64,000 bases of DNA from a virus. Below are positions 1 to 64,000 of this stretch, one piece after another. The notes under the pieces were generated by a model, which was not told the DNA's origin, made no database searches, and saw nothing but the letters and a program-made list of their open reading frames with translations. A program made the translations under genes and the position numbers. Positions within the stretch are counted from its first letter, which is position 1. Every line of letters begins with the position of its first letter. Location: positions 1-64,000 of IMG/VR virus record IMGVR_UViG_3300025645_000054; one strand, 5' to 3'.

Positions 1-2619
1 GTTGGCTGTGTCTGTTACGTCTGCGCCAGCTTCGATACCGTCAAGTTTGGATTCGTCTGCAACAAGGAAAGACGCCGTAGTGGCATTAAGAACAGCGCTA
101 TACCCTTGGACCGTGGAGCCAATTGCTGCGGGTTGAAGTGCGGTATCTGCCTTGGCTCCTTGAGCCGTAGTAGCCTTACCAGCAAGCGCTGTATCCAGAC
201 CTGTGACTTGGGCTGTTGTATGCGTGTGAGAAGATGCAGCTTTACCATTAAGCTGTGTCTGAATTGCGCTTGTCACACCATCCAAATAACCAGCTTCGAG
301 CATTGTAACTGCTACCGGCCAGTCACTGATTTCGCTGATTGGGTGGCTGTGTGCAGAAGGGGTAAACGTCGTGGGTTTACCTGTAACAGCAGTCCAAGAA
401 ACAGTGGTCAAATATCCTGCCAGAGAGTGATCACCCCACCCGAAGGCAGTATCCCAGTTTCCAGCGTTTGCTACTGAAGCTGTCGATGCCTTACCTGCCA
501 AAGAGTTGGTCATGGTTGTGGCAAAGTTAGGGTCATCACCCAAGGCCGCCGCAAGTTCATTCAGCGTATCAATGGTTCCGGGAGCGCCATCTACAAGCTC
601 CGCTACAACCGCCTTCACAAAGGACGTGGTGGCGATCTGTGTCGTGTTGGTGGTCGAGACCGCTGTGGGCGCTGTAGGCGTCCCTGTGAGCGCAGGAGAG
701 GCCAGAGGAGCCTTGAGAGCCAGAGCAGCATCAAGTCCTGTGACTTCGCTTGTAGGGTGACTGTGCGATACAGGAGTCCGTGCATCTGAAAGACGGGTAT
801 CGTCTCCTTTGACAACTTCTCCCACTGCTGCGTTTCCTGCTGCTGCCACATTTAGTGGAGCTGATGTACCAAGATCAGCAGGTTGTGTTGCGCTGTCAGC
901 CAATGCGCCTTGAGCTGTTGTTGCCTTACCGTCAAGTGCTGTCTGCAAACCATCCACATTTGAGATAACGTGATTATGGCTGTCATCCGCCACTGTCGCT
1001 GTGATGGTTACATTGCCGGAGCCATTGAACGAAGTGGAACCAGTGACATCGCCACCCAAAGCAATGGTACGAGCAGTTGCCAATGTCGCAGCCGTTGCAG
1101 CAGCCCCACCGTCAGCAGAGGTGATAAAGCCAGTGTCGTTGGTCAGAGTGGAGATTGCGTCTCCTGGCTGCGTGGCTGTGTCAGCTGTGGTACCCTGAGC
1201 CGCTGTTGCGTAATCCGCACTGGTGAATGCCTTGACCTGAGCAAGATTCGTGATCTCACTATCCATGAGTGCACCGGCAGCAGTGACGTTGACGGTATCA
1301 GTCACATCAGCTGAGGCTTCGATACCTGCCAGCTTCGACCTTTCAGTAGCTGTGAGGACTTTAGTGGTGGTTCCTTCCACCATGGCGTCCATCGAGAATG
1401 CGTCTCCAGCGACAGCGGTTGGGTCGTAAATACTCGCCAGCATGTCGCCAAATTGTGCCGCAGCGACCCCCGTCGAACCAGCGACGGAACCAAACTTATC
1501 AGATACAAAGAATTTGGCGTCGGCAGGATCAGACAGGTCTGTTGTGCCGCGTTTAACAATCAGAACACCTCGTCGCATCGCAGAGGTGAAACCGATGAGG
1601 TCAGGGAAGGTCGCAAGAGACAGACCCTCAATAGCTTCCTTCATTGTGTTGTAGGTGGCTGTTCCGAACTGCACGAACACCTTGTTTGCGTTTGCGAAGT
1701 ATAGGAACTGTTGAATGGCAAAATCGTTTACACCCACTGTAGCAAGATTGCCGGTTCCATCATCATAATTCAGAGGATTGATGGTGGTCACGGCAGCCTG
1801 AACGGAAGTTCCACCGCCCCCGTTACGGAATACGTAGCTAAATTGTGCGGGACTTAGTAATGCCGTAGTGATCCGATGAGGATCAGTCTTACTGGCAGCG
1901 GAATTACGGCCAAAGGAGAATACTGTACCACCACTCTTTGTCACAGACAGGTCTACGCCAGCCGCCGTAAAAGCATTACCGCTCAGATTGAGATCACCCA
2001 CTGCGCGGCTCAAGTCGCGTACACCAAGACCCGGCGCATACGAGGGGATCTGGATTGGGAATACGTTACGTATAGTCCCACCGACATGATCAACACCACC
2101 AAGTAGGATGTGGGTCCGCAGCTCATCAACTGTGAAGTTGCGCTGCTGAACAACTGCACCCGCTGCATTGATTGCAATGTCAGTCGAGGTTGCCGTTGCC
2201 AGATCGGTCAAGGTTACTGCCGAGAATGCTGTCCAAGTGACGGGAGTTACGGTTGGGGGTGAAACTGTGTCATCAATGACGTATCCAGAACCTGCCGAGA
2301 CATCGAGTTTAGTAGGATCTGCATTGATAGTGAGGACACCACCTTCGGTGATGCCTGTGTTACCGGTTACGCCTGCGAGCACCCCTTCGGCATCTGTTGC
2401 ATATGCAGACGCGGCCGTGGCCGCAGCTGTACCCAGTGTTGGCAATCCACTCAACTGACCGTAGTCGGAAACACCAAGAGTTTGGATCGCGCCCGCTTCG
2501 GTTTTGGAATAGATCCGGCCATCGGCCAAGTTGATGGCCAATTCCCCAGCGTCGAGATCACCCGGTAGCGGTGCCGCTGATGCGGTGCTGGATCTTTTGG
2601 GCTTGATCCTTGTGGCCAT
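1..2619 (-). CDS. tail fibre protein, partial (C-terminus beyond left edge)
   Basis: An open frame of 873 codons runs from the ATG at 2619 to base 1 without a stop, so the gene is truncated by the window. The first ~45 residues (KRSSTASAAPLPGDLDAGEL..., INLADGRIYSK) match the start of the next fibre gene upstream. The C-terminal third carries tail-fibre repeats such as SHSHPTSEVTGLDAAL, LTGTPTAPTA and TTQIATTSFV, typical of Phage_fiber_2-type and lambda Stf-like fibres. The start overlaps the preceding stop (TAATG). It probably contributes to receptor binding at the tail tip. The fibre class is well supported; the exact role is inferred. Confidence 0.85.
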   Translation of the reverse strand, partial: MATRIKPKRSSTASAAPLPGDLDAGELAINLADGRIYSKTEAGAIQTLGVSDYGQLSGLPTLGTAAATAASAYATDAEGVLAGVTGNTGITEGGVLTINADPTKLDVSAGSGYVIDDTVSPPTVTPVTWTAFSAVTLTDLATATSTDIAINAAGAVVQQRNFTVDELRTHILLGGVDHVGGTIRNVFPIQIPSYAPGLGVRDLSRAVGDLNLSGNAFTAAGVDLSVTKSGGTVFSFGRNSAASKTDPHRITTALLSPAQFSYVFRNGGGGTSVQAAVTTINPLNYDDGTGNLATVGVNDFAIQQFLYFANANKVFVQFGTATYNTMKEAIEGLSLATFPDLIGFTSAMRRGVLIVKRGTTDLSDPADAKFFVSDKFGSVAGSTGVAAAQFGDMLASIYDPTAVAGDAFSMDAMVEGTTTKVLTATERSKLAGIEASADVTDTVNVTAAGALMDSEITNLAQVKAFTSADYATAAQGTTADTATQPGDAISTLTNDTGFITSADGGAAATAATLATARTIALGGDVTGSTSFNGSGNVTITATVADDSHNHVISNVDGLQTALDGKATTAQGALADSATQPADLGTSAPLNVAAAGNAAVGEVVKGDDTRLSDARTPVSHSHPTSEVTGLDAALALKAPLASPALTGTPTAPTAVSTTNTTQIATTSFVKAVVAELVDGAPGTIDTLNELAAALGDDPNFATTMTNSLAGKASTASVANAGNWDTAFGWGDHSLAGYLTTVSWTAVTGKPTTFTPSAHSHPISEISDWPVAVTMLEAGYLDGVTSAIQTQLNGKAASSHTHTTAQVTGLDTALAGKATTAQGAKADTALQPAAIGSTVQGYSAVLNATTASFLVADESKLDGIEAGADVTDTAN

Positions 2620-3488
2620 TAGAATGAACCACCGTCAATGATCATCCCCTGAACAGTTTCATCACCAAATGTCCACGCGTCTGCGCTCTCGTCCCACAGG
2701 ACAGAGACGTTGGCAGAAGTACCGCGCTCAATTGTGAAGCCCGCGTTCTGCGAGGGTACACCGACCTCATCGGCGTTCAACACAATGATACCGTCACCGA
2801 TGTTGACCTCATTCGAGGACACGGCGTTCAACGTGCCCGTGACCGTCAGGTCGCCCACTGTGGCTGAGTTGAAGGTTACATCACTGCCAGTTCCAACCTC
2901 CTGGCCAATGGAGAAGGTTGTGCCTACCAGTGCGACACCGGTGCCGTTTGAGTACGTCGTATTGGTGTCGGTGTCTGGAGGCGTCGCCCAAGAGAAGGTT
3001 CCATCCCCATCTGAACGCAGATACTGGGAAGTTGTGCCGTTCCCGGTGACTTTCAGATTGTCAGCGTCGACCACATTACTGGCGATCGTCAGCGCCCCGC
3101 TACCAGTGACTTCACCGGTATGAGTCGCGTTGCCGGTCTTTGCTGTGTTCGCCGCAACGGCCGCGTTGTTGGAAACCTCAGTATCAAAGTCCGAGATGTC
3201 AGAGGCGGAGTGCGTATGTCCTTCCTTGGCGTAGCTGTCAAAGCCGCTTCCGTTGTGCACCTTCAGCGTGTTGGTGGTCTGATCGTACCACGGATCGCCC
3301 TCCGCAGGGCTTGGTGGTTCTGTGCTGTCCACATAAACTGTACCCAGGAGAACAACGGCATTGCCGTTGTCCTTCGTGTAGATCTTTCGGTCGGCTAGGT
3401 TAAGCGCCAGCTCGCCTTGGTTCAGATCGCCAGCAAGTGGGGCTCCACCTGTTGTCGAGGATTTCTTGAGAATAATTACGGTTGCCAT
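2619..3488 (-). CDS. tail fibre / adhesin protein
   Basis: 289 residues. The N-terminus (KKSSTTGGAPLAGDLNQGEL, ALNLADRKIYTK) is the attachment-like module shared with the following fibre gene. The middle has fibre-like low-complexity beta-rich sequence (HTHSASDISDFDTEV, GNATHTGEVTGSGALTIAS). The C-terminus, GTVNAV...VNIGDGIIVLNADE followed by FTIERGTSANVSVLWDE, resembles the shaft-end region of many phage fibre proteins. It ends in IIDGGSF, like the ITGGSF end of the preceding protein. It lies between two fibre genes with one-base overlaps, so translational coupling is likely. Receptor specificity cannot be read from sequence. Confidence 0.8.
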   Translation of the reverse strand: MATVIILKKSSTTGGAPLAGDLNQGELALNLADRKIYTKDNGNAVVLLGTVYVDSTEPPSPAEGDPWYDQTTNTLKVHNGSGFDSYAKEGHTHSASDISDFDTEVSNNAAVAANTAKTGNATHTGEVTGSGALTIASNVVDADNLKVTGNGTTSQYLRSDGDGTFSWATPPDTDTNTTYSNGTGVALVGTTFSIGQEVGTGSDVTFNSATVGDLTVTGTLNAVSSNEVNIGDGIIVLNADEVGVPSQNAGFTIERGTSANVSVLWDESADAWTFGDETVQGMIIDGGSF

Positions 3489-3997
3489 TAGAAGGACCCT
3501 CCAGTGATTGTAAGATTTGAGTTCACCAAAGAAGTCTTTGGTTCGTACTTTTCAGAGACCGAAGAATATTGGAGCAAAGCTCCATCCGCTTTCCCCGTCG
3601 TGCTTATGTCCGAGATACTGGCTGTGCTCAGAAAATGACTGTCGTTGGCTACGGTCGCCGTGATTGTGACGTCACCAGAACCATCGAATAATGTTGAGCC
3701 TGTGACGTCTCCGATCAGAGCGATGCTGCGGGGCGTAGCGAGAACAGCCGCAGTGGCCGCATCACTCCCGTCCGCCATCTGATCCAGCCACTCGGCCTCA
3801 GTACCCACAAAACCGGCTGTCACCGCGACGTCATAGGCTGAGGCCCCGTTGATACCCCGAGGACCCGCGCCATTCTCGACGTTCAGAATAACGTCTGGGG
3901 CACTCTCTATCTGTATCAGTTGGGTTTGCTCTACGTCTGTGACTTGGAGATCAACGGAAGGACCTGGGTCCTGTATGGTGAGCAGGATCTGGGTCAT
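3488..3997 (-). CDS. small tail-fibre-like structural protein
   Basis: 169 residues. Visible elements are a short collagen-like turn (GAGPRGINGASAYDVAV), the motif GFVGTEAEWLDQM common in phage fibre and baseplate proteins, and a fibre-like segment LIGDVTGSTLFDGSGDVTITATV that recurs in the large partial fibre. It ends with LTITGGSF, like the next fibre gene. The stop overlaps the ATG of that gene by one base. It is probably part of the adhesin complex, as a linker or short fibre. No enzymatic motif is seen. Confidence 0.7.
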   Translation of the reverse strand: MTQILLTIQDPGPSVDLQVTDVEQTQLIQIESAPDVILNVENGAGPRGINGASAYDVAVTAGFVGTEAEWLDQMADGSDAATAAVLATPRSIALIGDVTGSTLFDGSGDVTITATVANDSHFLSTASISDISTTGKADGALLQYSSVSEKYEPKTSLVNSNLTITGGSF

Positions 3998-4339
3998 TTA
4001 AACCTCGACCTGCACGGGCAGATCCCCCCGGAGATAGGTGAGCTTGGCCCCATCTGGTCGGAAAAGTTTGAGGTTGTATTGGTACACATCCTGTACCGCG
4101 GGGGCGGTGAACTCCAGAATTGTGACGACATTGTCCACCAAGGTTATATCCCCGGTGCCACTTGTCAGAACCAAGGTCCCTTTCTTGTGCTTCCCTTCGA
4201 AGGACATCTCAGCAGTGTAGGCCCCGAGATCTGGTTCCGTCAGAGCTCCGAGGTCATCCCGGAAGGTAACCGTGACGGTTTTGCTCGAGATCTTGTCTCC
4301 TGCTACACATAGCTTGAAGTCAAAAACAGCCGGGGTCAT
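3998..4339 (-). CDS. small beta-rich tail/baseplate-associated protein
   Basis: 113 residues with a beta-sandwich-like pattern: KTVTVTFRDDLGALTEPDLG, YTAEMSFEGKHKKGTLVLTS, NLKLFRPDGAKLTYLRGDLPVQVEV. This layout is common in small phage proteins encoded beside fibre genes. The gene starts a sub-cluster: GAGAGGT precedes the ATG, and an AT-rich inverted repeat lies just upstream. It abuts the next fibre gene. It may be a baseplate or fibre-attachment protein; the exact function is not recognised. Confidence 0.6.
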   Translation of the reverse strand: MTPAVFDFKLCVAGDKISSKTVTVTFRDDLGALTEPDLGAYTAEMSFEGKHKKGTLVLTSGTGDITLVDNVVTILEFTAPAVQDVYQYNLKLFRPDGAKLTYLRGDLPVQVEV

Positions 4340-4350
4340 AGTGGTACCTC

Positions 4351-4381
4351 TCGTATATTATGGGGCCACTATAATATACGA
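4351..4381. repeat. perfect 11-bp AT-rich inverted repeat upstream of fibre sub-cluster
   Basis: TCGTATATTAT at 4351-4361 and ATAATATACGA at 4371-4381 flank a 9-base spacer. The repeat lies 11 bases before the start codon at 4339 and about 50 bases after the stop of the gene ending at 4434. There is no U-run on either side, so a classical terminator is unlikely. An operator, or an mRNA hairpin just upstream of the ribosome binding site, is more plausible. Confidence 0.55.
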
Positions 4382-4433
4382 AGTCCTGTATGTCTCACTA
4401 TATTGAAGGTACTTTTTGTCTCCCGATGATTAC

Positions 4434-5072
4434 TTAGACCCACCACGTGTCTGAGTGATAATCATCGGGGATCGGATCCATTTCACGCAGAGCTTTGGCC
4501 TTGAACACAAGCTCCGTCTCAACAGCGGCCGCAGCTGCCCCAAATGCAAAGCACGTTTGAGCATCCATGGTCGTCGTGGCGTTGTCAGAAGCGATCCAAG
4601 AGAAGTCTGTATCTCCACCATGCCAGCGTAGATCCCCTACTTGAGCGCCGGCAACTATAGCTCCTAGAGCTAATGTGCCGGCACCGCTGATGCGGGCCAC
4701 GGATTTTGCGTCACGCTGGTACATCTGACCCTGAAACTCAAAGTCCAGTCCAAGACGGCGATCTCGTTCTCGCGCCACATTTTTCTCCTGGCTGGATCTA
4801 AGAGCTGAAAGCTCCGCTTCGGTGATCGGCACCACCGTCTTTGTCAGCTTCCACTCCCCTTCCACAAGAGAAGGCTGATCGCTGATGGCGACCTTTTCAA
4901 GGAGAGGGTCAATAGTTGGAGCGCCAGTGTACCCTACTGGAAACATCCCGTATTCAGCCATCATCTCGACAGGAATGTCTCGGGGAAAGCCGGTGGGGTG
5001 ATTATCGCGGCGCAGCTCTCCTACCGTATAGGGGTATTGAGCGACGGCACCGTTTGTGATTTTAACGAACAT
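4434..5072 (-). CDS. DUF4376-like tail fibre-associated protein
   Basis: 212 residues. The C-terminal half begins NVARERDRRLGLDFEFQGQMYQ and continues through DLRWHGGDTDFSWIASDN and TCFAFGAAAAAVETELVFKA. This is the pattern of the DUF4376 domain often found in phage proteins beside tail fibres. The N-terminus (MFVKITNGAVAQYPYTVGEL) also recurs in such proteins. It may be a fibre chaperone or fibre component. It lies between the beta-propeller gene and a fibre sub-cluster. The family assignment is by pattern only. Confidence 0.65.
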   Translation of the reverse strand: MFVKITNGAVAQYPYTVGELRRDNHPTGFPRDIPVEMMAEYGMFPVGYTGAPTIDPLLEKVAISDQPSLVEGEWKLTKTVVPITEAELSALRSSQEKNVARERDRRLGLDFEFQGQMYQRDAKSVARISGAGTLALGAIVAGAQVGDLRWHGGDTDFSWIASDNATTTMDAQTCFAFGAAAAAVETELVFKAKALREMDPIPDDYHSDTWWV

Positions 5073-5092
5073 TGTAAGTCCTTTCTGTTCAT

Positions 5093-6646
5093 TTATGGGC
5101 CTAGATCAAATCGATCCACGAAATACTCAGTAAGTGTTTTTCCTCTCACTACAAACAGCCTCAGACCATCGGGAGAGATGTAGATTCCTTTGTAGTCATC
5201 ATAAGGGAAGGTGAATTTCTGAAGGTAACTTAGAGTTGTTATATCCCAAGGAGTGCCGAAGTCTAATTCTTGCACTCTCCCTTGGCCCTGAATATACAGC
5301 TTTGTTCCGTCTGGCTTTATGACGAAACTAAGAATGACGGCCTCGATAGACCCTAGATAGATTTCCCGAGAGTAGGTGGCGGTGGCTGTATTGTAGGCCG
5401 TGCTGCAATTATATTCCTTAATTCCGTATGTAGGGGAACCTCCGAAACCCACATAACAGCGGGTTCCATCAGAGTTCCACTGTATCGTGTGAATGCTGTC
5501 TCCGCCAAAGGAAGTGATGCGCGTTAAAGTACCAGCTGTGAAAGCTGTACCCGATGTGTAGGTTCGCACATTGCCGTCGTGAGCGGCGACGTAATGCTGA
5601 AGACCATCTGGCTTAAAGGAAGTATTTTGATTGTCCACATTTGAATAAGCAGACCCGCCAGAATTGGTTGCCGTAAGTAGATCCCAAGGAGTTGACAGAG
5701 TATAAAACTCCAAATTTGGATTTGTTATGACCATTTTGGTTCCGTCGTTACTCAAGACCACGCCCTGCGCTGTGGGGCTGTCTGGATCAATATGAACGGC
5801 AGAAGTCATATTGTAGATTTCAATGTTATCGTAGATGAAACCTACTTGGAACAAACGTGCCCCGTCTTCTGTGAGGTACATCCCCATCGGTTGGAATTCT
5901 TGAGCTTCCACGTTAACACTTTGATCCACCACGGCTGAGCTTACATCCCAAGGTACGCTTAGGTTGTATCTCCAAATGCTATCATTGGAGATACCGCTCA
6001 CAAACATCACCGCCCCGTCAGAGCTGAAAGCCAAGCCCGTGGCCTGAGTTTCTTGGGCGTTGATGTTAAAGTTTTGGATGTATGAAGCTGTCGTGATATC
6101 CCAAGCGGTACTCAGGTGAAATTCCCATACTGCGTTGCTCTGAGTTCCAGTGAAATAAAACGCTGTCCCGTCAGGTCTGAATTGCAAACCCCAAAGATCA
6201 CCTTCGCTGGAGGCCGCTGTGCTAATGGTGCGAACAAAAGAAAGCGTAGCTACATCCCAAGCTGTACTTAGGCTGAATTCGTGTAGCTCTTGCCCTGAAT
6301 CGAGCAAAAACATCACCAAGCCGTCGGATTTGAAATAAAAAGAAGAAGGAGCATTGGTCAGTCCGGAAAGGCTATAGGTGCCGGAGGGAGGATCCAAATA
6401 ACTCGTGGCCAAGTCAGTGACATCATACGCATGAATGGCCGAAGGGGTCTGTCCTAGAACAAAAATCTTCTCTGTATTGGTCTCTTTTGCAAAGACATCT
6501 GTGGTGAAGGATTGAACGCCAGACACGCTAAGAGACGGCACAGTCTGCTCAAAGGCATCGAGTATATTGACCTTCTCATATCTAGCCGTGGTAATATCCC
6601 ACGGTTGCACGGGTTTATACCCTTTACTGATCATGCGGCGTCTCAT
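5093..6646 (-). CDS. beta-propeller-like tail appendage protein
   Basis: 517 residues made of about nine repeats of ~45-60 residues with the signature F.PDGT.hYh.G......V..Y.LSTAWD..TASY. Examples are [20 protein letters not shown] and [20 protein letters not shown]. The repeat cores resemble YVTN/NHL-type propeller blades. The ATG overlaps the previous stop by four bases (ATGA); an alternative start MISKGYK lies four codons downstream. There is no signal peptide. Its place between a collagen-like fibre and a DUF4376-like gene suggests a tail-tip appendage that binds a surface glycan or protein. Propeller geometry is inferred. Confidence 0.7.
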
Positions 6647-7929
6647 GAATAAGCTACCCCACTGGTTATGAGGCTATAGGATACGGCCCCCCCGTTGTTG
6701 ACCACCTCGATGTGATATTTGCCAAGGGCCCCGTTGGCGGGAGCTTCTGGGGCCACTCCGTCTTCTGTAAGGATGGAGGGGAACGTCAAAGTATGTGCTC
6801 CCCCCGCAGTGACACTCAGGGTAACGGTCTGGGAATAGCCCGATGGTGGGAAGTTGCTGAACGCAAAGGTGGTGTGCCCCGAGGTGGTCAATTGAAAATG
6901 CCCACCGCTACTGAGATCGATCACAGGTGTCGTCCCCGTCAGAACCACCTGTTTGTCTCTCAGCGTATCAGCGGCAACAATACCCGCGACAGTTCCGCCA
7001 GCGTATGTGCCAGCTGGACCGATGTCGCCCTGGATACCTTGAATACCCTGAATACCCTGTGCACCGGTTGCGCCCGTGTCACCTTGAATACCTTGAATAC
7101 CTTGTGGGCCAGTTGCACCTGTAGCGCCGGTGTCGCCGGTGACGCCTTGAATGCCCTGTGTACCTTGAATACCCTGATCACCCTGTGGGCCTTCAAGAGG
7201 GCCAACATTATCCCACTCAGTGTTCAGCGCGTCCCAGACATAGATGTCTCTCGGAGATACGGTGCCCACGGCATAAGCATCACCAGCAGAGCCTGAACCT
7301 GGGAGACCGCCGACCGTTGCGATGGTCCCTAGAATTATCAAGCCCGCCCCTGTAGCTCCCGTGGCTCCTGTGTCGCCAGTGATGCCTTGAATACCCTGAA
7401 TACCTTGAGGACCGGTGGGGCCGGTGTCTCCTGTGACGCCTTGAATGCCTTGAGGACCGGTTGGTCCTGTTGGCCCTGTAGCCCCTGTTGGGCCAGTTGC
7501 TCCTGTTGACCCAGTGGCACCGGTAGCGCCAGTTAGGTCGTTGAAGAAATCCGTGACAGTTCCAGCTTCGTTTCCAGGCTGTGCTTGCCACAGATTGAAG
7601 GCGCTGAGACTGAAGTCGGCCAGAACGCCGGTCCATGAGTCGCGGGTGGTGTTGAAGCTGGTGATCAGCTCATTAATCTTGCCCGCGAGATCTAAGTTCA
7701 GAGACTGAGTTGGAATGATCCCGTATGAAAGCGTGGACCCTGTGGTTCCTTCGAACGCCGAGACTAGAGTGATCTCAGTGGAAGACACGACAGTGGCGAC
7801 CTCATAGAGGACTGCATCCTGTTCAGATACGAGGATCCATCCTGCCTGTTGCGTGATCCAGTTGGTGCCAACGCCTGTGACAGTCGTGCTGGCATTAGTC
7901 AGCGTGATTGTTCCGGTTCTATACCACAT
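6643..7929 (-). CDS. collagen-like tail fibre protein
   Basis: 428 residues. The N-terminal ~95 residues ([55 protein letters not shown]) are a widespread phage fibre head module. Two collagen-like Gly-X-Y blocks follow, at about residues 133-195 and 245-305, rich in GATG, GPTG and GIQG units and separated by an [20 protein letters not shown] hinge. The C-terminus, about 115 residues, is beta-rich ([20 protein letters not shown]). Such triple-helical shafts carry a receptor-binding tip. The gene overlaps the propeller gene by four bases. Confidence 0.85.
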
Positions 7930-7931
7930 TT

Positions 7932-8564
7932 TTAGTTCTCCACCACTGACTTCAGATCGACCTTCGCCGCCTCTTTGATCGTTTCAATTTCGTTGGCTGT
8001 CAGCGCATCGCTAAGGGCGTAAATCGCTGTCATTCTGATCTCTTCAAGATCGGCCGCTTTCTGTGTCCAGAAGTCGTCCATATTGAGCCAGAGCTGAGCC
8101 AGCTCGTAGGCTGTTGGCGCTGTAAGACCGACCTCTTTTGCGAGAAAGCGATAGGGTGTCAGATCAGTTGGTTCAGGCGAGGCGGAAAGATAAGCAATCG
8201 CCTCTTCTTTCTTGCGCCCGTAAATGCTGTCCTGCCCTGTGATGCTGGTCACGTAATGAGTTCGGGCATGATCGCTGGCTTGGTTGATCTCAAGCGTGGC
8301 TTTTTTAGCAACGCGTGTCAGTGTCTTTAAATCAACGGGATCTACCCACGCCTCTGAAACCGTATCAAACACGCTCCATCGGTCAGGTTTCAGGGGCAGA
8401 GTTTGTATGCCGTCTTTCCAATAGATCTGATCAGGCTCATAGCGCTCGGTTGTTTCGAGAACAGTCTCATCTGGAGCCTTATAAATTGTGTCGAAAACTT
8501 CGTCCTGAACGGTTCCAGTTTGAGTGACAATTCCATTGGGGTCATATACGATGTAATGCTTCAT
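7932..8564 (-). CDS. tail-tip associated protein of unknown function
   Basis: 210 residues, beginning [20 protein letters not shown] and including [20 protein letters not shown]. The second half is helical and charged ([40 protein letters not shown]). The architecture resembles tail-fibre assembly-type proteins encoded downstream of the tip protein J. It overlaps the J gene by four bases, which implies translational coupling. No catalytic motif is visible, and the function is inferred from position only. Confidence 0.55.
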
Positions 8565-11500
8565 CGCTTACCTCCAGAAAGACTTAGAGTTCTGTTTGAG
8601 AGTTCAAGATCGATACCTTGTGCGCTCCAGTAGACGGCCACCGAAGTTGTGCCAGCGTTGACAGCTTGCCCGTATGAAAGCATCGGATAGTCTTCTACGT
8701 CTACGCCGCCTCTCGACTGTACCATAGAGCCGTTAACCCAGAGCTGAAAGTCATGTGCATAGGGTCCGCCAGCGTCGTAGCCGTGCGCACCACTCCACAG
8801 AACAATGATGTATCCTGACTGGTCGAAGTAGAGACTTCCGCTGTGAACCAGCTGATTTGCCCCGCCCACTAGGGCATTATTCAAAGTGGAAGAGCTAGCC
8901 ACCGTGACAGCATCGCCCGCAATTTGTAGGGTGTCGATATCCGCGACTTGAATTCGTCCCTTCGTGATGTAGGTCGTAGATCCGATCACCTGAAACGGGG
9001 AGGTGTAAGTCCCAGAGGAGGCCCCTTTGCCCACCCGGAAGGCATCCGCATCAATGATGAAGTCCGAGGTGACCTGACCATTGACCAGTGATGAAATCAG
9101 ACCGTACCCTGAGACCGCGCCGTTGTTGTTGATCTTGACGCCATGTACTGCTCTGATGCCGTCTATCGAATTTGTTGTGGTCGTAATATCGGCATATTGA
9201 CTACCAAGGGTGGTATTAAAGGTCGTAATTTGTGCGGCTATGGCCGTATCAGTGCTGGATGCTGTGTAATAATTGTTGGATAGGTTGGATGATACAACTC
9301 CGACATCTGTGTCGATTTTGGTGTTCAAGATCAGCGCAGAGTTTGCGATGGCCGTGTCTGTGCTGGTAATCGTGTAGTAGTTGTTGGTGAGGTCGGCCGT
9401 TACAGCTCCGACATCGGTGTCGATTTTAGTGTTCAAGATCAGTTCAGAAGCGACGAGGGCCGTATCTACGGTAGCAGCGGTGTAATAATTTTGGACCAAA
9501 TCTGCGACGACGCCGTCAACCCCTGCCGTCAGTTCAGTCTTCACTTCATCAACCACACCTTCAACACGGGCCGTCTCCAGTGCGTCTGTAACGCGGGCGT
9601 CGATGTCAAGCTCGGCCAGACGGTCGAAGCTCTCATCAAAGGCTCCGTTGAACCGTTCGAAGGCCTCTTGTGCGCTCAGGGCGATGTCATCCCAGATCGT
9701 ATTGACCGACCCAGGTCCGTCGACCAGAGAGAGCGGATCCGAAGGAGGCCCCTCGTTCCCGGAGGTGTCCACCGCGGTGATCCAGTATTGGTCAATTGTG
9801 TCATTGTCAGGGATGACCCGGACATAGCTGGTGGAGGGGGTCTCTTCCAAGAGGACCGCGTTCTCAAAGGTGTCCCCCAGAGCTCCACCATAAATCCGGA
9901 AGAATTTGAAGTCCGCTTCGAGGAACGGGGTACCATAGAGGTAGATCTCCGCGAGACCCCCTTCAATGGTCCAGCCCAGCACCTTGGCCGGCAGGGCTGT
10001 CTTGCCTACGACTGTGTGGGTGATCTCTTGGGACAGGAACCCGTCCTTCAGACGGATTTTGATGTTGTAATCCGCCCCATCCACGACGTTGGGGATATAG
10101 GCTGAGGCCCCGGCCCCGGTGATTACTTGATAGTCATCCACCCCCACCCGCCGGTAGAATACTTCCACCGTCGAGGGGATGTACTGGTTCCACGTGACAA
10201 AGATCCGGCTCTCAATAGACCCACTGGGGTGCTTGATAAGATGCTCCGTACCTGACTGTGCAACGATGGTATCTGGGGGACCTAAGCTGGCAAAGTCGGA
10301 GGAATAGCTGGTAGTGCCGGAGTACACCTGAACGTCCGCGTCACCGAATTTGTTGCCGTTGAACTCCAGCGCCGTAACCGTGAATACCTCAGCATCGGTA
10401 CCGTCTTCGGAGACCGAAAGAATCCTGAAGGGTTTCACCAGTCCAATCGTGGTTTCTTCCAACATGAACTGAGCGTGAGTAGGCATGTCCCCCGGCAACA
10501 CTCCCGAGGTGATGGTCAGAACCTGCGCGTTTGTGACCCCACTCTGGACGTAGAGCTCCGTGGCCCCTCCCGGGGACTGGACAATCATCTTCATCGACGT
10601 ATTAACAGGAACCACCAAAGGATCTCTAAGAGTGATCTGGTTACCGTCAGCACTCTTGATCCGGCCAGAGAGGCCCCACCGCATCGTCGGATCCGAAATC
10701 CCGATGAGATCATAAACCTCCAAGAGCATGCCCTGACGTGGAACCTTAAAGGTCGCTGTCAGAGTTTCAGTGTTCGCCCGCAGGAGCCGAAGGAACGCCC
10801 TACGCTGGGCCTCGGTTACGTCAACACACCCGACGGCGAAGTGATCCCGCGCAGTGCGGCCGTGCTTCGTGACGAAGGCGGGGATGTCAATCCGCCGAAC
10901 GTCTTTCTCCCAGCCCAAGTCAGGGTTGATGAAGGTCACGTTGTAGGTGTTTGGCCGGGTCTCCACGTCTGTGTAATTGTAGGAGAAGTCCCCATTCTCA
11001 ACAGACTCGGGGCCAAAAATGCTTTTGATTGTCCCCGGCTTGTCCACTTTTAGGACGATCATACCCGACGGGTCTTCTGTCAGCTGACCCCCGAAGATCG
11101 CTGCGATATAATGCAGCATGCTGTGGCCATCGCGCTGGTCGTCGATCACATCATTATAAGTGAAGCGAGGCTGAAAACCTCCAGCCTCCCGGGGTACCAG
11201 AACATCACACCACTGTGCGGCATCATAGAAACTGAAACGGTCCACCAGTAGATCCGGATAGTAGGCCTTTGCACCATAGGTCTCATTGGTCAGAAGGTCA
11301 TACAGACACCATGCGGGGTTGTCCGTGAAACCATCTTTGAATGTCCCATCCCATGTCCCGGTGCAGTATCGGGTCACTGGTTCATAGTTGGAAGGGATCT
11401 TGGTGATCTTGCCGTTCCAGTCGGCAGAAAGATTCGGGACCCCATTGAGCTGATCCGAGGCCTCAGACAGGACCCGGACCAATGCTAGGTTGTTGTAGGT

Positions 11501-12142
11501 TTGAGGATCCGCTGTGGTGACCTGAAGGCTCTCCCACGCGATGTTGATGTCATGGTTGTCGTTCTCATCCTGCGCCAGCTCAACCCAGACTTCCCAGTCC
11601 CCGTTGATGCGGGGAACCTGCTTGGTAAATTCTTTGACTGAGGTTGCGCTGATCTTGAGATCTTCGTTCCAGGCATCTGTGCCGAAGAACCAATTCCATG
11701 TCGTTGTCCCGACCTCACGGTACAGCATCTTCAGATTGATGTTCACCTTCTGAACATCACCGTTGTCCTGTTGCTCCAGAACCCGGTTGAACACAATTCG
11801 CACGTCCAAAGAATCTATGGTATTGCTGAGGTTGGAGGGTGTGAGCCTGACCACAGGTACGTTGTGCGCGAGTGTCGTGCTGACACTGACGTTGGAAGTC
11901 GTGCCGCCAAGCACGTTTCGAACGGGGGAAGCCACATCCCCCCCACGGTAGTCATGCAGCTCGAATTTGAAGAAGTTGAGGTTGCCACCTTGTGAGACCA
12001 AGGGGGTTTCGCCCAGATAGAAACTGCGACCGCCATCTACCAGACCAGCGATCGGTCCTTCACAAATACCCAATGTGAGCTCGACAACGTCGTCGCTCTT
12101 GAAGCTGTCCTCAGGAATACTTGGACCACCACCCTTACCCAT
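8561..12142 (-). CDS. J: tail tip / host specificity protein J
   Basis: 1193 residues, close to lambda gpJ in size and position after gene I. The N-terminus (VVELTLGICEGPIAGLVDGG, SFYLGETPLVSQGG) is the typical J start. A phage-tail-tip core follows around residues 400-520 (RIDIPAFVTKHGRTARDHFA, QGMLLEVYDLIGISDP), then fibronectin-like segments near 640-790. The C-terminal part has three tandem ~32-residue repeats (NNYYT..STDTAIA...LNTKIDTDVG) at about 880-985 and a lectin-like end. It should form the central tail tip that contacts the receptor. Its start overlaps the stop of the upstream I-like gene. Confidence 0.92.
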   Translation of the reverse strand: MGKGGGPSIPEDSFKSDDVVELTLGICEGPIAGLVDGGRSFYLGETPLVSQGGNLNFFKFELHDYRGGDVASPVRNVLGGTTSNVSVSTTLAHNVPVVRLTPSNLSNTIDSLDVRIVFNRVLEQQDNGDVQKVNINLKMLYREVGTTTWNWFFGTDAWNEDLKISATSVKEFTKQVPRINGDWEVWVELAQDENDNHDINIAWESLQVTTADPQTYNNLALVRVLSEASDQLNGVPNLSADWNGKITKIPSNYEPVTRYCTGTWDGTFKDGFTDNPAWCLYDLLTNETYGAKAYYPDLLVDRFSFYDAAQWCDVLVPREAGGFQPRFTYNDVIDDQRDGHSMLHYIAAIFGGQLTEDPSGMIVLKVDKPGTIKSIFGPESVENGDFSYNYTDVETRPNTYNVTFINPDLGWEKDVRRIDIPAFVTKHGRTARDHFAVGCVDVTEAQRRAFLRLLRANTETLTATFKVPRQGMLLEVYDLIGISDPTMRWGLSGRIKSADGNQITLRDPLVVPVNTSMKMIVQSPGGATELYVQSGVTNAQVLTITSGVLPGDMPTHAQFMLEETTIGLVKPFRILSVSEDGTDAEVFTVTALEFNGNKFGDADVQVYSGTTSYSSDFASLGPPDTIVAQSGTEHLIKHPSGSIESRIFVTWNQYIPSTVEVFYRRVGVDDYQVITGAGASAYIPNVVDGADYNIKIRLKDGFLSQEITHTVVGKTALPAKVLGWTIEGGLAEIYLYGTPFLEADFKFFRIYGGALGDTFENAVLLEETPSTSYVRVIPDNDTIDQYWITAVDTSGNEGPPSDPLSLVDGPGSVNTIWDDIALSAQEAFERFNGAFDESFDRLAELDIDARVTDALETARVEGVVDEVKTELTAGVDGVVADLVQNYYTAATVDTALVASELILNTKIDTDVGAVTADLTNNYYTITSTDTAIANSALILNTKIDTDVGVVSSNLSNNYYTASSTDTAIAAQITTFNTTLGSQYADITTTTNSIDGIRAVHGVKINNNGAVSGYGLISSLVNGQVTSDFIIDADAFRVGKGASSGTYTSPFQVIGSTTYITKGRIQVADIDTLQIAGDAVTVASSSTLNNALVGGANQLVHSGSLYFDQSGYIIVLWSGAHGYDAGGPYAHDFQLWVNGSMVQSRGGVDVEDYPMLSYGQAVNAGTTSVAVYWSAQGIDLELSNRTLSLSGGKR

Positions 12143-12846
12143 TAACCAGCCACCGGTACATTAGAGAGACTGGATACGTTTGAGGTGTACACCGGTCTGA
12201 GGGGACGAAGAGCGTCAACAAGGTGGAGTGTGTCATAGGTCTTATGGATCCCATCCCCGGCTTCTACCGTGACCCCCTCGGAGGCATCGGAATTGACCAG
12301 ACGTTTTGTGTCGACGTCGAAGGATAGGATCTGACCACCAAAACGGCGGGTGCCATAAATCAAGGGGATCGGGGTATCCACGTCGACGGTGTTCTGCACC
12401 GTTCCAAAATACTGGGACTTCTCATCCTCGTTGTCCTCGGGACTAGGGACCAGCATTTGCAGGATCCCGCCAAGGGCCATCATAGCGCCGGCAGAAAAGA
12501 CACTGGCGGCAGTGATGAGGGACTTGCCCCCGATCACGAGAAAACTTGCGCCACCCATGGCGAATGACAGACCGATCAGCGCGACCCCGATAAGGACCTG
12601 CATGAGACCCCCCTTGCCGCCACCACCGAAGGTGATGGTACGCACGTGGATCTCATCAATGTCTTGGCGCTGGAACAAGTCCTCGTAGTTGTCCACTCCG
12701 TCAATCTTGACCGAGAGGGGTTCGTCTACGTCGACGTACTGCTCAAGAAAGCGCATCGCTTCGGCTACTGTAGCCGCCTCGACTTCAATAGGCTTGTCAT
12801 GATGCTCAGCCAGCTGGCCGTGGAGATATATCGTCTTCCGCGTCAA
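12142..12846 (-). CDS. I: tail tip assembly protein I-like
   Basis: A lambda I-like protein. It begins TRKTIYLHGQLAEHHDKPIE, has a Gly-rich hydrophobic middle (GGLMQVLIGVALIGLSFAMG, SLITAASVFSAGAMMALGGI) and continues TPIPLIYGTRRFGGQILSFD, typical of lambda_tail_I proteins. A longer frame opens at a GTG at 12873. I prefer the TTG at 12846 because the family normally starts right before the RKTIYLHG strand, and this reduces overlap with the JAMM gene ending at 12806. It acts with J and the NlpC/JAMM proteins in building the tail tip. Confidence 0.8.
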   Translation of the reverse strand: MTRKTIYLHGQLAEHHDKPIEVEAATVAEAMRFLEQYVDVDEPLSVKIDGVDNYEDLFQRQDIDEIHVRTITFGGGGKGGLMQVLIGVALIGLSFAMGGASFLVIGGKSLITAASVFSAGAMMALGGILQMLVPSPEDNEDEKSQYFGTVQNTVDVDTPIPLIYGTRRFGGQILSFDVDTKRLVNSDASEGVTVEAGDGIHKTYDTLHLVDALRPLRPVYTSNVSSLSNVPVAG

Positions 12847-13171
12847 AATTGTACACCATTCCGTCAAGTACACAGTACGCTCTTACTTCGTCACTATAAA
12901 TAACGAAATGTTTAAGACTTGGCCATGATTTAAAAAACCAAAAGTCAGGGATGGAAAGATTGGCCGACCCTCGGGGGTGTGTGTGCCAAGATGCCAGAGC
13001 GCCGGCCAGAGCCTCCTCTGGAATCTGAAACATTTCTGTGGGGTCTTTTGCGAGGTTTTCTGTCTCCAGAATCTCCCCCTCGGGGGTGATGACCCCGCAG
13101 CGCTCAGCTGCGTCCGTCCAGAGCTCTTTTAGCTGCGGCTTGAAACTCTGGGTTTTTGAAAAGCTCAACAT
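12806..13171 (-). CDS. JAMM/Mov34-type metallopeptidase, K-like N-terminal half
   Basis: A JAMM-domain protein of about 121 residues. The metal-binding signature is clear: HTHPRGSANLSIPD, that is H-x-H-P...S-x-x-D. An upstream Glu in GEILETEN or EMFQIPEE could complete the site. The ATG at 13171 follows GAGG with six-base spacing and is preferred over the longer frame from 13219. In lambda gpK this domain is fused in front of an NlpC/P60 domain; here the two are separate genes in reversed order. It probably acts in tail-tip maturation or peptidoglycan contact. Confidence 0.8.
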   Translation of the reverse strand: MLSFSKTQSFKPQLKELWTDAAERCGVITPEGEILETENLAKDPTEMFQIPEEALAGALASWHTHPRGSANLSIPDFWFFKSWPSLKHFVIYSDEVRAYCVLDGMVYNFDAEDDISPRPAG

Positions 13172-13598
13172 CGATGACCTCATGGATATGTACGGAATCG
13201 CCCTCGACCGGGCGGGCAATTTTAGGGTGTCTCAGAACCACGTTGGCCCTACGGCCCCACCTGGGGCGTAGGGGATCCAAGCAGCTCAGCTGCTGGGGAA
13301 GGGCATGCAGGATCTGGTTTCCCTCGACCACAATGGCCGCATGGGTGTTGGTCCTTGTGCCATAAGGCATCAGCAGGATATCCCCGACGCGGAGATGGTC
13401 ATCAAAGACGTTCTGGAAATCCGTCTGCTTGTAGAGCGAGTACAGATCGAGATGGGGATCCTCCCAAAAGTCACTAGGGCGGGCCACGTTGGGGGTCCAG
13501 ATGCCGTAGACCTCGATGAGGTAGTTTCGGATCAGGAAGAAGCAGTCGTTCTTCCCCTCTTCATAGGCGATACCCAGCCATTTATTTAAGTCGGACAT
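13104..13598 (-). CDS. NlpC/P60 family peptidase, tail assembly K-like C-terminal half
   Basis: 164 residues from the ATG at 13598 (MSDLNKWLGIAYEEGKNDCF), which is preceded by GGAG. The catalytic Cys lies in NDCFFLIRNYL and the His in NTHAAIVVEGNQILHAL, as in NlpC/P60 cysteine peptidases. Its place between minor tail protein L and the JAMM gene matches lambda gpK, whose C-terminal half has this fold. It probably cleaves cell wall peptides during DNA entry or helps tail assembly. It overlaps both neighbours. Confidence 0.85.
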   Translation of the reverse strand: MSDLNKWLGIAYEEGKNDCFFLIRNYLIEVYGIWTPNVARPSDFWEDPHLDLYSLYKQTDFQNVFDDHLRVGDILLMPYGTRTNTHAAIVVEGNQILHALPQQLSCLDPLRPRWGRRANVVLRHPKIARPVEGDSVHIHEVIDVELFKNPEFQAAAKRALDGRS

Positions 13599-14064
13599 GA
13601 GGGAACTCCGGTGGGGCATATTGGCGATACGGCAGCTTGAAGCGGGCCCCATCCAAAGCGCCCCGGGACTCCAAAACTATAATCTCTTTGGTGACGCTGA
13701 GCACCCGGCTGACACGCATCTCGCGCTTCAGCGACCGGTCGTCCCCTGCCGTCAGATCACTCTTGAGGAGCTGGTACCGGATGAGGGTCGCCCCCTCTAA
13801 TGACCGCTGGTCTACAGCGGACGTGAAGATCCCCTCGGGGTTCACCACTGAGAAGCGGGGACGGTTCTTTTTATCATTGGACTGTTTTCCCGCATCGCTT
13901 AGAGCGCAGGGGATCTCCTCAAAGGTTTTCCCCATCCAGACGATCTCCCCGACCGGGGACATTCGAACGATAGCCCCGTCTGTGTCCGTCAGCTCAAAGA
14001 GCAGAACAAAGGGCTCGTTCTCAAGATTGTGGGCCTGAGCGATGATCGTGGCGGGTGTGGTCAT
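13582..14064 (-). CDS. L: minor tail protein L
   Basis: 160 residues. VLLFELTDTDGAIVRMSPVG, the ATLIRYQLLKSDLT segment and the end ALDGARFKLPYRQYAPPEFP follow the lambda gpL family pattern. Only one Cys is visible, so the Fe-S-type cysteine set of lambda L seems absent. It lies between M and the NlpC/P60 gene, the same order as in lambda (M-L-K-I-J). The start overlaps the M stop by four bases. Confidence 0.85.
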   Translation of the reverse strand: MTTPATIIAQAHNLENEPFVLLFELTDTDGAIVRMSPVGEIVWMGKTFEEIPCALSDAGKQSNDKKNRPRFSVVNPEGIFTSAVDQRSLEGATLIRYQLLKSDLTAGDDRSLKREMRVSRVLSVTKEIIVLESRGALDGARFKLPYRQYAPPEFPHVRLK

Positions 14065-14444
14065 GGGATCTCCAGGAGCTCGACACGGACTTCCTCAAGC
14101 ACCCCGGTACCCCCCATGACCCCCTCGGGGATCTCCAGAGGCCGGTTAAACTTGCAGACGAGTGTGCCATAAACGGGGTGATCGAAGTTGAAGCTGAAGG
14201 CCAGTTTGTGGTCATTATAGAAGTTTTCGAGGACCAGCATGTTGCGACCGGGTTCTGTGACAGCGGTCAGGTCTCCCCCCGCGTCACAGAAATACTGCAG
14301 CCCGGGGATGCTCAGCTGGAAGAGCCGTTGGTCCGGGGCCTGCGCGGCCGCGGTGTGGACATAGCTGCGCCCCAACTGCATGCGCAGACCACTCTCTGGG
14401 TAGCGAGTGGAGAACCGGAAGTAGGTGCAAGGAAAGTTCTCCAT
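14061..14444 (-). CDS. M: minor tail protein M
   Basis: 127 residues. The sequence MENFPCTYFRFSTRYPES and the end TGVLEEVRVELLEIP fit the phage minor tail protein M family (lambda gpM). It lies directly downstream of the tape measure gene, with start and stop sharing one base, and upstream of L. It is needed at the distal end of the tail for tip assembly in lambda; the same role is inferred here. Confidence 0.85.
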   Translation of the reverse strand: MENFPCTYFRFSTRYPESGLRMQLGRSYVHTAAAQAPDQRLFQLSIPGLQYFCDAGGDLTAVTEPGRNMLVLENFYNDHKLAFSFNFDHPVYGTLVCKFNRPLEIPEGVMGGTGVLEEVRVELLEIP

Positions 14445-17400
14445 TACATGGATCCTCCACTGATGGCCCGGATTAGCTGGCCAGTTGATCCATTCTTGGC
14501 GATGTCATCAGAGATGATGGCGATCATGTCATTCGGGCCCGGAACTGGTGCGCGAGAGCGCTCGTCCACCAACCACAGGTTCTGGTTCTGGCCGGGGCCT
14601 TTTGGCTTGGCCGCGCCCACGATCCCACCAGCGGCCTTGCGTTTGGTGTTGCCCATGGAGTTCAACCGATCCAGTTCTTCCCGACCAATCATCCGGGCAG
14701 CGGAGGCGCGGAGGACATACTCACCGGGCATCAACAGGTGAGGCTGGCTGTCCCGGGCGAGGTTACCCTCCACAGGACCACCGCCGGCCTTTCGGACCAT
14801 GCCTCCTTCTCGGGACCCCTTGAGGCCGTCAAGCATGTCCGAGATAAATCCACCGGCCGCTGACCCCTTGCCGAAGATGCTCATCGTGGCTTCGAGGGCC
14901 TTGATGGCCAGCATACGGGCGAAGACCTGCATCAGGCTCTGGACGACAGATGCAGCGAAGTCGCGGAAAGCATCCTTGCCGCTCTTGGTTCCGCTCACCA
15001 GATCGGTGAACAGGGTGCCAAAGCCTGTGAGGAGATTGTTCAGGACATCCTTGGTGCCCTCTTCCACGGTCTTGACGACCGAGAGAGACTCTTTGGACCA
15101 GTCCTTGATGACCTTGCTCAGGTCGATCTGGGCCATACCCTGCTTCTCTTTGAGCCAGAGGATATTCTCCTCTTCCTGTTTGATGAAGCTGGTCAGCTTA
15201 CCGTGCTGATCAAGGAGGGCGGTCAGGCGCTCTTCCTCGGCCACGGTGCGCGTGGTCTTGGCCGAGATCTGGTCGATCAGCCCCCGACGTTTTTCAAGCT
15301 CCGCATTCGCATCCTGCAGGGCCGACAGAATGGTCTCGAGACCCTGTCGTTCGTCCCCACCATTGTCGATGTCGATGGTCGCGGACCCGATGTCGTTCTT
15401 GATGCTGGCTAGCATCTTTTCGAACTCAGGGTCTCTCTTCTTGTGCTTCCGCCCTCCACGCCCGGGCTTCGCAGCTTTCTCAGCGGCGGCGGCGTCTTTT
15501 TCAGCCCGAGCGGCAGCACGGGCTCCGTAAACGACAAAGCCATCTACGAAGGTATCAAACCATGTGGCTGGGGCTCCTCCTCGACTCTCCTCCTGTTCCA
15601 GTTGGGTCAGAGCACCGGCGGCACCCACCTCGTCGCCAGCGAACTCTTCTCGGATCTCGGCGCGGGCTTTCTGGCCCTGAAAGGTGCGCATGAGGCTACC
15701 GGCCCGGGCCAGTTTACCCGCCAGTCGGCTGGCTGCGCTGACGGCTCTTTCGATGGGCCCCGCCAAGTTAAGATCTGAAATTTTCTGACCTTCGCGGAAC
15801 GCCGCCAGCAGTTCCTCTTTCAAATCCGCAGAGGCCTCACTGCTGTCCACAATCAGTTTATAGGCATCATACTCGGCCTCATTTCGGGCTTTCACGACCT
15901 GGAGATTATCTTCACCCAGGATCTTCGTCAGAAAGGCGACTTTGTTCTGGGCCTTCATGACCGCCAGTTTCTCCTCGGCCTCTTTGGTGTCCTCTTTAGC
16001 CCGGTTCTTAAATTTCAGATCCAGTAATTTTTGCATCTGAGCCAGTTGGTCCTCGACCAGAGCTCCCAGCCCCGCCGCTTCCATCGCGACGCGGACATGC
16101 TCTTTCTCGATGTCCAGCTTAGCTTGGGCCAGCTCACGGCTGTCAGCCTCATACTTGAGCTTGACCTCCTCCAGCTCAATTTGCTTTTCGAGCTCAGCTG
16201 TTTCTGCCGCTACCGCGTCGATGACATCCGTCACCCGATCAGTGGTCTTGTCCTGAATATCCGCCCCTTGGGCATCATAATCAGCATTGACCCCCAGCGC
16301 TTGTGCTGCCTGCAGATCGGCATCCCCTCCTGCGGCAGCAATCGCCTTGAGTTCCAGATCCCGAACAACCTCCAGCTGGTCCAGCTGTGCGGTCAGGGCG
16401 TTGGCGATCGCGGTGAAACCTTTGGCCTCACTGAGTTCTTTCCCCAGTTCCTCGAGCTTTTTCTTCGCGGCCTTGACGTCCTCCCCCGCGATCTTCTCAT
16501 TGACCGTGTCGGCTTCCTCTTTGAAACCTCGGAAGATGTTGAGCGCGGTACTCTCAGCTTCGTTGATCATCTGGGTGATGAGATCAATGTTTTCTTGGGA
16601 GGTGATGATGCCAGCATCTATCAGCATCTGCAGCGTCTGACGCTGCTGGTCGCTGTCTCGGTCAAAATTCGCAAAGCGCTGGGACACCTCTTTAAACCGC
16701 GCGTTAGCGGTTGTGCCTGAGATGTTTCCCCCGATCCGGGCTGCAACATCCGTATCTAGTTCAGAAGCGTCATCTATCAAGGTGGCAACTGCAGGGTTGC
16801 TTCGTTCCACCGCGGCTTCCCGCACCCGGATTTGTTCCTGCTTCTGCTGGATGTATCTCTCCAGATCTTGCAGCTGAGTGAAGGTATCCGCCGAACCATC
16901 TAGGATTGACTTTATGTACTCTGCCAGTACCCCCTGTACCCGATGGTTTATCCCAGTCTTGTCCCGGGCATTGGTTTCAAAATCCAAAAGGAGAGCGTTC
17001 AACTGTGACGTGGAGCTTCCCACCTGATTGGCAGAGGCCCCGGGAATAGCCAATGGTACAGCCAGTTTTTGGATATTCTTCAGCTGCGTAGACTGATACT
17101 GGGACGCGGAATTGTCCCTGCGAAGATCATAGGGAACCTCCATAACCGTTTTCTTATTCGCCTTCAGCCCTTGAGATAGAGTGTCCTGAGTGCTCTTAAT
17201 CAGCGTGTCCAGATCCCGGATCGACGTGTCCATTTCCAAGACAAACTTCTGAGAAAGTTCCTTTCTCAGGTCACGCATGGTCTTGATCAAATCAACGACT
17301 GTCGTCCCGACACTGTCGGCATCCTTGCCCATCTCGACGAACTGCCGCTGGACGTCTAGGATGGCCGACTCCAGGATAGCCCCGCCGCCCGAGAGGAGAT

Positions 17401-19873
17401 CAAAACGATTGAGAAGATCCTGAAGGGTAGCGTCCACCCGGATGATAGATTTACCGGTGGCTTCAGCCGCGCCCGTGGATCGGTCAAAAGCCGTCTGGGC
17501 CTTCTCTAGAGCCTTCGCTGTCCCATAGGAAACACCAGACAGGAGTTGGAAGCCCCCCGCAAGAAGTGAAACAGCACCGATGGCGATACCAATGGGTGTC
17601 ATCCGCAGGCCTAGGTTCAGGGCCAGGACGCCCGCAGCCGCTCCGCGCGAGGCGACCCCAACCCCTGTCATTGCCGCGGCGGCAGCTGGAGCCACGAACA
17701 TCAGATTTTTCAGTGCCATGGCCATCCGGCCAAAGTATACAGCTGCGGCGACCACGGCCCCCGAGGCCAAAACGGTGACCACCGTTTGCAGGGCCCCCTC
17801 ATACTTTCGGATCACCGCAAAACCATCGGCCAGAGCTTTTGTTACAGCCGTGACCAGTTTCAGAAGAGGGTCCAAGCCTGCGGCCGCGACCGATCCCAAG
17901 ACCGAACCCAGGCGCTTTCCTTGGTTGCTCAGGGACCGCATCTGGGTCTCGTTGGCCCGAATGGCCGCAGAGGTCCGCTGGAACGCGTTCTGCAGAGACA
18001 GCATCTGCTCGAGGTTGCCCGACAGAGCGTTGTAGGCCGAGGCCGCGCGTACTTCAAAGGCCTTGATGGCATCAGCGGAGCTGAAGCCCGCGTCTTTCAG
18101 GTTCTTCAGGGCCCCATAGAGACCTTTGGTCTCGAGGTTCACATCGTCCATGGTCAGGCCGAGACGGTCGAGGGTTTCACTAAATTCCTTCGACGGTTTC
18201 TGCAGCGCGATCAGGATCTGGCGCATGCCTGTACCGAGGGTGGAGCCGGATCGGATACCAGCGTTGGCCATCGCGCCGAGGGCCGATGTCAGCTCTTTGA
18301 AGCTGACCCCGGACTGGGCCGCGATGTTACCAGAATACTGGAGACCCAGTGTGAGCTTCTCGATGTTCAGCTTGGAAGTGTTCACCGCCTCTGTGAGGAC
18401 GTTGGCCACCTCGGCCATCTGTGAGGACTCCATGTTGAACACACCGATGGTCGACGTGGCGATGTCGACGGCCCGGTCCAGCTCGGTCCCGGTGGCCGTG
18501 GCCAGCAGGGACACTGCTCGGATGGAGTCTTGGATCTCGGTGGTAGAGAAACCGGCCTGTCCAAGGGTGACGGCCGCGTTGGCTACTTCAACCGCGGTGA
18601 ACTTGGTCTCTTCCGAAATGCCAATCAGGCTGTCCTTGAGGACGCCCAAATCGGTGTCGGTGATCCGCACGATCGCCTGCAGGTTCCGCATCGCCGTATC
18701 GAGGTTCACGGTAAACCCGATCGCCGCTTGGACCCCAGTCTGCAGCTGGTTCATGAGGGCGTAGTTCGCCATCAGGCCCGCTTGGATGACAAAGAGGCTG
18801 GCCCCGCTGTCCCCGAGGAGACCCCGGCGCTTGTTGTCCCGGCCGACAGCGATCTGCTCGGCTGTCATCCCTTTGGGACGGGCCTTCTCTGCCGCAATCT
18901 CTTGCTTCCGCATGCGCAGCCGTTGTTCGATCAGGCTGTTCAGCTTCTGGGCCTGACGCACAGCCTCGATGTTGCCCCGGCCCTGCTCCAGCCCCAATCG
19001 GGTCAGTGCCCGTTCCTGTACGGCCCGGAGAGCTCCGATGTCCTTGATCTGTCCGACAGAGCGGAGGCTCTTCTGGAGGTTCAGAGATTCAGCTTGGGCC
19101 CCTTGGATCCGCTCACGGTTGGCGTTGCGCCGTGCAGACAGTGACTGGTTCTGCAGGCGGGCGCTCTCTTTGTCGAACCGGACCTGCTCCGCCTTGGCCT
19201 CTGTCGCCCTCTGGATAGAGGCCAGTTGGCGATCTGCAGCTTGCTCCAACTTCTCTGATTGACGAACGGTCTGACGGCCGGTCGCGATACTCTTGGTCAG
19301 GGCATTCCGTTCAGTGAGCAGTTGGTTTTTTTGGTCTGCGTCAAGACCCCCTCCCCGGAGGGCAACCCGACGCACGTCCCTGCGGGCCATATCTGTTTCG
19401 AGCTGATTGCGGGCCTGAGCATTCTTCAATCGGGCCAGCTCTTTTGTGCCCAACACATCCTGTGCCTGGGTCATCTTCTGAACATCTTTGAGCGCCCGGA
19501 CAGCATCCAGTTTGGACGCCTGCTGGATCTTAGCAATCCCTTCACGGGTGCGCTGCTCTTTGTTCAGTTCTTGAACCAGACGCTTCTGCTGGTCTGCCAC
19601 CTGTCCGGTGGCCGTGCCCAGTTTGGCAGTATCCGCCGCCCGCTGGCGCTCACGGTACCCCACCCCACTGTTGAAGCTCCCAAGACCCAAGGCATTTCCA
19701 GCCGCGGCTTTGGTGCTCTGGGCCATCTTTACCGTGGCGAGGTTCTGATAGCCCTTGACCAGCATGTTGATGCTGTTGGCTGCGGCTTCCAGATCCTTCT
19801 GGAGCTGTTTGATGTCCTTTTTGGTCCCAGCTGTGGTCCGGACGTCAACTAGATTTTTATTACCTGCCACCAA
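14444..19873 (-). CDS. H: tail tape measure protein
   Basis: 1809 residues and the largest gene. The N-terminal ~350 residues are coiled coil. A TP901-type core lies at about 385-615 (ETKFTAVEVANAAVTLGQAG, GVSFKELTSALGAMANAGIR). Hydrophobic membrane-like stretches follow at about 700-790 (MTPIGIAIGAVSLLAGGFQL), then long coiled coils. The lambda H-like C-terminus contains KDAFRDFAASVVQSLMQVFA and PGEYVLRASAARMIG. It sets tail length and is expected to enter the cell envelope. It starts a few bases before the end of the GT frame. The protein length predicts a tail of roughly 250-280 nm, using the usual ~1.5 Angstrom per residue rule. Confidence 0.95.
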   Translation of the reverse strand: MVAGNKNLVDVRTTAGTKKDIKQLQKDLEAAANSINMLVKGYQNLATVKMAQSTKAAAGNALGLGSFNSGVGYRERQRAADTAKLGTATGQVADQQKRLVQELNKEQRTREGIAKIQQASKLDAVRALKDVQKMTQAQDVLGTKELARLKNAQARNQLETDMARRDVRRVALRGGGLDADQKNQLLTERNALTKSIATGRQTVRQSEKLEQAADRQLASIQRATEAKAEQVRFDKESARLQNQSLSARRNANRERIQGAQAESLNLQKSLRSVGQIKDIGALRAVQERALTRLGLEQGRGNIEAVRQAQKLNSLIEQRLRMRKQEIAAEKARPKGMTAEQIAVGRDNKRRGLLGDSGASLFVIQAGLMANYALMNQLQTGVQAAIGFTVNLDTAMRNLQAIVRITDTDLGVLKDSLIGISEETKFTAVEVANAAVTLGQAGFSTTEIQDSIRAVSLLATATGTELDRAVDIATSTIGVFNMESSQMAEVANVLTEAVNTSKLNIEKLTLGLQYSGNIAAQSGVSFKELTSALGAMANAGIRSGSTLGTGMRQILIALQKPSKEFSETLDRLGLTMDDVNLETKGLYGALKNLKDAGFSSADAIKAFEVRAASAYNALSGNLEQMLSLQNAFQRTSAAIRANETQMRSLSNQGKRLGSVLGSVAAAGLDPLLKLVTAVTKALADGFAVIRKYEGALQTVVTVLASGAVVAAAVYFGRMAMALKNLMFVAPAAAAAMTGVGVASRGAAAGVLALNLGLRMTPIGIAIGAVSLLAGGFQLLSGVSYGTAKALEKAQTAFDRSTGAAEATGKSIIRVDATLQDLLNRFDLLSGGGAILESAILDVQRQFVEMGKDADSVGTTVVDLIKTMRDLRKELSQKFVLEMDTSIRDLDTLIKSTQDTLSQGLKANKKTVMEVPYDLRRDNSASQYQSTQLKNIQKLAVPLAIPGASANQVGSSTSQLNALLLDFETNARDKTGINHRVQGVLAEYIKSILDGSADTFTQLQDLERYIQQKQEQIRVREAAVERSNPAVATLIDDASELDTDVAARIGGNISGTTANARFKEVSQRFANFDRDSDQQRQTLQMLIDAGIITSQENIDLITQMINEAESTALNIFRGFKEEADTVNEKIAGEDVKAAKKKLEELGKELSEAKGFTAIANALTAQLDQLEVVRDLELKAIAAAGGDADLQAAQALGVNADYDAQGADIQDKTTDRVTDVIDAVAAETAELEKQIELEEVKLKYEADSRELAQAKLDIEKEHVRVAMEAAGLGALVEDQLAQMQKLLDLKFKNRAKEDTKEAEEKLAVMKAQNKVAFLTKILGEDNLQVVKARNEAEYDAYKLIVDSSEASADLKEELLAAFREGQKISDLNLAGPIERAVSAASRLAGKLARAGSLMRTFQGQKARAEIREEFAGDEVGAAGALTQLEQEESRGGAPATWFDTFVDGFVVYGARAAARAEKDAAAAEKAAKPGRGGRKHKKRDPEFEKMLASIKNDIGSATIDIDNGGDERQGLETILSALQDANAELEKRRGLIDQISAKTTRTVAEEERLTALLDQHGKLTSFIKQEEENILWLKEKQGMAQIDLSKVIKDWSKESLSVVKTVEEGTKDVLNNLLTGFGTLFTDLVSGTKSGKDAFRDFAASVVQSLMQVFARMLAIKALEATMSIFGKGSAAGGFISDMLDGLKGSREGGMVRKAGGGPVEGNLARDSQPHLLMPGEYVLRASAARMIGREELDRLNSMGNTKRKAAGGIVGAAKPKGPGQNQNLWLVDERSRAPVPGPNDMIAIISDDIAKNGSTGQLIRAISGGSM

Positions 19874-20524
19874 AGATCTCCGTCATACCGGCCATGATCT
19901 CTTTCGTGGTGCTGGCTGTCTTCCGGTTCTCGGTTGATACAGACTGTGTACCGCCCGAGGATTTCTTTGATCCGAAGATATGGCCGGCAACCTCGAGAAG
20001 AGATTCGTAGTACTGAACAGCGCGTGACTGCTCCTGACCCAAGTAAAGTTTCAAGGACATCTTAATATCTGCCAGTGTATATAGCCAGAACACTTCAGAC
20101 AGATTTGAAGGGACCCGCTGGAACACCAGACAGGCCACTTCTTCAAAGGTGAGAGCTTGCCACCAATCTAGGTAGGCTGAAGGGCCGTCAGACGCGGTTC
20201 GACCCTCGACCCCGACGCTTTCGCTTTCTCCGCTGACTTGACGAAAAAATCCAGAGCGTGGTCCCCCGCCCAAGCCAGTAAGGCGTTGATGTCGTCCGGG
20301 GAGGCTTCGCTGGAGAAGGCGTTGAACTGGGTGGTGATTTTACCCGTTTGATCCCGCTCTGACAGCAGAGCGATGAGGGCCTCTTCACGCAGCGAGTGAT
20401 CTACACCCAGGAAGAAAACGCCTTCCATGTCGCCGCAGATTTTGCAGATCAGGTCCAGAAGGCCATAGAACATGGTCACCTTCTTGGGCTCTCCGTTTAC
20501 AGTCAATTCAAACGTATGTTCCAT
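19860..20524 (-). CDS. tail assembly chaperone GT, made by -1 frameshift
   Basis: The G frame and the downstream T frame are related by a -1 shift. Slippage on TTTTTTC at 20249-20243 joins ...ALDFF to RQVSGESESVGVEGRTASDG and yields a 221-residue fusion that ends at 19860. The T part contains SAYLDWWQALTFEEVACLVF and a Ser/Thr-rich tail. In lambda and most siphoviruses the G and GT proteins chaperone the tape measure, and the gene position directly before it matches. The ATG-like start at 20273 in the T frame is not needed. The frameshift is predicted, not shown. Confidence 0.8.
20168..20524 (-). CDS. tail assembly chaperone G
   Basis: 118 residues from the ATG at 20524 (MEHTFELTVNGEPKKVTMFY), preceded by TGAGGAACC. 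The frame opens further upstream, but that region contains the terminator hairpin. The product has the compact helical pattern of tail chaperones, with acidic and hydrophobic stretches (LLDLICKICGDMEGVFFLGV). Most ribosomes would stop at the TAG at 20168; a fraction should shift into the T frame. It coats the tape measure before tail tube polymerisation. Confidence 0.8.
   Translation of the reverse strand: MEHTFELTVNGEPKKVTMFYGLLDLICKICGDMEGVFFLGVDHSLREEALIALLSERDQTGKITTQFNAFSSEASPDDINALLAWAGDHALDFFVKSAEKAKASGSRVEPRLTALQPT
20243..20249 (-). promoter_or_regulatory. slippery heptamer for -1 ribosomal frameshift
   Basis: On the minus strand the codons GAT TTT TTC contain T TTT TTC in the X XXY YYZ phase. 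It sits 78 bases before the G stop, within the region where the T frame is open. It is the only in-phase slippery heptamer I can find in the overlap. The lambda G/T site (G GGA AAG) differs, but TTTTTTC is a known slippery type. Confidence 0.8.
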
Positions 20525-20545
20525 GATTACTTGGTTCCTCAAAGT

Positions 20546-20580
20546 AAAAGTCCCCCCATCTCTACCGAGGTGGGGGGACT
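20546..20580 (-). terminator. strong intrinsic terminator between major tail protein and chaperone genes
   Basis: On the minus strand a 14-bp stem (one G-U pair) with a 4-base loop spans 20580-20549: AGTCCCCCCA with TGGGGGGACT outside and CTC/GAG inside. It is followed by UUUACUUU. It lies just after the major tail gene and just before the G ribosome binding site, so it should attenuate transcription into the tail assembly genes. Confidence 0.85.
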
Positions 20581-20606
20581 CCATTCAAGGTTTATTTTGA
20601 ACGATT

Positions 20607-21371
20607 TTAGACCATTGCCATGCCGGTCAGACCGTTGAAGGTGCTGTACAGCGGATCCGAAGTCACCAGATCATACATGGTCAGTTCGTAAGGCATGTTC
20701 TGGAAGTCATCCGTTGAGAATTGGATGTTGAAACCAGCCGTGATGCGGACCTTCGGGAAGATCAGGGTCATCGGATCTTCATCCGCCGTCAGACCAACGA
20801 TCTTACAGCCGAGGAACGGCATGACTGACTTGTCACCCAGACCAACCACTGATGCAGCCTTGACCGTCTCACCAGCAGCGATGACATCGGGCAGAGCGCT
20901 GTCAACGGTGATGACGTCCGTCGCGATGGAGACAATCTTGCGGACGTAGTTTTTGTCCTTGGCACCGCTTTGGATGATGACGTAATCGCCGGCAGTGAAG
21001 TTTGCGCCGTCGCCTGTTTCCACGTCAATTGTGGTATCCAATGCGACCACTGGTGTCGCCAGTGTCGAGGTCCCCGTTGGGATCACGTGCGCGGAACCAT
21101 CCAAGCCCTGAGCGTACAGCATGTTCGCAGCTGTATATTCATAGACTTCCATCGCCGCGCGGACCGAGTTGCCTGTCATAACGGAATAGACGTTGGTGTT
21201 CTTCACACCCTGGGTCAGGTCAGTGAAACTTGGCTCCGTGGTCACGGAGACGTTCTTTGTCAGACCGACGCCATGCTCTGCGGGGGTCAGGTCGAATACA
21301 TCAGCTGTAGGACCAAACATCACGGTCGCGGTCCCTAGCATAAAGTCTGTGGTCTTTGCTTCACCAGCCAT
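20607..21371 (-). CDS. major tail protein (tail tube)
   Basis: 254 residues from the ATG at 21371 (MAGEAKTTDFMLGTATVMFG), which follows TTAGGAGAAACACCA, a strong Shine-Dalgarno. The frame extends nine codons upstream to a TTG without support. The sequence is beta-rich, and LTKNVSVTTEPSFTDLTQGV is typical of tail tube proteins. An internal insertion (TPVVALDTTIDVETGDGANF to VSIATDVITVDSALPDV) looks like a surface-exposed extra domain. High expression is expected: it has the best RBS in the arm and its own terminator. Confidence 0.85.
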   Translation of the reverse strand: MAGEAKTTDFMLGTATVMFGPTADVFDLTPAEHGVGLTKNVSVTTEPSFTDLTQGVKNTNVYSVMTGNSVRAAMEVYEYTAANMLYAQGLDGSAHVIPTGTSTLATPVVALDTTIDVETGDGANFTAGDYVIIQSGAKDKNYVRKIVSIATDVITVDSALPDVIAAGETVKAASVVGLGDKSVMPFLGCKIVGLTADEDPMTLIFPKVRITAGFNIQFSTDDFQNMPYELTMYDLVTSDPLYSTFNGLTGMAMV

Positions 21372-21510
21372 TGGTGTTTCTCCTAAGTTTTGGTTCAATA
21401 TTCTGTGTTTGAACTATACTGGACGCACCACAATGGATCTAAGGTTTTATTTGGTTAAATTAAGTCAAGGGGGTATGACTACTTCAGGACCACTATTTTA
21501 GGAGGCTATC

Positions 21511-21711
21511 ATGGCCAAGCAGACAAACTTCAAGGCGCTCTCCCTGCGCATGCGCCCGGACCTGTACCAGCAGATCCAAGCCCGGGCCGAGGTGAACTCC
21601 CGTTCATGGAACGCTGAGGCCACCGTCCTGATCGAACGGGGCATCGACGCCTCGGTTCAAAGCGACTTGGTTCTTAGCTCCGCAAAAGCGCCAAGTCTGA
21701 AATCAGGTTGA
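21511..21711 (+). CDS. Arc-type ribbon-helix-helix repressor
   Basis: 66 residues. KALSLRMRPDLYQQIQARAE followed by NSRSWNAEATVLIERGI is the Arc/MetJ ribbon-helix-helix pattern: a beta strand with R/L alternation, a first helix, the NSRS-N turn and a second helix. AGGAGG lies five bases before the ATG. It is a lone plus-strand gene inside the minus-strand structural arm, divergent from the major tail gene and overlapping the end of the next neck gene by 38 bases. It could repress the late genes or itself. The RHH family call is solid; the targets are unknown. Confidence 0.85.
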   Translation: MAKQTNFKALSLRMRPDLYQQIQARAEVNSRSWNAEATVLIERGIDASVQSDLVLSSAKAPSLKSG

Positions 21712-22108
21712 CGAACACCGGTTTTGCGGGCTGGGTTTCAGTGTTCAAGACACTCCCGGCCCGGATCCCCATGTGGGTGATCAGGAACCCTTTCGGGGTT
21801 CCAAGGACGGCGTCCCGCACCAGTATGCGGCTCCCCAATTCCAGCTCATTGATCAGATTGTTGACGATCTCATCCATGCGGTGAAGGTTGGTGTCCGATC
21901 GTGTGGAGACCACGAAAGCCAGTGTCACTTTGATCTCCCCCTCCCGGAAATCTATCATCACGTCGCTGGGGCCAATGAAGTCCCCCTCTGGCCATGACTC
22001 TGGGTCCGCGTGGGCGTCGAGGTTCAACGCGGTGAGGCCATGTTGTGAAGCGAAGTCACTGGCAAAGCGGAGGATCGCTGCGGAGATGTCGCGGTATGGA
22101 TTTTTCAT
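21674..22108 (-). CDS. tail terminator-like / neck protein
   Basis: 144 residues: MKNPYRDISAAILRFASDFA, then SDVMIDFREGEIKVTLAFVV and ELGSRILVRDAVLGTPKGFL. Size, mixed alpha/beta pattern and place just upstream of the major tail protein fit the tail terminator or tail completion slot (lambda U / HK97 gp10-like order). Family assignment is by synteny. It overlaps its upstream neighbour by four bases and the Arc gene tail-to-tail. Confidence 0.6.
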   Translation of the reverse strand: MKNPYRDISAAILRFASDFASQHGLTALNLDAHADPESWPEGDFIGPSDVMIDFREGEIKVTLAFVVSTRSDTNLHRMDEIVNNLINELELGSRILVRDAVLGTPKGFLITHMGIRAGSVLNTETQPAKPVFVNLISDLALLRS

Positions 22109-22791
22109 GTGGCTGCTTTCTTGAACTCATTGAGCATGACGACCTCAGAATAGTACTGGGCGAAGGGGACGAGGAACGGCCGGCGGGTCTTCGGCCCAGA
22201 CCCAAACCCCTCGTTGTGGCTCAGGATATGCCTGACCCGACCATCGAACGGATCCAGGAGGTCATGCTGGTTCTTGACCTTGCTGAAGAGATCCAGCCCG
22301 AGGGTGGCGTTGAACACCTGATCGATCGACGCGAACTTGCCGTCCAGTTGGAGGATGTTTCCGGTGAGATTAATTCGAGCAAGACCTTTCTTCGATCCGG
22401 CAATATCCCCCCGCACAGATCCGATCTTGATCTTCGGACGTCCATACGCGGTGACGGGATCTGTGCCCGCGATCTCGTCCCGGAAGGAATCCCCCGAGGA
22501 GGTGATGCCCTGATAGAAGTTGTTGTTGGTATTGTTGCGGGTCTTGGACTTCTGATAACGCCACTTTTCGGTGTTGGGAGCCCACCGAACCCCTTGTGCC
22601 ACCAGCACTCCCGGGGTGGATTGGCCCCCGGTGAGCATGGCCATGGCTTCAAAGAACAGCGCAAAACGGTCTTCCAGCTTCTCCTCGATCGATTTCTTTT
22701 CACGCAGAACCGTCTTGAAGAATTTGGAAGAGAACTCATCGTAGAGAACCCGGCCGATTTCTAGCGTGATCTCATCCGCCTGTTTGGTCAT
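22105..22791 (-). CDS. neck / tail completion protein (Z-like)
   Basis: 228 residues. The N-terminus is helical (MTKQADEITLEIGRVLYDEF), then comes a long basic middle with many Asn and Lys (WRYQKSKTRNNTNNNFYQGI). Order and length match lambda Z-type minor tail or HK97 gp10-like neck proteins. It overlaps both neighbours in a tightly coupled neck block. No enzymatic motifs are seen. Confidence 0.55.
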   Translation of the reverse strand: MTKQADEITLEIGRVLYDEFSSKFFKTVLREKKSIEEKLEDRFALFFEAMAMLTGGQSTPGVLVAQGVRWAPNTEKWRYQKSKTRNNTNNNFYQGITSSGDSFRDEIAGTDPVTAYGRPKIKIGSVRGDIAGSKKGLARINLTGNILQLDGKFASIDQVFNATLGLDLFSKVKNQHDLLDPFDGRVRHILSHNEGFGSGPKTRRPFLVPFAQYYSEVVMLNEFKKAAT

Positions 22792-23291
22792 CAGTTGGCC
22801 TCCAGAATGGATGCATCCCCGATCGGTTTACTGGTTCGGATGGTGTATTCCCCAAGGCGGTCGCCCGGGCGGATGACGGTGGGGGCCCGAATGATGAAAC
22901 GGATCCGCTCCATCTTCTGATCGGCCACATCCCCGCGGGGTTCCACCGAACAGGGGAGGGCCGGATCCAGCAGCTTGGCGGTGAAGTCTCGGTCCATCCC
23001 GGTCACCACGTCGACCACCTTCTCGTCGCGCATCAGCGGGAGACGGTGGGTGATCATGAATGCAAGGAAGCGGCGTTCATCTGTGCGGGCGGAATGTTCA
23101 AAGAGCAGATATTCCCCACCATCCCCCCGGACGATGGCACCGGTCTCGATCTTGACCTGGGGATCCACACGGAGCATCCGGCGGGCCCGCATTTCATCAC
23201 CTTCAAAACGGTCCTCAGGATCCGACAGGATCCCATGAAACTTGATCCCGGTGGAACTCCGGAACAGCGAGGAGAGGCGCGGGGACATCAT
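22791..23291 (-). CDS. head completion / stopper-like protein
   Basis: 166 residues, basic and rich in beta strands: VDPQVKIETGAIVRGDGGEY, VIRPGDRLGEYTIR. Synteny between the adaptor-like gene and the tail terminator-like gene suggests the head-tail stopper. Overlaps of one and four bases with its neighbours indicate a coupled neck operon. The function is inferred from position only. Confidence 0.5.
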   Translation of the reverse strand: MMSPRLSSLFRSSTGIKFHGILSDPEDRFEGDEMRARRMLRVDPQVKIETGAIVRGDGGEYLLFEHSARTDERRFLAFMITHRLPLMRDEKVVDVVTGMDRDFTAKLLDPALPCSVEPRGDVADQKMERIRFIIRAPTVIRPGDRLGEYTIRTSKPIGDASILEAN

Positions 23292-23983
23292 CCTGTGAAC
23301 GGGTCATCTGGGGAGGACAGGGCGAACAGCGTCGGGATCACGACCGCCGTCTGTGTGACGGTGTCGAGGGCTGTGGCCAGTCTCTGGCTGATGCGGTTGG
23401 CCAGTTGGTTGAAGTCAATCTTGGTGCTGCGCTGGACCTGACTGTCTTCGGCGCGGACCACGATGAGCGCCCGCATGGAGATCGAGTCACAGATGGTGAG
23501 CGCGGCCTTGAGCATCACGGCCTCATTGGTCGCGGCCCCCTGCTGGCCTCCGGACAGGAGTGCTGTCTTGAACACGTCCCCGTTCTGCCAGCGGAGAGCG
23601 AAATACGACCGGATCAGATCCACATCCTGATCGGGCAGCTCCTGAACGTCCAATCCCAGCGCTGACCGGACGTCGGCCGGGGTCGCCGTGAGGGGCAGGA
23701 ACTCCACGAGGTGATAGGGGATCAGTTTTCGGTGAGGCTTTGAGTTGTGGTAGAAGTCCAGTTCGAAGAACCGGTCTTCGTATTCGGCGTCCCCGGTCAG
23801 ACTGTTGTAGACCGCCGGGATCGTGATCAGCTCAGTGCTGGCCAGAGAGGGCATCGATCCGCTGACCACCACTGTGCCGGCCGAGGTCAGGACCCGGTAT
23901 GTGGCAGTGGTGGGGACGATGAATTCACCGTCCACCATATAATCGATCAGAAGGGACGTGTCTTGATCAGCTAGATGCCACAT
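23288..23983 (-). CDS. head-tail adaptor / connector protein
   Basis: 231 residues. An N-terminal beta part (SLLIDYMVDGEFIVPTTATY) is joined to a helical C-terminal part with TPADVRSALGLDVQELPDQD, typical of phage connector adaptors of the gp6/gp15 type, where an ADVR..LGL....LPD.D motif recurs. It probably docks on the portal after packaging. The helical adaptor domain is fairly convincing; the N-terminal domain is unrecognised. Confidence 0.65.
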   Translation of the reverse strand: MWHLADQDTSLLIDYMVDGEFIVPTTATYRVLTSAGTVVVSGSMPSLASTELITIPAVYNSLTGDAEYEDRFFELDFYHNSKPHRKLIPYHLVEFLPLTATPADVRSALGLDVQELPDQDVDLIRSYFALRWQNGDVFKTALLSGGQQGAATNEAVMLKAALTICDSISMRALIVVRAEDSQVQRSTKIDFNQLANRISQRLATALDTVTQTAVVIPTLFALSSPDDPFTG

Positions 23984-23993
23984 GTGCTATCCC

Positions 23994-24338
23994 TTAGTTC
24001 TTGGATTGACCCTTGGTCTTCTTGGGCGTGGAGGCTGGCGCGGGCGCGGGCTCAGGCTTGGAGGCTGGCGCGGGCTTGGGCTTGGGCTCAGGTTCGGACA
24101 GGGTCGAGAGGAAGGCATCGACGGCGCTCTCCTTGTTCTCTTTCCAGAACTCAGCAAAGTCCGCGTCGGTCGCTGTCAGAGGGAGATTGCCCTCAAGAAC
24201 TTTCAGCTGGCCGGCCGCAATCCGCTGTTCAATGAACGGGGAGTTGCTCACCACACTGGGCCGGAAGGGATTGACCTGATCTCCGGTGTACCGATCGCTG
24301 AGCATAAAAGCCCCGGTGGTTTTAACGATGGTCTTCAT
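23994..24338 (-). CDS. small head-associated protein with Pro/Ala/Lys-rich tail
   Basis: 114 residues from the ATG at 24338 (MKTIVKTTGAFMLSDRYTGD), preceded by GGAG with good spacing. The first ~75 residues look folded, with ATDADFAEFWKEN near their end. The last ~35 are low complexity, built of EPKPKPAPASKP-type repeats and ending in KKTKGQSKN. It lies between the capsid terminator and the connector gene. It may be a capsid vertex or head-tail linking protein with a disordered basic tail. Function unknown. Confidence 0.6.
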   Translation of the reverse strand: MKTIVKTTGAFMLSDRYTGDQVNPFRPSVVSNSPFIEQRIAAGQLKVLEGNLPLTATDADFAEFWKENKESAVDAFLSTLSEPEPKPKPAPASKPEPAPAPASTPKKTKGQSKN

Positions 24339-24352
24339 ATTGTTCTCCAATG

Positions 24353-24386
24353 AAAAAGGGCCCGCCCACCCTAGGGGAGCGGGCCC
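24353..24386 (-). terminator. intrinsic terminator after the major capsid gene
   Basis: Minus-strand stem GGGCCCGC / GCGGGCCC (24386-24379 with 24365-24358), with an inner CCC/GGG pairing, followed by UUUUU at 24357-24353. It separates the major capsid gene from the neck operon and probably limits read-through, giving high capsid and low neck protein levels. Confidence 0.9.
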
Positions 24387-24404
24387 GATGTAAACGACCG
24401 CAGC

Positions 24405-25586
24405 TTACGCTGTGGTGTCCAGGATCCGACGAGTGTCACCGAATGCCAGACGGTAACCAGAGGTCTCCGTGCGGACATAGGTGATCGACTGGTTACGGAT
24501 CGCGTTCTCGGACTCAGAGATGATCGAACCGGCTTCCACCAGCTCTTCCAATGTCTCGCCACGGTTGAACGCCATCAGCTGGCCAGCTGGCATGCCGCTG
24601 GACAGAACAAAGCTCACCGCGTTGTTCATGATCGGCAGGGACAGGTTGACACCTGGGGCACCGGCCATCGCCATTTCACGCGCTTCAACTTTGTCCGATG
24701 CCAGAGTTGGCATGAACATGAACAGCAGGTCCACAAACATATCGTAGTTGCCTACGATCACGTCAGCAGGAACACCGTCCTTGGCCATCTTCATCAAGAA
24801 CTTCGCCAGTGCTTTGTAGTTGACCGACAGATCGTTGATCGTACCACCATGTGTGGTGATCGCTTCAACGGTCGCCGCCGCATTGACGCCATCGCCATTG
24901 ATGAGAACGCTTGTCGCGGCCCCAACTTTGCCGATTTCCAGTTCGCGGGCCACACGGGCAGCGTAAGGTGTCAGGATGTCAAGGGAAGCGCGACGGTTGA
25001 ACTCGTAGGATGTACGATACGCCGAACCATGCTTGAACATCTGGACAGACTGTTGGCTGGTACGAATGGTGCGGACAGGAATGTTCGCCAGTTCAGGAAC
25101 GGTTTGCGTCCCACGCTCGGAACTGTCATCATCGACAACCGTCGACAAAAGCTCAGTGCCTGAGATGGTGCGTGTTTGGGACAGCAAGGGAGCCACTGTT
25201 TCCAGCGTATCCTGACGGTCCTTCCAGCGCAGCATGTCGTCGATGACTTCAGGGAACATCGCACGTGTGCCCGGGAACTTCTGGAAGCTCTCGGAGGACG
25301 CCTGCAGCAGAACACCTTCGTTGAAGTCATTGCGTGAGGGCAGACCCAGCGCGGCGACGGAGAGTTCATAACCACTCAGGCCCGCTTTTTGTGCCTGCTC
25401 GGCAAACTCGCCAGAGCGGGTATCAACCGCAAGGCTCAGATAGTCACGCAGGCTCAGACCGTAGTCTTTCGCTTGAGCAACCAAGTTGCTGCCGGCTTCG
25501 GTTGAGGCACCCTTGCTCTCATCTTTGAGGCCTGCGATCACTTGTTCGACCGGGCGGCGCTTCAGATCGGTAAGATCTTTCATCAT
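24405..25586 (-). CDS. major capsid protein
   Basis: 393 residues of HK97-fold type, judged from order and pattern. An N-terminal delta-like helical region (residues 1-110: LKRRPVEQVIAGLKDESKGA, QAKDYGLSLRDYLSLAVDTR) would be cut by the prohead protease. The body contains GTELLSTVVDDDSSERGTQT, an E-loop-like basic stretch and IIVGNYDMFVDLLFMFMPTL-type core helices. It starts at ATGATG after GGAG and is eight bases downstream of the decoration gene. Terminator-bounded, so high expression is expected. Confidence 0.88.
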   Translation of the reverse strand: MMKDLTDLKRRPVEQVIAGLKDESKGASTEAGSNLVAQAKDYGLSLRDYLSLAVDTRSGEFAEQAQKAGLSGYELSVAALGLPSRNDFNEGVLLQASSESFQKFPGTRAMFPEVIDDMLRWKDRQDTLETVAPLLSQTRTISGTELLSTVVDDDSSERGTQTVPELANIPVRTIRTSQQSVQMFKHGSAYRTSYEFNRRASLDILTPYAARVARELEIGKVGAATSVLINGDGVNAAATVEAITTHGGTINDLSVNYKALAKFLMKMAKDGVPADVIVGNYDMFVDLLFMFMPTLASDKVEAREMAMAGAPGVNLSLPIMNNAVSFVLSSGMPAGQLMAFNRGETLEELVEAGSIISESENAIRNQSITYVRTETSGYRLAFGDTRRILDTTA

Positions 25587-25594
25587 TGTTCTCC

Positions 25595-26020
25595 TTACAG
25601 AATCAGAACTTCGATGTCTGAGCCGGATACCGCTGTCACGATATTGGCCGAGAGATCGGGTTCATTTGCGGTGTCGCCCACGTTGCGACGAGGGCCGACT
25701 TCACCTGCGGTGGCGGAGCCAACCACTGTGTCGCCAACGACGATTGCGTCGGTACCTGCAGCCTTTTGGAAGCGGAAGCCGCCTTTGAGGGCTACGGTGC
25801 CTACTTTTGTGCCTTCAACAACACGGTCTTCGTAGCTCACAAGAGAACCGATGACCCGGTCGCCATCACCGGCAAGTTTGACTGCGCGGGTGTTGGCGGA
25901 GTCAAGCGTGACCGCTTTGCCAATGTCTGCGGAGGTAACTGTACCTGTAACGTAGAAGGGGAAATGGAAGTCTTCAGAGACGAGACCGCGGTGGGAAATG
26001 CCTTCACCAATAACTGACAT
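25595..26020 (-). CDS. head decoration protein
   Basis: 141 residues, beta-rich and Gly/Val/Ala-rich (TGTVTSADIGKAVTLDSANT, VALKGGFRFQKAAGTDAIVV). It lies directly before the major capsid gene and after the protease/scaffold, the lambda D slot. Composition resembles DUF2190-type and other capsid-cementing proteins. The function is inferred from synteny and composition. Confidence 0.65.
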   Translation of the reverse strand: MSVIGEGISHRGLVSEDFHFPFYVTGTVTSADIGKAVTLDSANTRAVKLAGDGDRVIGSLVSYEDRVVEGTKVGTVALKGGFRFQKAAGTDAIVVGDTVVGSATAGEVGPRRNVGDTANEPDLSANIVTAVSGSDIEVLIL

Positions 26021-26035
26021 GATGTTGATCCTTTC

Positions 26036-26401
26036 TTATTTGCGGGATTTGAATGAGGCGAAGTTTGAGCTTTTTGGGCTCTTGTCCGCATCTGTGACTG
26101 CCGAGGCAGAGAGCCCACCGGCGGGCGTTTCGGCCTGCAGATCAGCGGTGGATGCGGTTGGCTTCGGAGCGGTCTTCAGCTCTTCAATCGAGGCCTTCAG
26201 CGTTTCGACCGTAGCGGCCAGCTCTGTGAGAGCTTCAGCAGTTGAGTCTGCCTCCACGGTCTCAGCTGGCACTTCGGTGGGTGTCAGGGCTGTGACCAGT
26301 TCTTGGATACTGGCGTTCAGACCTTCGAAAGCGACCTGGGCATCAAACTCTGCCGTGGAGGCCGCAGGGGTCTCAAGTGTGACCTCCGGTTTTTTCGTCA
26401 T
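26036..26401 (-). CDS. nested scaffold protein (internal start, predicted)
   Basis: Inside the protease frame the ATG of MTKKPEVTLETPAAS at 26401 follows GAGG with 8-base spacing (an AGAGGAAGTCAAG leader). Starting there gives 121 residues of the acidic, coiled-coil-rich C-terminus alone. Lambda (C/Nu3) and several other siphoviruses make their scaffold from such an in-frame internal start. Whether it is used here is inference. Confidence 0.5.
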   Translation of the reverse strand: MTKKPEVTLETPAASTAEFDAQVAFEGLNASIQELVTALTPTEVPAETVEADSTAEALTELAATVETLKASIEELKTAPKPTASTADLQAETPAGGLSASAVTDADKSPKSSNFASFKSRK

Positions 26402-27154
26402 CTTGACTTCCTCTTTCATTGTGGTGGGGGATGCAAAGAGCGTCACGGCATCAGGCGAGAAGCCATTTGCTGCCAGACGATCTTGTTGCTCTTGGGGCAT
26501 GACCTTACGGGCCCGACCATGGATCTTCGCGTTGGTGGCTGCGCCCCGGGATACGAGCGACAGCTCCATCCACTTGTCCAGTCCGGACAGGACGGCATGG
26601 GTGCCATCGACGCCAATGGTGTGATCGTTTTCGCAAGTACGATCCCACATGTGCATAAAATCTGTGTCTTCTGCGAAATAGTCGAAGCCGCACTTGGAGC
26701 AGAGCAGCTGCTCTGACTTCAGGCCGACGGACACCTCGTCGAGGATTCCTAGATTGATGCGCTCAATCAGAGCCGCCTCAGATCGGGGCAGGAAGAACTG
26801 GGCACGGAGTTCAGAGTTGCCGTCCACCATGTCATCGACATAGGCGTGGAACACTTTACCCACCGGCAATTCATCCCCCTGCAGGTGCAGGGTATGGATC
26901 GGCACGGCCTCGTTCTTGTCATTCACGCTGGTGGCCATGGCCGACAGGGTGCTGCGCGTGGCCCGGGCGTTCTCAAAGATCGACCCGGCCTTGCTCAGAG
27001 GCAAGGTGTTCAGGGCGGTGGCCTCAAACACGACGATGTCATCAGCGGAGACGTCTGTGTCCGTGACGAAATTGATCTGCTCCAGCATCGCATCCGTAAC
27101 GTCCAGTTGCTTGCGCTTCTGGCGATGCTCGGAAAGTTGTGCTACCTCAGGCAT
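26036..27154 (-). CDS. prohead protease with C-terminal scaffold region
   Basis: 372 residues. The protease part (1-~225) contains GKVFHAYVDDMVDGNSELRA with a candidate catalytic His, DEVSVGLKSEQLL with the Ser, and KWMELSLVSRGAATNAKI, the usual order for phage prohead serine proteases. An unusual insertion C-x2-C ... C (LLCSKCGFDYFAED, DRTCENDH) looks like a zinc knuckle. The C-terminal ~120 residues (AFEGLNASIQELVTALTPTE, LAATVETLKASIEEL) are acidic and coiled-coil-like, as in scaffolds. It starts the capsid operon behind a sigma70-like promoter. Confidence 0.78.
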   Translation of the reverse strand: MPEVAQLSEHRQKRKQLDVTDAMLEQINFVTDTDVSADDIVVFEATALNTLPLSKAGSIFENARATRSTLSAMATSVNDKNEAVPIHTLHLQGDELPVGKVFHAYVDDMVDGNSELRAQFFLPRSEAALIERINLGILDEVSVGLKSEQLLCSKCGFDYFAEDTDFMHMWDRTCENDHTIGVDGTHAVLSGLDKWMELSLVSRGAATNAKIHGRARKVMPQEQQDRLAANGFSPDAVTLFASPTTMKEEVKMTKKPEVTLETPAASTAEFDAQVAFEGLNASIQELVTALTPTEVPAETVEADSTAEALTELAATVETLKASIEELKTAPKPTASTADLQAETPAGGLSASAVTDADKSPKSSNFASFKSRK

Positions 27155-27189
27155 TGTCGTGGTTCATCCATTTACTTTGGTTGACTTGA

Positions 27190-27219
27190 AAAATACAGGT
27201 TCTGACGTGTGCAAGTCAA
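27190..27219 (-). promoter_or_regulatory. sigma70-like promoter for the capsid operon
   Basis: On the minus strand TTGACT (27219-27214), an 18-base spacer and TATTTT (27195-27190). It lies 36 bases before the protease start at 27154 in an 83-base gap, one of the few non-coding gaps in this arm. Confidence 0.55.
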
Positions 27220-27237
27220 AGCATTACTTGAACGAAT

Positions 27238-27444
27238 TTAGGCATCCTTGCCCTCGATACAGTTGACGTCCTGATATTTGATCGTGACCTCAAAGTTGGA
27301 TGCGAAGATCTCCAGGTCTTTGAGGGTCTGTTTTCCCATCTCTCCGCATTCCTTACGGGTCTCGACAGGGACCGTGATCAGACGGTGGCACTCGGCCGGT
27401 TGGCCCAGCAAAGAGAAACACACGGTCAGCTCAAGAATCCACAT
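27238..27444 (-). CDS. small Cys-containing protein between portal and protease
   Basis: 68 residues from the ATG at 27444 (MWILELTVCFSLLGQPAECH), which follows the portal stop by one base and uses GGAG inside the portal end. The frame extends upstream within portal but has no ribosome site there. The first ~18 residues are hydrophobic and could be a signal or membrane segment. Cys at about 9, 20, 34 and 63 could pair. The rest is charged. Similar small hydrophobic-start proteins occur near portal genes in related phages. Function unknown. Confidence 0.6.
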   Translation of the reverse strand: MWILELTVCFSLLGQPAECHRLITVPVETRKECGEMGKQTLKDLEIFASNFEVTIKYQDVNCIEGKDA

Positions 27445-27445
27445 C

Positions 27446-28906
27446 CTACTTCTCCACTTGGTTTCCATTACCGGCGGGTTTGCCCCCCTCAGGGGTGGCG
27501 GACTTCTCGAGGGCTGAAGGCTGGGTGCCTTCGGCATCGGGGGCTTGGACAGGGTCTAGGAAATTGGTCCCCGACAGCTCCGGGGCGTTGTCAGGCCGGA
27601 TCCGGCCATACATCTCGAGGTGATACTCGTCGTCCGAGATGATGCCCCGGGACAGATCCGCCAGCAGGCGGGCCTGTCGCATGGCGTATTGGGCCTCGAG
27701 CTCCGTGGTCGGGCGCATCTCTGCCGGCCGGAAGGTGCAGCTGACGGTGATCTCTTCGTGGCCCAGCATGCGGATGCCCATGGTGAGCATCTGGGAGAAG
27801 AGCTCTCCCACCGGTTCGTTGATCTCTTCCGCGTTCATGGTGAAGAGGCGGGCCTCGACACTTGCGGTGTTCACCCCACTCTCGCCCCGGCCCAAGATGG
27901 TGGACATGGTGCGCAGGGCCGCTTGGTTCTGAGCGTTCAGGGCCCCGATGATGCTGGTGACGTCGATCCCGGAAGAAGGGTTCTTCTCGTTGAGGATTTT
28001 GGCCTCCAGTGCATCGGTGTGCACAAAGGCCTGTTCCGGGCGCAGGTCTGACAGCTGGGTGGTGAGGTTCTGGATCTGGGTCGCGACCCAGGATGATTTC
28101 TGGCTGGGGTCGGCCGCGACCGCTGCCGGGATGTTCTTCATCAGCACTTCTTCGAGGACCGTCACCTCGATCCGAGGGTACCCGGTGAAGCGCATGATCC
28201 GGTACAGGTCGTTGACCACCTGTTGGCGGGCCGCGACCGTGTTGATGGAGCTGACGAAGGGGGAGTTCGAATAGATCGATGTCGGATCCCGCCGGAAGAA
28301 CGAGATGAAGAACGTGGCCACATCCAGATCAACCTTCTCGGACGAGTTGGTCGGATTCTGCTGGGGCTTGAAGACGGAGTTCTCTTTTTCGAACCATTCC
28401 AGCGTGGCGGTGTCTACGATCCGGATCTGATAGGGCAGCTTCTGCTTGTTCAGGACCAGCTCTGCGGCACAGGCCCCGCGCAGCAGGATCATGTAGCGCA
28501 TGTTTTCGCTGATCGCGCGGAGCGACGGCTTCAGCTCAAACCCGGTCTTATAGTCAAACCGGGTGGTCAGGGCCGAGATCAGGACGTTCAGAGATTTCTG
28601 GGCATCCCGATCGATCAGCCCGTCCATGTCTTTGCACACGAACACCGGCTCGGTGTTGGCGACGGTCAGGAAGGCGTTGACGGCGGCGGAGACATCCGGG
28701 TCTTGGACGAAGAGCCGACGCATGAGTTCGCGGCTGTCCGACGCCTGTCGGGTTTCGAAGATGTCTTGAAGGTGGTCCCGGTAATCCGGCAGCGACAGGA
28801 TGTTCTCTGAGCTCGACGGGTTAAAGGTCGAGGAGACCGCTGTGCCCCTCGGATTGGTCCGGTTGGGTAGAATAACCTTCAACAGGGATTCAAGATTCAG
28901 GGCCAT
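27446..28906 (-). CDS. portal protein
   Basis: 486 residues from the ATG at 28906 (MALNLESLLKVILPNRTNPR), preceded by GGAAG. The length and place after the large terminase fit the portal. Portal-like segments include RDHLQDIFETRQASDSRELM, MRYMILLRGACAAELVLNKQ and VNDLYRIMRFTGYPRIEVTV. The acidic, Pro-rich C-terminus is probably flexible. Twelve copies should form the DNA entry vertex of the head. The frame extends 18 codons upstream without support. Confidence 0.85.
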   Translation of the reverse strand: MALNLESLLKVILPNRTNPRGTAVSSTFNPSSSENILSLPDYRDHLQDIFETRQASDSRELMRRLFVQDPDVSAAVNAFLTVANTEPVFVCKDMDGLIDRDAQKSLNVLISALTTRFDYKTGFELKPSLRAISENMRYMILLRGACAAELVLNKQKLPYQIRIVDTATLEWFEKENSVFKPQQNPTNSSEKVDLDVATFFISFFRRDPTSIYSNSPFVSSINTVAARQQVVNDLYRIMRFTGYPRIEVTVLEEVLMKNIPAAVAADPSQKSSWVATQIQNLTTQLSDLRPEQAFVHTDALEAKILNEKNPSSGIDVTSIIGALNAQNQAALRTMSTILGRGESGVNTASVEARLFTMNAEEINEPVGELFSQMLTMGIRMLGHEEITVSCTFRPAEMRPTTELEAQYAMRQARLLADLSRGIISDDEYHLEMYGRIRPDNAPELSGTNFLDPVQAPDAEGTQPSALEKSATPEGGKPAGNGNQVEK

Positions 28907-28979
28907 GGTACTTCCGGAAAAAGAATGATCCCGCAATACATACCAGAATAGGACTTGCAATGACTAGAGATTTACGAAG

Positions 28980-30737
28980 TCATTTCAAACCGAGACTTAC
29001 ACGCTGACTGTTCTTGCCAGTGGAGATCTTGTAGGGCGAGGTGGCGTTGGTGTCCATCTCCACCCCTGTCAGGATGATTGTGGAGCGATTTTCCGAGAAC
29101 AGACCCTTAACCAGTTCCTGAACCTTGATCCCGGCGTAGAGAAAGGCCCCGGCGTGGAAAAAGTGGTCATTGCCAGTCATCTTGATCCATGTTGCAGGCT
29201 TCCCCGGTTGCTCATCTCGCACCATGTCTTGGAAGTGGTCCACGAGCTCCTGCTTGTGGTTATCATAGCCTGAAAACCGGATGTGCTGATGACGGACCAT
29301 CTTCACAATTCCGTCGATGACCCCGGTCCGACTGACCTGCGCATGGGTTACTTCCTTGGTCAGCTGGTCCCGGACGGCGTTGAAATCTTTCGTGCCGCGG
29401 TACTCGACGGGCAGGATCCGGCCATCGGATACATCCCGCAGGGCCTCGGCGGTGGGGGTGTAGGGGTGTCGGTCGCAGGCCCCGCCGATCACGTTGTAGG
29501 AGTCCAGGATCATCTTTACCTCTGTGACCAGAAGGTCGGCCGGCACGGTCTTGATCAGCACGGCCTGCTGGTCCTCGGTGGAATAGCCTTGGCTGACGAT
29601 GATGTGACAGGTCTGGCCCACGTCGATCCCGATCCATGTGGGCTTGGTCTTGTCGCGCGGGGTAGGCTCCTCGACTTGAGAGGTGATGCAGGCTTTGATC
29701 TCCGCTTCCGAGAGACGCGCGGCCCCGGCCTTGTCGGCCAGTCCCAGCACGGTGTTCTCAAAGCCCCGCATGTAATCCCGCTGCCGATACCGGAACATCT
29801 GCTGGATGATATAGGGCACCCCGATCCGGTCGGTGGAGAACGGGGAGACCCGGTAGCCTCGGTGGTGGGTCCGGGAGGCGTACCGCGCCACCCACTCCCG
29901 GTTCTCGGTCCGGGACAGGTCCAGTGGGGACCGGCACTTCTCACAGACCACCTGACCGTCGTTGATGTTGATCATGCCGTTGTCGATCATGCTCTCGTCG
30001 ATCTCGCGCAGGGTCAGGTCCGAGGGCAGGCCCGGGACGTCCACGAACTTCTCGTTGAAGAGCGGGATGTTCCAGTGGTTGCAGGCGTCACATTTGCACA
30101 GGTACTCGTGCTGGTCGGAGCGTTCAAAGCCGCCGTCCACGCCGAAGCCCTTGAAGGTCGGGGTGGAGAAGCGCTGGTTGATCTTCCAGTCGGAGTTCTG
30201 CAGGCGCGAGTTGAACAGGGCCAGCATCTGCTGGTCAGAGAGGTCGATTTCGTCGTTGAACACCACGTCGGCCGAGATCGACGTCGCGTCCCCCTCTTTC
30301 ATGCCCGTGACATAGAGGAAGCTGGTGCCGATCTGGATCAGGCCCTTGGACCGGGTGGGCTTCTCGCCCGAGGCCGTGTCCAGGTTGAACGCCTTCTCCT
30401 CCTTGGCCAAGGGTAGGATCCGGGTGGAGGACATCCGTTCGAACATGTCGTCGTTGGGCATCGTGAAGATCAGGCTGGTGCCCCGGTTCCGCGCGAGGAA
30501 CGCAAGGGACTTGCGGACCTGAATCTCGGACAGGCCCACCTGTGAGGGCTTCACCACATCCATGTTGGGATGCATGTCGTCCGTGATCGCCTTCTGGAAG
30601 GGGTACCGGTCAAAAGAAAAGGGTCGGCCGCGCAGTTTGGTGTTCGCGCAGATCCAATCCCCGATGCTCATGTCTTTCGTGTCAATGCTGAAACGCGCAT
30701 CGATCCGATCGACCAGTTCTTGGAAATAGTGGCTCAT
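28980..30737 (-). CDS. terminase large subunit (GpA-like)
   Basis: 585 residues. The ATPase half has a GpA-type deviant Walker A (KPSQVGLSE, K63-E71) and Walker B VVFNDEID (D162/E163). A zinc-binding insertion follows (C214, C216, C219, then C265, C268). The nuclease half begins GIDVGQT (D372) and has GGACDRHP (D422). The enzyme cuts and pumps DNA into the prohead together with a small subunit. It is the first minus-strand gene next to the divergent control region. Confidence 0.95.
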   Translation of the reverse strand: MSHYFQELVDRIDARFSIDTKDMSIGDWICANTKLRGRPFSFDRYPFQKAITDDMHPNMDVVKPSQVGLSEIQVRKSLAFLARNRGTSLIFTMPNDDMFERMSSTRILPLAKEEKAFNLDTASGEKPTRSKGLIQIGTSFLYVTGMKEGDATSISADVVFNDEIDLSDQQMLALFNSRLQNSDWKINQRFSTPTFKGFGVDGGFERSDQHEYLCKCDACNHWNIPLFNEKFVDVPGLPSDLTLREIDESMIDNGMININDGQVVCEKCRSPLDLSRTENREWVARYASRTHHRGYRVSPFSTDRIGVPYIIQQMFRYRQRDYMRGFENTVLGLADKAGAARLSEAEIKACITSQVEEPTPRDKTKPTWIGIDVGQTCHIIVSQGYSTEDQQAVLIKTVPADLLVTEVKMILDSYNVIGGACDRHPYTPTAEALRDVSDGRILPVEYRGTKDFNAVRDQLTKEVTHAQVSRTGVIDGIVKMVRHQHIRFSGYDNHKQELVDHFQDMVRDEQPGKPATWIKMTGNDHFFHAGAFLYAGIKVQELVKGLFSENRSTIILTGVEMDTNATSPYKISTGKNSQRVSLGLK

Positions 30738-30782
30738 AACTGAGAGGTATCACAGTAATGCTCAAGTGATAAACAGTAATGG

Positions 30783-30796
30783 ATTGCATGGAAATG
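30783..30796 (-). promoter_or_regulatory. operator-like motif CATTTCCATGCAAT
   Basis: Read on the minus strand this is exactly CATTTCCATGCAAT, identical to the site at 53229-53242 and near-identical to both arms of the inverted repeat at 48638-48665. It ends 13 bases before the -35 of the predicted rightward promoter, a suitable place for an activator or repressor. Confidence 0.6.
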
Positions 30797-30808
30797 TATT
30801 TATTTAAG

Positions 30809-30837
30809 TTGCCCATGGGGAGGACTGTATCTATACC
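30809..30837 (+). promoter_or_regulatory. predicted early rightward promoter
   Basis: TTGCCC at 30809-30814, a 17-base spacer and TATACC at 30832-30837. Transcription from about 30844 would run into the first plus-strand gene at 30867. It is a moderate match to sigma70 consensus in the expected place. Confidence 0.5.
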
Positions 30838-30866
30838 GGTTTTTACTTCACAAAAGGACAACAGAG

Positions 30867-31106
30867 ATGAACACTGGAATGAAAGACGGGAAGCTGGTCA
30901 TTGATATGGCCGAAGCGGATGCCCTTTGGGACGCGATGTCGATGGAGCAGCAATACCACGCCATGTGCGGGATGTTTGAGCCCCTGCTGGAGGTCGCGAA
31001 ATCACAACACCGGGTGTTGAAGGACATCATGGAAGCCGCGGAGCGCCGTGATGTGGATGCCTGCCACGAACTCGCCCGCTTGGCCCTTCAAGACAAGGAA
31101 GCCTAG
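30867..31106 (+). CDS. small helical protein, first rightward gene
   Basis: 79 residues, acidic and helical: VIDMAEADALWDAMSMEQQY, LLEVAKSQHRVLKDIMEAAE. AAAGGACAACAGAG precedes the ATG. It is the first gene after the divergent promoter. There are no membrane segments or catalytic motifs. It may be an early regulator or a host-takeover protein; not recognised. Confidence 0.6.
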   Translation: MNTGMKDGKLVIDMAEADALWDAMSMEQQYHAMCGMFEPLLEVAKSQHRVLKDIMEAAERRDVDACHELARLALQDKEA

Positions 31107-31107
31107 G

Positions 31108-31383
31108 ATGCGCGGGACAAAGCTGAAGCCCTTCAACGATGACGCGGGCTACGTTTGCATGACCAACACGCCCTTTGGGTACGCCGTTGTTTATGACCGG
31201 GAGAACGGGGCCGACTGGATGGATGCTGACGATCGCTGGGTCACAGTGGCCTATGACACGGAGCATTCCCAGATCAGCATGATCTCCAGCCGCACCGTAA
31301 AACTGGCACGTGATGCGATGAAGGGGGCCCGTGAGCTTGGTTTTGCCTGCGACTGGGTCTCCGAATTTCTGAACTCAAAATAG
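31108..31383 (+). CDS. hypothetical protein, early operon
   Basis: 91 residues from the ATG at 31108 (MRGTKLKPFNDDAGYVCMTN), one base after the previous stop, with AAGGA upstream. The frame also extends into the preceding gene, but no ribosome site supports that. Mixed alpha/beta with aromatic residues: GYAVVYDRENGADWMDADDR, GARELGFACDWVSEFLNSK. Not recognised. Confidence 0.6.
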   Translation: MRGTKLKPFNDDAGYVCMTNTPFGYAVVYDRENGADWMDADDRWVTVAYDTEHSQISMISSRTVKLARDAMKGARELGFACDWVSEFLNSK

Positions 31384-31393
31384 GGACCATTTC

Positions 31394-31858
31394 ATGGAAA
31401 AGACATTTTATCCCCCGCTTGAGGACAATGTGTTCTGGGCGATGAGCGTGATCCGGGAACACGTCTTGGTGGATCCCGATTACCTGGACAGCGACGAATG
31501 CACCTACCCGGAGGAGTTCAAGGACATCTTCCGGAAGGCCGGGGCGGGGGGAGGTGAAGAGGATGTGGTGCACAGCGATGACCTGTCCGACATCGATCTG
31601 GTGGCTGAGACCACGAGCCTGTTCAAGAACCTGAAGGAGGCCTCAGAGAACTTCTCGGCCACCGACCACTCGGAGCGGATGAGCTATTTCCGGACCTCAA
31701 CCTCTCTGCTCGAAAAGCTGATCGCCATGCAGGAGCGGGCGCACAATGTGCGTCAGGTCTCCCGGTTCTACGCCACCGTTCTGTCGGTGATGGAAGAGAC
31801 CCTTGAGCCTGATCAGATCACCCAAGTCCGCGCCCGCATTATGGAGCACACAGCATGA
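31394..31858 (+). CDS. helical protein, possible small terminase subunit
   Basis: 154 residues with an acidic N-terminal half and a helical C-terminal half: TDHSERMSYFRTSTSLLEKL, IAMQERAHNVRQVSRFYATV, LSVMEETLEPDQITQVRARI. The FRTSTSLLEKLI...V..F...VL.VMEE pattern resembles helical small terminase or packaging helper proteins in related phages. No separate small terminase is found beside the large one, so this is the best candidate, but it is unproven. Its stop overlaps the next start by four bases. Confidence 0.45.
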   Translation: MEKTFYPPLEDNVFWAMSVIREHVLVDPDYLDSDECTYPEEFKDIFRKAGAGGGEEDVVHSDDLSDIDLVAETTSLFKNLKEASENFSATDHSERMSYFRTSTSLLEKLIAMQERAHNVRQVSRFYATVLSVMEETLEPDQITQVRARIMEHTA

Positions 31859-34278
31859 ACGAGACAATTTTCGCCAACACCAGCGGTCCCTATTATGCCA
31901 AAGGCATGCCGGTCATCCCGCTGCATGTCCGCGAGAAGCGTCCGATCCCGCTGGACTGGTCCCGCTACCACAACCACGCGGTGGAGCCGGAACAGCAGGC
32001 CGAGTGGCAGCAGTCCTATGCGACCGGGAACATCGGTTTGGTTCTGGGCCAGCAGTCCGGGGTGGTGATGATCGACATCGACACCGAGGATCTGAACCTG
32101 ATCAAGATGCTGGAACAGATCCTGCCGCATTCCCCATGGAAGCGGATCGGGGCCAAGGGGATGGTGCTGGCCTACCGCTGGTGCGGGGTCCGGACCTTCC
32201 GGATCAAGGACTCGAAAGGGGACACGATCTGTGAGCACCTGTCGGACCGGACGCAGGTGGTGATCCCGCCCTCGATCCACCCGACGACGCAGAAGCCCTA
32301 TGTCGCCAACTGTGAGCTGGTGGATGTGCTCGACAGACTGCCGATCCTGCCCGAGGACATTGAGCAGATCCTGCGCGAGAGCCTGCGACAGGCCGGGGTG
32401 GAGCTGAGTGTCTCTGGCCGCAGCAAATCGACGGACTTCGTGTCCAAGGGGAGCCGGGATGTCACGCTGACGGAGATGGCCGGCCTGTTTGCCTATGCGG
32501 TCCTGCGCGGGGAGCGGTGCCTGATCGAGTCGGTCGGCATGCTGCGGTCCTTTGAGAGCGAGTTCGTGGAGAAGGTCGCCGGCGACGACATGGAAGCGCC
32601 AAAGCACGTCGACAACCTGTTGCGCTTCCTGCGCCGGGATGTGCTGGAGAAGGGCCGGATCCTGCCAGAAGGCTGGGATGAAGGCATGACGCAGCAGATG
32701 AAGGTCGAGTGGGGCGTCGACTTCGACAAGGATCAGGAGGAGTGGTCGTTCGAAGAGATGATCGACTTCCTCAAGAGCAAGTTTGAGGCCCACGCGGTGG
32801 AGTCCAAGGGCCGCGCCGATGCCGTGGAAAAGATCCTGGAGCGGATCGCGCGTCACGCCACGCTGTCCAAGTTGGATGAAGAGCGGCTGATGCAGTATAT
32901 CGTCGATGTCTCGGGCCTGCGCCTGAAGATGACGGCGTTGCGGGCGCGGATGCGTGAGCTGCGGTCGGGGGACATCGCCGGTCAGGACCACAGTGAGATT
33001 GCCAAGGCCGTTTTGGAGGATCTGGAGCAGATCCACGAGGTGCGCCGGTACGGGGGCTCGATCTGGAAGTATATCGGCTCTCATTGGGAGCAGATGGAGG
33101 ATGCGGACCTGATGGCGCGGGTGGCCCGGGACTATGGGCACCTCGACGCCGCGCGGCGGCACTCGGATCACCGTGGGATCTACGCGACCATGCTGAACCT
33201 CGCCGAAGAGGGTATTTGCCGGGATCCACAGCAGGGGGTGAACTTCGCCAACGGGTTCTTGAACGAAGAGCTCGAGTTGGTGCCCCATAACAGCGACTTT
33301 GGCATGGTTTACACCCTTCCCTTCCGGTATTTGCCCGAATTGAGCGGCAAATCGCACCAATTCTTCGAGTTTTTGGACGGTTGTTGGGGCAAAGATGTCG
33401 ACAAAATGGATAAAATAGCGGCCCTTCAGGAGGGTTTATGCGTCACTTTGTTTGGCATGGGGCCAGATTACCAGAAGGTGATGTTGCTCAAGGGCGTGGC
33501 CAAGAGTGGCAAAAGTCAGCTGCTGACCATCGCTCAGAGCCTTGTGCCCGATGATGCCAAGTGTTTTGTGCCCCCGCATGACTGGGCCGACCGCTTTTTG
33601 CCCACCCAGATGCATGGCAAGCTGATCAACATCTGCGGGGAGCTCTCGGAGAAGAAGAAGATCGATGGCATGCGGTTCAAAGACATCGTGGACGGGGCCG
33701 AGATGTCCGGTCAGCTGAAGGGGCGGGACATTTTCAAGTTCCGGCCGCGCTGCACCCACTGGTTCGCGTCCAATCACACGCCCAAGACTGAGGATTCCAG
33801 TGCGGGGTTCAATCGCCGCTGGCTGATCTTCGAGTTCAATCATCCGGTGAAGGCGTCGACCCGCAAGATCAACATCGGGGAGACGATCGTGGCCGAGGAG
33901 CGGGAGGCCATTGTTGCGTGGGCGGTGCAGGCCATGGCCCGTCTGAAGGACACCAATGAATACACCCTGCCGGCCAGCCACACCCAGTTGATAGAGGAGA
34001 TCGCTCAGGCGAACAATTCAGTACGTTTTTTTATCGAGACCTCGCCCAAACTGCATTTGGTCGGGGAGAGCTTGGGCCGCACATCCGAAAACAAGCTGTA
34101 CAAAGAGTACTGGAGCTTCTGTCTGGGACCGGGGGGTGCCAGGCCTGTGGGTTCGAGGCACTTCAGGGGGATGATGCGGGAACTGCAGAGCGAGAAGAAC
34201 TTCTCTTTGGTCCTCGAACGGACGCAGGTGGGAGCACAGGAAGCATTCTACGACGGGCTCACAGTTGCAAACGGCTGA
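31855..34278 (+). CDS. primase-polymerase / SF3 helicase
   Basis: 807 residues. The N-terminal Prim-Pol domain (residues 1-~190) has GMPVIPLHVREKRPIPLDWS, TGNIGLVLGQQSGVVMIDID with the metal-binding D-x-D, and VIPPSIHPTTQKPY. The C-terminal P4/D5-like helicase has Walker A GVAKSGKSQLL near residue 550, ELSEKKKIDGMRFKDIVDG, and the SF3 end motif HWFASNHTPKTEDSSAGFNR. It should prime and unwind phage DNA at the origin. The gene overlaps its upstream neighbour by four bases, so it belongs to the early operon. Confidence 0.92.
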   Translation: MNETIFANTSGPYYAKGMPVIPLHVREKRPIPLDWSRYHNHAVEPEQQAEWQQSYATGNIGLVLGQQSGVVMIDIDTEDLNLIKMLEQILPHSPWKRIGAKGMVLAYRWCGVRTFRIKDSKGDTICEHLSDRTQVVIPPSIHPTTQKPYVANCELVDVLDRLPILPEDIEQILRESLRQAGVELSVSGRSKSTDFVSKGSRDVTLTEMAGLFAYAVLRGERCLIESVGMLRSFESEFVEKVAGDDMEAPKHVDNLLRFLRRDVLEKGRILPEGWDEGMTQQMKVEWGVDFDKDQEEWSFEEMIDFLKSKFEAHAVESKGRADAVEKILERIARHATLSKLDEERLMQYIVDVSGLRLKMTALRARMRELRSGDIAGQDHSEIAKAVLEDLEQIHEVRRYGGSIWKYIGSHWEQMEDADLMARVARDYGHLDAARRHSDHRGIYATMLNLAEEGICRDPQQGVNFANGFLNEELELVPHNSDFGMVYTLPFRYLPELSGKSHQFFEFLDGCWGKDVDKMDKIAALQEGLCVTLFGMGPDYQKVMLLKGVAKSGKSQLLTIAQSLVPDDAKCFVPPHDWADRFLPTQMHGKLINICGELSEKKKIDGMRFKDIVDGAEMSGQLKGRDIFKFRPRCTHWFASNHTPKTEDSSAGFNRRWLIFEFNHPVKASTRKINIGETIVAEEREAIVAWAVQAMARLKDTNEYTLPASHTQLIEEIAQANNSVRFFIETSPKLHLVGESLGRTSENKLYKEYWSFCLGPGGARPVGSRHFRGMMRELQSEKNFSLVLERTQVGAQEAFYDGLTVANG

Positions 34279-34286
34279 ATGGAAGA

Positions 34287-34382
34287 GTGGTCGCGATCGA
34301 TCGCGGCGAGTGGCGGGAATACCTCAAGTGGTTGTTGATAGAGAAGGGGCGGTATGATGATGAGCTGAGGGACGTGGATTGA
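34287..34382 (+). CDS. possible 31-residue small protein after the primase gene
   Basis: A GTG start at 34287 gives VVAIDRGEWREYLKWLLIEK and ends GRYDDELRDVD, a plausible charged amphipathic peptide. The frame is open upstream inside the primase gene, so the start is uncertain. A GGA lies too close to the GTG for a good Shine-Dalgarno. It fills the space before the terminator. Confidence 0.4.
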   Translation: MVAIDRGEWREYLKWLLIEKGRYDDELRDVD

Positions 34383-34388
34383 GGAAAG

Positions 34389-34411
34389 AGGGGCCCTGCG
34401 GGGCCCCTTTT
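34389..34411 (+). terminator. intrinsic terminator of the early replication operon
   Basis: AGGGGCCC / GGGCCCCT, an 8-bp stem with a TGCG loop at 34389-34408, followed by TTTT and then TTT. It ends the operon that starts at 30867. Confidence 0.9.
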
Positions 34412-34635
34412 GGTTTATTGTGGTTCATGGCAAAACTCAAAAATTATTGAGATATGTCAGTGGCATAGCAGGCTAAAGCCGTTGCCGATTGGTCAAAATA
34501 GGGGGTATGGTTGGACTAGGCCGGGTGGCTAGGGCGCAGTGTGTCCTTTTTGCAACACCTCCCGCGCCTGCCCATTGGCCCTAGGGCCGCACCCAAACTG
34601 CGCAAGTTGCGCAATTATCCAAGTAGGAACACAAG
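34412..34635 (+). other. non-coding leader region with palindrome
   Basis: 224 bases with no convincing gene; a short frame starting at a GTG near 34539 reads through the next gene in another phase and is a shadow. The one clear element is the palindrome TGCGCAA-G-TTGCGCA at 34599-34613, a member of the TTGCGTAA-S-TTACGCAA family, 23 bases before the next start codon. Confidence 0.6.
34598..34614. promoter_or_regulatory. palindrome family member 1 (TGCGCAAGTTGCGCA)
   Basis: A 15-bp perfect dyad at 34599-34613. It differs from the main family consensus by having C/G in place of T/A in both arms, which preserves symmetry, and so points to selection for the dyad. It sits just upstream of the gene at 34636. 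Confidence 0.6.
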
Positions 34636-35487
34636 ATGACCAACAAGCAAACAACCACCGCATTGACCGCCTATACCGCTTCACATATCGAATCCGCGTC
34701 CAAAGCCAGCGTTCAAGCGGTCTGCGCTATGATCCTTTGGGGCGCGCATAACCCCGGCGAGTGGATTGAAACCGTATCTGGCAAAACGCCTAAGGCGTTC
34801 AAGGCGTTCAAAGTATCCATTGAAGCCACGGCCGGCGCGGACCGGACGCGTCAGGTAGTGACCGTTGCCAAGAAAGCCTTTGCCTTGCTGGCAGGCGTGG
34901 CAGGCAATGAAAAGGCATTGCGGGACGACGCCGCTATGCGCAAGGACGTGGCTGACCTTTGTAACCGCCTTGTTACATCGTTTGCGGGGCTGACCGTAGG
35001 TCAGGCGATTGAGTCCGACACTGGCCTTTTCACAATGGTGACTGGTGCAAGCGCTGATAGCATGGCTGGCATCAAGGCGGCATATAGCGCGGCCCTTGAC
35101 GCTGATACGCCTGCAGAAGCGCCTGCACCTGCACCTGAATCGGTTGACGTGACCGACGCGGACGCGGACGTTGACGAAAGCCAAGCAACCATTGCCATGG
35201 ATACCAAGTCAGGCGCGAAAAGCGCGATAGATGACGCCATTGCCTTGCTTGCTAGTGTTGTCGCGCATGGCCACGCCGATCAAGCCAGCGCCAAGGCAAT
35301 CAAGGCAATGGCTGACTTTATTGTTCAGGCGGGCAAGCCAAGCGCCTTGCTCTATGCCTTTGACCAATTGGTCGCGGATGCGGCCGATGACATCCCGCGC
35401 TTGGAAGGCATGGTAGCCAGCACGTCCGAGGCGCTGGCAGAGAGCAAGGTGCAAACATGCGGCCCGATTCCCGCAATGGTTGGATGA
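34636..35487 (+). CDS. hypothetical Ala/Asp-rich protein
   Basis: 283 residues. MTNKQTTTALTAYTASHIES starts a helical domain with GKTPKAFKAFKVSIEATAGA and LAGVAGNEKALRDDAAMRKD. A linker AEAPAPAPESVDVTDADADV follows, then a second helical domain (ALLASVVAHGHADQASAKAI). Gly, Ala and Pro codons look different from the neighbours: GGC, GCG and CCT rather than GGG, GCC and CCC. The gene stands alone between a terminator and a hairpin with its own palindrome upstream, so it may be a separately acquired unit. Not recognised. Confidence 0.7.
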   Translation: MTNKQTTTALTAYTASHIESASKASVQAVCAMILWGAHNPGEWIETVSGKTPKAFKAFKVSIEATAGADRTRQVVTVAKKAFALLAGVAGNEKALRDDAAMRKDVADLCNRLVTSFAGLTVGQAIESDTGLFTMVTGASADSMAGIKAAYSAALDADTPAEAPAPAPESVDVTDADADVDESQATIAMDTKSGAKSAIDDAIALLASVVAHGHADQASAKAIKAMADFIVQAGKPSALLYAFDQLVADAADDIPRLEGMVASTSEALAESKVQTCGPIPAMVG

Positions 35488-35502
35488 ATCACAAGCCCAT
35501 GG

Positions 35503-35524
35503 GGCGTGGCAGAAATGCCACGCC
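35503..35524 (+). terminator. GAAA-loop hairpin after the 283-residue gene
   Basis: GGCGTGGCA / TGCCACGCC, a perfect 9-bp stem closed by a GAAA tetraloop, 16 bases after the stop. The T-rich run follows only after about ten bases, so it is either a weak terminator or a transcript-stabilising 3' hairpin. Confidence 0.6.
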
Positions 35525-35539
35525 TAGGGTGATATTTTT

Positions 35540-35559
35540 ATCACACCGATCGGTGTGAT
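35540..35559. promoter_or_regulatory. perfect 20-bp palindrome
   Basis: ATCACACCGATCGGTGTGAT is fully symmetric without a spacer. T-runs on the left and A-runs on the right extend the symmetry past one mismatch. There is no U-tract after it in either direction. The form fits an operator for a dimeric repressor such as TetR-type proteins; the binding protein is unknown. Confidence 0.65.
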
Positions 35560-35582
35560 CAAAATGTCACTATTTCTTCGCG

Positions 35583-35648
<66 letters not shown>

Positions 35649-35662
35649 TAGGCCCGGGCCTA
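35649..35662. repeat. 14-bp palindrome TAGGCCCGGGCCTA
   Basis: A perfect palindrome that begins two bases after the CCCGCG array and is followed by a TATATACGCGCG segment. It could be part of an origin or an operator. No function can be assigned. Confidence 0.6.
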
Positions 35663-35735
35663 TATACGCGCGTCTACGTGTAGGCCCGCGAGGTTTCTTC
35701 TTAAGAACGCGACCCTCAGTAATTTGAAAATGTTT

Positions 35736-35752
35736 TTGCGTAAGTTACGCAA
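35736..35752. promoter_or_regulatory. palindrome family member 2 (TTGCGTAAGTTACGCAA)
   Basis: A perfect 17-bp dyad with a single central base, 20 bases before the small gene at 35773. Confidence 0.65.
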
Positions 35753-35772
35753 TTTTTCCGGGAGCCAAAACC

Positions 35773-35922
35773 ATGTGGCAGCTACTTTCCATCCGCAAAA
35801 ATTTCTACGAGACCGAAGAAGTCCTCGTGTGGATCAAGTCCAAGGAGGCAATCCTGCCCCTGATGGACCTCTTAGGGGTCGATGCCGCCACCCTGAGACC
35901 CCTACCTACGAGCGAGGGCTGA
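35773..35922 (+). CDS. 49-residue small protein
   Basis: ATG at 35773 after CGGGAGCCAAAACC. It reads MWQLLSIRKNFYETEEVLVW and IKSKEAILPLMDLLGVDAAT, then LRPLPTSEG, a compact amphipathic sequence with normal codon use. A longer overlapping frame from 35724 to 35960 is Arg/Pro-rich and looks like a shadow. The palindrome just upstream suggests its own control. Unknown function. Confidence 0.65.
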   Translation: MWQLLSIRKNFYETEEVLVWIKSKEAILPLMDLLGVDAATLRPLPTSEG

Positions 35923-36243
35923 GGGGCGTTTGCAGCTTTAAGAAGAAGGCTGTTTCCTAAGAAGTTGTGTGGGCCTCGGCAAATGCAACCTGTAGCGGGT
36001 ACGGAGTTAACATAATAAAGGACTTTTCGGCCTTATTTTTGGGGTGGGAGAGTGATTTGGAGTTTGTGCAAGCGAGAGTTGCATTGTTTCTTTTCAATGG
36101 CTTAGGGCCTTGGGCGTCGGTTTTGCCTGTCAAGTAGATTTTGGCCCTTGGCCAGTAGGGTCCGCATTCAGCGGGGTATAACCCATTGATTTCAAATCGA
36201 ACTTTGGACGTTTCTATGCAATCTCTTCTTATTTTTCTTTCTT
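35923..36243. other. non-coding region, AT-richer than surroundings
   Basis: About 320 bases without a credible frame. I see TTAACATAATAAAGGAC near 36007, a pyrimidine-rich run at 36222-36243 that can pair with the purine-rich run just downstream, and TTTCTATGCAATC near 36211, a weak relative of the CATTTCCATGCAAT motif. No gene is called. Confidence 0.55.
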
Positions 36244-36352
36244 AAAAGTGGGATAGAAAGAAAGAAGTAAAGAGAGGAAGGGAATTTGGAGATTGCTGGG
36301 AAAAGTAAATATTTTAGTTAGAGAAATTTCACTTCTCTTCTATCCCGCTTTT
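36244..36352 (+). other. long inverted repeat (structured element A)
   Basis: AAAAGTGGGATAGAA at 36244-36258 pairs with TTCTATCCCGCTTTT at 36338-36352: 15 bp with a single U-G pair. AGAAGT at 36263-36268 pairs with ACTTCT at 36331-36336, extending the stem past a bulge. A competing 9-bp hairpin TTTCTTTCT (36234-36242) / AGAAAGAAA (36255-36263) uses the same bases, so two exclusive folds exist. The interior is purine-rich. It may be a regulatory RNA, an attenuator or an origin element. Confidence 0.55.
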
Positions 36353-36355
36353 GAA

Positions 36356-36446
36356 ATTGTCATCCGTGACAGGCCAGTCTGGTCCGGTGTGGGTTTTGTT
36401 CCACCCTTGGGCCACCGGAGTACTCTGGCCTGTCTCGCGTGACAAT
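36356..36446 (+). other. multi-stem inverted repeat (structured element B)
   Basis: Nested pairs: ATTGTCA (36356-36362) with TGACAAT (36440-36446); GACAGGCCAG (36368-36377) with CTGGCCTGTC (36425-36434); TCCGGTG (36383-36389) with CACCGGA (36413-36419). Side hairpins TGTCA-TCCG-TGACA on the left and TGTC...GACA on the right could replace the outer stem, giving a cruciform. It lies four bases after element A. No known riboswitch or tRNA pattern is recognised. Confidence 0.6.
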
Positions 36447-36484
36447 AGGTTCCCTTGGCCCCCGTCCAAGATCCTATCTCGACC

Positions 36485-36669
36485 AAGACCCTAGACCACG
36501 ACCCCGATCCGAGAGGATTTCACGACCACGACCACGACCCCGATCCAAGATTGCGTAAGTTACGCAATTCCATTCCGAGAGGAACTCAAGACCCTAGACC
36601 ACGACCCCGATCCGAGAGGATTTCACGACCACAACCCAAGATTGCGTAACATTCCGAGAGGAACTCAAG
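36485..36669 (+). repeat. duplicated leader (two ~100-bp direct repeats) before the endolysin
   Basis: AAGACCCTAGACCACGACCC and the following ~45 bases occur at 36485 and again at 36588. Each copy carries a GAGA-loop mini-hairpin (36507-36518 and 36610-36621), a TTGCGTAA element (full dyad at 36550-36568, half site at 36642-36650) and the TTCC-GAGA-GGAA hairpin (36573-36584 and 36652-36663). The second copy lacks about 13 bases of the dyad and leads into the start codon at 36670. CACGAC triplet-like runs suggest slippage. Confidence 0.85.
36550..36568. promoter_or_regulatory. palindrome family member 3
   Basis: TTGCGTAAGTTACGCAA with an extra A/T pair, a perfect 19-bp dyad. It lies in the first copy of the duplicated leader; the second copy keeps only the left half. 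Confidence 0.65.
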
Positions 36670-37023
36670 ATGCTTTTACTATGCCTAGCCCTCAATATCT
36701 ACCACGAGGCCCGAGGGGAGCCGATCACAGGCCAGGAGCTGGTCGCCTCTGTTACGCTGAACCGCGTAGCAAGCCCCCTATACCCCGACAACGTCTGCGA
36801 TGTGGTCTACCAGCCCCGCCAGTTCGCATGGACCGCAGACCCACCCCCAGTGACCGACACGCAGGCCTTCTACACGGCCCTGATGATCGCATGGGATGCC
36901 CAACCCATCAACGAGGCCACCCACTTCTACAGTGGCCCTGCGCCCTATTGGACGCGACACCCAGATTTTCAACTTGTCGGCCGCGTTTCTGGCCACACCT
37001 TTTACAAGGAGACACGCCCGTGA
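36670..37023 (+). CDS. SleB-type cell wall hydrolase (endolysin candidate)
   Basis: 117 residues: LNIYHEARGEPITGQELVAS, VTLNRVASPLYPDNVCDVVY, QPRQFAWT. This is the Hydrolase_2 (SleB/CwlJ) pattern, with catalytic Glu in HEARGE. No signal peptide is clear, although the start MLLLCLALNIYHEA is hydrophobic. It is the only evident lysis enzyme in the window, and no holin is recognised nearby. It begins after the duplicated leader with a GAGA-loop SD hairpin and heads the long plus-strand array. Confidence 0.85.
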   Translation: MLLLCLALNIYHEARGEPITGQELVASVTLNRVASPLYPDNVCDVVYQPRQFAWTADPPPVTDTQAFYTALMIAWDAQPINEATHFYSGPAPYWTRHPDFQLVGRVSGHTFYKETRP

Positions 37024-37478
37024 CTTTCATCGTGCACTTCGATCAAGACTCCATGAACCCCCGACAGGAGTTCGACCACCTCGGGACACTCGCTATCCTA
37101 GGGTATGGGGGCGATGAGGCCCCAGACCCTCACAACCCCCCACACGACGCCATCATGCTCCCTGTGTACCGCTACCAGCACTCGGGCGTGGCCTACAGCA
37201 CCACGCCCTTCCACTGCCCATGGGACAGCGGCCAGACGGGATACATCTACGTGTACCGGTCCACCGTCCGCAAAGAATTCAACGTCAAACGGATAAGCCC
37301 CAAGCTCCACGATCGGGTCCTCGAGATCCTCCGTTCGGAAGTCGAGGAGTTCTCCTCGTGGAGTAATGGTGAGGTCTACGGATTCACCAACAATGAAACA
37401 GATGACTCATGCTGGGGCTTCTATGGCCTCGAGTCCTTGATCGCAGAGATTGGAGATAATTATGAATTTGCCCAATAA
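37020..37478 (+). CDS. conserved phage/plasmid hypothetical protein
   Basis: 152 residues from a GTG at 37020 that overlaps the endolysin stop (GTGA). A core of VYRYQHSGVAYSTTPFHCPW, DSGQTGYIYV and VRKEFNVKRISPKLHDR recurs in many phage and plasmid proteins of unknown function. A longer frame from 36642 is a shadow of the endolysin. The C-terminus, SSWSNGEVYGFTNNETDDSC, is acidic. Confidence 0.75.
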   Translation: MTFIVHFDQDSMNPRQEFDHLGTLAILGYGGDEAPDPHNPPHDAIMLPVYRYQHSGVAYSTTPFHCPWDSGQTGYIYVYRSTVRKEFNVKRISPKLHDRVLEILRSEVEEFSSWSNGEVYGFTNNETDDSCWGFYGLESLIAEIGDNYEFAQ

Positions 37479-37824
37479 AGTATTGGCCCTGCAGACCAAA
37501 CTGGTCAGCACACTCGGCAAGCAGCCCTATATCGACGCCCACCTCCTCGTCACTCCTGCCACCGAATCCCCGTACCAGATCTACTGGTACGGCGACAACA
37601 TCAACGAGGCCACCCGCCTCAACCACACCTCCCTCGACCAGCTCTTCCTTGATGCACACCATCTCCTAGACACCATGCCCACGGAAGAGGAGCGCGAACG
37701 TCAGATTTTTGAAACCAATCTGCGGAAGCTGATCGACGAGGCCCCGGCCGGGGTCGACGTCACCCTGCTGCAAACTTTCCAATCCGGGTTTGCCAGCAAC
37801 CAGATCGAAGGACCCCGCTCATGA
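37462..37824 (+). CDS. hypothetical protein
   Basis: 120 residues from the ATG at 37462 (MNLPNKVLALQTKLVSTLGK), with GGAG upstream and a 17-base overlap with the previous gene. It contains PYIDAHLLVTPATESPYQIY and a helical end TEEERERQIFETNLRKLIDE. Not recognised. Confidence 0.6.
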   Translation: MNLPNKVLALQTKLVSTLGKQPYIDAHLLVTPATESPYQIYWYGDNINEATRLNHTSLDQLFLDAHHLLDTMPTEEERERQIFETNLRKLIDEAPAGVDVTLLQTFQSGFASNQIEGPRS

Positions 37825-38456
37825 AGGTCCTCATTGGCTGCGAGTGCAGCGGTGTCGTGCGTGATGCGTTCTTGGCCCAAGGCCACGACGCATGGTCCTG
37901 CGACATCAAACCCGCCGACACCCCCTCGAACCGTCACATCCAAGGCGACATCCTTGACGTCATGGAAGACAGCTCTTGGGATTTCCTTGCCGTGATGCAC
38001 CCTCCGTGTACCCGGCTGTGCAACTCCGGGGTCCGTTGGCTCTCCTCCCCGCCCCCGGGCCGGACCCTTGAAGAAATGTGGGCCGAACTGGACCAAGGCG
38101 CGGAGCTGTTTTCCAAAGTGTGGAACACCACCATCCCCCGTGTCGCGGTGGAGAACCCGGTCATGCACAAACATGCCAAGGCCCGGATCGAGAACTTCCA
38201 GCCTCACTCTCAATCCGTGCAGCCTTGGCAATTTGGCACGGACCCAGAGGGGCCAGACAACGAGAAGAAGCGGACCTGCCTCTGGCTCCGCAATCTGCCC
38301 CTGCTCCAACCCACCGGCACCTTGGACGGAACCCAAGCCCGGTCCTCCGTCCACCATGCGTCACCCGGACCCGATCGCGCAGCCCTGCGCTCCAAGTTCT
38401 TCCCGGGCCTAGCCCAAGCCATGGCCGAACAGTGGGGCCAAGCCAATGCCTGCTGA
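37821..38456 (+). CDS. DNA methylase-like protein (C5-cytosine type, atypical)
   Basis: 211 residues. [60 protein letters not shown] and [14 protein letters not shown] follow a phage family annotated as DNA methylase. CECSG resembles SAM motif I, and HPPCT holds the Pro-Cys pair, though the classical PCQ is absent and no target-recognition domain is visible. It may modify phage DNA or be a degenerate relative. It overlaps both neighbours. Confidence 0.6.
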
Positions 38457-38802
38457 AAATGAAGTCGATCTATCGGTGTTGAGCCGTGACCGTCAACTAC
38501 TGCCTCATCCAAAGTTCACGAACTATTTGATCAGTGATCGGGGGGATGTCGTTACCCTATTCTTCAAGAAGCCTCGACTCCGCAAAGGCTCCAAATCCAA
38601 AGACGGGTATCTGGTGGTTTCCATATCGGTCGAGCACCAGCGGGTTGTATCCCGCCGGATCCACAGGCTCGTGGCCGAAACCTTCATCCCTAATCCAGAG
38701 AACAAACCCTGTGTCCGTCATCTGGATGGGGACAAAACCAACAATCGCGTCCCCAACCTTGCTTGGGGGACCCACGCCGAAATGGAAGAAGGAATTGCGT
38801 AA
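38446..38802 (+). CDS. HNH endonuclease (homing-type)
   Basis: 118 residues. The NUMOD4-like start [20 protein letters not shown] is followed by the HNH_3 core: [40 protein letters not shown]. Such stand-alone genes are mobile in phage genomes. The end (HAEMEEGIA) is short compared with typical family members, so it may be slightly truncated. Its stop codon lies inside a TTGCGTAACTTACGCAA palindrome. Confidence 0.85.
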
Positions 38803-38814
38803 CTTACGCAATTC
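38792..38814. promoter_or_regulatory. palindrome family member 4 (23-bp perfect dyad)
   Basis: GAATTGCGTAA-C-TTACGCAATTC is the longest and most perfect member of the family. It overlaps the HNH stop codon and precedes the gene at 38848 by 34 bases. Confidence 0.7.
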
Positions 38815-38847
38815 TCCTTCCCCTCTCCTCAGAAAGGAACCTATCCA

Positions 38848-39201
38848 ATGAACATCTCCGAACTCTTCGACACCGCCATTGCCGGCCTCGAGGCCCAGAC
38901 CGAGAAGTCCAGCACACCCGGTACGGACCTGTGCCAGTATCATGGCCCCCACGGCACCAAGTGCCTCTTCGGCCACATGATGGACGCTGTACCCGACACT
39001 ATGAACACAGAGACCATCGGGTCCAATGTTATCTTGAAGCTCATCAGAGAATCCAGCGGTGTGGACCTGCTGGACACATTGAAAGCGGCAGACCTCGTGG
39101 CCCTCCAAGACATTCACGACGTCGACTGGAAAGTGGGCTACCCATTCCGCCCCCTGATCCCGGGACACCTGCAACTCAAAATTTGGGGAGATGTCCAATG
39201 A
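38848..39201 (+). CDS. duplicated small protein, copy 1
   Basis: 117 residues: MNISELFDTAIAGLEAQTEK, TDLCQYHGPHGTKCLFGHMM, then PFRPLIPGHLQLKIWGDVQ at the end. It is clearly paralogous to the next gene. Cys at CQYHGPHGTKC could bind a metal. Its ATG follows AAAGGAACC and starts a run of overlapping genes. Function unknown. Confidence 0.7.
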   Translation: MNISELFDTAIAGLEAQTEKSSTPGTDLCQYHGPHGTKCLFGHMMDAVPDTMNTETIGSNVILKLIRESSGVDLLDTLKAADLVALQDIHDVDWKVGYPFRPLIPGHLQLKIWGDVQ

Positions 39202-39569
39202 CATCCATCGACCAACTCTTCGACACCGCAATCGCCGCTCTCGAGTCCCAGACCGAGAAGTCCATCAACCCCAACACAGACATGTGCCAGTACCGGGGCC
39301 CCCACGGCACCAAATGTCTCTTCGGCCACATGATCGCCGATGAGCATTACGAAAAAGTCACGGACAAATTCAGCACTCCAGTGTCGGATCCCAAGGTCCT
39401 GGAATCCATTTTCGCCTCCACGGGGGTGGATCTGAGATATACCTCTCTCGTCAATGAGATCAACAACCTCCAAGCAATTCACGATCACAAATGGAAACCG
39501 GGCCAACCATTCCGGCCCCTGATCCCAGAGCACCTGCAACTCAAAATTTGGGGGGAGGTCATTACATGA
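39198..39569 (+). CDS. duplicated small protein, copy 2
   Basis: 123 residues from the ATG at 39198, overlapping copy 1 by four bases. It shares LFDTAIA-LE-QTEKS, MCQYRGPHGTKCLFGHMI and PFRPLIPEHLQLKIWGE with copy 1; the middle differs (SDPKVLESIFASTGVDLRYT). A tandem duplication with divergence. Function unknown. Confidence 0.7.
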   Translation: MTSIDQLFDTAIAALESQTEKSINPNTDMCQYRGPHGTKCLFGHMIADEHYEKVTDKFSTPVSDPKVLESIFASTGVDLRYTSLVNEINNLQAIHDHKWKPGQPFRPLIPEHLQLKIWGEVIT

Positions 39570-39823
39570 GCTGCTATCTCCCCATCGACGAGGACACGCT
39601 GGCCCAGACCGCCGAGGCCCTCGAGATCCTCAACCCCCTCGGTCGCACCTCCGCCCACCACATCCGGGACATGATCCGGGCCAACATGAATGAACGGCCC
39701 GGGACCTACCTCGCCACCGCTGGCTGGATCGCTTTCACATGGTGCCCTGAGAACGACCCCGACAACCTCCAAATCCGGGTCGCGATCGAGCCCTACACCG
39801 CCCTCAAATATCTGAAAGGATAA
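39566..39823 (+). CDS. hypothetical protein
   Basis: 85 residues from the ATG at 39566 (MSCYLPIDEDTLAQTAEALE), overlapping the previous stop by four bases. NPLGRTSAHHIRDMIRANMN looks helical; GWIAFTWCPENDPDNLQIRV is strand-like. Not recognised. Confidence 0.6.
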   Translation: MSCYLPIDEDTLAQTAEALEILNPLGRTSAHHIRDMIRANMNERPGTYLATAGWIAFTWCPENDPDNLQIRVAIEPYTALKYLKG

Positions 39824-39826
39824 ACC

Positions 39827-39889
39827 ATGAACGTCCGCGACCTCATCTGCCAACTCGAGAACCTCGATCCAGAGGTTCTGATCCTATGA
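39827..39889 (+). CDS. 20-residue peptide, remnant of a phage small-protein family
   Basis: ATG at 39827 encodes MNVRDLICQLENLDPEVLIL. Phage proteins that begin with this kind of helix plus DP(D/E) turn are usually 70-100 residues, so this looks like a truncated relative or a coupling peptide. GGATAAACC precedes it and its stop overlaps the next ATG (ATGA). Confidence 0.5.
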   Translation: MNVRDLICQLENLDPEVLIL

Positions 39890-40161
39890 CCCAGCGCACC
39901 AACAAGATCGGCCAGAACCGTGGCAAGCCGCGGCTCTGGATCGAGGGCAAGTTCCTTCAAGAGGCCGGGTTCATACCCCCGCTCCGATACAATTTTGAAA
40001 ACAACGTCTTTACCCTCCACCCCGAGGGTAAGCGCAAGATCTCTGGCAAGCCCCAGAGACCCATCATCGACATCACCGGCCGGGACGTTCCCGTTGCCAC
40101 AGCTGTCACCCTGACAATCACCAACCCCGGGGAGATTACCCTTCATGTCCACGAAACTTGA
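39886..40161 (+). CDS. small beta-barrel-like protein, possibly SymE-like
   Basis: 91 residues. RLWIEGKFLQEAGFIPPLRY, NFENNVFTLHPEGKRKISGK and RPIIDITG resemble the swapped-hairpin fold of SymE-type and related phage proteins (G-x-L..AGF..G..Y.V). The similarity is suggestive only. It overlaps neighbours on both sides. Confidence 0.55.
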   Translation: MTQRTNKIGQNRGKPRLWIEGKFLQEAGFIPPLRYNFENNVFTLHPEGKRKISGKPQRPIIDITGRDVPVATAVTLTITNPGEITLHVHET

Positions 40162-40363
40162 CACGCTGGCCACAGATTGGGGCTACGCCGACGCCCAGCA
40201 CATGGTCGAAGACTATATATTTGACGGGGTCATGCCCGCCATCTGCCAGAACCCTGGTTGTGACTATTCCACGGAAATGGAACCCGATCAGGATCATGGG
40301 TGGTGCGAAAACTGCTCCACCAACACCCTTCAATCCGCCTCAGTCATGATGGGAATAATCTGA
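40145..40363 (+). CDS. small zinc-ribbon-like phage protein
   Basis: 72 residues with MVEDYIFDGVMPAICQNPGC, DYSTEMEPDQDHGWCENCST. Four Cys (C-x4-C and C-x2-C) can bind zinc. Proteins with this EPDQD.GWCE.C pattern are common in phages of Alphaproteobacteria. Function unknown. It overlaps the previous gene by 17 bases. Confidence 0.7.
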   Translation: MSTKLDTLATDWGYADAQHMVEDYIFDGVMPAICQNPGCDYSTEMEPDQDHGWCENCSTNTLQSASVMMGII

Positions 40364-40590
40364 TGAAAACTGTCCCCGGCCCCTCCCGGGTCCTTCTGGC
40401 CATCTGGTATGATTATGAGCTCGAGGTCCTGTCCTGCAAGACCGAGAAGGAAGCCATGGCCAGGATTTCCGAAGAGATCGAAGTGATCAGCGAGACCGGG
40501 CCACTCCTCTTCACCGAGGACGAGGCCTGGGAATATATCAACGATCATGGGATCCCCCTGAATTTCAAAATGAGAAAGGAGTACGACTGA
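40363..40590 (+). CDS. hypothetical protein
   Basis: 75 residues from the ATG at 40363 (MKTVPGPSRVLLAIWYDYEL), whose first base overlaps the previous stop (TGATG). The acidic helical middle is TEKEAMARISEEIEVISETG. Not recognised. Confidence 0.6.
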   Translation: MKTVPGPSRVLLAIWYDYELEVLSCKTEKEAMARISEEIEVISETGPLLFTEDEAWEYINDHGIPLNFKMRKEYD

Positions 40591-41195
40591 TGCCTATGAT
40601 CCAGCTGCCCTTCCAAGGGTTCTATCACACCACCCACTCCTGGCAGATCGACAACGAGTTTGATCGTGTGTCCACAGATTGGGAGGACATCATGGGCTGT
40701 GACATGCCCCAGTCCCTCGCCGATCTCTTCTTCATCGCCGCGGACTTCGCCGCTGCCTATGCGGAGTATGCTCAGGACTATGTCCAAGCCTTCTGCGAGG
40801 AGTTCTTTGACAGCGACGGCACCTTCGACGGGATGGAGTCCCCGAGGGAATACAATTTTGAAACCGATCGGGTCTTCGCCCAGATCTCCGACGAGACCCT
40901 GAAAAAGATCTGGGACGAGACCAGCGCTGAGCGCCTGAGAAAGGTCGCGGCCCGGAGGCACACTTCCTACGACGGGTTCTCCTCGTTCTACTCCTCCGAC
41001 ACCTCCACCTGGGGCCCCTACCAAGAGTGGGACCACAACCAACTGATGACCCTGCTACTGGCATGGTTACCAGAAGACTTTGATGAGATGTGCCTCGTCG
41101 AAGATTTTGAATGCCAAACCCTCTGGAACAAGCCCGAGGCCAACCGGCCTTGGAAGATCTGGAATTACCTGACCTATGAAAGGAAGAACCGATGA
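40590..41195 (+). CDS. acidic hypothetical protein (phage family)
   Basis: 201 residues: MPMIQLPFQGFYHTTHSWQI, RRHTSYDGFSSFYSSDTSTW, EWDHNQLMTLLLAWLPEDFD. The strongly acidic middle resembles DNA-mimic or antirestriction-like small phage proteins, but no diagnostic motif is seen. The start overlaps the previous stop by one base. Confidence 0.6.
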   Translation: MPMIQLPFQGFYHTTHSWQIDNEFDRVSTDWEDIMGCDMPQSLADLFFIAADFAAAYAEYAQDYVQAFCEEFFDSDGTFDGMESPREYNFETDRVFAQISDETLKKIWDETSAERLRKVAARRHTSYDGFSSFYSSDTSTWGPYQEWDHNQLMTLLLAWLPEDFDEMCLVEDFECQTLWNKPEANRPWKIWNYLTYERKNR

Positions 41196-41605
41196 ACATC
41201 GAAGAAATTCAAACCACACTTGCCCAACTGGTCGTGCAGATGACCGAAAAGGGGGTCCTCACGCCCAGCACAGAACTGGACATAAAAGACAGCGGCCGGT
41301 TTTCAGTCTACCTGACGGCAAAATACAACTCGGAGGCCTTTGGCCAAGATGGCAACAGCAAATTTCTACATGGGGATACCGCTCCCGAGGCGTTTGCGAA
41401 TGCCTACGCCTACATCCAGGCACTACCCTCCCCCGAAGAAGCACAGACCCGGGAGTTCCTCAAGAGGGTCGCCAACGCGATCGACTTTGCCACGGACCAC
41501 AGCATTGCAGATGAATACGTCACCCCTCTGCGCAGCGTCACCTGTGCCATGACCGAAAACCTCCTGCCGGCACCGGAGATTGCTATGCAATCGAAGAATA
41601 TATGA
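41192..41605 (+). CDS. hypothetical protein
   Basis: 137 residues: MNIEEIQTTLAQLVVQMTEK, then STELDIKDSGRFSVYLTAKY, APEAFANAYAYIQALPSPEE and helical REFLKRVANAIDFAT. Overlaps the previous gene by four bases and ends the first overlapping block; the palindrome at 41613 follows. Confidence 0.6.
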   Translation: MNIEEIQTTLAQLVVQMTEKGVLTPSTELDIKDSGRFSVYLTAKYNSEAFGQDGNSKFLHGDTAPEAFANAYAYIQALPSPEEAQTREFLKRVANAIDFATDHSIADEYVTPLRSVTCAMTENLLPAPEIAMQSKNI

Positions 41606-41612
41606 CTTTCAG

Positions 41613-41633
41613 AATTGCGTAACTTGCGCAATT
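41613..41633. promoter_or_regulatory. palindrome family member 5
   Basis: AATTGCGTAA-C-TTGCGCAATT, symmetric except for one pair. It lies in the 73-base gap before the gene at 41679, upstream of a C-rich tract and the GTGA-loop SD hairpin. Confidence 0.6.
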
Positions 41634-41663
41634 TTAAGCCAACCCCCTAACCCCCCAACCCCC

Positions 41664-41675
41664 ATCCGTGAGGAT
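41664..41675 (+). promoter_or_regulatory. SD mini-hairpin ATCC-GTGA-GGAT
   Basis: Stem ATCC/GGAT with a GTGA (GNRA) loop; the Shine-Dalgarno GAGGA is split between loop and 3' arm. Three bases (ATC) separate it from the ATG at 41679. A C-rich tract (CCCCCCAACCCCC) precedes it. Confidence 0.65.
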
Positions 41676-41678
41676 ATC

Positions 41679-42407
41679 ATGAAAATCATCGTCAAGTATT
41701 ACGGCCCGGTCACCGTCACCGACCCGGACTATCCCAAGGATCTCCCCAACAAACACTTCAATGTCTGGGGAGACAACCGGCCCACCTTCGAACAGCAGGG
41801 CACTCATGAATATGAGGTGGACTCCAAGCATCTCTTTGATGATCAGGTGAACACCACCTGCGGCAAACGGATCCACGACTGGGCCGATTACATGTCCCCG
41901 AACCGTCATATGCGCTGGGGCCACTACGTGGTCAACATCGATGAGCTGAACAAGTTCCGCCACCAGTATTTCAAGTGCGGATACTGCGGCAACATGGACC
42001 AGACCGGCGGGTGGTGCCAAAAGTGCCGAGGGTCTGAATTCCTGACCCCCGACGTCCACCACCTGCTCCACATGGTGCGCCTTGGGGACAAGCGTGAGAA
42101 ACTTCCCATCCCCGACGACGTCCTCGGGACCATCCACCACGATCAGAAGGCGACGGATGCCCGGAAGCTGAAGCGTAAGCGCCTCCAAATCTTGGCCGAG
42201 ATTGAGAAGAAGGAGACGGATCTCCTCTTCCACGACATTGTCATCAAACGGGGCCTGACCTTTGCCCAGATCAGCAACTGCATCCACTATAGCCACAAGG
42301 ACAAGTTCTGTTTCGGATGGAAAACCCCGGTCTCCGTCGAGGAAGCCGACATCATCGCCAAGGCCATGGAGGGGACTCCGTTTGAGCTGGAGTTCGTCAC
42401 CGTATGA
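41679..42407 (+). CDS. zinc-ribbon phage protein of unknown function
   Basis: 242 residues from the ATG at 41679 (MKIIVKYYGPVTVTDPDYPK). A zinc ribbon FKCGYCGNMDQTGGWCQKCR lies at about 101-120, followed by HHLLHMVRLGDK and helical KLKRKRLQILAEIEKKETDL. The N-terminal half looks beta-rich and may bind nucleic acid. It starts a new block after a C-rich leader with a hairpin SD. Not recognised beyond the zinc ribbon. Confidence 0.7.
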   Translation: MKIIVKYYGPVTVTDPDYPKDLPNKHFNVWGDNRPTFEQQGTHEYEVDSKHLFDDQVNTTCGKRIHDWADYMSPNRHMRWGHYVVNIDELNKFRHQYFKCGYCGNMDQTGGWCQKCRGSEFLTPDVHHLLHMVRLGDKREKLPIPDDVLGTIHHDQKATDARKLKRKRLQILAEIEKKETDLLFHDIVIKRGLTFAQISNCIHYSHKDKFCFGWKTPVSVEEADIIAKAMEGTPFELEFVTV

Positions 42408-42508
42408 GTATGACCTGCGACGACCCCTGCGACGACGTATCAAAGGATGTCCAGAAATGGACATCCCCTCCCCCCCCCCCCCAACCCCAATCCGAAAGGA
42501 ACACATGA
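42404..42508 (+). CDS. doubtful 34-residue leader ORF containing a C13 tract
   Basis: ATG at 42404 overlaps the previous stop and encodes MSMTCDDPCDDVSKDVQKW, followed by a Pro run from the poly-C stretch; its stop overlaps the next start. It also contains the hairpin GGATGTCC-AGAAAT-GGACATCC (42445-42466). The coding reading depends on the length of the C13 run. It may be only a leader. Confidence 0.3.
   Translation: MSMTCDDPCDDVSKDVQKWTSPPPPPQPQSERNT
42470..42500 (+). promoter_or_regulatory. C13 tract plus SD mini-hairpin TCC-GAAA-GGA
   Basis: A C13 run at 42470-42482, then CAACCCCAA-like sequence and TCC (42491-42493) GAAA (loop) GGA (42498-42500). The ATG at 42505 follows after four bases. 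Confidence 0.6.
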
Positions 42509-43098
42509 TGGGATGGACCACCCTTTACGATCGCCCTGATGACCCTAAGGCTTATTTGGCCCGAAATCTAACATGGGAAACAGAAAATTTCTATGCCGCC
42601 CCACTGGCAATTCGAAATGTTGGCAGCACCTACTATGCCGCCACCAAAATGCAACCCAAGCCGGATAAAAAGCTCTCCAATTCTATGAAGAGCAATTACG
42701 TACTGGCCTCAGATGGGTCCGTCGTCTTTGCCGTAGTATACCTCACCTCCGTCAAAAACGGTGAGTTCAGCTACAAAGACATGACCGAGGACATGGGTCC
42801 TAACGAGAGCAAGGCCCCGCCCCTGATCCTTAACCTTCTGTCACCCCTCACGGACCCCCTATGTTATGCCGCCGAGTGGCGGGCTAGGTGCCGGGTATAC
42901 TCCAAGCGTTTCCGTCCAAAAACTGGGGACAACATCCGGATCAAAGAGGCTTGGGAGCCCTACGGTCGAGATTTTGAAAAGGTAAAGTACTACCGATCTC
43001 GGGGCGTGTACCGATCACACAAGAACCAACAACTGGTTCGTTTGAGCTCCCACCAACTGGCCGAGGCCACTCTAATCAAGGATATGAACCCCCGATGA
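42505..43098 (+). CDS. conserved phage protein (MGWTTLY family)
   Basis: 197 residues: MMGWTTLYDRPDDPKAYLAR, GSTYYAATKM, SVVFAVVYLTSVKNGEFSYK, MGPNESKAPPLILNLLSPL, AAEWRARCRVYSKRF. A family beginning MGWT with a YYAA strand, a 'V.A.V.L......Y.K.M.E.MGP' core and a WR..C helix occurs in many phages and plasmids (DUF6927-like by memory). Function unknown. Begins after the C-tract leader. Confidence 0.7.
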   Translation: MMGWTTLYDRPDDPKAYLARNLTWETENFYAAPLAIRNVGSTYYAATKMQPKPDKKLSNSMKSNYVLASDGSVVFAVVYLTSVKNGEFSYKDMTEDMGPNESKAPPLILNLLSPLTDPLCYAAEWRARCRVYSKRFRPKTGDNIRIKEAWEPYGRDFEKVKYYRSRGVYRSHKNQQLVRLSSHQLAEATLIKDMNPR

Positions 43099-43355
43099 CC
43101 CAGACATATGCCATTAGAACCTCACTGTACTGCAGCCCTTCCTCCCGGGACTTTGAACTGCCTGAGGGCAAAAACTGGGAGGACATCCAGGAGTGGTTCA
43201 TCAAGTGGGACCAGCTGAACTTCACCTACGACGGCACCAACTGGCACAGATTGGATCTCCAGAGCGAGACCAACGACGCCACCGATTGGAAGAGGCCCAT
43301 CAGCGCCACGGTCTATTCAGAAGCCGAAGGCATCATTGAAGAGAAGGATCTTTGA
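43095..43355 (+). CDS. hypothetical protein
   Basis: 86 residues: TYAIRTSLYCSPSSRDFELP, NWEDIQEWFIKWDQLNFTYD. Rich in Trp and Asp; it resembles other short acidic phage proteins. Overlaps the previous gene by four bases. Confidence 0.6.
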   Translation: MTQTYAIRTSLYCSPSSRDFELPEGKNWEDIQEWFIKWDQLNFTYDGTNWHRLDLQSETNDATDWKRPISATVYSEAEGIIEEKDL

Positions 43356-43356
43356 T

Positions 43357-43608
43357 ATGAAAGCCATCATCCATGTGAACCGCCAAAACATCGCGATGAA
43401 TGCCAAGGACCAAGGTGATCGTCCGGTGTATACCGTCAAGCGTAACGGAACCACTCGTTACGCCCGACAAATTGAGATCCACGGACCAAGCACCTTGGTC
43501 TACGACGGCCGGCAGCTGAGCTGCGGGGCCCGGGCGTGGATAGAAACCCGATCTCCCCTCACCCTGATCGACGAAATGTCGTTCCAAGAATCGCGGAAGA
43601 CAGCATGA
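43357..43608 (+). CDS. conserved small phage protein
   Basis: 83 residues from the ATG at 43357 (MKAIIHVNRQNIAMNAKDQG), one base after the previous stop. The motifs PVYTVKRNGTTRYARQIEIH, GPSTLVY and LSCGARAWIET recur in small proteins of phages infecting diverse Proteobacteria. Function unknown; a beta-rich fold is expected. Confidence 0.7.
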   Translation: MKAIIHVNRQNIAMNAKDQGDRPVYTVKRNGTTRYARQIEIHGPSTLVYDGRQLSCGARAWIETRSPLTLIDEMSFQESRKTA

Positions 43609-44066
43609 ACAGTATGCCATCCATCTCTGAAACCCGAGCCCTCGTATTTTTGAAGTTCGACGGGATCAACGACAGCCAAGGGGCCCCCATGGCGCAGCAC
43701 ATGCAACGTGTGGCCATGTCCGTTCCCCCAGATGAGATCACCGTGACCATTGCATGGCTCCATGATCTCGTCGAGGACACCGACGTGACCCTGCAGGATC
43801 TGACCGACACCGGGTATCCCCCAGAGGTCACCGACGCGGTTGCTCTCCTGACCCACGACAAGAAGACCCACAGCTATCCTGAGTACATCGATCGGCTGAT
43901 CGCCTCAGGGAACCAACGGGCCATCCAGGTCAAGATTGCTGACCAGCAGGACAACACCAACCCGTCCCGCTGGCTGGGCATGAACCCACACATGGCCCGG
44001 TCCCTGACCAAGAAGTGGCACGGCGTCCTGCCCCGTTTGCTGCAGGCGGTGACCTATGATGCTTGA
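43605..44066 (+). CDS. HD-domain phosphohydrolase, RelA/SpoT (MESH1)-type
   Basis: 153 residues from the ATG at 43605. MAQHMQRVAMSVPPDEITVT, IAWLHDLVEDTDVTLQDLTD and PPEVTDAVALLTHDKKTHSY match the HD core of RelA/SpoT-type hydrolases (H..., HD, ED). It has no synthetase, TGS or ACT domain, and in size it is close to small alarmone hydrolases. It could cleave (p)ppGpp or related nucleotides during infection. Starts inside the previous stop. Confidence 0.8.
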   Translation: MNSMPSISETRALVFLKFDGINDSQGAPMAQHMQRVAMSVPPDEITVTIAWLHDLVEDTDVTLQDLTDTGYPPEVTDAVALLTHDKKTHSYPEYIDRLIASGNQRAIQVKIADQQDNTNPSRWLGMNPHMARSLTKKWHGVLPRLLQAVTYDA

Positions 44067-44322
44067 GAACTGGGAGGGCAATCTTCCGATCCTCCTCCTC
44101 GTCGCAGAGGAGGGCGAGACCCCTGAGGCGCGCCGTCAGGCCTTCGACGCCCTCAAGAACATGGCCAAGATCGCGGACCAGTTTGGGAAAAAGCTCTCGA
44201 TTGATGTCTATCCCAAGAAGGTCGTGCTGGCCCCACTTTTTGAGTTCACCGAGGATCTTGAGGAAAACCTCAAGCTGCTGAAGTGGCAATATCCCAGCCT
44301 ACCAGTGAGGTACAGAAAATGA
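44056..44322 (+). CDS. hypothetical protein
   Basis: 88 residues: MMLENWEGNLPILLLVAEEG, RRQAFDALKNMAKIADQFGK, LSIDVYPKKVVLAPLFEFTE. Alpha/beta, no motifs. Overlaps the HD gene by 11 bases and the next gene by four. Confidence 0.6.
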   Translation: MMLENWEGNLPILLLVAEEGETPEARRQAFDALKNMAKIADQFGKKLSIDVYPKKVVLAPLFEFTEDLEENLKLLKWQYPSLPVRYRK

Positions 44323-44861
44323 AACTTGAAACCTTGGCCAAGCGGGTCGCGCAGAAGGCGGGGGCTCCCGAACTGGAAGAGTGCCTTGTGCACCAGAGGG
44401 CCCCCGAGAGTATGGACTGCATGATCTGGACGGGCAAGAAAACCCGCGAGGGTCTGTTTCCCAAGATGGTCCGGGACAGTGACGGCCGGCCGGGGATGGA
44501 ACCAGTCATGGTCCATTCTCGCCCCATGATCCGATACAACAGACGGGAGAACTATGCCGATCGTCTGGTGTTCTCTCTGACCACCGGAAGAGAAATCTTG
44601 AACCGCCGGTTGGAAAAGATCTGCGGGGAACCCCTCTGCGTCAATCCCAACCACTCGATCCTACATGAGCTCCCGGAGGATAGCCCTCCGCCCCCTCCCC
44701 CGCCACCAGAGGAAGAAGACGACTGGTCTGTGGAGGAGGCCGTGGAACTTTTGGAAATCTATCTGACCACCAACCGGCCCCCGATCGACCCAGAGCACCC
44801 GCTGTTACTGGATATTCCCGAAGACATCATGGCCCAAGCCAAAGAACAAATGGGCCAATAA
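44319..44861 (+). CDS. HNH-like protein with polyproline linker
   Basis: 180 residues from the ATG at 44319. DCMIWTGKKTREGLFPKMVR and RRLEKICGEPLCVNPNHSIL follow the C-x4-C-V-N-P-x-H pattern of a phage HNH family that ends in 'C.NP.CVNP.HL'. A run of eight Pro (ending EDSPPPPPPPP) links it to an acidic helical end, WSVEEAVELLEIYLTTN. Possibly a nicking or DNA-binding protein; catalytic competence is unclear. Confidence 0.6.
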   Translation: MKLETLAKRVAQKAGAPELEECLVHQRAPESMDCMIWTGKKTREGLFPKMVRDSDGRPGMEPVMVHSRPMIRYNRRENYADRLVFSLTTGREILNRRLEKICGEPLCVNPNHSILHELPEDSPPPPPPPPEEEDDWSVEEAVELLEIYLTTNRPPIDPEHPLLLDIPEDIMAQAKEQMGQ

Positions 44862-44870
44862 CCACACCGT

Positions 44871-44883
44871 ATCCGAGGAGGAT
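44871..44883 (+). promoter_or_regulatory. SD mini-hairpin ATCC-GAGGA-GGAT
   Basis: The same leader element with a five-base loop, three bases (CAC) before the ATG at 44887. Confidence 0.6.
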
Positions 44884-44886
44884 CAC

Positions 44887-45267
44887 ATGCAAGAACAAGA
44901 AGCCGCCACCATCCTTGCCGCCCTGCGCTATTATCAGGAGAACGGTCAGGGGGATCCCGCGAACCGAACCCAGTGGACCCACGACATCGCCACCAACATG
45001 GACCTCGTGGTCTCACTGGACGACGACGGGATCGATGAGCTGTGCGAAAAGCTCAATCAGGAGCCTGAGGTCTCGGTCTTCACCGTCTCACGACTGACCG
45101 ATGCCTATGTCGTCCACACCCAGGAAGTCATCACGGACACAGCCGAGGAAGCGCTCAGGATCTCTCGGCTCTTTCCGGAGCGCTGGGTCTCTTCCCACGT
45201 CTCTGAATTCGATCATCATGACTACACTGTCCACGACGCAGATGGCGACGAGGTGATCGGGATATGA
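44887..45267 (+). CDS. conserved phage hypothetical protein
   Basis: 126 residues. The N-terminus, AATILAALRYYQENGQGDPA to DELCEKLN, is a recurrent phage module (LAALR.YQ......DIATN....SLDD.GID.LCE.LN). The C-terminal half SRLTDAYVVHTQEVITDTAE is beta/alpha. Starts a block after a hairpin SD leader. Confidence 0.65.
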   Translation: MQEQEAATILAALRYYQENGQGDPANRTQWTHDIATNMDLVVSLDDDGIDELCEKLNQEPEVSVFTVSRLTDAYVVHTQEVITDTAEEALRISRLFPERWVSSHVSEFDHHDYTVHDADGDEVIGI

Positions 45268-45563
45268 GCATTCAACTCACCATCGACGAGATGCTGGACG
45301 TCCTCAATCAGGCCGAACACCCCCTGTATTTCCGTCTGAAGCGCGAGACGGAAAACTTGGCCACCCTACTGGCTGAGCGGGTGGCCGAGTCTGTTCCCGA
45401 AATTGAACTATTGGGCTCCGCCACCTTTGAGGGCTGTGCGTTTGGAGGCACCTGTGCCCCGTTCCAACCCAAGGCCATAGGCCCCTACCCTCAAGCCCTG
45501 CTGGGTTTTGAAGAACTGTATTGGAAGGAAATGCAAGATGAAGACCTATCACACACGGATTGA
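45264..45563 (+). CDS. hypothetical protein
   Basis: 99 residues: SIQLTIDEMLDVLNQAEHPL, YFRLKRETENLATLLAERVA, then FEGCAFGGTCAPFQPKAI. Two Cys near the middle. Not recognised. Four-base overlap with the previous gene. Confidence 0.55.
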   Translation: MSIQLTIDEMLDVLNQAEHPLYFRLKRETENLATLLAERVAESVPEIELLGSATFEGCAFGGTCAPFQPKAIGPYPQALLGFEELYWKEMQDEDLSHTD

Positions 45564-45792
45564 TCTGAGCACCGACTATGGGGAGCTGGAGGGTATTCCC
45601 GCCACCTTCCTCATCGACGGCGAACTGGCCAGTCTCGACCACATCCAGTTCAACGGACTGGAACTGAACCCCCACGACGCCATCAAGGCCTTCGGGCACC
45701 GGGTCATCAGCCAAGCGGAACTCGAGATCGAGTGCCGTTTCGCAGAAAGAGACTTTGACCGGGACGGCGTACATTTTGAGGACGTAGCATGA
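45538..45792 (+). CDS. hypothetical protein
   Basis: 84 residues from the ATG at 45538 (MKTYHTRIDLSTDYGELEGI), with AAGGAAATGCAAG upstream and 26 bases of overlap with the previous gene. Beta-rich first half, acidic end (RDFDRDGVHFEDVA). Not recognised. Confidence 0.55.
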   Translation: MKTYHTRIDLSTDYGELEGIPATFLIDGELASLDHIQFNGLELNPHDAIKAFGHRVISQAELEIECRFAERDFDRDGVHFEDVA

Positions 45793-46370
45793 AACTCTGG
45801 ACAGTAATCGTCAACGACCAATATGGCCCTTCCGTTGAAATCTACAGAACTCAAGTGGAGGCCAACGAGGCCGCTTGGGATTTTGCCGACACCTTTTGGC
45901 AAGAGGAAAAAGGAGGAGACACGCCCGAAGACTGGGAGGACGCCATGGAAATTCTGTGGGAGCAACCTCTGTTCATCGACAGTGTCCATATGGATTGTCA
46001 CGAGGTCATTCCCCCCGAGCCAGAGCGGAACCTGATCGAAGATATCCTTGCCGCCTCCGTCCCCGACCTACGGGATGGGGATCTCGAGGTGGATGAGAAC
46101 ATGGCAGTGGTGTCCCTTGGGGAAGATCCCGGGGCCTATGTCCAGTGCTGGAAATGGGTCGATTTCGAAGACGTCGATCAGGACATGGCCCTGATCCCGC
46201 CAGATGGTCCGGTTTGGTATTTTGATCTCTTCTCGGAGTTCATGATGGCCTACGCCGAGGCCCCTGAAGGTACCATCATGAAGCGGGGCACACCCGAGCT
46301 CCTCGAACAGAGTGGGGGGATGATCCATGACGCCGAGGAGTTCATCCACTGGATGGAGGCGAAGGCATGA
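45789..46370 (+). CDS. acidic hypothetical protein
   Basis: 193 residues, very acidic: MKLWTVIVNDQYGPSVEIYR, GDTPEDWEDAMEILWEQPLF, VDFEDVDQDMALIPPDG. DNA mimicry is conceivable from charge alone but no homologous motif is seen. Four-base overlaps on both sides. Confidence 0.6.
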   Translation: MKLWTVIVNDQYGPSVEIYRTQVEANEAAWDFADTFWQEEKGGDTPEDWEDAMEILWEQPLFIDSVHMDCHEVIPPEPERNLIEDILAASVPDLRDGDLEVDENMAVVSLGEDPGAYVQCWKWVDFEDVDQDMALIPPDGPVWYFDLFSEFMMAYAEAPEGTIMKRGTPELLEQSGGMIHDAEEFIHWMEAKA

Positions 46371-46666
46371 GCGCTTATCACCAGCTGACCGCAATCATGG
46401 AGGCTCACCCGGACCTTGTTTTCTGCAACGACGGGTACCAGAACCTCCCCGCCGAAATCGTGGAAGCCAACAAGGAGACCATTCAGGAGATTGAAAAAAT
46501 CCTGAAGGAGAAAGTCTGGGGGTTCGTGTCTTTCCAGAATTTCAAACCCCGCAAAGATGGCTCCATGGCTGTGCGATATCAGGCCCGCTACGACGAGAAC
46601 ACAGGCTTCGTGGGGGTGGTGTACACCCCTCTGGCAGAATTTCAGGAGAAAACCAATGACTATTGA
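46367..46666 (+). CDS. hypothetical protein
   Basis: 99 residues: MSAYHQLTAIMEAHPDLVFC, helical KETIQEIEKILKEKVWGF, then strands AVRYQARYDENTGFVGVVYT. Not recognised. Confidence 0.55.
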   Translation: MSAYHQLTAIMEAHPDLVFCNDGYQNLPAEIVEANKETIQEIEKILKEKVWGFVSFQNFKPRKDGSMAVRYQARYDENTGFVGVVYTPLAEFQEKTNDY

Positions 46667-46988
46667 ACCAAACAATTTCTTTGCCACACCAACAGATATG
46701 GCTGATCTCATGCGACGGCTGAAACTTTACAGCGGCCCAGAGTGCGTGGCCGCATCAATGGGTGCCGGGATGGCCTGGAACCTTGCGGCCAAGGTCTCCA
46801 ACACCCGGCCCCCGGAACTCTGGGCCAACTACCAAGACGATTTCAATTCCATGAGCGACGACGATATCCGCCAAGAAACCCAGGGGGCTCAGCAGCTCAT
46901 TGATGAAAGTGAGCGCTGGGTCGAGGCGGTGGCCATGTGGACCGCAGCCGGTCGTCCTCGCACCTCAGACAAGGAGGAGAGGGCATGA
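46656..46988 (+). CDS. hypothetical protein
   Basis: 110 residues from the ATG at 46656 (MTIEPNNFFATPTDMADLMR); helical with SGPECVAASMGAGMAWNLAA. Overlaps the previous gene by 11 bases. Not recognised. Confidence 0.55.
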   Translation: MTIEPNNFFATPTDMADLMRRLKLYSGPECVAASMGAGMAWNLAAKVSNTRPPELWANYQDDFNSMSDDDIRQETQGAQQLIDESERWVEAVAMWTAAGRPRTSDKEERA

Positions 46989-47320
46989 AGAACGACACAG
47001 AAGAACTGTTCCAGAAGTGTCAAGAGGCCCGGTCAAAGTTACGGGAAGCAAGGCAGTTTCTGACCCAAGAGAATGACAAATACCGTGAGGCACTGATCCG
47101 AGACAGGATCGCTGAACTGGAAGCCGCCGGCATGCCCCTAGGGTCAAAGGTCAGGGCGTATCACGGGGAATTCTTTCAGGGTGAATACTTAATCCAAAGC
47201 GTTTCGGTCCCTTTGGGTAAGGCCCGCATCCATCTCTGCAAATTCAAGAAAGACGGAACGCCTTATCTCAAGACACCACGCGTCTCGTTCGACCGCCTTG
47301 AGCCAGTACAGGAGACGTAA
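46985..47320 (+). CDS. hypothetical protein with N-terminal coiled coil
   Basis: 111 residues from the ATG at 46985 (MKNDTEELFQKCQEARSKLR). An N-terminal coiled coil (~1-50) leads to a small beta domain, GSKVRAYHGEFFQGEYLIQS. It ends the block; a C9 tract and hairpin SD leader follow. Not recognised. Confidence 0.55.
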   Translation: MKNDTEELFQKCQEARSKLREARQFLTQENDKYREALIRDRIAELEAAGMPLGSKVRAYHGEFFQGEYLIQSVSVPLGKARIHLCKFKKDGTPYLKTPRVSFDRLEPVQET

Positions 47321-47343
47321 CCTAACTTCCCCCCCCCACCCCC

Positions 47344-47355
47344 ATCCGAGAGGAT
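47344..47355 (+). promoter_or_regulatory. SD mini-hairpin ATCC-GAGA-GGAT
   Basis: Follows a C9 tract (47329-47337) and CACCCCC. Three bases (CAC) separate it from the ATG at 47359. Confidence 0.65.
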
Positions 47356-47358
47356 CAC

Positions 47359-48117
47359 ATGAAAACCTATATTATTTACGAGGGGCCCAGCCTCCTCGAT
47401 GGCCAGCCTATTGTGGCACTGGCCCAGATCGGTAGCAACAATACCAAGACTGGCAACCAGCTTCAGACATACATCTTCAGGGCGGACATAGATCCGCTGG
47501 AGGCCAGCAGGAGCGGCGAAGATTTCAGCATCTGTGGCAACTGCACCCTCCGGGGCGTGGCCCACGGCGGCAACGAAGGACAGGCCCGGGACCGGGCCTG
47601 CTACGTGGTCCTGTTTCAAGCCCCCTTGGGCAAGTACCGGGCCTACAAGAGGGGAAGCTATTCCCGGGCCACCGACATCGCTGCGATCGGCCGGGGCAAG
47701 ACCGTCCGCATCGGAAGTTACGGAGACGGTCTGGCGGTCCCCGAGAGAATTTGGGATGAGTTGTGCAGCGAGGCCAATGGCCACACAGCCTATACCCACC
47801 AAAAGAATACCCAACCACACCGGTTTATGACCTCGGTGGAGAGCTTGGGAGAGGCAGAACAAGCATGGGACCGCGGAGAACGCACTTTCCGCGTTGTCAA
47901 ATCAGTCGAGCAGATGGTCAAAGGAGAAGTGCTGTGCCCCGCTTCGAAAGAGGCAGGCCAGCGTACCACCTGTGTCAGCTGCCAGCTATGTGCTGGCAAC
48001 TCCAAAAAAGGAAAGTCCATTGCCATCGTGGCACATGGAAATGGAGGTAAGAAGCTGCGCCAACGACTGGAGACGACCAATGATCTCACACAAAGTGATG
48101 CTCATAACAGGGTCTAA
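47359..48117 (+). CDS. conserved phage protein with two Cys clusters (DUF7227-like)
   Basis: 252 residues: IIYEGPSLLDGQPIVALAQI, NTKTGNQLQTYIFRADIDPL, EDFSICGNCTLRGVAHGGNE, RDRACYVVLFQAPLGKYRAY and CPASKEAGQRTTCVSCQLCA. Two metal-binding-type Cys clusters (SICGNC...RAC, and C...C-x2-C-x2-C). The family is widespread in phages and mobile elements; its function is not established. Replication-associated roles are possible but unproven. Confidence 0.7.
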   Translation: MKTYIIYEGPSLLDGQPIVALAQIGSNNTKTGNQLQTYIFRADIDPLEASRSGEDFSICGNCTLRGVAHGGNEGQARDRACYVVLFQAPLGKYRAYKRGSYSRATDIAAIGRGKTVRIGSYGDGLAVPERIWDELCSEANGHTAYTHQKNTQPHRFMTSVESLGEAEQAWDRGERTFRVVKSVEQMVKGEVLCPASKEAGQRTTCVSCQLCAGNSKKGKSIAIVAHGNGGKKLRQRLETTNDLTQSDAHNRV

Positions 48118-48307
48118 GGCCCAAGATGCATTCAATGAGGGAGAGAGAAACCCCAATAAATTATTGGACCTAGGCTACTGCCAAGTGTTCTCATTCCGAA
48201 CGAGGGATGAGAAAGTCGCGTTCATAGAAGGCCTTAGGATAGGATCCAAAACAGTCAACCCTTGGCTATTTGATCTTTCCGAGTCCGTTCTCTTTCGCGA
48301 TACCTGA
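48080..48307 (+). CDS. small protein after the Cys-cluster gene
   Basis: 75 residues from the ATG at 48080 (MISHKVMLITGSKAQDAFNE), with GGAG seven bases upstream inside the previous gene; an alternative ATG lies at 48098. It contains YCQVFSFRTRDEKVAFIEGL. It converges with the MucR gene and overlaps its end by 42 bases. Not recognised. Confidence 0.5.
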   Translation: MISHKVMLITGSKAQDAFNEGERNPNKLLDLGYCQVFSFRTRDEKVAFIEGLRIGSKTVNPWLFDLSESVLFRDT

Positions 48308-48622
48308 CCGACGAGTGGAATAATTTGAGGGCACAAACGGATAATCTTCCGGGAGCCCCCAGCGTTCTATGTACTGCTCGTCGGTCATACCGTGGTGAGT
48401 TTTGAGATACCGGCGCAGGAGTTTCACTTCTGCCCCGTCCTCAAGGCACACCAGATAGTCATCGTGGACCGACTCCTCGATCGGCACCGCCGGTACCAGA
48501 ACCGGATCCCTCAGATTTTCGAGAGCCTCTTTGATAGCCACAAGGGTGTCAGGGAGTTTTTCGAGGGGAACTTTGTTGTTGGCCAGATAGGCTGCAGCCA
48601 GAGTAATGATGTCGCGGTTCAT
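48266..48622 (-). CDS. MucR/Ros family transcriptional regulator
   Basis: 118 residues from the ATG at 48622 (MNRDIITLAAAYLANNKVPL), preceded by GGGAGG. PAVPIEESVHDDYLVCLEDG, KLLRRYLKTHHGMTDEQYIE and RWGLPEDYPFVPSNYSTRRS are diagnostic for MucR/Ros. The usual C2H2 zinc finger Cys pair is reduced: CLEDG where Ros-type proteins have CLECG, so zinc binding may be altered, as in some MucR homologues. It is transcribed against its neighbours and has a 12-bp inverted repeat upstream, likely autoregulatory. Confidence 0.92.
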   Translation of the reverse strand: MNRDIITLAAAYLANNKVPLEKLPDTLVAIKEALENLRDPVLVPAVPIEESVHDDYLVCLEDGAEVKLLRRYLKTHHGMTDEQYIERWGLPEDYPFVPSNYSTRRSGIAKENGLGKIK

Positions 48623-48637
48623 AATACCTCCCAAGAG

Positions 48638-48665
48638 ATTTCCATGCAATGTCTTGCATGGAAAT
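48638..48665. promoter_or_regulatory. 12-bp inverted repeat operator between MucR and KTSC genes
   Basis: ATTTCCATGCAA (48638-48649) and TTGCATGGAAAT (48654-48665) with a 4-base spacer. Each arm is a copy of the CATTTCCATGCAAT motif found at 30783 and 53229. It lies between the divergent starts at 48622 and 48706, where it could control both. Confidence 0.7.
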
Positions 48666-48705
48666 GTCGACAACTGTCAACCACCAAAGTAAAAGGAAGA
48701 TAACC

Positions 48706-49074
48706 ATGAAGGACGAAAAAATGACCAAAGATGAAATTCATATCCGTAAAGCTCCCTCCTGGGCCTGGAGGGTAATCGACGAACTCATTTCAGACCACCT
48801 GGGGAGCTCCCTCATCAAATCGGCCGCGGATCAGATGTTTGAAGATGTGGAGGTGGTCATGCAACCCGTGGTGAGCAGCAACATCGCAGCGGTAGGGTTC
48901 AGGGAATTTTGCGGACTCATGGTAGTCCAGTTCAAGAACGGGTCAATCTATCAATATGATAATGTTACCCCAGAGTTGTATCACGAAATCGTGAACGCTG
49001 ACTCCGTGGGCTCGACCTTTAACCGGGTGGTCAAGTCCAACCCGACCGCGTACCCCTTCACCAAGCTCATCTAG
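48706..49074 (+). CDS. KTSC-domain protein
   Basis: 122 residues from the ATG at 48706 (MKDEKMTKDEIHIRKAPSWA). The C-terminal half SSNIAAVGFREFCGLMVVQF, KNGSIYQYDNVTPELYHEIV and NADSVGSTFNRVVK is a KTSC domain (SI..vGY....L.V.F.nG..Y.Y..V....Y..l..A.S.G..fn). Such domains are small beta-alpha units of unclear function in phages and lysyl-tRNA synthetase relatives. AAGGAAG precedes the start. Confidence 0.75.
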   Translation: MKDEKMTKDEIHIRKAPSWAWRVIDELISDHLGSSLIKSAADQMFEDVEVVMQPVVSSNIAAVGFREFCGLMVVQFKNGSIYQYDNVTPELYHEIVNADSVGSTFNRVVKSNPTAYPFTKLI

Positions 49075-49081
49075 AGCGGTA

Positions 49082-49093
49082 ATCCGAGAGGAT
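49082..49093 (+). promoter_or_regulatory. SD mini-hairpin ATCC-GAGA-GGAT
   Basis: Three bases (CTC) before the ATG of the excisionase-like gene at 49097. Confidence 0.65.
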
Positions 49094-49096
49094 CTC

Positions 49097-49414
49097 ATGC
49101 TTACAACTTCCGATGTCGCGGGCCGGCTGAACGTCAGCTCCCGTACCGTACAGCGCCTCATCCAAAGTGAGGGGTTGCCAGCGTTCCGCATCGGAGGGCA
49201 TTATCGCTACGTCGAGCAGGAGCTCGATCGTTGGCTAGTCCGTAAACGTATGAGGACCACATGGAACAAGGACAAGGTCGCGTCTACACGCGCCCCGAGA
49301 GCAGGTCATACTGGATCGAATATAGAAGTTCTGACGGACGGAAAATTCGAAGATCTGCTAAAACCCAAGACAAGAAAGAAGCTGAAGCCGAGCTGGGAAG
49401 GCTCCTTCGGTTGA
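49097..49414 (+). CDS. excisionase / MerR-type HTH protein
   Basis: 105 residues. The N-terminal ~52 residues are an HTH_17 domain: LTTSDVAGRLNVSSRTVQRL, IQSEGLPAFRIGGHYRYVEQ, ELDRWLVRKR. The rest is translated from DNA that also encodes the integrase N-terminus in another frame and looks basic and unstructured. It is the likely recombination directionality factor for the adjacent integrase. The 154-base overlap is unusually long. Confidence 0.75.
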   Translation: MLTTSDVAGRLNVSSRTVQRLIQSEGLPAFRIGGHYRYVEQELDRWLVRKRMRTTWNKDKVASTRAPRAGHTGSNIEVLTDGKFEDLLKPKTRKKLKPSWEGSFG

Positions 49415-50304
49415 GGACCTCGATTTCCTTCAAAGAGGCGGTCGTGGACTTCTTCGAGGTGAATGGCCACGGGCGTCTCAAGCCCAAAACCATTCAGAAC
49501 TACGAAACCTCTCTCAGAGCGGTGGCTCCACTTTTTTCAGAATTGTCTTTGGACGAGATCCGAACGGATCAGCTCAAACAATTGGTACGTGAACGGCGCA
49601 AGACTGTGTCGGACACATCTGTGAAGAGGGATCTCGCTTTTGTCTCAAGCGTGTTCAGTCATGCAATTGGGACCATGCCGCAGGCACCGGAAACTAACCC
49701 TGTTCTTAGCTTCAGTAAACGTCACCTAAAGGAACAGGCAAGAACCCGGTGGCTGCGGCCGCACGAGTATGATCGGCTCATTGAGAGCTGCCAAAACCCC
49801 ACACAAGCACTGGTCATCAAGACCGCAACCCTGACCGGGATGCGGCACACTGAGCTGTCCAGTCTCCGGAAGGGGATGATCAATTTTCAGAAAAAGGAGG
49901 TCATACTAGATGTTGATCTGACGAAGAACGGAAAGGAGCGGGTCGTACCCCTCTGTGCGTCACTGTGTTTCGACCTGGAACAGCTGTGTCTACGAACACC
50001 GGGGGATTTAGTGTTCTGCTATATGCATGGCGCTACCCGGGAGTGGAGATCTTATCAGAATTTCTCCAACTTCTGGGATGGTGTTCGAACCCGAGCCAAC
50101 TTGAAAGATGTGAGGTTTCACGACCTTAGGCATACTTTCGCCTCGTGGTGGGTACAGGCAAATGGGGATCTGCTGCGACTGAGGGACATCCTCGGACACA
50201 GCTCTCTCCAGATGGTCCAGCGGTATGCCCACCTGAACACAGGCGGGCATCACGCGGAGATAAACGAGGTGTTCGAAACACACTTTGCACACAGCCTCGA
50301 ATAA
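49261..50304 (+). CDS. int: tyrosine integrase
   Basis: 347 residues with an N-terminal arm-binding region (GRVYTRPESRSYWIEYRSSD), a SAM-like core-binding domain (~55-155) and the catalytic domain. Catalytic residues: R195 (TGMRHTEL), K222 (TKNGKERVVPL), H287 and R290 (FHDLRHTFAS), H313 (LGHSSLQM), Y322 (VQRYAHL). GAGGACCAC precedes the ATG. attP lies right after the stop, the usual arrangement. It integrates the phage into a tRNA-Lys gene. Confidence 0.95.
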   Translation: MEQGQGRVYTRPESRSYWIEYRSSDGRKIRRSAKTQDKKEAEAELGRLLRLRTSISFKEAVVDFFEVNGHGRLKPKTIQNYETSLRAVAPLFSELSLDEIRTDQLKQLVRERRKTVSDTSVKRDLAFVSSVFSHAIGTMPQAPETNPVLSFSKRHLKEQARTRWLRPHEYDRLIESCQNPTQALVIKTATLTGMRHTELSSLRKGMINFQKKEVILDVDLTKNGKERVVPLCASLCFDLEQLCLRTPGDLVFCYMHGATREWRSYQNFSNFWDGVRTRANLKDVRFHDLRHTFASWWVQANGDLLRLRDILGHSSLQMVQRYAHLNTGGHHAEINEVFETHFAHSLE

Positions 50305-50315
50305 TACCGGACACA

Positions 50316-50457
50316 GACCCCGGGTAAGTCTTTGATAAGTGGTGAGCCGTGCAGGATTCGAACCTGCGACCCACTGATTAAAAGTCAGTACTAGCCAGCG
50401 TCAAAATTAATCTAAGGTACTGGTTTCACTCACTTATCACTGACGACACCCGGGGTC
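50316..50457. other. attP region with nested inverted repeats
   Basis: Outer pair GACCCCGGG (50316-50324) / CCCGGGGTC (50449-50457) and inner pair GATAAGTG (50334-50341) / CACTTATC (50431-50438) flank the tRNA-like core with 9- and 10-base spacings. These are good candidates for integrase or excisionase arm sites. Confidence 0.6.
50340..50394 (-). other. attP core: 3' half of tRNA-Lys(TTT)
   Basis: On the minus strand the sequence reads from the base before the anticodon arm through the 3' CCA: ACTGA-CTTTTAA-TCAGT (anticodon TTT), variable loop GGGTC, T arm GCAGG-TTCGAAT-CCTGC, then ACGGCTC-A-CCA. The 5' half (acceptor and D arm) is not tRNA-like, so this is not a functional tRNA but the identity segment that restores the host tRNA-Lys after integration. 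Directly follows int. Confidence 0.85.
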
Positions 50458-50520
50458 ATGTGCGCCAGGAAACCCTGTTCGCGACACACTTTTGCGGACA
50501 CAGCACATTTGGTAGGCATC

Positions 50521-50916
50521 ATGAAGAATACGCAACGAAACAACGGCATCGCCCAGGAGTATATCCGGGGCTCAACTCTGGAGCAGATCTCTTCAGAGTA
50601 TGGGATTTCCCCCCGGATGATCAGGTACATCCTGACCCAGAAGGGCCTCAGAGCTGAGGACCGTAAAAAACAACCCTCTTTTGATCTGGCTCCAAGCCCC
50701 CGCAGCCAACTTCATCTAAAGATTGGACAGCGGCTCTATGAGGCTTACTTTGTTAAGAGGGGTCTAAGCCGCGCCGAAGCGGCGGTCAAAATGGGGATCA
50801 GTGCCAAGGGTTTGAGGAACCTTGAGAGCGGAAGATCGAATATTGACCTGCTGACTTTGCAGAACATTGCAGGTTTCATGGAAATAAGTGTGGGAGAACT
50901 CATTGATGGCAGTTGA
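50521..50916 (+). CDS. two-HTH phage repressor-like regulator
   Basis: 131 residues from the ATG at 50521. The N-terminal HTH is GSTLEQISSEYGISPRMIRY (resolvase/transposase-like), and the C-terminal XRE/Cro-CI HTH is GLSRAEAAVKMGISAKGLRN followed by LESGRSNIDLLTLQNIAGFM. There is no peptidase domain, so RecA-induced self-cleavage is not expected. Near attP and int, it is a candidate lysogeny repressor. The frame opens 21 codons upstream without RBS support. Confidence 0.8.
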   Translation: MKNTQRNNGIAQEYIRGSTLEQISSEYGISPRMIRYILTQKGLRAEDRKKQPSFDLAPSPRSQLHLKIGQRLYEAYFVKRGLSRAEAAVKMGISAKGLRNLESGRSNIDLLTLQNIAGFMEISVGELIDGS

Positions 50917-51085
50917 TAATCGGCTATATAAATATTTCCGGAATGTGTGGTTGTTCCGAACAACAGGACAGGAAGTGTACAAGAACATGCTAATTCAGCA
51001 AGCACAGGCACCCCATACCCCCGAGGGTCGCGCGGCCCTCCGTGTGGTTCAGAAAGAACAATGGGGGGTATATGCAACAGGTTGA
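50906..51085 (+). CDS. small basic protein
   Basis: 59 residues from the ATG at 50906 (MAVDNRLYKYFRNVWLFRTT), overlapping the repressor stop, with GGGAGAAC upstream. LIQQAQAPHTPEGRAALRVV follows. It overlaps the next gene by 14 bases. Codon use is normal. Not recognised. Confidence 0.5.
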   Translation: MAVDNRLYKYFRNVWLFRTTGQEVYKNMLIQQAQAPHTPEGRAALRVVQKEQWGVYATG

Positions 51086-51773
51086 CACATTCGGTATCCA
51101 TTGGGACGGGCCGATCGCGTGGTTACAACAGGGAAGAGGGGGCTCCAATTTTTTGGGGCTCCATAAAAAGTCGCCATTCAAAAATCCATCAGGAGCCTGT
51201 AACCATCTGGTCCCTGTGGCCGCGCCGATCCCTGATCGGGTTCACTGGGAGGCCCTACTCAAGATCAATGATGACCCACTGGTACAAGCGATGCTGCCGG
51301 TGCCAAAAGAGGTGGGCTCTCGGCTCTACTACATTGTGGATCCCCACGATGATTTGAACCTCTACATCTCCTGCCTCTCTCGTTTCAGTTCCCCCATCCG
51401 ACCGGTCATGAAACCGGAATGGATGATGACGAAAAAAGCTCTGGAGCGGGAACTCCTCTCGACGAACATCCAACCTCTGGTGATCACGCAGGTGAAGAGG
51501 ACAGACATGAAACTGGTGGCAGCCCTCGCGGCCTCCACCAACTACCTACCGCGGACGTTGATTCTGAGCGGGGCCGGGGATATCCCTCTGCCGCCTCAGT
51601 ATCAACTGATCGAGACAAAAATCCGAGACACGGATATTTCAGACCTCGTGACCCTGCCCCTTGAAACCATCGGGGCAACTCTGATCCGCCGTTACATGCG
51701 CAACGAAGATCTTTTTGGCCCCATCGAGTCCCGGCAAGCCCGCCGGGAACGGTTGAACCAAGAGAAACCCTAA
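51072..51773 (+). CDS. hypothetical protein before the helicase
   Basis: 233 residues from the ATG at 51072 (MQQVDTFGIHWDGPIAWLQQ), after GGGGGTAT. Mixed alpha/beta: CNHLVPVAAPIPDRVHWEAL, YYIVDPHDDLNLYISCLSRF, then a Lys/Arg-rich end (ESRQARRERLNQEKP). Not recognised. Precedes the replication module. Confidence 0.6.
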   Translation: MQQVDTFGIHWDGPIAWLQQGRGGSNFLGLHKKSPFKNPSGACNHLVPVAAPIPDRVHWEALLKINDDPLVQAMLPVPKEVGSRLYYIVDPHDDLNLYISCLSRFSSPIRPVMKPEWMMTKKALERELLSTNIQPLVITQVKRTDMKLVAALAASTNYLPRTLILSGAGDIPLPPQYQLIETKIRDTDISDLVTLPLETIGATLIRRYMRNEDLFGPIESRQARRERLNQEKP

Positions 51774-51783
51774 CCCCAAACCA

Positions 51784-51795
51784 ATCCGTGAGGAA
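51784..51795 (+). promoter_or_regulatory. SD mini-hairpin TCC-GTGA-GGA
   Basis: ATCC-GTGA-GGAA, three paired bases; three bases (TTT) before the ATG at 51799. AACCCCAAACCA precedes it. Confidence 0.6.
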
Positions 51796-51798
51796 TTT

Positions 51799-53226
51799 AT
51801 GCCCGAACTTCGACCCGCCCAGGTGGCCCATTTGGCGTTCTTTATGGCCACCCCCCGGTGTCTGGATCTCAGCGATCCGGGCACAGGAAAAACTCCCCCC
51901 GCCTGCACTTATATGGGCTTCCTATGGAGCCACCGGAAGGTGCGCTCCGTCTGGACCATGCCCAAGAGTTTGCTCAAGAAGAACCGCGACGAGCTGCTGT
52001 TCTTCTCCGACCTGACCGAAGAAGACGTAGTCATCGTCGACGGTCCCCCCACCAAACGCACCAAGCTGATGAAAAGTGACGGCAAGGTGTTCCTGATGGG
52101 CTTCGACTGTTTTTCAAACAACTGGCAGGAGCTACTCGGGTACCACCCCGACATCGATGCCCATGTCTCGGACGAGATCCACATGGGGTATGGGGGCCCC
52201 AGCTCCCAACGCACCCAGAGCATGTTCGCGGCCATGAAGCACATCAAATACTTCTTGGCCATGACCGGCACGATCATCAACGGGAGGCTCTCATCGGTCT
52301 ACCCCTGTATCGAGCTGTGTGCCCCCCATCTCTACCCCCACGGTTACGATCAATTTGAGAGCCGACACTCTCTCAAAGACACCTTCGGGAACACGGTCGC
52401 GTGGATCGATCCCAAACCCATCTCACAGTTCTTGGGCAAGTTCGGGGTCCGACAGACTTTTGAAGCGGCCTACGGCAAAGAGAAGAAGGTCATCGTGGTC
52501 GAAGAGTGCGACATGACCCCAAAACAGTACGAGGCCTACGAGGAGTTTGAAGAGACAGCCCTGCTGGAATTGGAAGAAGTCTGGCTGGATGGATCTCTCC
52601 CCGGGGTGAACTTCATCCGCTGCCGGCAGCTGATGGAACACCCCCAGACCTTTGGGGAGCCCTTGGACAAGATCAAACACACCGGGAAGGAAGAGCAGCT
52701 GCGGATCCACATGCAGCATGCCCTTGATACGGGGGAAGCCCTGATCATCTTCGCGGCCCTTGTCCCCAGCCAAGAGCGGATCGCCCAGCTGGCAGAAAAG
52801 ATGGGCCTGCGCGTCGGGCTGATCAACGGCAACGTCAGCACCAAACGGCGGAACGTCCAGAGCGAAGCATTCATTGCGCGTGAACTGGATGTGATGGTGG
52901 CCTCGCCGGCCACGGCATCAGTCGGCTACAACTGGGGATTTGTAGACCATGTGGTCTTCAGCTCCATGGACGCCATGGACAGCTCCTTTGTCCAAGGCTA
53001 CCGGCGGGCGATGCGCGGGGTCCGGAAGCGGGCGCTGCTGATCACCCTCCTGAAATACCGGAACTCAAAAATTGAGAACCGGATCTTCGAGATCATCGAC
53101 CAGAAGTCCAAACTTGCGGCCGACGTCGATGACCGAAACGAGCGCCTGGATCTCCAAGAGACCGGGAAGAAACGGAAACACATGACGAAGAGTGGAAAGC
53201 TCTCGATGGAGGCCTTCATGAAGTAA
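51799..53226 (+). CDS. SNF2-like DEAD/DEAH helicase
   Basis: 475 residues. Q-like start ELRPAQVAHLAFFMATPRCL, Walker A SDPGTGKT (motif I), DEIH in HVSDEIHMGYGG (motif II), AMTGT (motif III), GLINGNVSTKRRNVQSEAFI and VMVASPATASVGYNWGFVDH, then QGYRRAMR (motif VI). Phage SNF2-like helicases of this size act in recombination-dependent replication or anti-restriction. Starts after a C-rich leader with hairpin SD. Confidence 0.9.
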   Translation: MPELRPAQVAHLAFFMATPRCLDLSDPGTGKTPPACTYMGFLWSHRKVRSVWTMPKSLLKKNRDELLFFSDLTEEDVVIVDGPPTKRTKLMKSDGKVFLMGFDCFSNNWQELLGYHPDIDAHVSDEIHMGYGGPSSQRTQSMFAAMKHIKYFLAMTGTIINGRLSSVYPCIELCAPHLYPHGYDQFESRHSLKDTFGNTVAWIDPKPISQFLGKFGVRQTFEAAYGKEKKVIVVEECDMTPKQYEAYEEFEETALLELEEVWLDGSLPGVNFIRCRQLMEHPQTFGEPLDKIKHTGKEEQLRIHMQHALDTGEALIIFAALVPSQERIAQLAEKMGLRVGLINGNVSTKRRNVQSEAFIARELDVMVASPATASVGYNWGFVDHVVFSSMDAMDSSFVQGYRRAMRGVRKRALLITLLKYRNSKIENRIFEIIDQKSKLAADVDDRNERLDLQETGKKRKHMTKSGKLSMEAFMK

Positions 53227-53228
53227 TA

Positions 53229-53242
53229 CATTTCCATGCAAT
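53229..53242 (+). promoter_or_regulatory. operator-like motif CATTTCCATGCAAT
   Basis: Exact match to the 30783 site (opposite strand), three bases after the helicase stop. Confidence 0.6.
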
Positions 53243-53397
53243 CGCGAAAACGAATGATTGATTATGACACTACTTTCAATCATTAAGTACTTGTCCCTGT
53301 GTTGGTCGGGGGGTCGGAGTTCCAGCTCTAACCCCCCATCTTCCAGCCCTCGGATTTTATGCAATCACAGTCTCAAAAGACAGAAAGAACATCTATT
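53243..53397 (+). other. intergenic region with two hairpins
   Basis: 155 bases. AATGATTGA (53253-53261) / TCAATCATT (53276-53284) and GGGGGGT (53308-53314) / ACCCCCC (53331-53337) form stems. Neither has a clean U-tract. A promoter for the SSB-like gene is likely here but none is clear. Confidence 0.5.
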
Positions 53398-54063
53398 ATG
53401 GCCGATATGTCAGCAGCAATCAAGAAAGCACAGGAAGCAGCCGGAGAAGTCATCGACGCAGAAGCGCAGTATGACGTCCCAGCTACCACGGCCCCACAGG
53501 CCGGTGCTGTCGTCCCTTTCCAAAAACCATCTATGGCCGCGTTGGGCAACGCCACAGGCATCAACAACCAAGTTGATATGTGGCTCAAGGTCAACGAGCA
53601 CGGCATCCAGATCGGTTCGGAAAAACCCCTGATCACCGACGGGCTCAAAGTCAAAGTCGCCATGGTGGAAGACGAAGGTTTCTTCGTCAAACAGTCCATC
53701 AAATGGGGCAAGCCCATCAACTACGCATCCACCTACGACGGCATCATGTCCGACAAAGGTGGCAGCTGGAACGATCAAGTCGCCATGGTGCAGGCCATCG
53801 ATCCCACAGCAAAGATGTTCCCATCAGCGGACATCCTTCTGGTCCTCGCCGAGGATTTGAAGCTGAAGGATAAGACCCTGCCCGCCGGCACAAAACTGGG
53901 TCACACTCTGTCCATGTCGAACTTCGGCAACTGGTCCGAGCTCTATCGTGAAGCGGCTGCGGCCAATCAGGTCGGTCAGGAGATCGATCTGCAGTTGGAT
54001 TACGAAGAGATCAACGGCAAAAACGGGTTCACTTGGGGCGTCCTGACGTTCGCCCTTTCCTAA
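53398..54063 (+). CDS. probable single-strand DNA-binding or replication accessory protein
   Basis: 221 residues from the ATG at 53398 (MADMSAAIKKAQEAAGEVID); a second start 13 codons upstream (53359) cannot be excluded. A beta-rich core follows: NQVDMWLKVNEHGIQIGSEK, VKQSIKWGKPINYASTYDGI, SMSNFGNWSELYREAAAANQ, NGKNGFTWGVLTFALS. Proteins of this kind lie just before DNA polymerase in related siphophages. SSB function is an inference from position; no OB-fold signature is provable by eye. Confidence 0.6.
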   Translation: MADMSAAIKKAQEAAGEVIDAEAQYDVPATTAPQAGAVVPFQKPSMAALGNATGINNQVDMWLKVNEHGIQIGSEKPLITDGLKVKVAMVEDEGFFVKQSIKWGKPINYASTYDGIMSDKGGSWNDQVAMVQAIDPTAKMFPSADILLVLAEDLKLKDKTLPAGTKLGHTLSMSNFGNWSELYREAAAANQVGQEIDLQLDYEEINGKNGFTWGVLTFALS

Positions 54064-54106
54064 CCCACCCTTTCTCTGGGGTTTTCCCTGTTGCTCCAGA
54101 GACTCC

Positions 54107-54144
54107 GGCCTTCCCCTAGCGTCCTCCCACGTGGGGGGAAGGCC
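54107..54144 (+). terminator. GC-rich hairpin between SSB-like and polymerase genes
   Basis: GGCCTTCCCC / GGGGAAGGCC, a 10-bp stem that encloses CCCAC/GTGGG. There is no U-tract, so it may be a partial terminator or mRNA-stabilising element. A C-rich leader to the polymerase follows. Confidence 0.5.
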
Positions 54145-54178
54145 ACCCCCACACCCCCCCCATAAATTCGAGGTTATT

Positions 54179-56665
54179 ATGACCGTCAAATCAGAACTGA
54201 TTGACGCCCGGAACTGGGCTGTCCTCAAGGATCTGTTGATCCAAGACGTGAGCGAGGCCGGTATCGTCGGCTTCGACATCGAGACCTGTGATCCGGATCG
54301 TCACGCAGGTCTCACAGATTTCATGAAGGCCGGGGGCGGCAAGCGCCTTGTCTTCGACGTCAACCGCACCATCGTGACCGGGTTCTCTTGGTATTGTGAT
54401 GACGCCGACACCGCCTACTATCTGAACCTGAACCATGCTGACGTTGAGAACCGGATCCCATGGTCCGAGGCCCGTCAGATTTTGGATGCCCGCCCCACGG
54501 GTGGTTGCCATACCTTGTGCCACAACGCGCCCTTTGAGCTGACCATGATGCAGTCCTCTCTGGGCTTCGATCTGGGCCCCGACGTGATCTGCACCATGCA
54601 GATGGCTGTCTCGACCTTCAACGAAGACCAGTATGCTGTTGATGACATGATGTCTGCCGGGTTCGGTGGGATCCAGTCCCTGCTGGTGCCTCTGGGCAAG
54701 GCCTTCGCGACCTGTGACCCCCAGAACCTGACCGAGGTGCAGGGGGATCTGATGTCCCGCGTCCTGGCAAAGACCTCGGTCGCGGCCCACAGCTACAACG
54801 GCATGGTCCGAGAGATGTCCTACGGCTACGGCCTGAAGAAGCTGACCAAGAAGTTCTTTGGCTACGAGCAGACAGAATTCAAAACCGTTCTGAACGGCAA
54901 GGCCCACATGGGTGAGCTGACCGGTGACGAAGTCTGTGCCTACGGCGCGGACGACGCCTACTGGTGTGTCCGTCTCTTCCACAAGTTCCTGCCCATGATG
55001 ATGGCCCAGAACGATCAACTCTGGGACACATTCCTGACGCAGGAAAACCCGATGATCTACGTGTTCGCGGACATCTGGTCCAACGGTCTGGTGATCGACC
55101 TAGACGCTGTGACTGCCAAACGGGACGAAGAGCGCCAGAACTACGCTGCGGCCGTGCGTCAGATGCATGCTCACATCCGGGGGATGCTGCCCTATCCCGA
55201 GGCCCTGAACGAGGGGCTGAAGCACGACAAGTGGTACGCCAAGAACCCCACCAGCTACCGGAAGAAGATCACGGCGTGGGCGATGAAGGACCTGCCAGAT
55301 GACAACTTCGCGGCGGTCTATTCCACGGCCGGCCCCGTGTCCGCAGCGTGGGCTGCCGATCGGGGTCTGCCCAAAAGCACTGGGCCGAACCTGAGCTACT
55401 ACATGAGCGTCCGGTCCATCATGTACGACCTGACCGGTCTCAAGCCCCGGATGGCGGACGGCAAGGTGGCCTCCGACAAGAAGGCCCGGGAGAAGATGAA
55501 GGGCAAGGGTATCGATGATCTCTTGGAGATCATGACCCAGCTGGCCGGTATCGAGCAGCGCATGAAGCTGTATCTGACACCCTATACCCAGTTGATCGAC
55601 CCAGAGACCGGTCGTGTCTACCCAGTGGTATCCTCCCGCCTGAACTCACGTCGGATGGCGATGTCCAACCCCAACGGCATGCAACTGGCCAAGCGGGGGG
55701 AGTCCACCTACATCCGGGGCTTCTACAAAGCCGATGCGGAGGATCACGTGATCGTCTCCATCGACTGGAGCCAAGTGGAGTTGGTCGAGATCGGGGACTT
55801 TTCTGGAGACCCCGAGTTTGCCAACGCCTTCGGACAGATCCCCTACAACGACCTGCACAAGAAGGCGGTCTCGGATCTGATGGACATCGCGATCGAGGAC
55901 GTGACCAAGAAGCTCCGCGGCGACGTGGGCAAGGTGGCCAACTTCAACTATTGGTACTCCGGAGCCCTCTCAACTGTGGGGGACATCATGGGCTGGTCCT
56001 CTGACAAGATGTGGGAGATGACCGACCGGTACCGCACCACGTTTGCCATCGCAGAAAAATGGCGCACGGATCTGATCATTGAGGCACGTGAGAAGGGGTA
56101 TGTCACCCTTCCAGATGGCCACCGCCGGCACCGCTTTGAGGCCAGCTACATCTGGCAGCGCCTGTGGACAGAACGCTGGGCCGCAACCCGGCATCAGGGT
56201 CTGGTCAATTTCGGAGACCTGTTCGTCAAGAGGATCACCAGCCGCGCCGGCAACCAGATCGTGAACTCCATGATCCAAGGGTCCTGCGCCACACTGGCAA
56301 AGCGATCCATCCTGGGGATCAACGCAGAGCTGAAGTCCCGCTTCCGCTTCCGCTTCCTGATGCCCATCCACGACGAATTGGTGTTCAGCGTTCACAAGGA
56401 CGACGCCGTGGGCTTCATCAAAGAGGCCAAGCGTATCATGTGTGACCACCCCACCATCATCACCCGATTGGTCCTGGATGCGACAGCTTCATGCGGCCGC
56501 AACTTTGAGCCCTTCGACATCGACCGGGCCCCTCTGGGCCAGATCGAGTTGGACGAAGCCCCAGAGATTTTGGGGTTCACCAAGGATCAGAAGCTGGATG
56601 ACGACGGTATCCAGACGGTGATCGACTATCTTTTCAACCCCAACCCAGTGAGGAACGCAGCATGA
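54179..56665 (+). CDS. polA: family A DNA polymerase with 3'-5' exonuclease domain
   Basis: 828 residues from the ATG at 54179. ExoI motif VGFDIETCD (D33, E35), then HTLCHNAPFEL (ExoII) and CAYGADDAYWC (ExoIII). Polymerase motif A is VIVSIDWSQVELVEIGDF (~524-540), motif B KLRGDVGKVANFNYWYSG, and motif C MPIHDELVFSV (~730). No 5'-nuclease domain. It replicates phage DNA with the primase-helicase. Preceded by a C-rich leader. Confidence 0.95.
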   Translation: MTVKSELIDARNWAVLKDLLIQDVSEAGIVGFDIETCDPDRHAGLTDFMKAGGGKRLVFDVNRTIVTGFSWYCDDADTAYYLNLNHADVENRIPWSEARQILDARPTGGCHTLCHNAPFELTMMQSSLGFDLGPDVICTMQMAVSTFNEDQYAVDDMMSAGFGGIQSLLVPLGKAFATCDPQNLTEVQGDLMSRVLAKTSVAAHSYNGMVREMSYGYGLKKLTKKFFGYEQTEFKTVLNGKAHMGELTGDEVCAYGADDAYWCVRLFHKFLPMMMAQNDQLWDTFLTQENPMIYVFADIWSNGLVIDLDAVTAKRDEERQNYAAAVRQMHAHIRGMLPYPEALNEGLKHDKWYAKNPTSYRKKITAWAMKDLPDDNFAAVYSTAGPVSAAWAADRGLPKSTGPNLSYYMSVRSIMYDLTGLKPRMADGKVASDKKAREKMKGKGIDDLLEIMTQLAGIEQRMKLYLTPYTQLIDPETGRVYPVVSSRLNSRRMAMSNPNGMQLAKRGESTYIRGFYKADAEDHVIVSIDWSQVELVEIGDFSGDPEFANAFGQIPYNDLHKKAVSDLMDIAIEDVTKKLRGDVGKVANFNYWYSGALSTVGDIMGWSSDKMWEMTDRYRTTFAIAEKWRTDLIIEAREKGYVTLPDGHRRHRFEASYIWQRLWTERWAATRHQGLVNFGDLFVKRITSRAGNQIVNSMIQGSCATLAKRSILGINAELKSRFRFRFLMPIHDELVFSVHKDDAVGFIKEAKRIMCDHPTIITRLVLDATASCGRNFEPFDIDRAPLGQIELDEAPEILGFTKDQKLDDDGIQTVIDYLFNPNPVRNAA

Positions 56666-56829
56666 GAATTCCACTCCACGGCACCAAAGACCGCGAAGAA
56701 ATCATCGACCTGCACATGCGGGCCGCGCAGCTGAACCCAAAGGGGTTCCGGACACCTTCGAACAAGAGACAGAAGAAGGTCCCTAAGACCCGCATCGAGC
56801 GAATGGCGACGGAGGTCTACGGCAAATGA
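56662..56829 (+). CDS. 55-residue basic protein after DNA polymerase
   Basis: ATG at 56662 overlaps the polymerase stop (ATGA). It reads MRIPLHGTKDREEIIDLHMR and ends RIERMATEVYGK, with the basic middle NPKGFRTPSNKRQKKVPK. GAGG precedes it. Its position suggests a polymerase or replication accessory peptide. Its own stop overlaps the next start. Not recognised. Confidence 0.7.
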   Translation: MRIPLHGTKDREEIIDLHMRAAQLNPKGFRTPSNKRQKKVPKTRIERMATEVYGK

Positions 56830-57296
56830 ACCACGACATTTATAAATCTGGACAGGTGGCGCGGTATCACTGCAACCCGACCATGTCTCTGTTCAGACAG
56901 ACCAATGCAGACCACCAATGGGGCTGCGTTATTCTGATCCTCATGCTCCACCCCAACCCCAGTGTCAGTCTGATCCGGGCAGCGGCCACGCACGATGTCG
57001 GAGAGATCGGGTCGGGCGATCTCTCCCATCAGGTGAAACAGGCTAATCCTGAACATGCTGCGAACCATGATGCACTGGAACAGTATGTGTCGGAGGAGAT
57101 GGGGTGCCCCCGGCCGTACCTCTCTGAGGGGGAGAAGGACTGGTTGAAATTCGCGGACCGTCTGGAAGCCTATCTGTACATGCGGATGTATGGCCAGTCA
57201 GCCCAATGGGGCGAGGAGCATCTTTCGGATCTCCGTCTCCGGGCCCAGAACCTGAAAGTCTCCAACAGATTTGAGGAGCTGATCAATGGCCAATGA
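56826..57296 (+). CDS. HD-domain 5'-nucleotidase-like protein (YfbR-type)
   Basis: 156 residues. GQVARYHCNPTMSLFRQTNA, DHQWGCVILILMLHPNPSVS and LIRAAATHDVGEIGSGDLSH match YfbR-like HD phosphohydrolases (H..HQW, HD..E, and a later D in FADRLEAYLYMRM). It would dephosphorylate dNMPs or similar. Fits the nucleotide-metabolism genes nearby (dNMP kinase, ThyX). Confidence 0.85.
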   Translation: MNHDIYKSGQVARYHCNPTMSLFRQTNADHQWGCVILILMLHPNPSVSLIRAAATHDVGEIGSGDLSHQVKQANPEHAANHDALEQYVSEEMGCPRPYLSEGEKDWLKFADRLEAYLYMRMYGQSAQWGEEHLSDLRLRAQNLKVSNRFEELINGQ

Positions 57297-57366
57297 CTGG
57301 CAATCGACAACAACATTACCTTCACCCCCTTCTGCTTCACAGCGCAGAGAAACACGGAGTACTTCG

Positions 57367-57633
57367 ATGACTGATACCAACACACCCGAGACTGATGCTA
57401 CCTACCTCGTCGCCGAGAATGAACTGCGCCAGTTCGTAGAGCGCATTGAGCGTCTGGACCAAGAGAAGAAAGACCTCGCCGAACAGCAGAAGGAAACTCT
57501 GGCCGAGGCCAAGGCCCGAGGCTATGATACCCGGATCCTGCGGATGATCATCGCCCAACGCAAGCGTGACAAGGATGACCTAGCCCATGAAGAGGCGATC
57601 CTCGAGATGTACAAAGAAGCACTGGGAATGTGA
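57367..57633 (+). CDS. GapR-like DNA-binding protein (DUF2312)
   Basis: 88 residues from the ATG at 57367 (MTDTNTPETDATYLVAENEL), with GGAG seven bases upstream; the frame also opens at 57286. LRQFVERIERLDQEKKDLAE, AKARGYDTRILRMIIAQRKR and EEAILEMYKEALGM are the DUF2312/GapR pattern of Alphaproteobacteria, which in Caulobacter binds overtwisted DNA. Here it may organise replicating phage DNA. A strong taxonomic pointer. Confidence 0.92.
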   Translation: MTDTNTPETDATYLVAENELRQFVERIERLDQEKKDLAEQQKETLAEAKARGYDTRILRMIIAQRKRDKDDLAHEEAILEMYKEALGM

Positions 57634-58037
57634 TGCAAGCAAAGCTCAGAAAACAGATCCGGCAACTCCGGACACTGGGCTTTGATCGAGATCAAATGGT
57701 TCTGGTCCTGTCCCCGCCAGCGTATAAGAAACTGGCGAAGGACGGGATCTTTCTGATCTCTGAGGGGCACTGGGAAGGGGTAAGGCTGGAGATAGCCAAG
57801 TATCCACTCGTCCTTGCCTATGTCTGGGCCCCTTACCACAGCTATGATCTCCGTCAGTACCCCGATGGGATGGTGAAGATCCTCGTCAACAATGCTGACC
57901 ACAGGATCTTGGATATGCCCCGATTGGTGGCCCCTTCGGGGGACATCCTTCACTTCAGTCCGGAGCAGACCAAAGGTGTCGGCCCCGGGCGGATCAATAT
58001 CACTGGGACACTGGTGGCTATTGCTCCGATTGCATAG
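57633..58037 (+). CDS. hypothetical protein
   Basis: 134 residues from the ATG at 57633, overlapping the GapR stop by one base (TGATG). MQAKLRKQIRQLRTLGFDRD, then strands (QMVLVLSPPAYKKLAKDGIF) and VKILVNNADHRILDMPRLVA. Not recognised. Confidence 0.6.
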   Translation: MQAKLRKQIRQLRTLGFDRDQMVLVLSPPAYKKLAKDGIFLISEGHWEGVRLEIAKYPLVLAYVWAPYHSYDLRQYPDGMVKILVNNADHRILDMPRLVAPSGDILHFSPEQTKGVGPGRINITGTLVAIAPIA

Positions 58038-58062
58038 TAATGTCCGACATTTCCCTGCAATC
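58028..58062. promoter_or_regulatory. variant inverted operator motif
   Basis: GATTGCATAGTAATG (58028-58042) and CATTTCCCTGCAATC (58048-58062) form an imperfect inverted repeat around TCCGA. The right arm matches CATTTCCATGCAAT with one change. Located in the gap before the gene at 58075. Confidence 0.55.
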
Positions 58063-58074
58063 TAACTAGGTCTC

Positions 58075-58539
58075 ATGAAGTTCTTGACATACAAGGACTT
58101 AATGAGCAAAAGTGTACCCCCTTGGAAGCAAGCCGAGCGAGATTTTGAAGGTTTCTTCAATGACATGGGCAAGAAGGCCTATGTCCATCGCCTCACAGAC
58201 ACCGCCGCGGCCAAGGCCACGGGGGGCAAGGGGGCCTTCGTCGTCGCCCAGCCCTCAGATTACATCGGGGTGATGCCGGGGATCACCTTTTTTGGGGAGG
58301 TGAAATCCTCACAAGACCTTGTGTCTTTCCCCCACAGCAACATCAAGCGCAACCAACTGGCTCAGTCCCGACGGATCATCGCCGCCGGCGGCTCCTACCT
58401 CTTCTTCATCAAGAGTGAACATTTCAAAGAATGGTTCCTCGTTCCCGCTCAATTCTTCATCGCCAACATCAAGGGGAAGAAGTCCACAAAATGGACCGAT
58501 CTCGCCGAATACAAGTGGAACCCCAATGAACTTTCCTGA
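58075..58539 (+). CDS. PD-(D/E)xK endonuclease, Holliday junction resolvase-like
   Basis: 154 residues. QPSDYIGVMPGITFFGEVKS gives D...E-V-K, the PD-(D/E)xK core, followed by helix LAQSRRIIAAGGSYLFFIKS. The size and pattern resemble RecU/VRR-NUC-type resolvases. It should process recombination intermediates with the Mre11/Rad50 pair. It overlaps the next gene by 14 bases. Confidence 0.8.
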   Translation: MKFLTYKDLMSKSVPPWKQAERDFEGFFNDMGKKAYVHRLTDTAAAKATGGKGAFVVAQPSDYIGVMPGITFFGEVKSSQDLVSFPHSNIKRNQLAQSRRIIAAGGSYLFFIKSEHFKEWFLVPAQFFIANIKGKKSTKWTDLAEYKWNPNELS

Positions 58540-59074
58540 CATCATGGTCGACATCGAGACCACCGGCACTCAGCCAGAGCGCACCAATATGATCCAGCTG
58601 GCAGCTGTCCGGTTCAACCTCAAGACAGGGGACGTGGACACGAATTTCTTCGACCGCTGCCTCCTGCCTCTCCCCACCCGTTTCTGGGATGAGGATACCC
58701 GCACTTGGTGGTCCAAGATGCCAAAGATCCTGGACGGGATCTGGGGCCGCATGGAACCCCCCGCGAAGGTCATGCAGGATTTCGGCCGATGGGCTGGTCA
58801 TGAGAACGAAGCGGAGACCCTGCATTTTTGGGGGAAGCCTATCAGTTTCGATTACGCGTTCGTGGCCAGCTACTTCCGGGACATGGGTCAGATCAATCCG
58901 TTCCACTTCCGTATGGCGCAGGACCAGAACACCTTCATCCGCGCACGGTACTTCCCTGAAGACCCTCCCCCGATCGAGAAGGAAATCGAGTTCATGGGGG
59001 ACGCACACAACGCTCTCCACGATGCCCTTCATCAGGTCCGCGTGGTCCTCGAGGCATATGAAAGAACACGATAA
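58526..59074 (+). CDS. DEDDh 3'-5' exonuclease (DnaQ/RNase T-like)
   Basis: 182 residues from the ATG at 58526. MVDIETTG (D-x-E), HFWGKPISFDYAFVASYF (second Asp) and DAHNALHDALHQVRVV (H-x4-D) give the DEDDh set. It could proofread or degrade single strands; the polymerase has its own exonuclease domain, so a different role such as host DNA or RNA decay is likely. Confidence 0.88.
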   Translation: MNFPDIMVDIETTGTQPERTNMIQLAAVRFNLKTGDVDTNFFDRCLLPLPTRFWDEDTRTWWSKMPKILDGIWGRMEPPAKVMQDFGRWAGHENEAETLHFWGKPISFDYAFVASYFRDMGQINPFHFRMAQDQNTFIRARYFPEDPPPIEKEIEFMGDAHNALHDALHQVRVVLEAYERTR

Positions 59075-59075
59075 T

Positions 59076-59609
59076 ATGGGAAAACACAGCAACTTTCTTC
59101 GTCGGAAACATGATCAGTATTTCACTCCGGAGAAACCGGTGTTCTCTCTGGTCCCGTACCTCCCACAGGATACTTTCACGTTCATAGAACCCTGTGCTGG
59201 AGACGGCCGGTTGGTATGTCACTTGGAGCGAAACACGTCGGGAGTTTGTGTCGGAGCTTATGACATCGACCCTAAACCTGGAGATTTCCACGTCAGATCA
59301 GGGGATGCTTTTGACCCTGTGGATGTATCAGTAGATTTCTTCATTACCAACCCCCCGTGGACCCGTCAGATCCTGCACCCGATGATCATTCACCTGTCGG
59401 ACATGAAACCCACTTGGCTCCTGTTCGACGGTGATTGGCTATTCACCAAGCAGGCCAAGCCATACCTGCCCCGCCTGAAGAAGGTCGTGGCTGTGGGGCG
59501 GGTCAGCTGGATGGAGAACGGGACCAGTGGAAAAGACAACGCAGCTTGGTACCTCTTCGACCGGGGGAACAACCAACAGACAGAATTTTATGGAAAGGAC
59601 GCAGCATGA
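59076..59609 (+). CDS. adenine-type DNA methyltransferase-like protein
   Basis: 177 residues from the ATG at 59076 (MGKHSNFLRRKHDQYFTPEK). FIEPCAGDGRLVCHLE is SAM motif I and VDFFITNPPWTRQI holds the NPPW motif IV of N6-adenine/N4-cytosine enzymes. No target-recognition domain is visible and the protein is short. It might protect phage DNA or be structural. Overlaps the next start by four bases. Confidence 0.8.
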   Translation: MGKHSNFLRRKHDQYFTPEKPVFSLVPYLPQDTFTFIEPCAGDGRLVCHLERNTSGVCVGAYDIDPKPGDFHVRSGDAFDPVDVSVDFFITNPPWTRQILHPMIIHLSDMKPTWLLFDGDWLFTKQAKPYLPRLKKVVAVGRVSWMENGTSGKDNAAWYLFDRGNNQQTEFYGKDAA

Positions 59610-60514
59610 AATATGTGACAGTCGGCGATCCCCACCTGGGGCGCAAGTTTCGTACCGGCGTCCCGCTGCACCGTATCGGTGACCGCGAGGCGATGGTGTG
59701 GGCCCAGTTCGAGAAAGAACTGAAATCCCATGATGGGGACATCCACATCAACATGGGAGATCTCTTCGACAAATTTGTCGTCAGCCCTGAAGTCGTCCTC
59801 CGTGCTGCGGACCTGTATCTCAACGCGGCGAAGAACCTCCCCAGCTGCCGCTTCTACGTGCTCCGTGGCAACCACGATGCCTCAAAAGACACGACCAAGC
59901 GGTCTTCCTTTGATATCTTCACCCAACTGGTCGCGGGAGCGCCTAACATCTCTGTGGTCTCCTCAACTCAGGTTGTCGATGGCACGATCGGACTCGTTGG
60001 CTATGATCCGTTTGTCCCTGTCGTAGACCAGATTGAGGAGCTGCCGGATGAACTAGACGTGGTCTATATGCACCACGACTTCGTGGATTTTGGCGGTGAC
60101 CATGTCATCCCGACAGAGCTTCTGGCCCGCAGGGGTATCTTCAAAGTGGTCAATGGCCACGATCACCTGAAGCGTACCGAGAAGCGCCATGGTGTGACCG
60201 TGGAGCTCACCGGTTCCATGCAGCCCTACACCCACGCCGAGGATGACACGGGAGACTGGTACCAGACGCACACGCTGGAAACCATTCCCGGGGACTGCAC
60301 CAACCTGAACATTCGGGTGCTGCTGACAGAGGGTGAGATCCTGCCTGAGGACCTCGACTGTCTGTCCCTGATCGGCAAGCGCGTGGTCGAGGGAGAGCAA
60401 GACCTCGAGGTCGACACCACGGAATTTGACACCTTCGACATCCACACCGCGCTGTCCGAGGCTGTGCACCCGGAGGTCCGGGCCCTCATCATGGAGAAAT
60501 TCGATGCTGCGTAA
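59606..60514 (+). CDS. Mre11/SbcD-like recombination nuclease subunit
   Basis: 302 residues. Metallophosphatase motifs: VGDPHLGR (D8, H10), NMGDLFDKF, VLRGNHDASKD, VYMHHDF and VNGHDH. It is paired with the Rad50-like gene immediately downstream (11-base overlap), the T4 gp47/gp46 arrangement. The pair resects DNA ends for recombination-dependent replication and may help degrade host DNA. Confidence 0.92.
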   Translation: MKYVTVGDPHLGRKFRTGVPLHRIGDREAMVWAQFEKELKSHDGDIHINMGDLFDKFVVSPEVVLRAADLYLNAAKNLPSCRFYVLRGNHDASKDTTKRSSFDIFTQLVAGAPNISVVSSTQVVDGTIGLVGYDPFVPVVDQIEELPDELDVVYMHHDFVDFGGDHVIPTELLARRGIFKVVNGHDHLKRTEKRHGVTVELTGSMQPYTHAEDDTGDWYQTHTLETIPGDCTNLNIRVLLTEGEILPEDLDCLSLIGKRVVEGEQDLEVDTTEFDTFDIHTALSEAVHPEVRALIMEKFDAA

Positions 60515-62270
60515 GCTCTACATCAACCACATGTTTCGACATAACGATGTGACTTTTGAGTTCCAAAAGGGACTGACAGGGATCATCGGCCCCAACGAGA
60601 GTGGCAAGAGCCTGATCACAGAAGCGGTTCGCTATGCTCTGTTTGGTTCGCAGGCCCTGCGCGGGACCTCTGAGGATTACAAAAAGCTGCATGTCGAACT
60701 GGACTTCACAGTTTCTGACGTTGACTACCACGTCACCCGGAAGGGCAGTCGCGCCGAACTGACTGGTGGGGTACAGGCCACGGCCACCAAGCCGGTGAAT
60801 GAAGCCCTCATTCGGATCCTTGGCTACAACCTGACTGTGTTCGACGTGGCCAACGCCTGCAACCAAGGTCAGGTCGAGGCGCTGTCAGACATGCGGCCGG
60901 CCGAGCGCAAGGCCATGGTTGATCAAACAGTGGGTCTCGATGTCCTCGACGGGATCATCAAGTTCTGCGGCGACGAGGGCAACGCGCTGAAGCGCGAGGC
61001 TCAGGGACTGGAGCGGACCCTGATCGCACCTGTGGCCCCGGAAGTGCCCGAGGATATAATGGACGTCGCGGACGCAGAGGCCGAGCTGGCCGAGGCCGAG
61101 TTCCTGTCCAACGAGTATCTGCAGCTGAAGGGGGCCCTGTCTTCGGCCCCTGTGAAGCCCAAGAAGCCCAAGGCCTGTAAGGTCAAGGACCCCATCGAGG
61201 TACTGGAGGCGATCTTGGAACGCCGTAAGACTTTGATCTCCTCGATCGCCAACACCCAGCGTCTGCAGAAAGAACTGGACCTGCCTTTCACTTCGATCGC
61301 AGAGATCAATGGCTACGAGGAACAACACGCGGCCTATGACCTCTGGGTCTCTAAGAAGAAGTTGCTGGATCAGGGCAACCTCGAGTGCCCCGATTGCGGA
61401 CACTCCTGGCCCGTGGCCGAGGGACTGGACCAATACGCCGATGTGGTGGAGGTCTCACCCCCTTCTATGACCCGGGCCGCGATCGCCACCCAGCGCGGTC
61501 TGCATGAGAACTATGCCAAGCTGGAGAGCTTCCGGACCCGGGCCGCGGCCTATGAAGAAGAGCTGGCCGAGACGACGGACCGCTCAGAGGATCTGAAGGT
61601 TCGTCGGGATTGGGAGCAGGAGCAGCTGACCTATGAGAGCCAGCTGGTTGCGTACAAGACCTACTCAGAGGGTCTGGAAGAGAAGCAAGCCCAGTTCGAA
61701 CTGCTGGAGGGGTGGCCTGAGGTCAAGCAAAGCCTGACCCAGGTACTGGCGATCTCCCGGGGCTACGCCAAGGACAAGGCCGTCTTTGACAAGCAACAGC
61801 GGGTCTATGAAGAGAACCGCCAAGTGCATGAAGATCTGGTGTATCGGGCCGAGTGTTTCCTCCAGAGCCGAAAGGCTGTCGGGGATCTGAAACTGCGGAT
61901 CAAGACACACCTGTTGCCCTCGCTGAACAGCGTGGCGTCCCTGTTGCTGAACCGCATGACCGGTGGGGAGCGCTCACTGGTCCAGATCGACACGGATTTT
62001 GAGATCCTGATCGACGACCAGCGTCTCCACACTCTTTCAGGATCCGGTAAGGCGGTGGCCAATCTGGCTGTCCGCTTGGCCCTTGGCCAGATCCTGACCA
62101 ACCGGGTCTTCTCTGTATTCATGGCTGACGAGATCGATGCCTCCATGGATGAAGAGCGGGCTGCGTACACCGCCGAGGCCCTGCGACGTCTCACCAATCA
62201 AGTGGCCCAAGTGATCCAAGTGACCCACAAACGGCCAGAAACCGATCACACAATCGAGCTGAATAAATGA
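60504..62270 (+). CDS. Rad50/SbcC-like recombination ATPase
   Basis: 588 residues from the ATG at 60504. Walker A is GIIGPNESGKSL (residues 26-37). A coiled coil carries a CPDC zinc hook near 295 (LECPDCGHSW), and a second coil leads to the signature region LHTLSGSGKAVANLAVRLAL and Walker B VFSVFMADEIDASMDEERAA. It forms the complex with the Mre11-like subunit. It is compact compared with bacterial SbcC (~1000), as in T4 gp46-type phage proteins. Confidence 0.92.
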   Translation: MLRKLYINHMFRHNDVTFEFQKGLTGIIGPNESGKSLITEAVRYALFGSQALRGTSEDYKKLHVELDFTVSDVDYHVTRKGSRAELTGGVQATATKPVNEALIRILGYNLTVFDVANACNQGQVEALSDMRPAERKAMVDQTVGLDVLDGIIKFCGDEGNALKREAQGLERTLIAPVAPEVPEDIMDVADAEAELAEAEFLSNEYLQLKGALSSAPVKPKKPKACKVKDPIEVLEAILERRKTLISSIANTQRLQKELDLPFTSIAEINGYEEQHAAYDLWVSKKKLLDQGNLECPDCGHSWPVAEGLDQYADVVEVSPPSMTRAAIATQRGLHENYAKLESFRTRAAAYEEELAETTDRSEDLKVRRDWEQEQLTYESQLVAYKTYSEGLEEKQAQFELLEGWPEVKQSLTQVLAISRGYAKDKAVFDKQQRVYEENRQVHEDLVYRAECFLQSRKAVGDLKLRIKTHLLPSLNSVASLLLNRMTGGERSLVQIDTDFEILIDDQRLHTLSGSGKAVANLAVRLALGQILTNRVFSVFMADEIDASMDEERAAYTAEALRRLTNQVAQVIQVTHKRPETDHTIELNK

Positions 62271-62605
62271 ATGACCTGCTGAAAACAAATCGGTGTCCTC
62301 ACGACATCGCCGAGAAGCTGGACATCCCACTGGCCAAGGCGCGCAAGATGGTGATGGACTGCAATTTTGAACTTGAGGGCTGGGGCCGGCCGGGGCTGCA
62401 GAAGCACATCATCTCCCGCAAGCGGTCCACGGCCAGCTGGCCCCAGCACCACCGGGAGCGGATCCATCAGTTTCAAAAGCTCCACGATCAGGGGCGCATC
62501 AACATTTGTCAGGGTAAGGACGGGGACTTCTGCATTCTCTATGCCCTCCCCAACCGTGTTCAGATCTCGCGGGATCCATACTTTTTCGTGGAAAGGGGCT
62601 ACTGA
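62267..62605 (+). CDS. hypothetical basic protein
   Basis: 112 residues: MNDLLKTNRCPHDIAEKLDI, PLAKARKMVMDCNFELEGWG, RKRSTASWPQHHRERIHQFQ. The N-terminus could be a small HTH (DIAEKLDIPLAKARKMV). Coupled to the Rad50-like gene (ATGA) and to the kinase gene. Function not recognised. Confidence 0.6.
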   Translation: MNDLLKTNRCPHDIAEKLDIPLAKARKMVMDCNFELEGWGRPGLQKHIISRKRSTASWPQHHRERIHQFQKLHDQGRINICQGKDGDFCILYALPNRVQISRDPYFFVERGY

Positions 62606-63159
62606 TGCTGATCGGAATTGTAGGCAAGAAGGGGGCCGGTAAGGACACCGCGGCCGAGGGTCTTCTGGAGATGGGGTTCGTCAACCTGAAGATGGCGGAT
62701 ACCCTGAAGGATATGCTGCGGGCGTTGTACGCCTGTGCGCAGATCCCGATCGAGATGGTTGAGCGGAAAGTTGAGGGGGACTTGAAAGAGGTCCCCTGTG
62801 ACATTCTTCAAGGTCAGACGCCCCGCCACGCGATGCAAACATTGGGGACAGAGTGGCGCAACATGATCGGGCGCGACCTCTGGACCGACATTTGGCGATC
62901 TCGTCTCGAGGCATGTGCCCGCGAGGGACGGCCCGTTGTCTGCACTGACATCCGGTTTCAGCATGAGCTCGACCTGCTGACGGAACTGGGTGGGTTTGCC
63001 ATTCGTATCGAACGCCCCGATCTGTTCTCCACAGATGGGCACATTTCTGAGACGGAAATGCTGGATCTGCAGGTGGACGTCGTTCTCACCAACGATGGCG
63101 AAAAAGAAGATCTCCAGATCGCCATGACCTACCTCTTAACTTCAGGACTTCTCAAATGA
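62605..63159 (+). CDS. deoxynucleoside monophosphate kinase
   Basis: 184 residues. Walker A GIVGKKGAGKDTAAEGLLE, then FVNLKMADTLKDMLRALYAC, MQTLGTEWRNMIGRDLW and VVCTDIRFQHELDLLTELGG. This is the phage dNMP kinase pattern (T4 gp1-like order: P-loop, QxLGT, D-x-R-F). It supplies dNDPs for replication, together with ThyX. Confidence 0.9.
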   Translation: MLIGIVGKKGAGKDTAAEGLLEMGFVNLKMADTLKDMLRALYACAQIPIEMVERKVEGDLKEVPCDILQGQTPRHAMQTLGTEWRNMIGRDLWTDIWRSRLEACAREGRPVVCTDIRFQHELDLLTELGGFAIRIERPDLFSTDGHISETEMLDLQVDVVLTNDGEKEDLQIAMTYLLTSGLLK

Positions 63160-63998
63160 CCACAACTGTTGAAATGATCGCAGACTCGATATCCCCCGAG
63201 GGTATTCGTCTGCCAACCATGGTGCTCCGGAACCCCCGGATGATCCACTCCGAGTTCATGACCCACCGTGTGGTTTCACGAAACGCCTCATCCTCCCGGG
63301 CCATCCCCCTGAAGCGGGCCCGGGCCGACATCCGGAACGACCCCGCCTATCCAGCTTCATGGGGGTCGAACCAGCGTGGTATGCAGGCCGGCTCAGATCT
63401 CTCTGGCTGGCGTCTGGGGCTGACCAAAGCCGCATGGAACCACCATCGGCGCATGTCCTTGTTCTGCTCCTGGCTCACCGAGAAGGCCGGGGCCCACAAA
63501 CAAATCGGCAACCGCCTGACCGAGACCCACAGCCACATCTCACTGGTGGTGACGGCCACGTCATGGGCCAATTTCGAGGCCCTGCGGGACCACCCCGATG
63601 CGGATCCCACGATCCAGCTGACCGCCCGGGCCATTAAGGAGTGTATGGCCGCTTCGACCCCCACGCTGTTGCACCCGGGTGAGTGGCATCTTCCCTTCGT
63701 CAAGGAATACGAACAGGAGAGCTTCACTCTGGCGGAGTGCAAGGTCATGTCCGTGGCCCGCACCGCGCGTATCTCCTACAACACCCATGACGGCAAGCAC
63801 TCCTCACTGGAGAATGACCAGCTTCTCTATGACCAGCTGATGGGGTTCCCGGTCCATGCCTCACCTTTTGAGCATCAAGCGACCCCGGACAAGAAGTGGT
63901 CCCGCAACCGCTGGGGCAAGCCCGATCTTCATGGGAACATCTATGGTTGGATACAGCACCGCAAGATGATCGAGGGGGAGGCCATCCATGAGTACTGA
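63156..63998 (+). CDS. thyX: FAD-dependent thymidylate synthase ThyX
   Basis: 280 residues. FMTHRVVSRNASSSRAIPLK is the ThyX signature (H-R-x2-S-x-N-x2-S-x-R); HLPFVKEYEQESFTLAECKV and SPFEHQATPDKKWSRNRWGK follow. It makes dTMP from dUMP with folate and FAD. The stop (TGA) overlaps an ATG on the last bases of the window, so another gene follows. The insertion near WGSNQRGMQAGSDLSG is typical of phage-type ThyX. Confidence 0.9.
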   Translation: MTTTVEMIADSISPEGIRLPTMVLRNPRMIHSEFMTHRVVSRNASSSRAIPLKRARADIRNDPAYPASWGSNQRGMQAGSDLSGWRLGLTKAAWNHHRRMSLFCSWLTEKAGAHKQIGNRLTETHSHISLVVTATSWANFEALRDHPDADPTIQLTARAIKECMAASTPTLLHPGEWHLPFVKEYEQESFTLAECKVMSVARTARISYNTHDGKHSSLENDQLLYDQLMGFPVHASPFEHQATPDKKWSRNRWGKPDLHGNIYGWIQHRKMIEGEAIHEY

Positions 63999-64000
63999 TG

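Follow-up and report, generated by a model that had tools for sequence, protein, structure and literature searches.

Two large inverted-repeat structures occupy positions 36222–36446 of a phage sequence, in DNA that seems to encode nothing, and they raise the question of what a phage would use them for. The window analyzed here, 64,000 nucleotides long, comes from a virus record of 76.8 kb. Both structures lie in a gene-free interval between a 49-aa ORF that ends at 35922 and the next gene, which begins at 36670; we found no convincing ORF in between, as had been supposed when the structures were first noticed. Their components are as follows:

36222–36242 / 36255–36275, plus strand: arms of the pyrimidine/purine hairpin of Element A (P1)
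36244–36258 / 36338–36352, plus strand: arms of the long-range inverted repeat of Element A (P2), with an A/T-rich 79-nt loop
36356–36446, plus strand: Element B, a three-stem imperfect inverted repeat with the loop TTTGTTCC and the bulge TTGGGC

In P2 the strand AAAAGTGGGATAGAA can pair with the downstream strand TTCTATCCCGCTTTT, 79 nt away, through 15 base pairs including one U-G pair. The purine continuation of the AAAAGTGGGATAGAA strand competes for pairing with the upstream pyrimidine tract (36222–36242 with 36255–36275). Both the 15 pairs and the competing hairpin were found where the original prediction had placed them, and the two stems are mutually exclusive. The arms of Element B (36356–36389 and 36413–36446) comprise 34 nt each, and their stack of stems closes on an 8-nt loop and is interrupted by a 6-nt bulge. 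The predicted fold consists of nested stems of 8, 2, 10, 2, 7 and 4 pairs; the stems of 7, 10 and 7 pairs described previously are included in them. For the segment 36215–36450 (236 nt) the folding energy is -87.0 kcal/mol, compared to -61.5 ± 4.7 kcal/mol for shuffled sequences (z = -5.43), and none of 200 shuffles was as stable. Both large hairpin structures are real and exceed what is expected by chance.

The window phage is a JWF/Seuss-like phage: its primase and large terminase are homologous to those of this group, and their genes are arranged divergently, as in JWF. Genes for a large terminase (phrog_675), a portal protein, a Prim-Pol primase, a helicase and a DNA polymerase were identified. 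The primase is 55% identical to those of the Achromobacter phages JWF and 2-1 and the Xylophilus phage Lumi, 45% identical to that of the Caulobacter phage Seuss and 33–35% identical to those of the Acinetobacter phages EAb13, fJoAci01, fJoAci04, TCUP2199 and Mystique. The large terminase shares 42–47% identity with its counterparts in JWF, 2-1, Lumi and Seuss. Three genes define the surroundings of the hairpins:

31855–34278: primase gene (Prim-Pol)
34636–35487: 283-aa gene, inside the predicted terminal repeat
36670–37023: SleB-like cell-wall hydrolase gene, the first gene past the hairpins

For seven relatives the genome ends are recorded (JWF, 2-1, Lumi, Seuss, EAb13, fJoAci01 and fJoAci04). 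Their long direct terminal repeats, of 1466, 1542, 1748, 2177, 2182, 2238 and 2298 bp, begin shortly after the primase gene. When the primase is read on the plus strand, its gene is followed by the terminal repeat, then by the right boundary and the rightward genes. The ends were called from sequencing reads, by PhageTerm for Lumi and EAb13 and by PAUSE for Seuss; the records of fJoAci01 and fJoAci04 name PhageTerm as well. The ends of JWF and 2-1 were taken from database records, in which we found no end-calling method.

In 7/7 relatives, a large inverted repeat encloses the right terminal-repeat boundary. A scored test with JWF, 2-1, Lumi, Seuss, EAb13 and fJoAci04, representing four separate lineages, placed the right boundary within such a repeat in 6/6 cases and the left boundary in 0/6; of the positions in the scored stretches, 4–12% fall inside such repeats. 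Relative to the right boundary, the arms are located at -48 to -29 and +54 to +73 in JWF, at -46 to -28 and +17 to +35 in 2-1, at -91 to -78 and +8 to +21 in Seuss and at -125 to -87 and +2 to +40 in both EAb13 and fJoAci04. The repeat of Lumi (-86 to +80) is weak, with a score of 14.0 that the threshold of 14 just admits. The seventh phage, fJoAci01, agrees: its repeat is as in the other Acinetobacter phages and its end lies at the corresponding base. The portions of the publications on Seuss, Lumi, EAb13 and TCUP2199 at our disposal make no mention of inverted repeats at the genome ends.

Elements A and B are located 1.96–2.1 kb past the end of the primase gene. Since the known genome ends of the relatives are cut at the corresponding position, within large inverted repeats, 36222–36446 is probably where a long direct terminal repeat has its inner (right) boundary, i.e. 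a packaging terminus. A flip of the GC skew at this site and the type of the large terminase (phrog_675; that of JWF is annotated as SPO1-like) speak for this reading as well. Among the functions proposed earlier (regulatory RNA or attenuator, replication origin, packaging site), the packaging site is thereby favored and the attenuator disfavored. We infer from the same homology that the window phage itself would carry such a repeat, with these elements:

34438–34475, plus strand: counterpart of the left-boundary motif, CAAAAATTATTGAGATATGTCAGTGGCATAG, with a predicted cut at roughly 34455–34475
34460–36350, plus strand: predicted direct terminal repeat of about 1.8–2.0 kb, with its position after the primase and its size as in the relatives

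The left end may be indicated by a motif. In JWF, 2-1, Lumi, Seuss and EAb13 the A/T motif CAAAAATTTT, also given as (C)AAAAATTTT, stands a short distance before the left boundary, and it is recognizable after the primase gene in many related loci. The window has a degenerate variant, CAAAAATTATTG, at 34438, and the left cut would lie within the interval listed above. At the right end we place the boundary within 36222–36446 and do not choose a base. The end sits in an A/T-rich inverted repeat in Seuss, Lumi and the Acinetobacter phages, whereas in JWF and 2-1 it sits in a G+C-rich one, with an A/T-rich one 360–540 nt further on. In the window and in the related locus L003, an A/T-rich inverted repeat (A) is followed directly by a G+C-rich one (B); by comparison, JWF and 2-1 have their two repeats in reverse order and widely separated. 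No second copy of the terminal repeat was seen in the record of the window, which counts against the proposed repeat; assemblies collapse such repeats. The boundary structure could offer a way of locating, from sequence alone, the genome termini of metagenomic phages when assembly has collapsed their terminal repeats.

The contig ends of five relatives likewise contain no second copy of the terminal repeat; only 127-bp identical ends occur in two of them. For TCUP2199 (ON323491; L086, L087) 127-bp "repeats at both ends" are published, and its record begins within the region matching the 2177-bp terminal repeat of EAb13. The two metagenome contigs with identical 127-bp ends are G001 and G005 (L088, L089, L096, L097). 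These 127-bp ends look like assembly overlap. The two ends of the window's own record contain near-identical stretches (window positions 1–738 versus record positions 75772–76713; 97.6% over 248 bp and 92.9% over 224 bp). They are apparently repeats of a tail-fibre-like gene, and the record may be broken there.

To what extent is the architecture conserved? A search with four aligned primases yielded 64 related viral loci. Inverted repeats with an A/T-rich loop are present 1–5 kb past the primase gene, mostly at 1.8–4.7 kb, in 24/41 related loci, compared to 1.5 loci in local dinucleotide shuffles (largest value 4 in 24 shuffles). Their total number is 31, against 1.7 ± 1.2 in the shuffles, and 499 kb of upstream control sequence contained just 3. 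The arms reach 24 perfect pairs (L032), 29 nt (L027) and 63 nt (L054). Their sequences are mostly unrelated across lineages, including the relatives with recorded ends, whose arms are unrelated to those of the window; arms are shared between close relatives, for example L016 and L020. P1-like hairpins were found in L003, L005, L013, L016, L020, L022, L026, L030, L060 and Lumi. No DNA similarity of the hairpin region to named phages was found. Mismatches within the arms of the A/T-loop repeats are G-T in 33 and A-C in 26 cases (115 and 120 for all scored repeats). These similar counts give no sign of family-wide selection on one RNA strand, as expected for repeats that act at the DNA level.

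In L003, whose primase is 76% identical, both elements occur at the same place, and the DNA matching the hairpin region folds with a z-score of -7.0. Element B (14834–14927) has the same architecture, largely different stem sequences and nearly the same loop (TTGTTCCT with the bulge TTGGGC). The pyrimidine hairpin of Element A is kept in L003, and the long-range stem is weaker. In locus L005 (62%) an A-type structure is present (AAGTTTAAGGGGTCTACTTTT / GAAAGTAGACCCCTGAGACTT), and no Element B was seen there; B was found in two lineages only, those of the window and of L003. The check for lost pairing in related phages, set earlier as a refuting condition, thus did not refute the interpretation, with the pairing of B kept in L003 and the architecture of A recurring widely. 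An alignment of the two sequences with RNAalifold put the stems out of register and was left out. Outside the lineages of the window (L002/L007) and L003 (L009), the loop pattern TTGTTCCnCCCTTGGGCC gave three matches in the viral-contig collection (L006, L008 and L010), which lie in coding-looking DNA without stems and were taken as chance. Element B could be a packaging or regulatory signal that is read by its structure, as RNA or as a single-stranded DNA hairpin, with free stems and a fixed loop TTGTTCCnCCCTTGGGCC, although we regard this as doubtful. If true, B would be a signal at the terminal-repeat boundary that is recognized by the phage terminase or by replication proteins.

The same features have a bearing on an RNA function, in which A and B would be part of a structured non-coding RNA or 5' leader within a transcript of ~500 nt from the gene-free region and B a conserved RNA motif controlling right-arm expression or assisting packaging. 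The segment 35920–36460 (541 nt) indeed folds well (z = -4.86), as does that of L003 (z = -5.52), and the shape of B is maintained even though its stems, but not its loop, have changed. As plus-strand RNA, Element B has a folding energy of -50.8 kcal/mol in both species and is less stable as minus-strand RNA (-47.0 and -41.3 kcal/mol), a difference too small to decide the matter. No Rfam family scored above the gathering threshold in the 64 kb, and a relaxed threshold gave only weak chance matches. Together with the family-wide arms without RNA-strand bias, the limitation of B to two lineages and a downstream gene that is not conserved, this makes an RNA function unlikely.

We consider a replication origin, i.e. 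an A/T-rich, hairpin-rich site for unwinding or primosome loading, to be improbable. It would agree with the local A/T dip in most relatives, with the primase gene 2 kb away and with a flip of the GC skew from +0.11 to -0.22 across 36.0–37.0 kb (sign change at ~36.25–36.5 kb), on both sides of which the genes are on the plus strand. The cumulative skew, however, reaches its maximum at the hairpin site, and by convention such a maximum marks an end or terminus rather than an origin. In addition, the recorded physical ends of the relatives lie in such repeats. The two readings are not exclusive, as hairpin-primed copying is itself a kind of replication start. That the structures attenuate or terminate transcription before the cell-wall hydrolase gene, as the mutually exclusive stems upstream of it might suggest, is very improbable, because A and B contain no terminator-like site (a G+C-rich stem with a T run; such sites were found only at 34386 and 35736) and the gene after the structure in L003 and L005 is not the hydrolase. 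The "endolysin array" that had been assumed to follow the structures is not evident either; there is a single SleB-like hydrolase.

Two further candidates were rejected. A protelomerase telomere of the N15 type was discarded, since the record has no match to PF16684 and the arms are imperfect and 12–79 nt apart. An attachment site was set aside, as the sole tyrosine-recombinase gene is located at 49.7 kb:

49261–50304, plus strand: tyrosine recombinase (PF00589, E = 1.6e-30)

Its presence hints at a phase that is temperate or plasmid-like, or at a function in dimer resolution.

To our knowledge, synthesis of the second repeat copy in phages with kilobase-long terminal repeats is poorly understood outside T7. 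For the packaging terminus at 36222–36446 we tentatively propose, as the likeliest mechanism, a T7-like duplication of the terminal repeat through a snap-back hairpin. The inverted repeats would act as DNA at the mature end that carries the primase followed by the terminal repeat. The concatemer would be nicked just beyond an inverted repeat, and the freed 3' arm would fold back onto the other arm and prime synthesis. A polymerase could then copy the terminal repeat in the leftward direction, displacing a strand that would provide the neighboring genome with its own repeat copy. Finally, the terminase would trim the hairpin end at the right boundary and cut the other end at the left sequence motif. 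Snap-back duplication predicts just such a restriction of inverted repeats to one of the two boundaries. This one-sided arrangement, kept in Achromobacter, Xylophilus, Caulobacter and Acinetobacter phages while its sequence turns over, makes the model specific and testable.

Known systems show similar traits. T7 and T3 also have direct terminal repeats with inverted repeats at one repeat edge, a trait present here by homology with the relatives, and for T7 concatemers a hairpin that includes the terminal repeat has been reported (Chung and Hinkle 1990, as cited in PMC4281155). In a control scan of T7, the best inverted repeat (GTCTTTGGGTGT / ACACCTAAAGAC) spans the terminal-repeat end (-38 to +87), and another lies 91–129 nt before the terminal repeat. 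The T7 repeat has 160 bp, in contrast to 1.5–2.3 kb in the relatives of the window phage. The latter is a relative of siphovirus type whose terminase is a different one, and its hairpin intermediate would be hypothetical. The Bacillus phage SPO1 resembles it in its long, exact direct terminal repeats (13.2 kb) and in its related large terminase; that of JWF is annotated as similar to SPO1 gp2.11. The repeat here would be ~7 times shorter, and the SPO1 boundary is not inside an inverted repeat; our control scan found a perfect 15-bp inverted pair 65–135 nt beyond the repeat end. Both control scans are suggestive rather than conclusive. For N4, inverted repeats at the genome ends were proposed to prime synthesis from hairpins (PMC3896407), but those repeats are at variable-length ends with 3' extensions. 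A further likeness is to JWF, 2-1, Lumi, Seuss and EAb13/fJoAci01/fJoAci04, in which the primase gene is likewise followed by the terminal repeat, by its boundary within an inverted repeat and by rightward genes.

Several other repeats were observed close to the hairpins. Upstream of Element A a conserved motif is located:

36147–36190, plus strand: motif TTGGCCAG-GGG-CAGCG

The motif around TGGCCAG-GGG-CAGCG is also present in L003 (14601) and in the distant loci L020 (15460) and L021 (15463). Four copies of a 17-bp palindrome, TTGCGTAASTTACGCAA, were found (35736–35752, 36551–36567, 38795–38811 and 41615–41631; shuffle expectation 0.00), two of which flank the hairpin structures. Other palindromes are found in the same region of relatives (AACTATCTGATAGTT in L020, TTGCGCACNNTGCGCAA in L003). 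The TTGCGTAASTTACGCAA palindromes look like putative operator sites of a phage regulator. About ten GCGCCC units are situated at 35590–35650, in the gene-free stretch that separates the 283-aa gene from the structures. Just past Element B, at 36484–36636, two 50-nt direct repeats are 98% alike and 103 nt apart. They consist of CGACC-rich units together with CCGAGAGGA copies, and L003 has similar CCGAGAGGA repeats ahead of its genes.
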